From Candidatus Eiseniibacteriota bacterium (lineage in GTDB: Bacteria; Arandabacterota; Arandabacteria; JAGLYR01), in NCBI GenBank assembly GCA_023132135.1, contig JAGLYR010000080.1, forward strand, positions 1-6,020: DNA of 6,020 bases. The letters are read 5' to 3'. A program made the translations under genes and the position numbers. The notes beneath the pieces were generated by a model. That model was not told where the DNA came from and ran no database searches. It was given only the letters and a program-made list of their open reading frames with translations. Positions 1 to 6,020 of the stretch are shown in pieces (within the stretch, counting starts at the first letter, position 1; each line of letters opens with the position of its first letter).

Positions 1-61
1 GGATTTGTGCATAGTCCAGGCTAACGTAACAGGATGCAGGCTTGCGGGAAAGGGAGAATTA

Positions 62-90
62 TTGACAATGGTCCTGCCGTAATGTACGCT
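62..90 (+). promoter_or_regulatory. Candidate sigma70-type promoter of the operon
   Basis: A perfect -35 hexamer TTGACA lies at 62-67. Seventeen bases later is TACGCT (85-90), which keeps the first, second and last bases of TATAAT. Transcription would start near 96-98, just inside the left arm of the long hairpin at 94-142. It is the only promoter-like element I noticed ahead of the operon. The -10 is a weak match, so this is a prediction. Positions 1-61 show no gene or other recognisable element, and whether a further gene or promoter lies upstream is out of view. Confidence 0.42.
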
Positions 91-93
91 GTA

Positions 94-142
94 GCCCGCA
101 TTTCCCACCAGTCTCGTCGCGAGGCTGGTGAGAAATGCGGGC
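94..142 (+). repeat. Long near-perfect hairpin in the operon leader
   Basis: Two 23-base arms (94-116 and 120-142) flank a 3-base loop (117-119, TCG). Base by base, 21 of 23 positions are Watson-Crick pairs; one is a T-G wobble (112/124) and one a C-A mismatch (105/131). No T-run follows on either strand, so it is not a classical intrinsic terminator. It lies directly after the candidate promoter and before the first gene, so the mRNA would begin with this stem. Possible roles are 5' mRNA stabilisation, control of translation, or a protein-binding dyad; it might also be a dispersed palindromic element. The structure is certain as sequence, the role unknown. Confidence 0.8.
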
Positions 143-177
143 GAGCATCTGTGGTTTGCGCCGTGGGGACTGGAGAT

Positions 178-185
178 GGGGAGGG
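178..185 (+). promoter_or_regulatory. Ribosome binding site deciding the cobO start
   Basis: The purine run GGGGAGGG contains GGAGG at 180-184, four bases before the GTG at 189. The spacing is short but workable. It favours GTG 189 over the upstream ATG at 135, which is buried in the right arm of the leader hairpin. Confidence 0.5.
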
Positions 186-188
186 TCG

Positions 189-725
189 GTGGGGAACCCG
201 GGTCTTGAGCTGGGGCTTGTTCAGGTTTACACGGGCAACGGAAAGGGCAAGACCACGGCTGCTCTGGGGGCCGCTCTGCGGGCCTGTGGACACGGCCTCA
301 GTGTTTGGATGATCCAGTTTATGAAAGGCTCCGACGAGTACGGGGAAGTCAGGATCGCGGCCGAGATCCCGGGTTTTTCGCTCATGCAGACCGGACTTCC
401 CACATTCGTGGATCGGAGCTGCCCCGGCACCGATGACCGGCGTCTGGCTGAAAAAGGGTGGAAGAAGGCTTGGGAAATCCTCAGGGCCGGGAACCACGAC
501 GTGATCATTCTGGACGAGATCAACGTGGCTGTCGACTATGGCCTTGTTCCCCTCGAGGATCTGGTCCGCTTCATTGAGGAAAAGCCGCGAACAACTGAGT
601 TGATCCTGACCGGGCGGAGTGCGAAGCAGGAGATCATGGATCGGGCCGATCTGGTCAGCGAGGTCGTCGAGGTCAAGCATCACTACCAGAGGGGTGTGGC
701 TGGGCGACGGGGAATCGAATTCTAG
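189..725 (+). CDS. cobO: Cob(I)alamin adenosyltransferase, CobO/CobA (BtuR) type
   Basis: Transfers the adenosyl group of ATP to cob(I)alamin to make adenosylcobalamin, the coenzyme of the mutase encoded downstream; cytosolic. With the GTG start the protein is 178 aa. Family hallmarks are visible: the modified P-loop TGNGKGKTT at residues 15-23, the WMIQFMKG strand after it, LDEINVAVDYGLV in the middle, LILTGR, and the C-terminal KHHYQRGVAGRRGIEF block typical of short-form CobO proteins. It lacks the roughly 20-30-residue N-terminal extension of E. coli BtuR. An in-frame ATG at 135 would add 18 residues that resemble nothing in the family and lie partly in the hairpin, so GTG 189 is preferred. 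The stop codon abuts the next start (TAGATG), implying translational coupling. This is not the PduO/MMAB fold usually paired with methylmalonyl-CoA mutase. Function is confident; the exact start is not. Confidence 0.9.
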   Translation: MGNPGLELGLVQVYTGNGKGKTTAALGAALRACGHGLSVWMIQFMKGSDEYGEVRIAAEIPGFSLMQTGLPTFVDRSCPGTDDRRLAEKGWKKAWEILRAGNHDVIILDEINVAVDYGLVPLEDLVRFIEEKPRTTELILTGRSAKQEIMDRADLVSEVVEVKHHYQRGVAGRRGIEF

Positions 726-1655
726 ATGGATCTGATCAAGCGTTTCAGGAAAGGTGATCGGCTTGCCCTGGCCAGGGCCATCACCCTGGTCGAGAACGGA
801 ATGCAGGAAGGCCGGGATCTGCTCGACGCAGTGCACCCTCAGACCGGAAAAGCGCGCAGGATCGGAATCACGGGTCCGCCGGGCGCCGGGAAGAGCACCC
901 TTGTCGATGGGCTGATCCAGAGTTACCGGAAGGCGGGCCAATCGGTCGGAGTCGTAGCCGTGGATCCCACCTCTCCCTTCACGGGGGGCGCCCTTCTGGG
1001 TGACCGGATCCGTATGCAGAGCCGGTGGGCGGACCGTCGTGTCTTTGTCCGCAGTATGGCTACCCGGGGGAGCTGGGGTGGATTGGCGGCGGCCGCGGCG
1101 GACGTGATTGAACTGCTGGACGCCTTCGGCAAAGATGTGGTGATTGCCGAGACTGTTGGCGTCGGACAGTCGGAGTTCGATGTTGTAGATGCGGTACACA
1201 CCACGATCGTTGTTATCGTGCCCGAGTCGGGGGACAGCATTCAGGTCATGAAGGCCGGGCTCATGGAAATCGCCGACATCTTCGTGGTCAACAAGGCCGA
1301 CCGGGAGGGCGCCGGCGACATGGAAACGGGGCTGGGGGCCATGCTGGACATGAGGGATCGGGAGGAAGATTGGCGTCCCCCTGTCCTCCAGACGGTGGCG
1401 ACCAGCGGAGAGGGAATGCCGACGCTCATCGATGCCTTGGCCCAACACCGCGAGTATCTTGCCAAGGAGAGTCGCATTGAGGAGTGGGAGCGCAAGGCCG
1501 TGCGGGCCCGCATCGTCTCTCTGGTTCATGAGGAGTTGAGAGCGGGTTTCTGGAAACAGGGTCGGCAAGCTCGACTGGAACAGCTGGTTGGGGAAGTGTT
1601 GGCGAGGGAGCGGACACCTGGAGATGCGGCCCAGGCCCTGTTCTCACCGGCATAA
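726..1655 (+). CDS. meaB: MeaB/ArgK-family G-protein chaperone of the B12 mutase
   Basis: SIMIBI-class GTPase that gates adenosylcobalamin loading into acyl-CoA mutases and protects or rescues the enzyme from inactivation; cytosolic. The 309-aa product has the expected order: a short helical N-terminus, Walker A GPPGAGKS at residues 50-57, DPTSPFTGGALLGDRIRM beginning at residue 80, the Walker B/switch segment ETVGVGQSE at 142-150, the guanine-specificity motif NKAD at 189-192, SGEG near 227, and a C-terminal helical region used for dimerisation in this family. ATG 726 directly follows the cobO stop and has no good Shine-Dalgarno (only GGGGAA, about 11 bases away), so translation is probably coupled to cobO. 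Older databases call such proteins LAO/AO transport kinase ArgK; location next to the mutase supports the chaperone role. Its partner here is the mutase inferred to act on isobutyryl-CoA. Confidence 0.93.
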   Translation: MDLIKRFRKGDRLALARAITLVENGMQEGRDLLDAVHPQTGKARRIGITGPPGAGKSTLVDGLIQSYRKAGQSVGVVAVDPTSPFTGGALLGDRIRMQSRWADRRVFVRSMATRGSWGGLAAAAADVIELLDAFGKDVVIAETVGVGQSEFDVVDAVHTTIVVIVPESGDSIQVMKAGLMEIADIFVVNKADREGAGDMETGLGAMLDMRDREEDWRPPVLQTVATSGEGMPTLIDALAQHREYLAKESRIEEWERKAVRARIVSLVHEELRAGFWKQGRQARLEQLVGEVLARERTPGDAAQALFSPA

Positions 1656-1691
1656 GAGGAGCGAAGTGCGTGAAGGACACGAAGCAGACCC

Positions 1692-1697
1692 GGAGGA
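1692..1697 (+). promoter_or_regulatory. Ribosome binding site fixing the icmA GTG start
   Basis: GGAGGA ends nine bases before the GTG at 1707. This spacing supports the GTG start and gives an N-terminus ([10 protein letters not shown]) of the kind expected for the large subunit. The 51 bases between meaB and icmA hold nothing else I can identify. Confidence 0.65.
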
Positions 1698-1706
1698 CCG
1701 GACACA

Positions 1707-3371
1707 GTGTTTGACAGCGAAGAGATCAAGCGAATCTCAGGGCAGAAAAAACGTTGGCAGAAGGATCTTCCGGATTGCTCTGCCGCGGGTCCCTTTGAGA
1801 CGGTCTCCGGTGCGCCGGTGGAGTTCCTGTGCACACCCGAGGATGTGAGGGAACTTGACTACACCAGGGATCTCGGGTTCCCGGGGATGTACCCATACAC
1901 CAGGGGTGCTTACGGGACCATGTACCGGGGCCGCCAGTGGACGATGCGCCAGTTCTCGGGGTTCGGGTCGGCAGCCGATACCAACCGTCGATTCCACTTC
2001 CTGCTCGAAAAAGGACAGACCGGCCTCAGCACCGCCTTCGACATGCCCACGATCATGGGCTTCGACTCGGATCACGCCAGATCCTTGGGCGAGGTAGGGA
2101 AATGCGGGGTTGCGATCGATTCCCTCGAAGACATGGAAACCCTCTTTCGTGGGATTCCGCTCGACAGGGTCAGTACCTCCATGACCATCAATGCCCCGGC
2201 GGCTATCCTTCTGGCGCTGTACATCGCCGTGGGCGAGAAACAGGGAGTCCCGTCCGCTCGGCTTCAGGGAACCATCCAGAACGACATCTTGAAGGAATAC
2301 ATGGCGCAGAAGTCATGGATTTTTCCTCCCGGACCCTCGATGCGCATCATCACGGATATTCTGGCTTTCTGCACCGAGCACGTGCCCAAGTGGAACACGA
2401 TCTCCATCAGCGGCTATCACATTCGGGAAGCCGGATCGACGGCGCTTCAAGAGCTGGCATTCACCCTGGCCGACGGTTTTGCCTATGTGGAGGCGGGGAT
2501 CGCTGCAGGGCTGGACGTCGACGATTTCGCGCCCCGCCTCTCGCACTTCTTCAACGCTCACCTGGATTTCTTTGAGGAAATCGCCAAGTACCGCGCTGCC
2601 CGGCGCATCTGGGCGCGCCACATGAAGGAGAAATACGGGGCGAAGAAACCGGAATCCCTCCGGCTTCGATTTCACACGCAAACGGCGGGGTGCTCGCTCA
2701 CGGCGCAGCAACCGGAGAACAACATCGTGCGGACAGCGTTCGAAGCGCTGTCCGCGGTGCTCGGAGGCACCCAATCGTTACACACCAACTCCATGGACGA
2801 GACCCTGGCACTGCCGAGCGAAAAGGCGGTGACCATTGCTCTGCGGACCCAGCAGATCATTGCGTCTGAGACCGGGGTGGCCAACACCGTTGATCCTCTG
2901 GCCGGATCGTACCTGCTGGAGTCCCTGACCAGCCGACTGGAGCAAGGGGCGGAGGAGTATTTCAGAAAAATCGAAAGCCTGGGTGGGGTAATCGCGGCTC
3001 TGGAAAAAGGTTTTTTCCAGACGGAGATCTCGAGGGCGGCCTATCGGTACCAGCTGGCTATCGAGAAGAAGGCCCGCATCGTAGTCGGCGTGAACGAGTA
3101 TGTGCAGCCTGACGAGAACCTGGACATCGATCTTCTGGAAATTGATCGCTGTGTGGAGGAGGATCAAGTCAAGCGCCTCAAGGTGTTGCGGGAGCGCCGG
3201 GACAACGGCGCCGTTGGGCAATCTCTGGAGGCGCTGCGATCGGCGGCTGGGGGATCGGACAATATGATGCCTCGTTTCCTGGACTGCGCGCGTTGCTATG
3301 CTACCGAGGGAGAGATCATAGATGTTCTCAGAGAGGAGTTCGGGGAATACAAGGATCCGAAGTTCTTCTGA
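1707..3371 (+). CDS. icmA: Isobutyryl-CoA mutase large subunit (methylmalonyl-CoA mutase family)
   Basis: Catalyses the adenosylcobalamin-dependent carbon-skeleton rearrangement of an acyl-CoA, predicted isobutyryl-CoA to n-butyryl-CoA. The 554-aa product is the substrate-binding TIM-barrel subunit only; the B12 domain is a separate gene. Residues align without gaps to Propionibacterium methylmalonyl-CoA mutase with an offset of 6. Conserved are Y69, T71, M72 and R76 (Y75, T77, M78, R82), S108 (S114), T189 and Q191 (T195, Q197), H238 (H244, catalytic) and R277/S279 (R283, S285). The two specificity positions differ: F83 replaces Tyr89 and Q201 replaces Arg207. Phe/Gln is the isobutyryl-CoA mutase pattern; loss of Arg207 should abolish recognition of the methylmalonyl carboxylate. 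A110 at the position of the diagnostic Asp of 2-hydroxyisobutyryl-CoA mutase, and Phe instead of its Ile, argue against that enzyme. Reference residues are recalled, not aligned by software. The family is certain; the substrate call is strong but untested. Confidence 0.88.
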
Positions 3372-3388
3372 GAGCAGTTTCTCTGTCT

Positions 3389-3393
3389 GGAGG
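3389..3393 (+). promoter_or_regulatory. Ribosome binding site for icmB with tandem ATG starts
   Basis: GGAGG is followed by ATGATG at 3395-3400. The first ATG is only one base away and the second (3398) four bases away, so the second is the likelier start. The two choices differ by one methionine. Confidence 0.55.
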
Positions 3394-3397
3394 TATG

Positions 3398-3805
3398 ATG
3401 GATCGAAAGATCAGAGTACTGGTCGCCAAACCAGGACTGGACGGCCATGATCGGGGCGCGAAAGTTGTGGCGAGCGCACTCCGGGACGCCGGGATGGAGG
3501 TCATATACACGGGTCTCCACCAGACACCCGAGGGGATTGTCGAGGCTGCGGTGCAGGAGGACGTGGATGTTGTCGGCCTGAGCGTTCTTTCCGGTGCTCA
3601 CATGACGTTGTTCCCGCGGATCGTCGAACTCCTGAGGGAAGCCGGTGTGGAAGGCATGCTGATCATCGGGGGCGGCATTATTCCCGCGGACGACCACGAA
3701 TTCCTTCGGGAGAAGGGTGTCGAGAAGGTTTTCACGCCGGGAGCGCCGACTTCGGAGATTGTGGATTACATACGATCCTGGTTTGAGAAACGGAAGACCG
3801 TGTAG
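3398..3805 (+). CDS. icmB: Isobutyryl-CoA mutase small, B12-binding subunit
   Basis: Cobalamin-binding subunit that pairs with the large subunit encoded 26 bases upstream. The 135-aa product is a single Rossmann-like B12-binding domain, matching the size of the separate IcmB/McmB proteins (about 135 aa). The base-off/His-on signature is complete: DGHDRG at residues 15-20 with H17 as the lower cobalt ligand, SVL at 62-64, and GGG at 91-93 for the nucleotide tail. The N-terminus [20 protein letters not shown] is typical of the family. An in-frame ATG at 3293 would overlap icmA by about 79 bases and add 35 residues without family character, so it is rejected. The B12 domain alone cannot separate isobutyryl- from methylmalonyl-CoA mutase; that call rests on the large subunit. 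Confidence 0.92.
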
Positions 3806-3841
3806 GATTCGTCACTCAGTCCCGGTTGCCTGATTCAGAGA

Positions 3842-3847
3842 GAGGAG
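3842..3847 (+). promoter_or_regulatory. Ribosome binding site deciding the TTG start of the dehydrogenase
   Basis: GAGGAG within a longer GA-rich run ends six bases before TTG 3854. It supports the rare TTG start, which gives the usual acyl-CoA dehydrogenase N-terminus, over the in-frame ATG at 3881, which would cut into the first helix. Confidence 0.6.
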
Positions 3848-3853
3848 CGCCGA

Positions 3854-4993
3854 TTGTTCGAACTGGAAGAAGAACACCGCATGATCAGGGAAATGGTGCG
3901 GGACTTCGCCGTCAGCGACATTGAGCCTCGCGCGGCCGAGATTGACGAGACAGGTGAGTTCCCCTGGGATGTCATCAGAAAGATGGGGGATCTGGGTCTC
4001 ATGGGAATCCCGTTCCCGCAGGAGTGGGGAGGGGGCGGTGGAGACACGCTGGCCTACGCCATTGGCGTCGAGGAGGTTTCGCGGGTCTGCGGATCCACGG
4101 GTATCACAATGGCGGCCCATATCTCTCTCGGGACCTACCCGATCTACAGATTCGGTACGGAGGAGCAGAAACAGAAGTACCTTCCCCGGCTCTGTTCGGG
4201 CAAGGCGCTGGGGGCGTTTGCTCTGACCGAGCCGAATGCCGGAAGTGATGCGGGGGGAACGGAAACCACGGCGGTCCGGGATGGCAACGAGTATGTACTG
4301 AACGGCACGAAGAACTTCATCACCAGTGCATCCCTGGCGGAGGTCTGCATTGCCACGGCCGTGACCGAAAAGGGCCAGGGAACCCATGGCATCTCGGCTT
4401 TCCTGGTGGAGAAAGAGACCCCGGGGTTCAGACCGGGCAAGAAGGAAGACAAGCTGGGGCTCCGGGGCTCGAATACCGGCGAGCTCATTTTTGAAGATTG
4501 CCGTATTCCCGCCGCCAATCTCCTGGGGAAGGAAGGGCAGGGATTCGGGATTTTCATGAACACCCTGGATGGGGGGCGGATCAGTATCGGGGCGATGGCT
4601 CTGGGGATTGCCCAGGGCGCCTTCGATGCGAGTCTGAGGTTTGCCGGGGAGCGCAAGCAGTTCGGGCGCCACATCGGCAGGTTCGGAGCCATCCAGGGGA
4701 TGCTGGCGGACATGGCCACGGAAATTGAGGCGGCGCGCCTGATGATATACCACGCGTCCATGCTGAAAGACCAGCAAAAGCCCTTCTCGGTGGAGTCGGC
4801 GATGTGCAAGCTCTACGCCTCGGAAGTGGCCATGCGGGTGACCACCAAGGCGATCCAGATCCACGGTGGGTACGGTTACATGAAGGACTACCCCGTGGAG
4901 CGCTATTTCAGAGACGCGAAGCTGACGGAGATTGGTGAAGGGACCTCGGAAATCCAGCGGCTGGTCATCGCCCGGTCATACTTGAAGTCGTAG
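3854..4993 (+). CDS. Short-chain acyl-CoA dehydrogenase, probably butyryl-CoA dehydrogenase
   Basis: FAD enzyme that forms the alpha,beta double bond of an acyl-CoA and normally passes electrons to electron-transfer flavoprotein; cytosolic. The 379-aa length is standard for the short-chain group. Visible are the N-terminal helical domain (EEEHRMIREMVRDFA), the middle-domain signature FALTEPNAGSDAGGTETTA starting at residue 122, YVLNGTKNFITSAS (147-160), the C-terminal FAD-contact segment RKQFGRHIGRFGAIQ (267-281), IQIHGGYGYMKDYPVERYFRDAK (335-356) and the GEGTSEIQR motif. E362 is the predicted catalytic base, at the position of MCAD Glu376. A Gly stands where many relatives have Tyr just before it. 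The start is TTG with a good ribosome site. Placement after an isobutyryl-CoA mutase suggests butyryl-CoA as substrate, giving crotonyl-CoA; isobutyryl-CoA or another branched acyl-CoA is possible and motifs alone cannot decide. Confidence 0.9.
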   Translation: MFELEEEHRMIREMVRDFAVSDIEPRAAEIDETGEFPWDVIRKMGDLGLMGIPFPQEWGGGGGDTLAYAIGVEEVSRVCGSTGITMAAHISLGTYPIYRFGTEEQKQKYLPRLCSGKALGAFALTEPNAGSDAGGTETTAVRDGNEYVLNGTKNFITSASLAEVCIATAVTEKGQGTHGISAFLVEKETPGFRPGKKEDKLGLRGSNTGELIFEDCRIPAANLLGKEGQGFGIFMNTLDGGRISIGAMALGIAQGAFDASLRFAGERKQFGRHIGRFGAIQGMLADMATEIEAARLMIYHASMLKDQQKPFSVESAMCKLYASEVAMRVTTKAIQIHGGYGYMKDYPVERYFRDAKLTEIGEGTSEIQRLVIARSYLKS

Positions 4994-5000
4994 GTCAGTT

Positions 5001-5029
5001 GCCGATCGCGGACCTGCGACCCGGTCGGC
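5001..5029 (+). other. Weak stem-loop between the dehydrogenase and thiolase genes
   Basis: GCCGATC (5001-5007) can pair with GGTCGGC (5023-5029) in a seven-base stem with one wobble and a 15-base loop. No T-run follows, so it is unlikely to terminate transcription. It might tune mRNA processing or mean nothing; the 65-base gap otherwise contains only the thiolase ribosome site. Confidence 0.2.
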
Positions 5030-5045
5030 CAGAGACGCAAACAGC

Positions 5046-5051
5046 AAGGAG
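5046..5051 (+). promoter_or_regulatory. Ribosome binding site of the thiolase gene
   Basis: AAGGAG ends seven bases before ATG 5059. Another ATG four bases earlier (5055) is in a different frame and does not lead into the thiolase reading frame, so 5059 is the start. Confidence 0.6.
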
Positions 5052-5058
5052 TGCATGA

Positions 5059-6020
5059 ATGGCAGCTCAGTCAGCAGTGATCGTAAGTGCCGTACGGACG
5101 CCCATCGGGCGGCTCCTCGGTGCCCTTTCGTCGGTTTCGGCGACGGATCTGGGGGCTATCGTTGTGAGGGAAGCTGTCAGCCGGGCGAGTATTGAACCCG
5201 GGGAAGTCACCGAGGTGATCATGGGAAACGTGGTGGGAGCAGGGCTGGGGCAGAATCCCGCCCGCCAAGCTGCCATTTTCGCCGGCCTTCCTCCCGAAGT
5301 CTGGGCCATGACCATAAACAAGGTCTGCGGCTCCTCGCTGAAGGCCGTGACGCTGGCGGCCCAGGCTGTGATCCTCGGGGATTCCGAAGTCGTGGTGGCG
5401 GGCGGGCTGGAGTCCATGAGCCAGGCACCCCATTTGCTTCCCAAGGCCCGGACCGGCTATCGCCTTGGCAACGGCGTCCTGGTGGATTCCATGGTGTGGG
5501 ACGGCCTGTGGGACAAGTACGAGGACTTCCACATGGGGAACACGGGTGAGCTCGTGGCGGAGAAGTACGGCATCTCCAGGGAGGAACAGGACGAGTATGC
5601 CGTGAACTCCCACCGGAAGGCCATCGCCGCCATAGAAGGCGGGCTTTTCAAGGAACAGATTGTTCCGGTCACGATCAAGGGACGAAAGGGGCAGGAGACC
5701 GTCGTGGAGGTGGACGAGGGACCTCGGAAAGACACCACGGTTGAGAAGCTGGCCAAGCTCAGACCCGCGTTCAGGAAGGATGGAAGCGTGACTGCCGGGA
5801 ACGCTCCGGGAGTCAATGACGGTGGTTCGGCCGTGGTCGTGATGACCGAGCAGAAGGCCGCCGAGCGGGGGCTCAAACCCTTGGCAAGGATTACCGGCTA
5901 TGCCGTGTCCGGAGTGGAGCCCAAGTGGGTGATGATGGCTCCGGTCAAGGCTGTCCAGAATCTCATGGCGAAGACGGGTTGTAAGCTGGAGGACTTCGAT
6001 CTCATTGAGCTCAACGAAGC
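5059..6020 (+). CDS. Thiolase (acetyl-CoA C-acetyltransferase), 3' end beyond the window
   Basis: Thiolytic cleavage of acetoacetyl-CoA, or another 3-ketoacyl-CoA, to acetyl-CoA, or the reverse condensation. The window contains 320 complete codons of a protein usually about 390 aa. It opens with [12 protein letters not shown], has the nucleophilic Cys90 in [28 protein letters not shown] near 116-132, [25 protein letters not shown] around 157-181, [13 protein letters not shown] around 247-258, and stops within the ELNEA motif. The catalytic His of the GHP motif and the second Cys of CxGGG lie outside. Departures from common acetoacetyl-CoA thiolases are Ser rather than Gly two residues after Cys90, TGE for TAE at 162-164, and WVMMAPVKA (290-298) where MGxGP is usual; chain-length preference is therefore uncertain. 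Last in the visible operon, it would complete beta-oxidation of the butyryl-CoA made by the mutase. The gene is cut by the window edge, not visibly broken. Confidence 0.93.

Follow-up and report, generated by a model that had tools for sequence, protein, structure and literature searches.

A probable isobutyryl-CoA mutase encoded with butyryl-CoA-type oxidation genes on a single contig of a Candidatus Eiseniibacteriota genome

The genes at 1707-3371 and 3398-3805 are most probably (roughly 0.85 by our estimate, from sequence comparisons) those of the large and small subunits of an isobutyryl-CoA mutase that depends on adenosylcobalamin, and their operon would oxidise isobutyryl-CoA via butyryl-CoA to acetyl-CoA. 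The window, the whole stretch of DNA analysed here, is one complete contig of 6020 bases (C325) from a host genome of 3.4 Mb that is 96% complete in 345 contigs. Its six genes all run in the + direction, and because the gaps between them are small (0, 51, 26, 48, and 65 bp), they suggest a single operon. The genes, together with three signature codons numbered against the methylmalonyl-CoA mutase (MCM) of P. shermanii, are as follows.

186-725, + strand: corrinoid adenosyltransferase, CobA/CobO/BtuR (PF02572 and TIGR00708 above cut-off)
726-1655, + strand: MeaB-type G-protein chaperone, 309 aa (PF03308 and TIGR00750 above cut-off)
1707-3371, + strand: mutase large (substrate-binding) subunit, IcmA-like, 554 aa, GTG start (Pfam PF01642, PDB alignments, tree)
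1953-1955, + strand: TTC codon of F83 (Tyr89 of P. shermanii MCM)
2034-2036, + strand: GCC codon of A110 (Ala116 of MCM; Asp117 of 2-hydroxyisobutyryl-CoA mutase)
2307-2309, + strand: CAG codon of Q201 (Arg207 of MCM)
3398-3805, + strand: mutase small, cobalamin-binding subunit, IcmB-like, 135 aa (PF02310 and TIGR00640 above cut-off)
3854-4993, + strand: short-chain (butyryl-CoA-type) acyl-CoA dehydrogenase, 379 aa, TTG start (PDB matches)
5059-6020, + strand: acetyl-CoA acetyltransferase (thiolase), truncated at the contig end (PF00108, PDB matches)

A GGAGGA motif at about 1691-1696 lies directly 5' of the GTG start of the large subunit, and the Pfam MM_CoA_mutase match spans this subunit over almost its entire length. 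The translated small subunit carries D-G-H-x-x-G and S-x-L motifs. The adenosyltransferase reading frame opens at ATG 135, the family matches start at residue 25-27 of that frame, and GTG 186, which follows a run rich in G, is more likely to be the start codon.

The initial annotation had read F83 and Q201 as replacements of Tyr89 and Arg207, and both pairwise PDB and multiple alignments bore this out: F83, Q201, and A110 align under Tyr89, Arg207, and Ala116 of P. shermanii MCM, with the motifs joined without a gap. The Tyr89 column holds Phe in PDB entry 5req and Tyr in 1req. We derived the signature rule from the reference sequences in the alignment. Human and P. shermanii MCM read Y/R/A at the three positions, and all MCM references have Tyr/Arg. 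The 2-hydroxyisobutyryl-CoA mutases (HCMs; PDB 4r3u, Methylibium, and Xanthobacter Xaut_5021) read I/Q/D, so that A110 of the window stands against Asp, as had been proposed. Xanthobacter Xaut_5043, which we take to be a pivalyl-CoA mutase (PCM), has Leu/Asn/Leu. The F/Q/A set of the window was found in actinobacterial (Streptomyces-type) IcmA orthologues and in a plasmid-borne gene annotated as IcmF. The assignment of Tyr/Arg to MCM and Phe/Gln to isobutyryl-CoA mutase thus held across the references; from sequence, Phe/Gln would indicate a substrate without the free carboxylate of methylmalonyl-CoA and does not name the acyl-CoA. Related mutases in other genomes (L138-L145 and L126) bear further residue sets, namely I/V/I, F/Y/A, F/I/A, L/T/V, L/N/L, and I/S/I.

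The F/Q signature is neither chance nor a sequencing error, because all relatives of at least about 64% identity in whole-genome searches share F and Q, the first Y/R sequence appearing at 63.5%. That closest Y/R sequence (L112, G016:C22:133302-134825) lies about 10 kb from an F/Q mutase (L090, 122043-123689) on the same contig. Both residues occurred together in 34 of 34 distinct Y/R sequences and in 93 of 93 F/Q relatives; since the two groups were selected by these very residues, the telling point is the missing mixtures, and no Y/Q or F/R sequence was found among the aligned references and relatives. M113, W204, and Y310 of the window follow the split too, each being present in at least 83 of the 93 F/Q relatives.

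The catalytic and CoA-binding positions that had been described as kept (Y69, T71, M72, R76, Q191, H238, R277, and S279) are all present in the window, albeit invariance is confined to Q191 and H238. Among the F/Q relatives, Q, H, or R often stands in place of Y69 and N in place of T71, and IcmA mostly has Gly at M72 and R277. The presence of these residues is therefore not diagnostic. The CoA-binding stretch of residues 69-72 (1911-1922) drifts across the F/Q clade. Counting against an isobutyryl-CoA mutase, the window protein agrees with MCM at 11 of the 17 positions by which IcmA and MCM differ, though its F/Q relatives do so too and the differences look like actinobacterial specialities. 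A structure prediction from 12 aligned sequences reached a mean pLDDT of 63, with the active-site stretches 20-86, 112-134, and 201-203 mostly below 50.

The three signature columns were masked before tree building. The careful tree comprised 54 sequences and, because of their long branches, excluded IcmF, PCM, and two aberrant Y/R sequences; its IcmA rows were actinobacterial orthologues standing in for Streptomyces IcmA, 94-96% identical in six genomes of 7-10 Mb and 73% identical in the most distant two. One 100/98 branch split all Y/R enzymes, including the single-chain MCMs and the second mutase of the host itself, from the F/Q enzymes, IcmA, and HCM, and the window protein fell on the F/Q side. 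Forcing it into the Y/R side cost 83.8 log-likelihood units and was rejected (p-AU 0.0004). HCM formed a clade of its own (100/100) that did not include the window, and appears to have derived from inside the F/Q group; a clade of F/Q enzymes excluding HCM was neither supported nor rejected (p-AU 0.241). Xaut_5043 lies far from the window protein and is 36% identical to it.

The host genome contains exactly two detectable mutases. The other one, at 3197-4753 of contig C326, is of split-subunit length and 57-59% identical to the window protein and carries Tyr/Arg. It is bordered on one side by the gene of a VOC-family methylmalonyl-CoA epimerase (133 aa) and on the other by those of a biotin carboxyl carrier, a biotin carboxylase, and a carboxyltransferase, and the contig also bears two 3-hydroxyacyl-CoA dehydrogenases and a crotonase; apart from the mutase and the crotonase, these names were assigned by eye from the sequences. 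Because of its Tyr/Arg pair and the adjoining epimerase and carboxylase genes, this mutase is likely the MCM of the host. The gene set fits the conversion of propionyl-CoA to succinyl-CoA, and the window enzyme would therefore not be needed as an MCM.

The neighbouring genes in the window fit butyryl-CoA. Among the best PDB matches of the dehydrogenase are bacterial acyl-CoA and butyryl-CoA dehydrogenases and the short-chain enzymes of mammals, whereas ACAD8 (1rx0), the isobutyryl-CoA dehydrogenase, scored much lower; the best PDB matches of the thiolase are acetyl-CoA acetyltransferases. At 80 F/Q loci, the genes nearby were the small subunit (77), MeaB (60), the adenosyltransferase (58), an acyl-CoA dehydrogenase (41), and a thiolase (30), and the commonest order, adenosyltransferase-MeaB-large-small, is that of the window. 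The loci had been selected for similarity to the window protein and with patterns including EYMAQKSW, which biases them to Q201, and several end at contig ends, so the counts describe close relatives and not mutases overall; the whole-genome search hits were free of that pattern bias. For the Y/R genes within the same 80 loci, a carboxyltransferase was nearby in 7 of 7 cases and an epimerase in 4 of 7. Relatives of the cluster occur in Planctomycetota, Coatesbacteria, Krumholzibacteriota, Zixiibacteriota, Peptococcaceae, and others, and the genomes nearest to the host in the whole-genome searches belong to the same class. One draft genome of 2.5 Mb (G039) gave 19 mutase matches, many below 50% identity, and so has either undergone an exceptional gain of copies or been binned from more than one organism.

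We also surveyed how the host might form and consume isobutyryl-CoA. A VorB-family subunit, among five such oxidoreductase hits, passed its NCBIfam cut-off (540.8 versus 399). In the host genome, no methylmalonate-semialdehyde dehydrogenase scored above cut-off (best 252.5 versus 448.5), the ECH_2 search for 3-hydroxyisobutyryl-CoA hydrolase matched only the C326 crotonase, and the E1 dehydrogenase family gave only a marginal 69-residue match. The conventional valine route via methacrylyl-CoA to propionyl-CoA thus seems absent, as far as absences from a 96% complete draft in 345 contigs can be taken, and isomerisation to butyryl-CoA would therefore be an outlet for isobutyryl-CoA. In the pathway that we propose, the adenosyltransferase would make the adenosylcobalamin cofactor and MeaB would load it and remove damaged cofactor. 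Through a radical rearrangement, the mutase would move the carbonyl group of the thioester from one carbon to the next, converting isobutyryl-CoA and n-butyryl-CoA into each other; here it would probably run towards butyryl-CoA. Isobutyryl-CoA could come from valine through the VorB-family 2-oxoacid:ferredoxin oxidoreductase or from isobutyrate. Butyryl-CoA would then be oxidised by the adjoining dehydrogenase, followed by the crotonase and a 3-hydroxybutyryl-CoA dehydrogenase from contig C326, and the adjoining thiolase would cleave the product into two acetyl-CoA.

An ordinary MCM tolerating two substitutions might be suspected from the closest curated models, which bear the MCM name, and from the identity with the MCM of the host itself. 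We consider it highly improbable, given the rejection in the tree test, the consistent pairing of the two changes among relatives, and a Y/R MCM already present with its carboxylase and epimerase genes. Much the same low probability attaches to an HCM, although the top-scoring PDB match is the HCM 4r3u and HCM shares the tree side of the window: the marker residues Ile and Asp, found also in two plasmid HCMs, are Phe and Ala here, and the HCM clade excludes the window. A pivalyl-CoA mutase of the Xaut_5043 type was discarded, as the window protein has neither its Leu/Asn nor more than distant identity to it.

A Phe/Gln mutase acting on another acyl-CoA without a carboxylate, such as the 2-methylbutyryl-CoA/valeryl-CoA pair from isoleucine or isovaleryl/pivalyl-CoA, is improbable in our judgement, albeit less so than an MCM or an HCM. 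The two residues rule out only a carboxylated substrate, and VorB-type enzymes would also yield 2-methylbutyryl-CoA and isovaleryl-CoA. IcmF has weak isovaleryl- and pivalyl-CoA activity too. Moreover, organisms that degrade isobutyrate are closely related to those that degrade 2-methylbutyrate (PMC5017805). Conversely, the exact signature is common to IcmA and IcmF, the pivalyl-CoA mutase differs at all three positions and is only distantly related, and the dehydrogenase and thiolase of the operon fit butyryl-CoA. It is similarly doubtful that the Phe/Gln clade of anaerobes and candidate phyla is functionally mixed and that the window branch prefers another pair, for example 2-methylbutyryl-CoA/valeryl-CoA; if so, these anaerobes would possess a general 'de-branching' enzyme for acyl-CoAs that stem from amino acids. 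Somewhat less unlikely is the reverse direction, in which isobutyryl-CoA is made from butyryl-CoA to prime branched-chain lipids or to yield isobutyrate; this alternative overlaps with the isobutyryl-CoA mutase reading. The reaction is reversible, the thiolase and dehydrogenase could work synthetically as well, the Streptomyces mutase is considered a source of building blocks (PMC2847961), and candidate genes occur in isobutyrate-forming clostridia (PMC7764203). However, isobutyryl-CoA needs an outlet in a host with VorB in which no valine-to-propionyl-CoA route was found, and the same gene cluster is present in an isobutyrate degrader (PMC5017805). 

Isobutyryl-CoA mutase and its four-gene cluster are already known, and the window represents such a cluster in a new host. 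Syntrophothermus lipocalidus, an isobutyrate degrader that forms butyrate by isomerisation, carries the four-gene cluster Slip_0757-0760, with homologues in other prokaryotes, one group of which is linked to sulfate reducers (Narihiro et al. 2016; PMC5017805). There, the genes were assigned as isobutyryl-CoA mutase by annotation and physiology, without an enzyme assay (PMC5017805), and they later served as markers of isobutyrate degradation (PMC6687939; PMC8674449). As in the window, a cob(I)alamin adenosyltransferase, a MeaB-like gene, and separate large and small subunits are clustered in the anaerobe S. lipocalidus TGB-C1 (PMC5017805), although it belongs to Syntrophomonadaceae; its cluster was compared by published description. 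IcmA/IcmB of Streptomyces cinnamonensis shares the separate subunits and Phe/Gln/Ala. The large subunit of the window is 53% identical to a Streptomyces-type IcmA orthologue over 559 positions, and differs in that an insert of 16 residues following G426 is missing, as are most residues specific to actinobacterial IcmA. Fused IcmF also has Phe/Gln/Ala and ties a G-protein chaperone to the mutase, but was rejected as a candidate: the window has the mutase, G-protein, and B12 parts as three separate genes, its large subunit is only 37% identical, and the NCBIfam IcmF model gave 359 bits where its cut-off is 1500. HCM resembles the window in Gln at 201, and the MCM on C326 is of the same family but differs in its Tyr/Arg pair and its propionyl-CoA carboxylase and epimerase neighbours.

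The initial annotation had favoured an isobutyryl-CoA mutase over an MCM, and the masked tree, the Y/R paralogue of the host, and the operon content support this; neither Tyr nor Arg was found at the signature positions, and the window lies outside the MCM side. Its expectation that automatic annotation would be wrong held only in part. The window passed a broad subfamily model named after MCM but fell below the MCM equivalog NF006944 (645.8 bits versus a cut-off of 876, a weak test as that model describes the 721-position single-chain form), and since only the broad model was passed, a pipeline name would be vague, not flatly wrong. The passage of PMC7764203 that cites Cracan 2010 describes fused isobutyryl-CoA mutases as widely misnamed methylmalonyl-CoA mutase. 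Our analysis corrects a likely misnaming of the window mutase and adds a tree test that does not depend on the signature, a side-by-side view of the two mutases of a single genome, the apparent lack of the usual valine route, and a distribution that extends across uncultured phyla. It also offers an in-genome rule, by which a Tyr/Arg mutase that adjoins carboxylase and epimerase genes would be the MCM and a Phe/Gln mutase that adjoins genes for adenosyltransferase, MeaB, and butyrate oxidation would be the isobutyryl-CoA mutase, and it suggests how uncultured anaerobes without the conventional valine pathway could process valine or isobutyrate. As many phyla hold relatives of the cluster, genome-based models counting all of them as MCM would misassign propionate metabolism.

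No Rfam family matched in the window. Directly before the operon, a near-perfect hairpin occupies 96-142, and ATG 135 of the adenosyltransferase reading frame falls within it. Segment 90-150 folds at -43 kcal/mol (z -8.9), equalled by no shuffle. A 28-base half of the hairpin gave 16 genome matches at up to 3 mismatches against 0 for the reversed control, which points to a REP-like repeat family.
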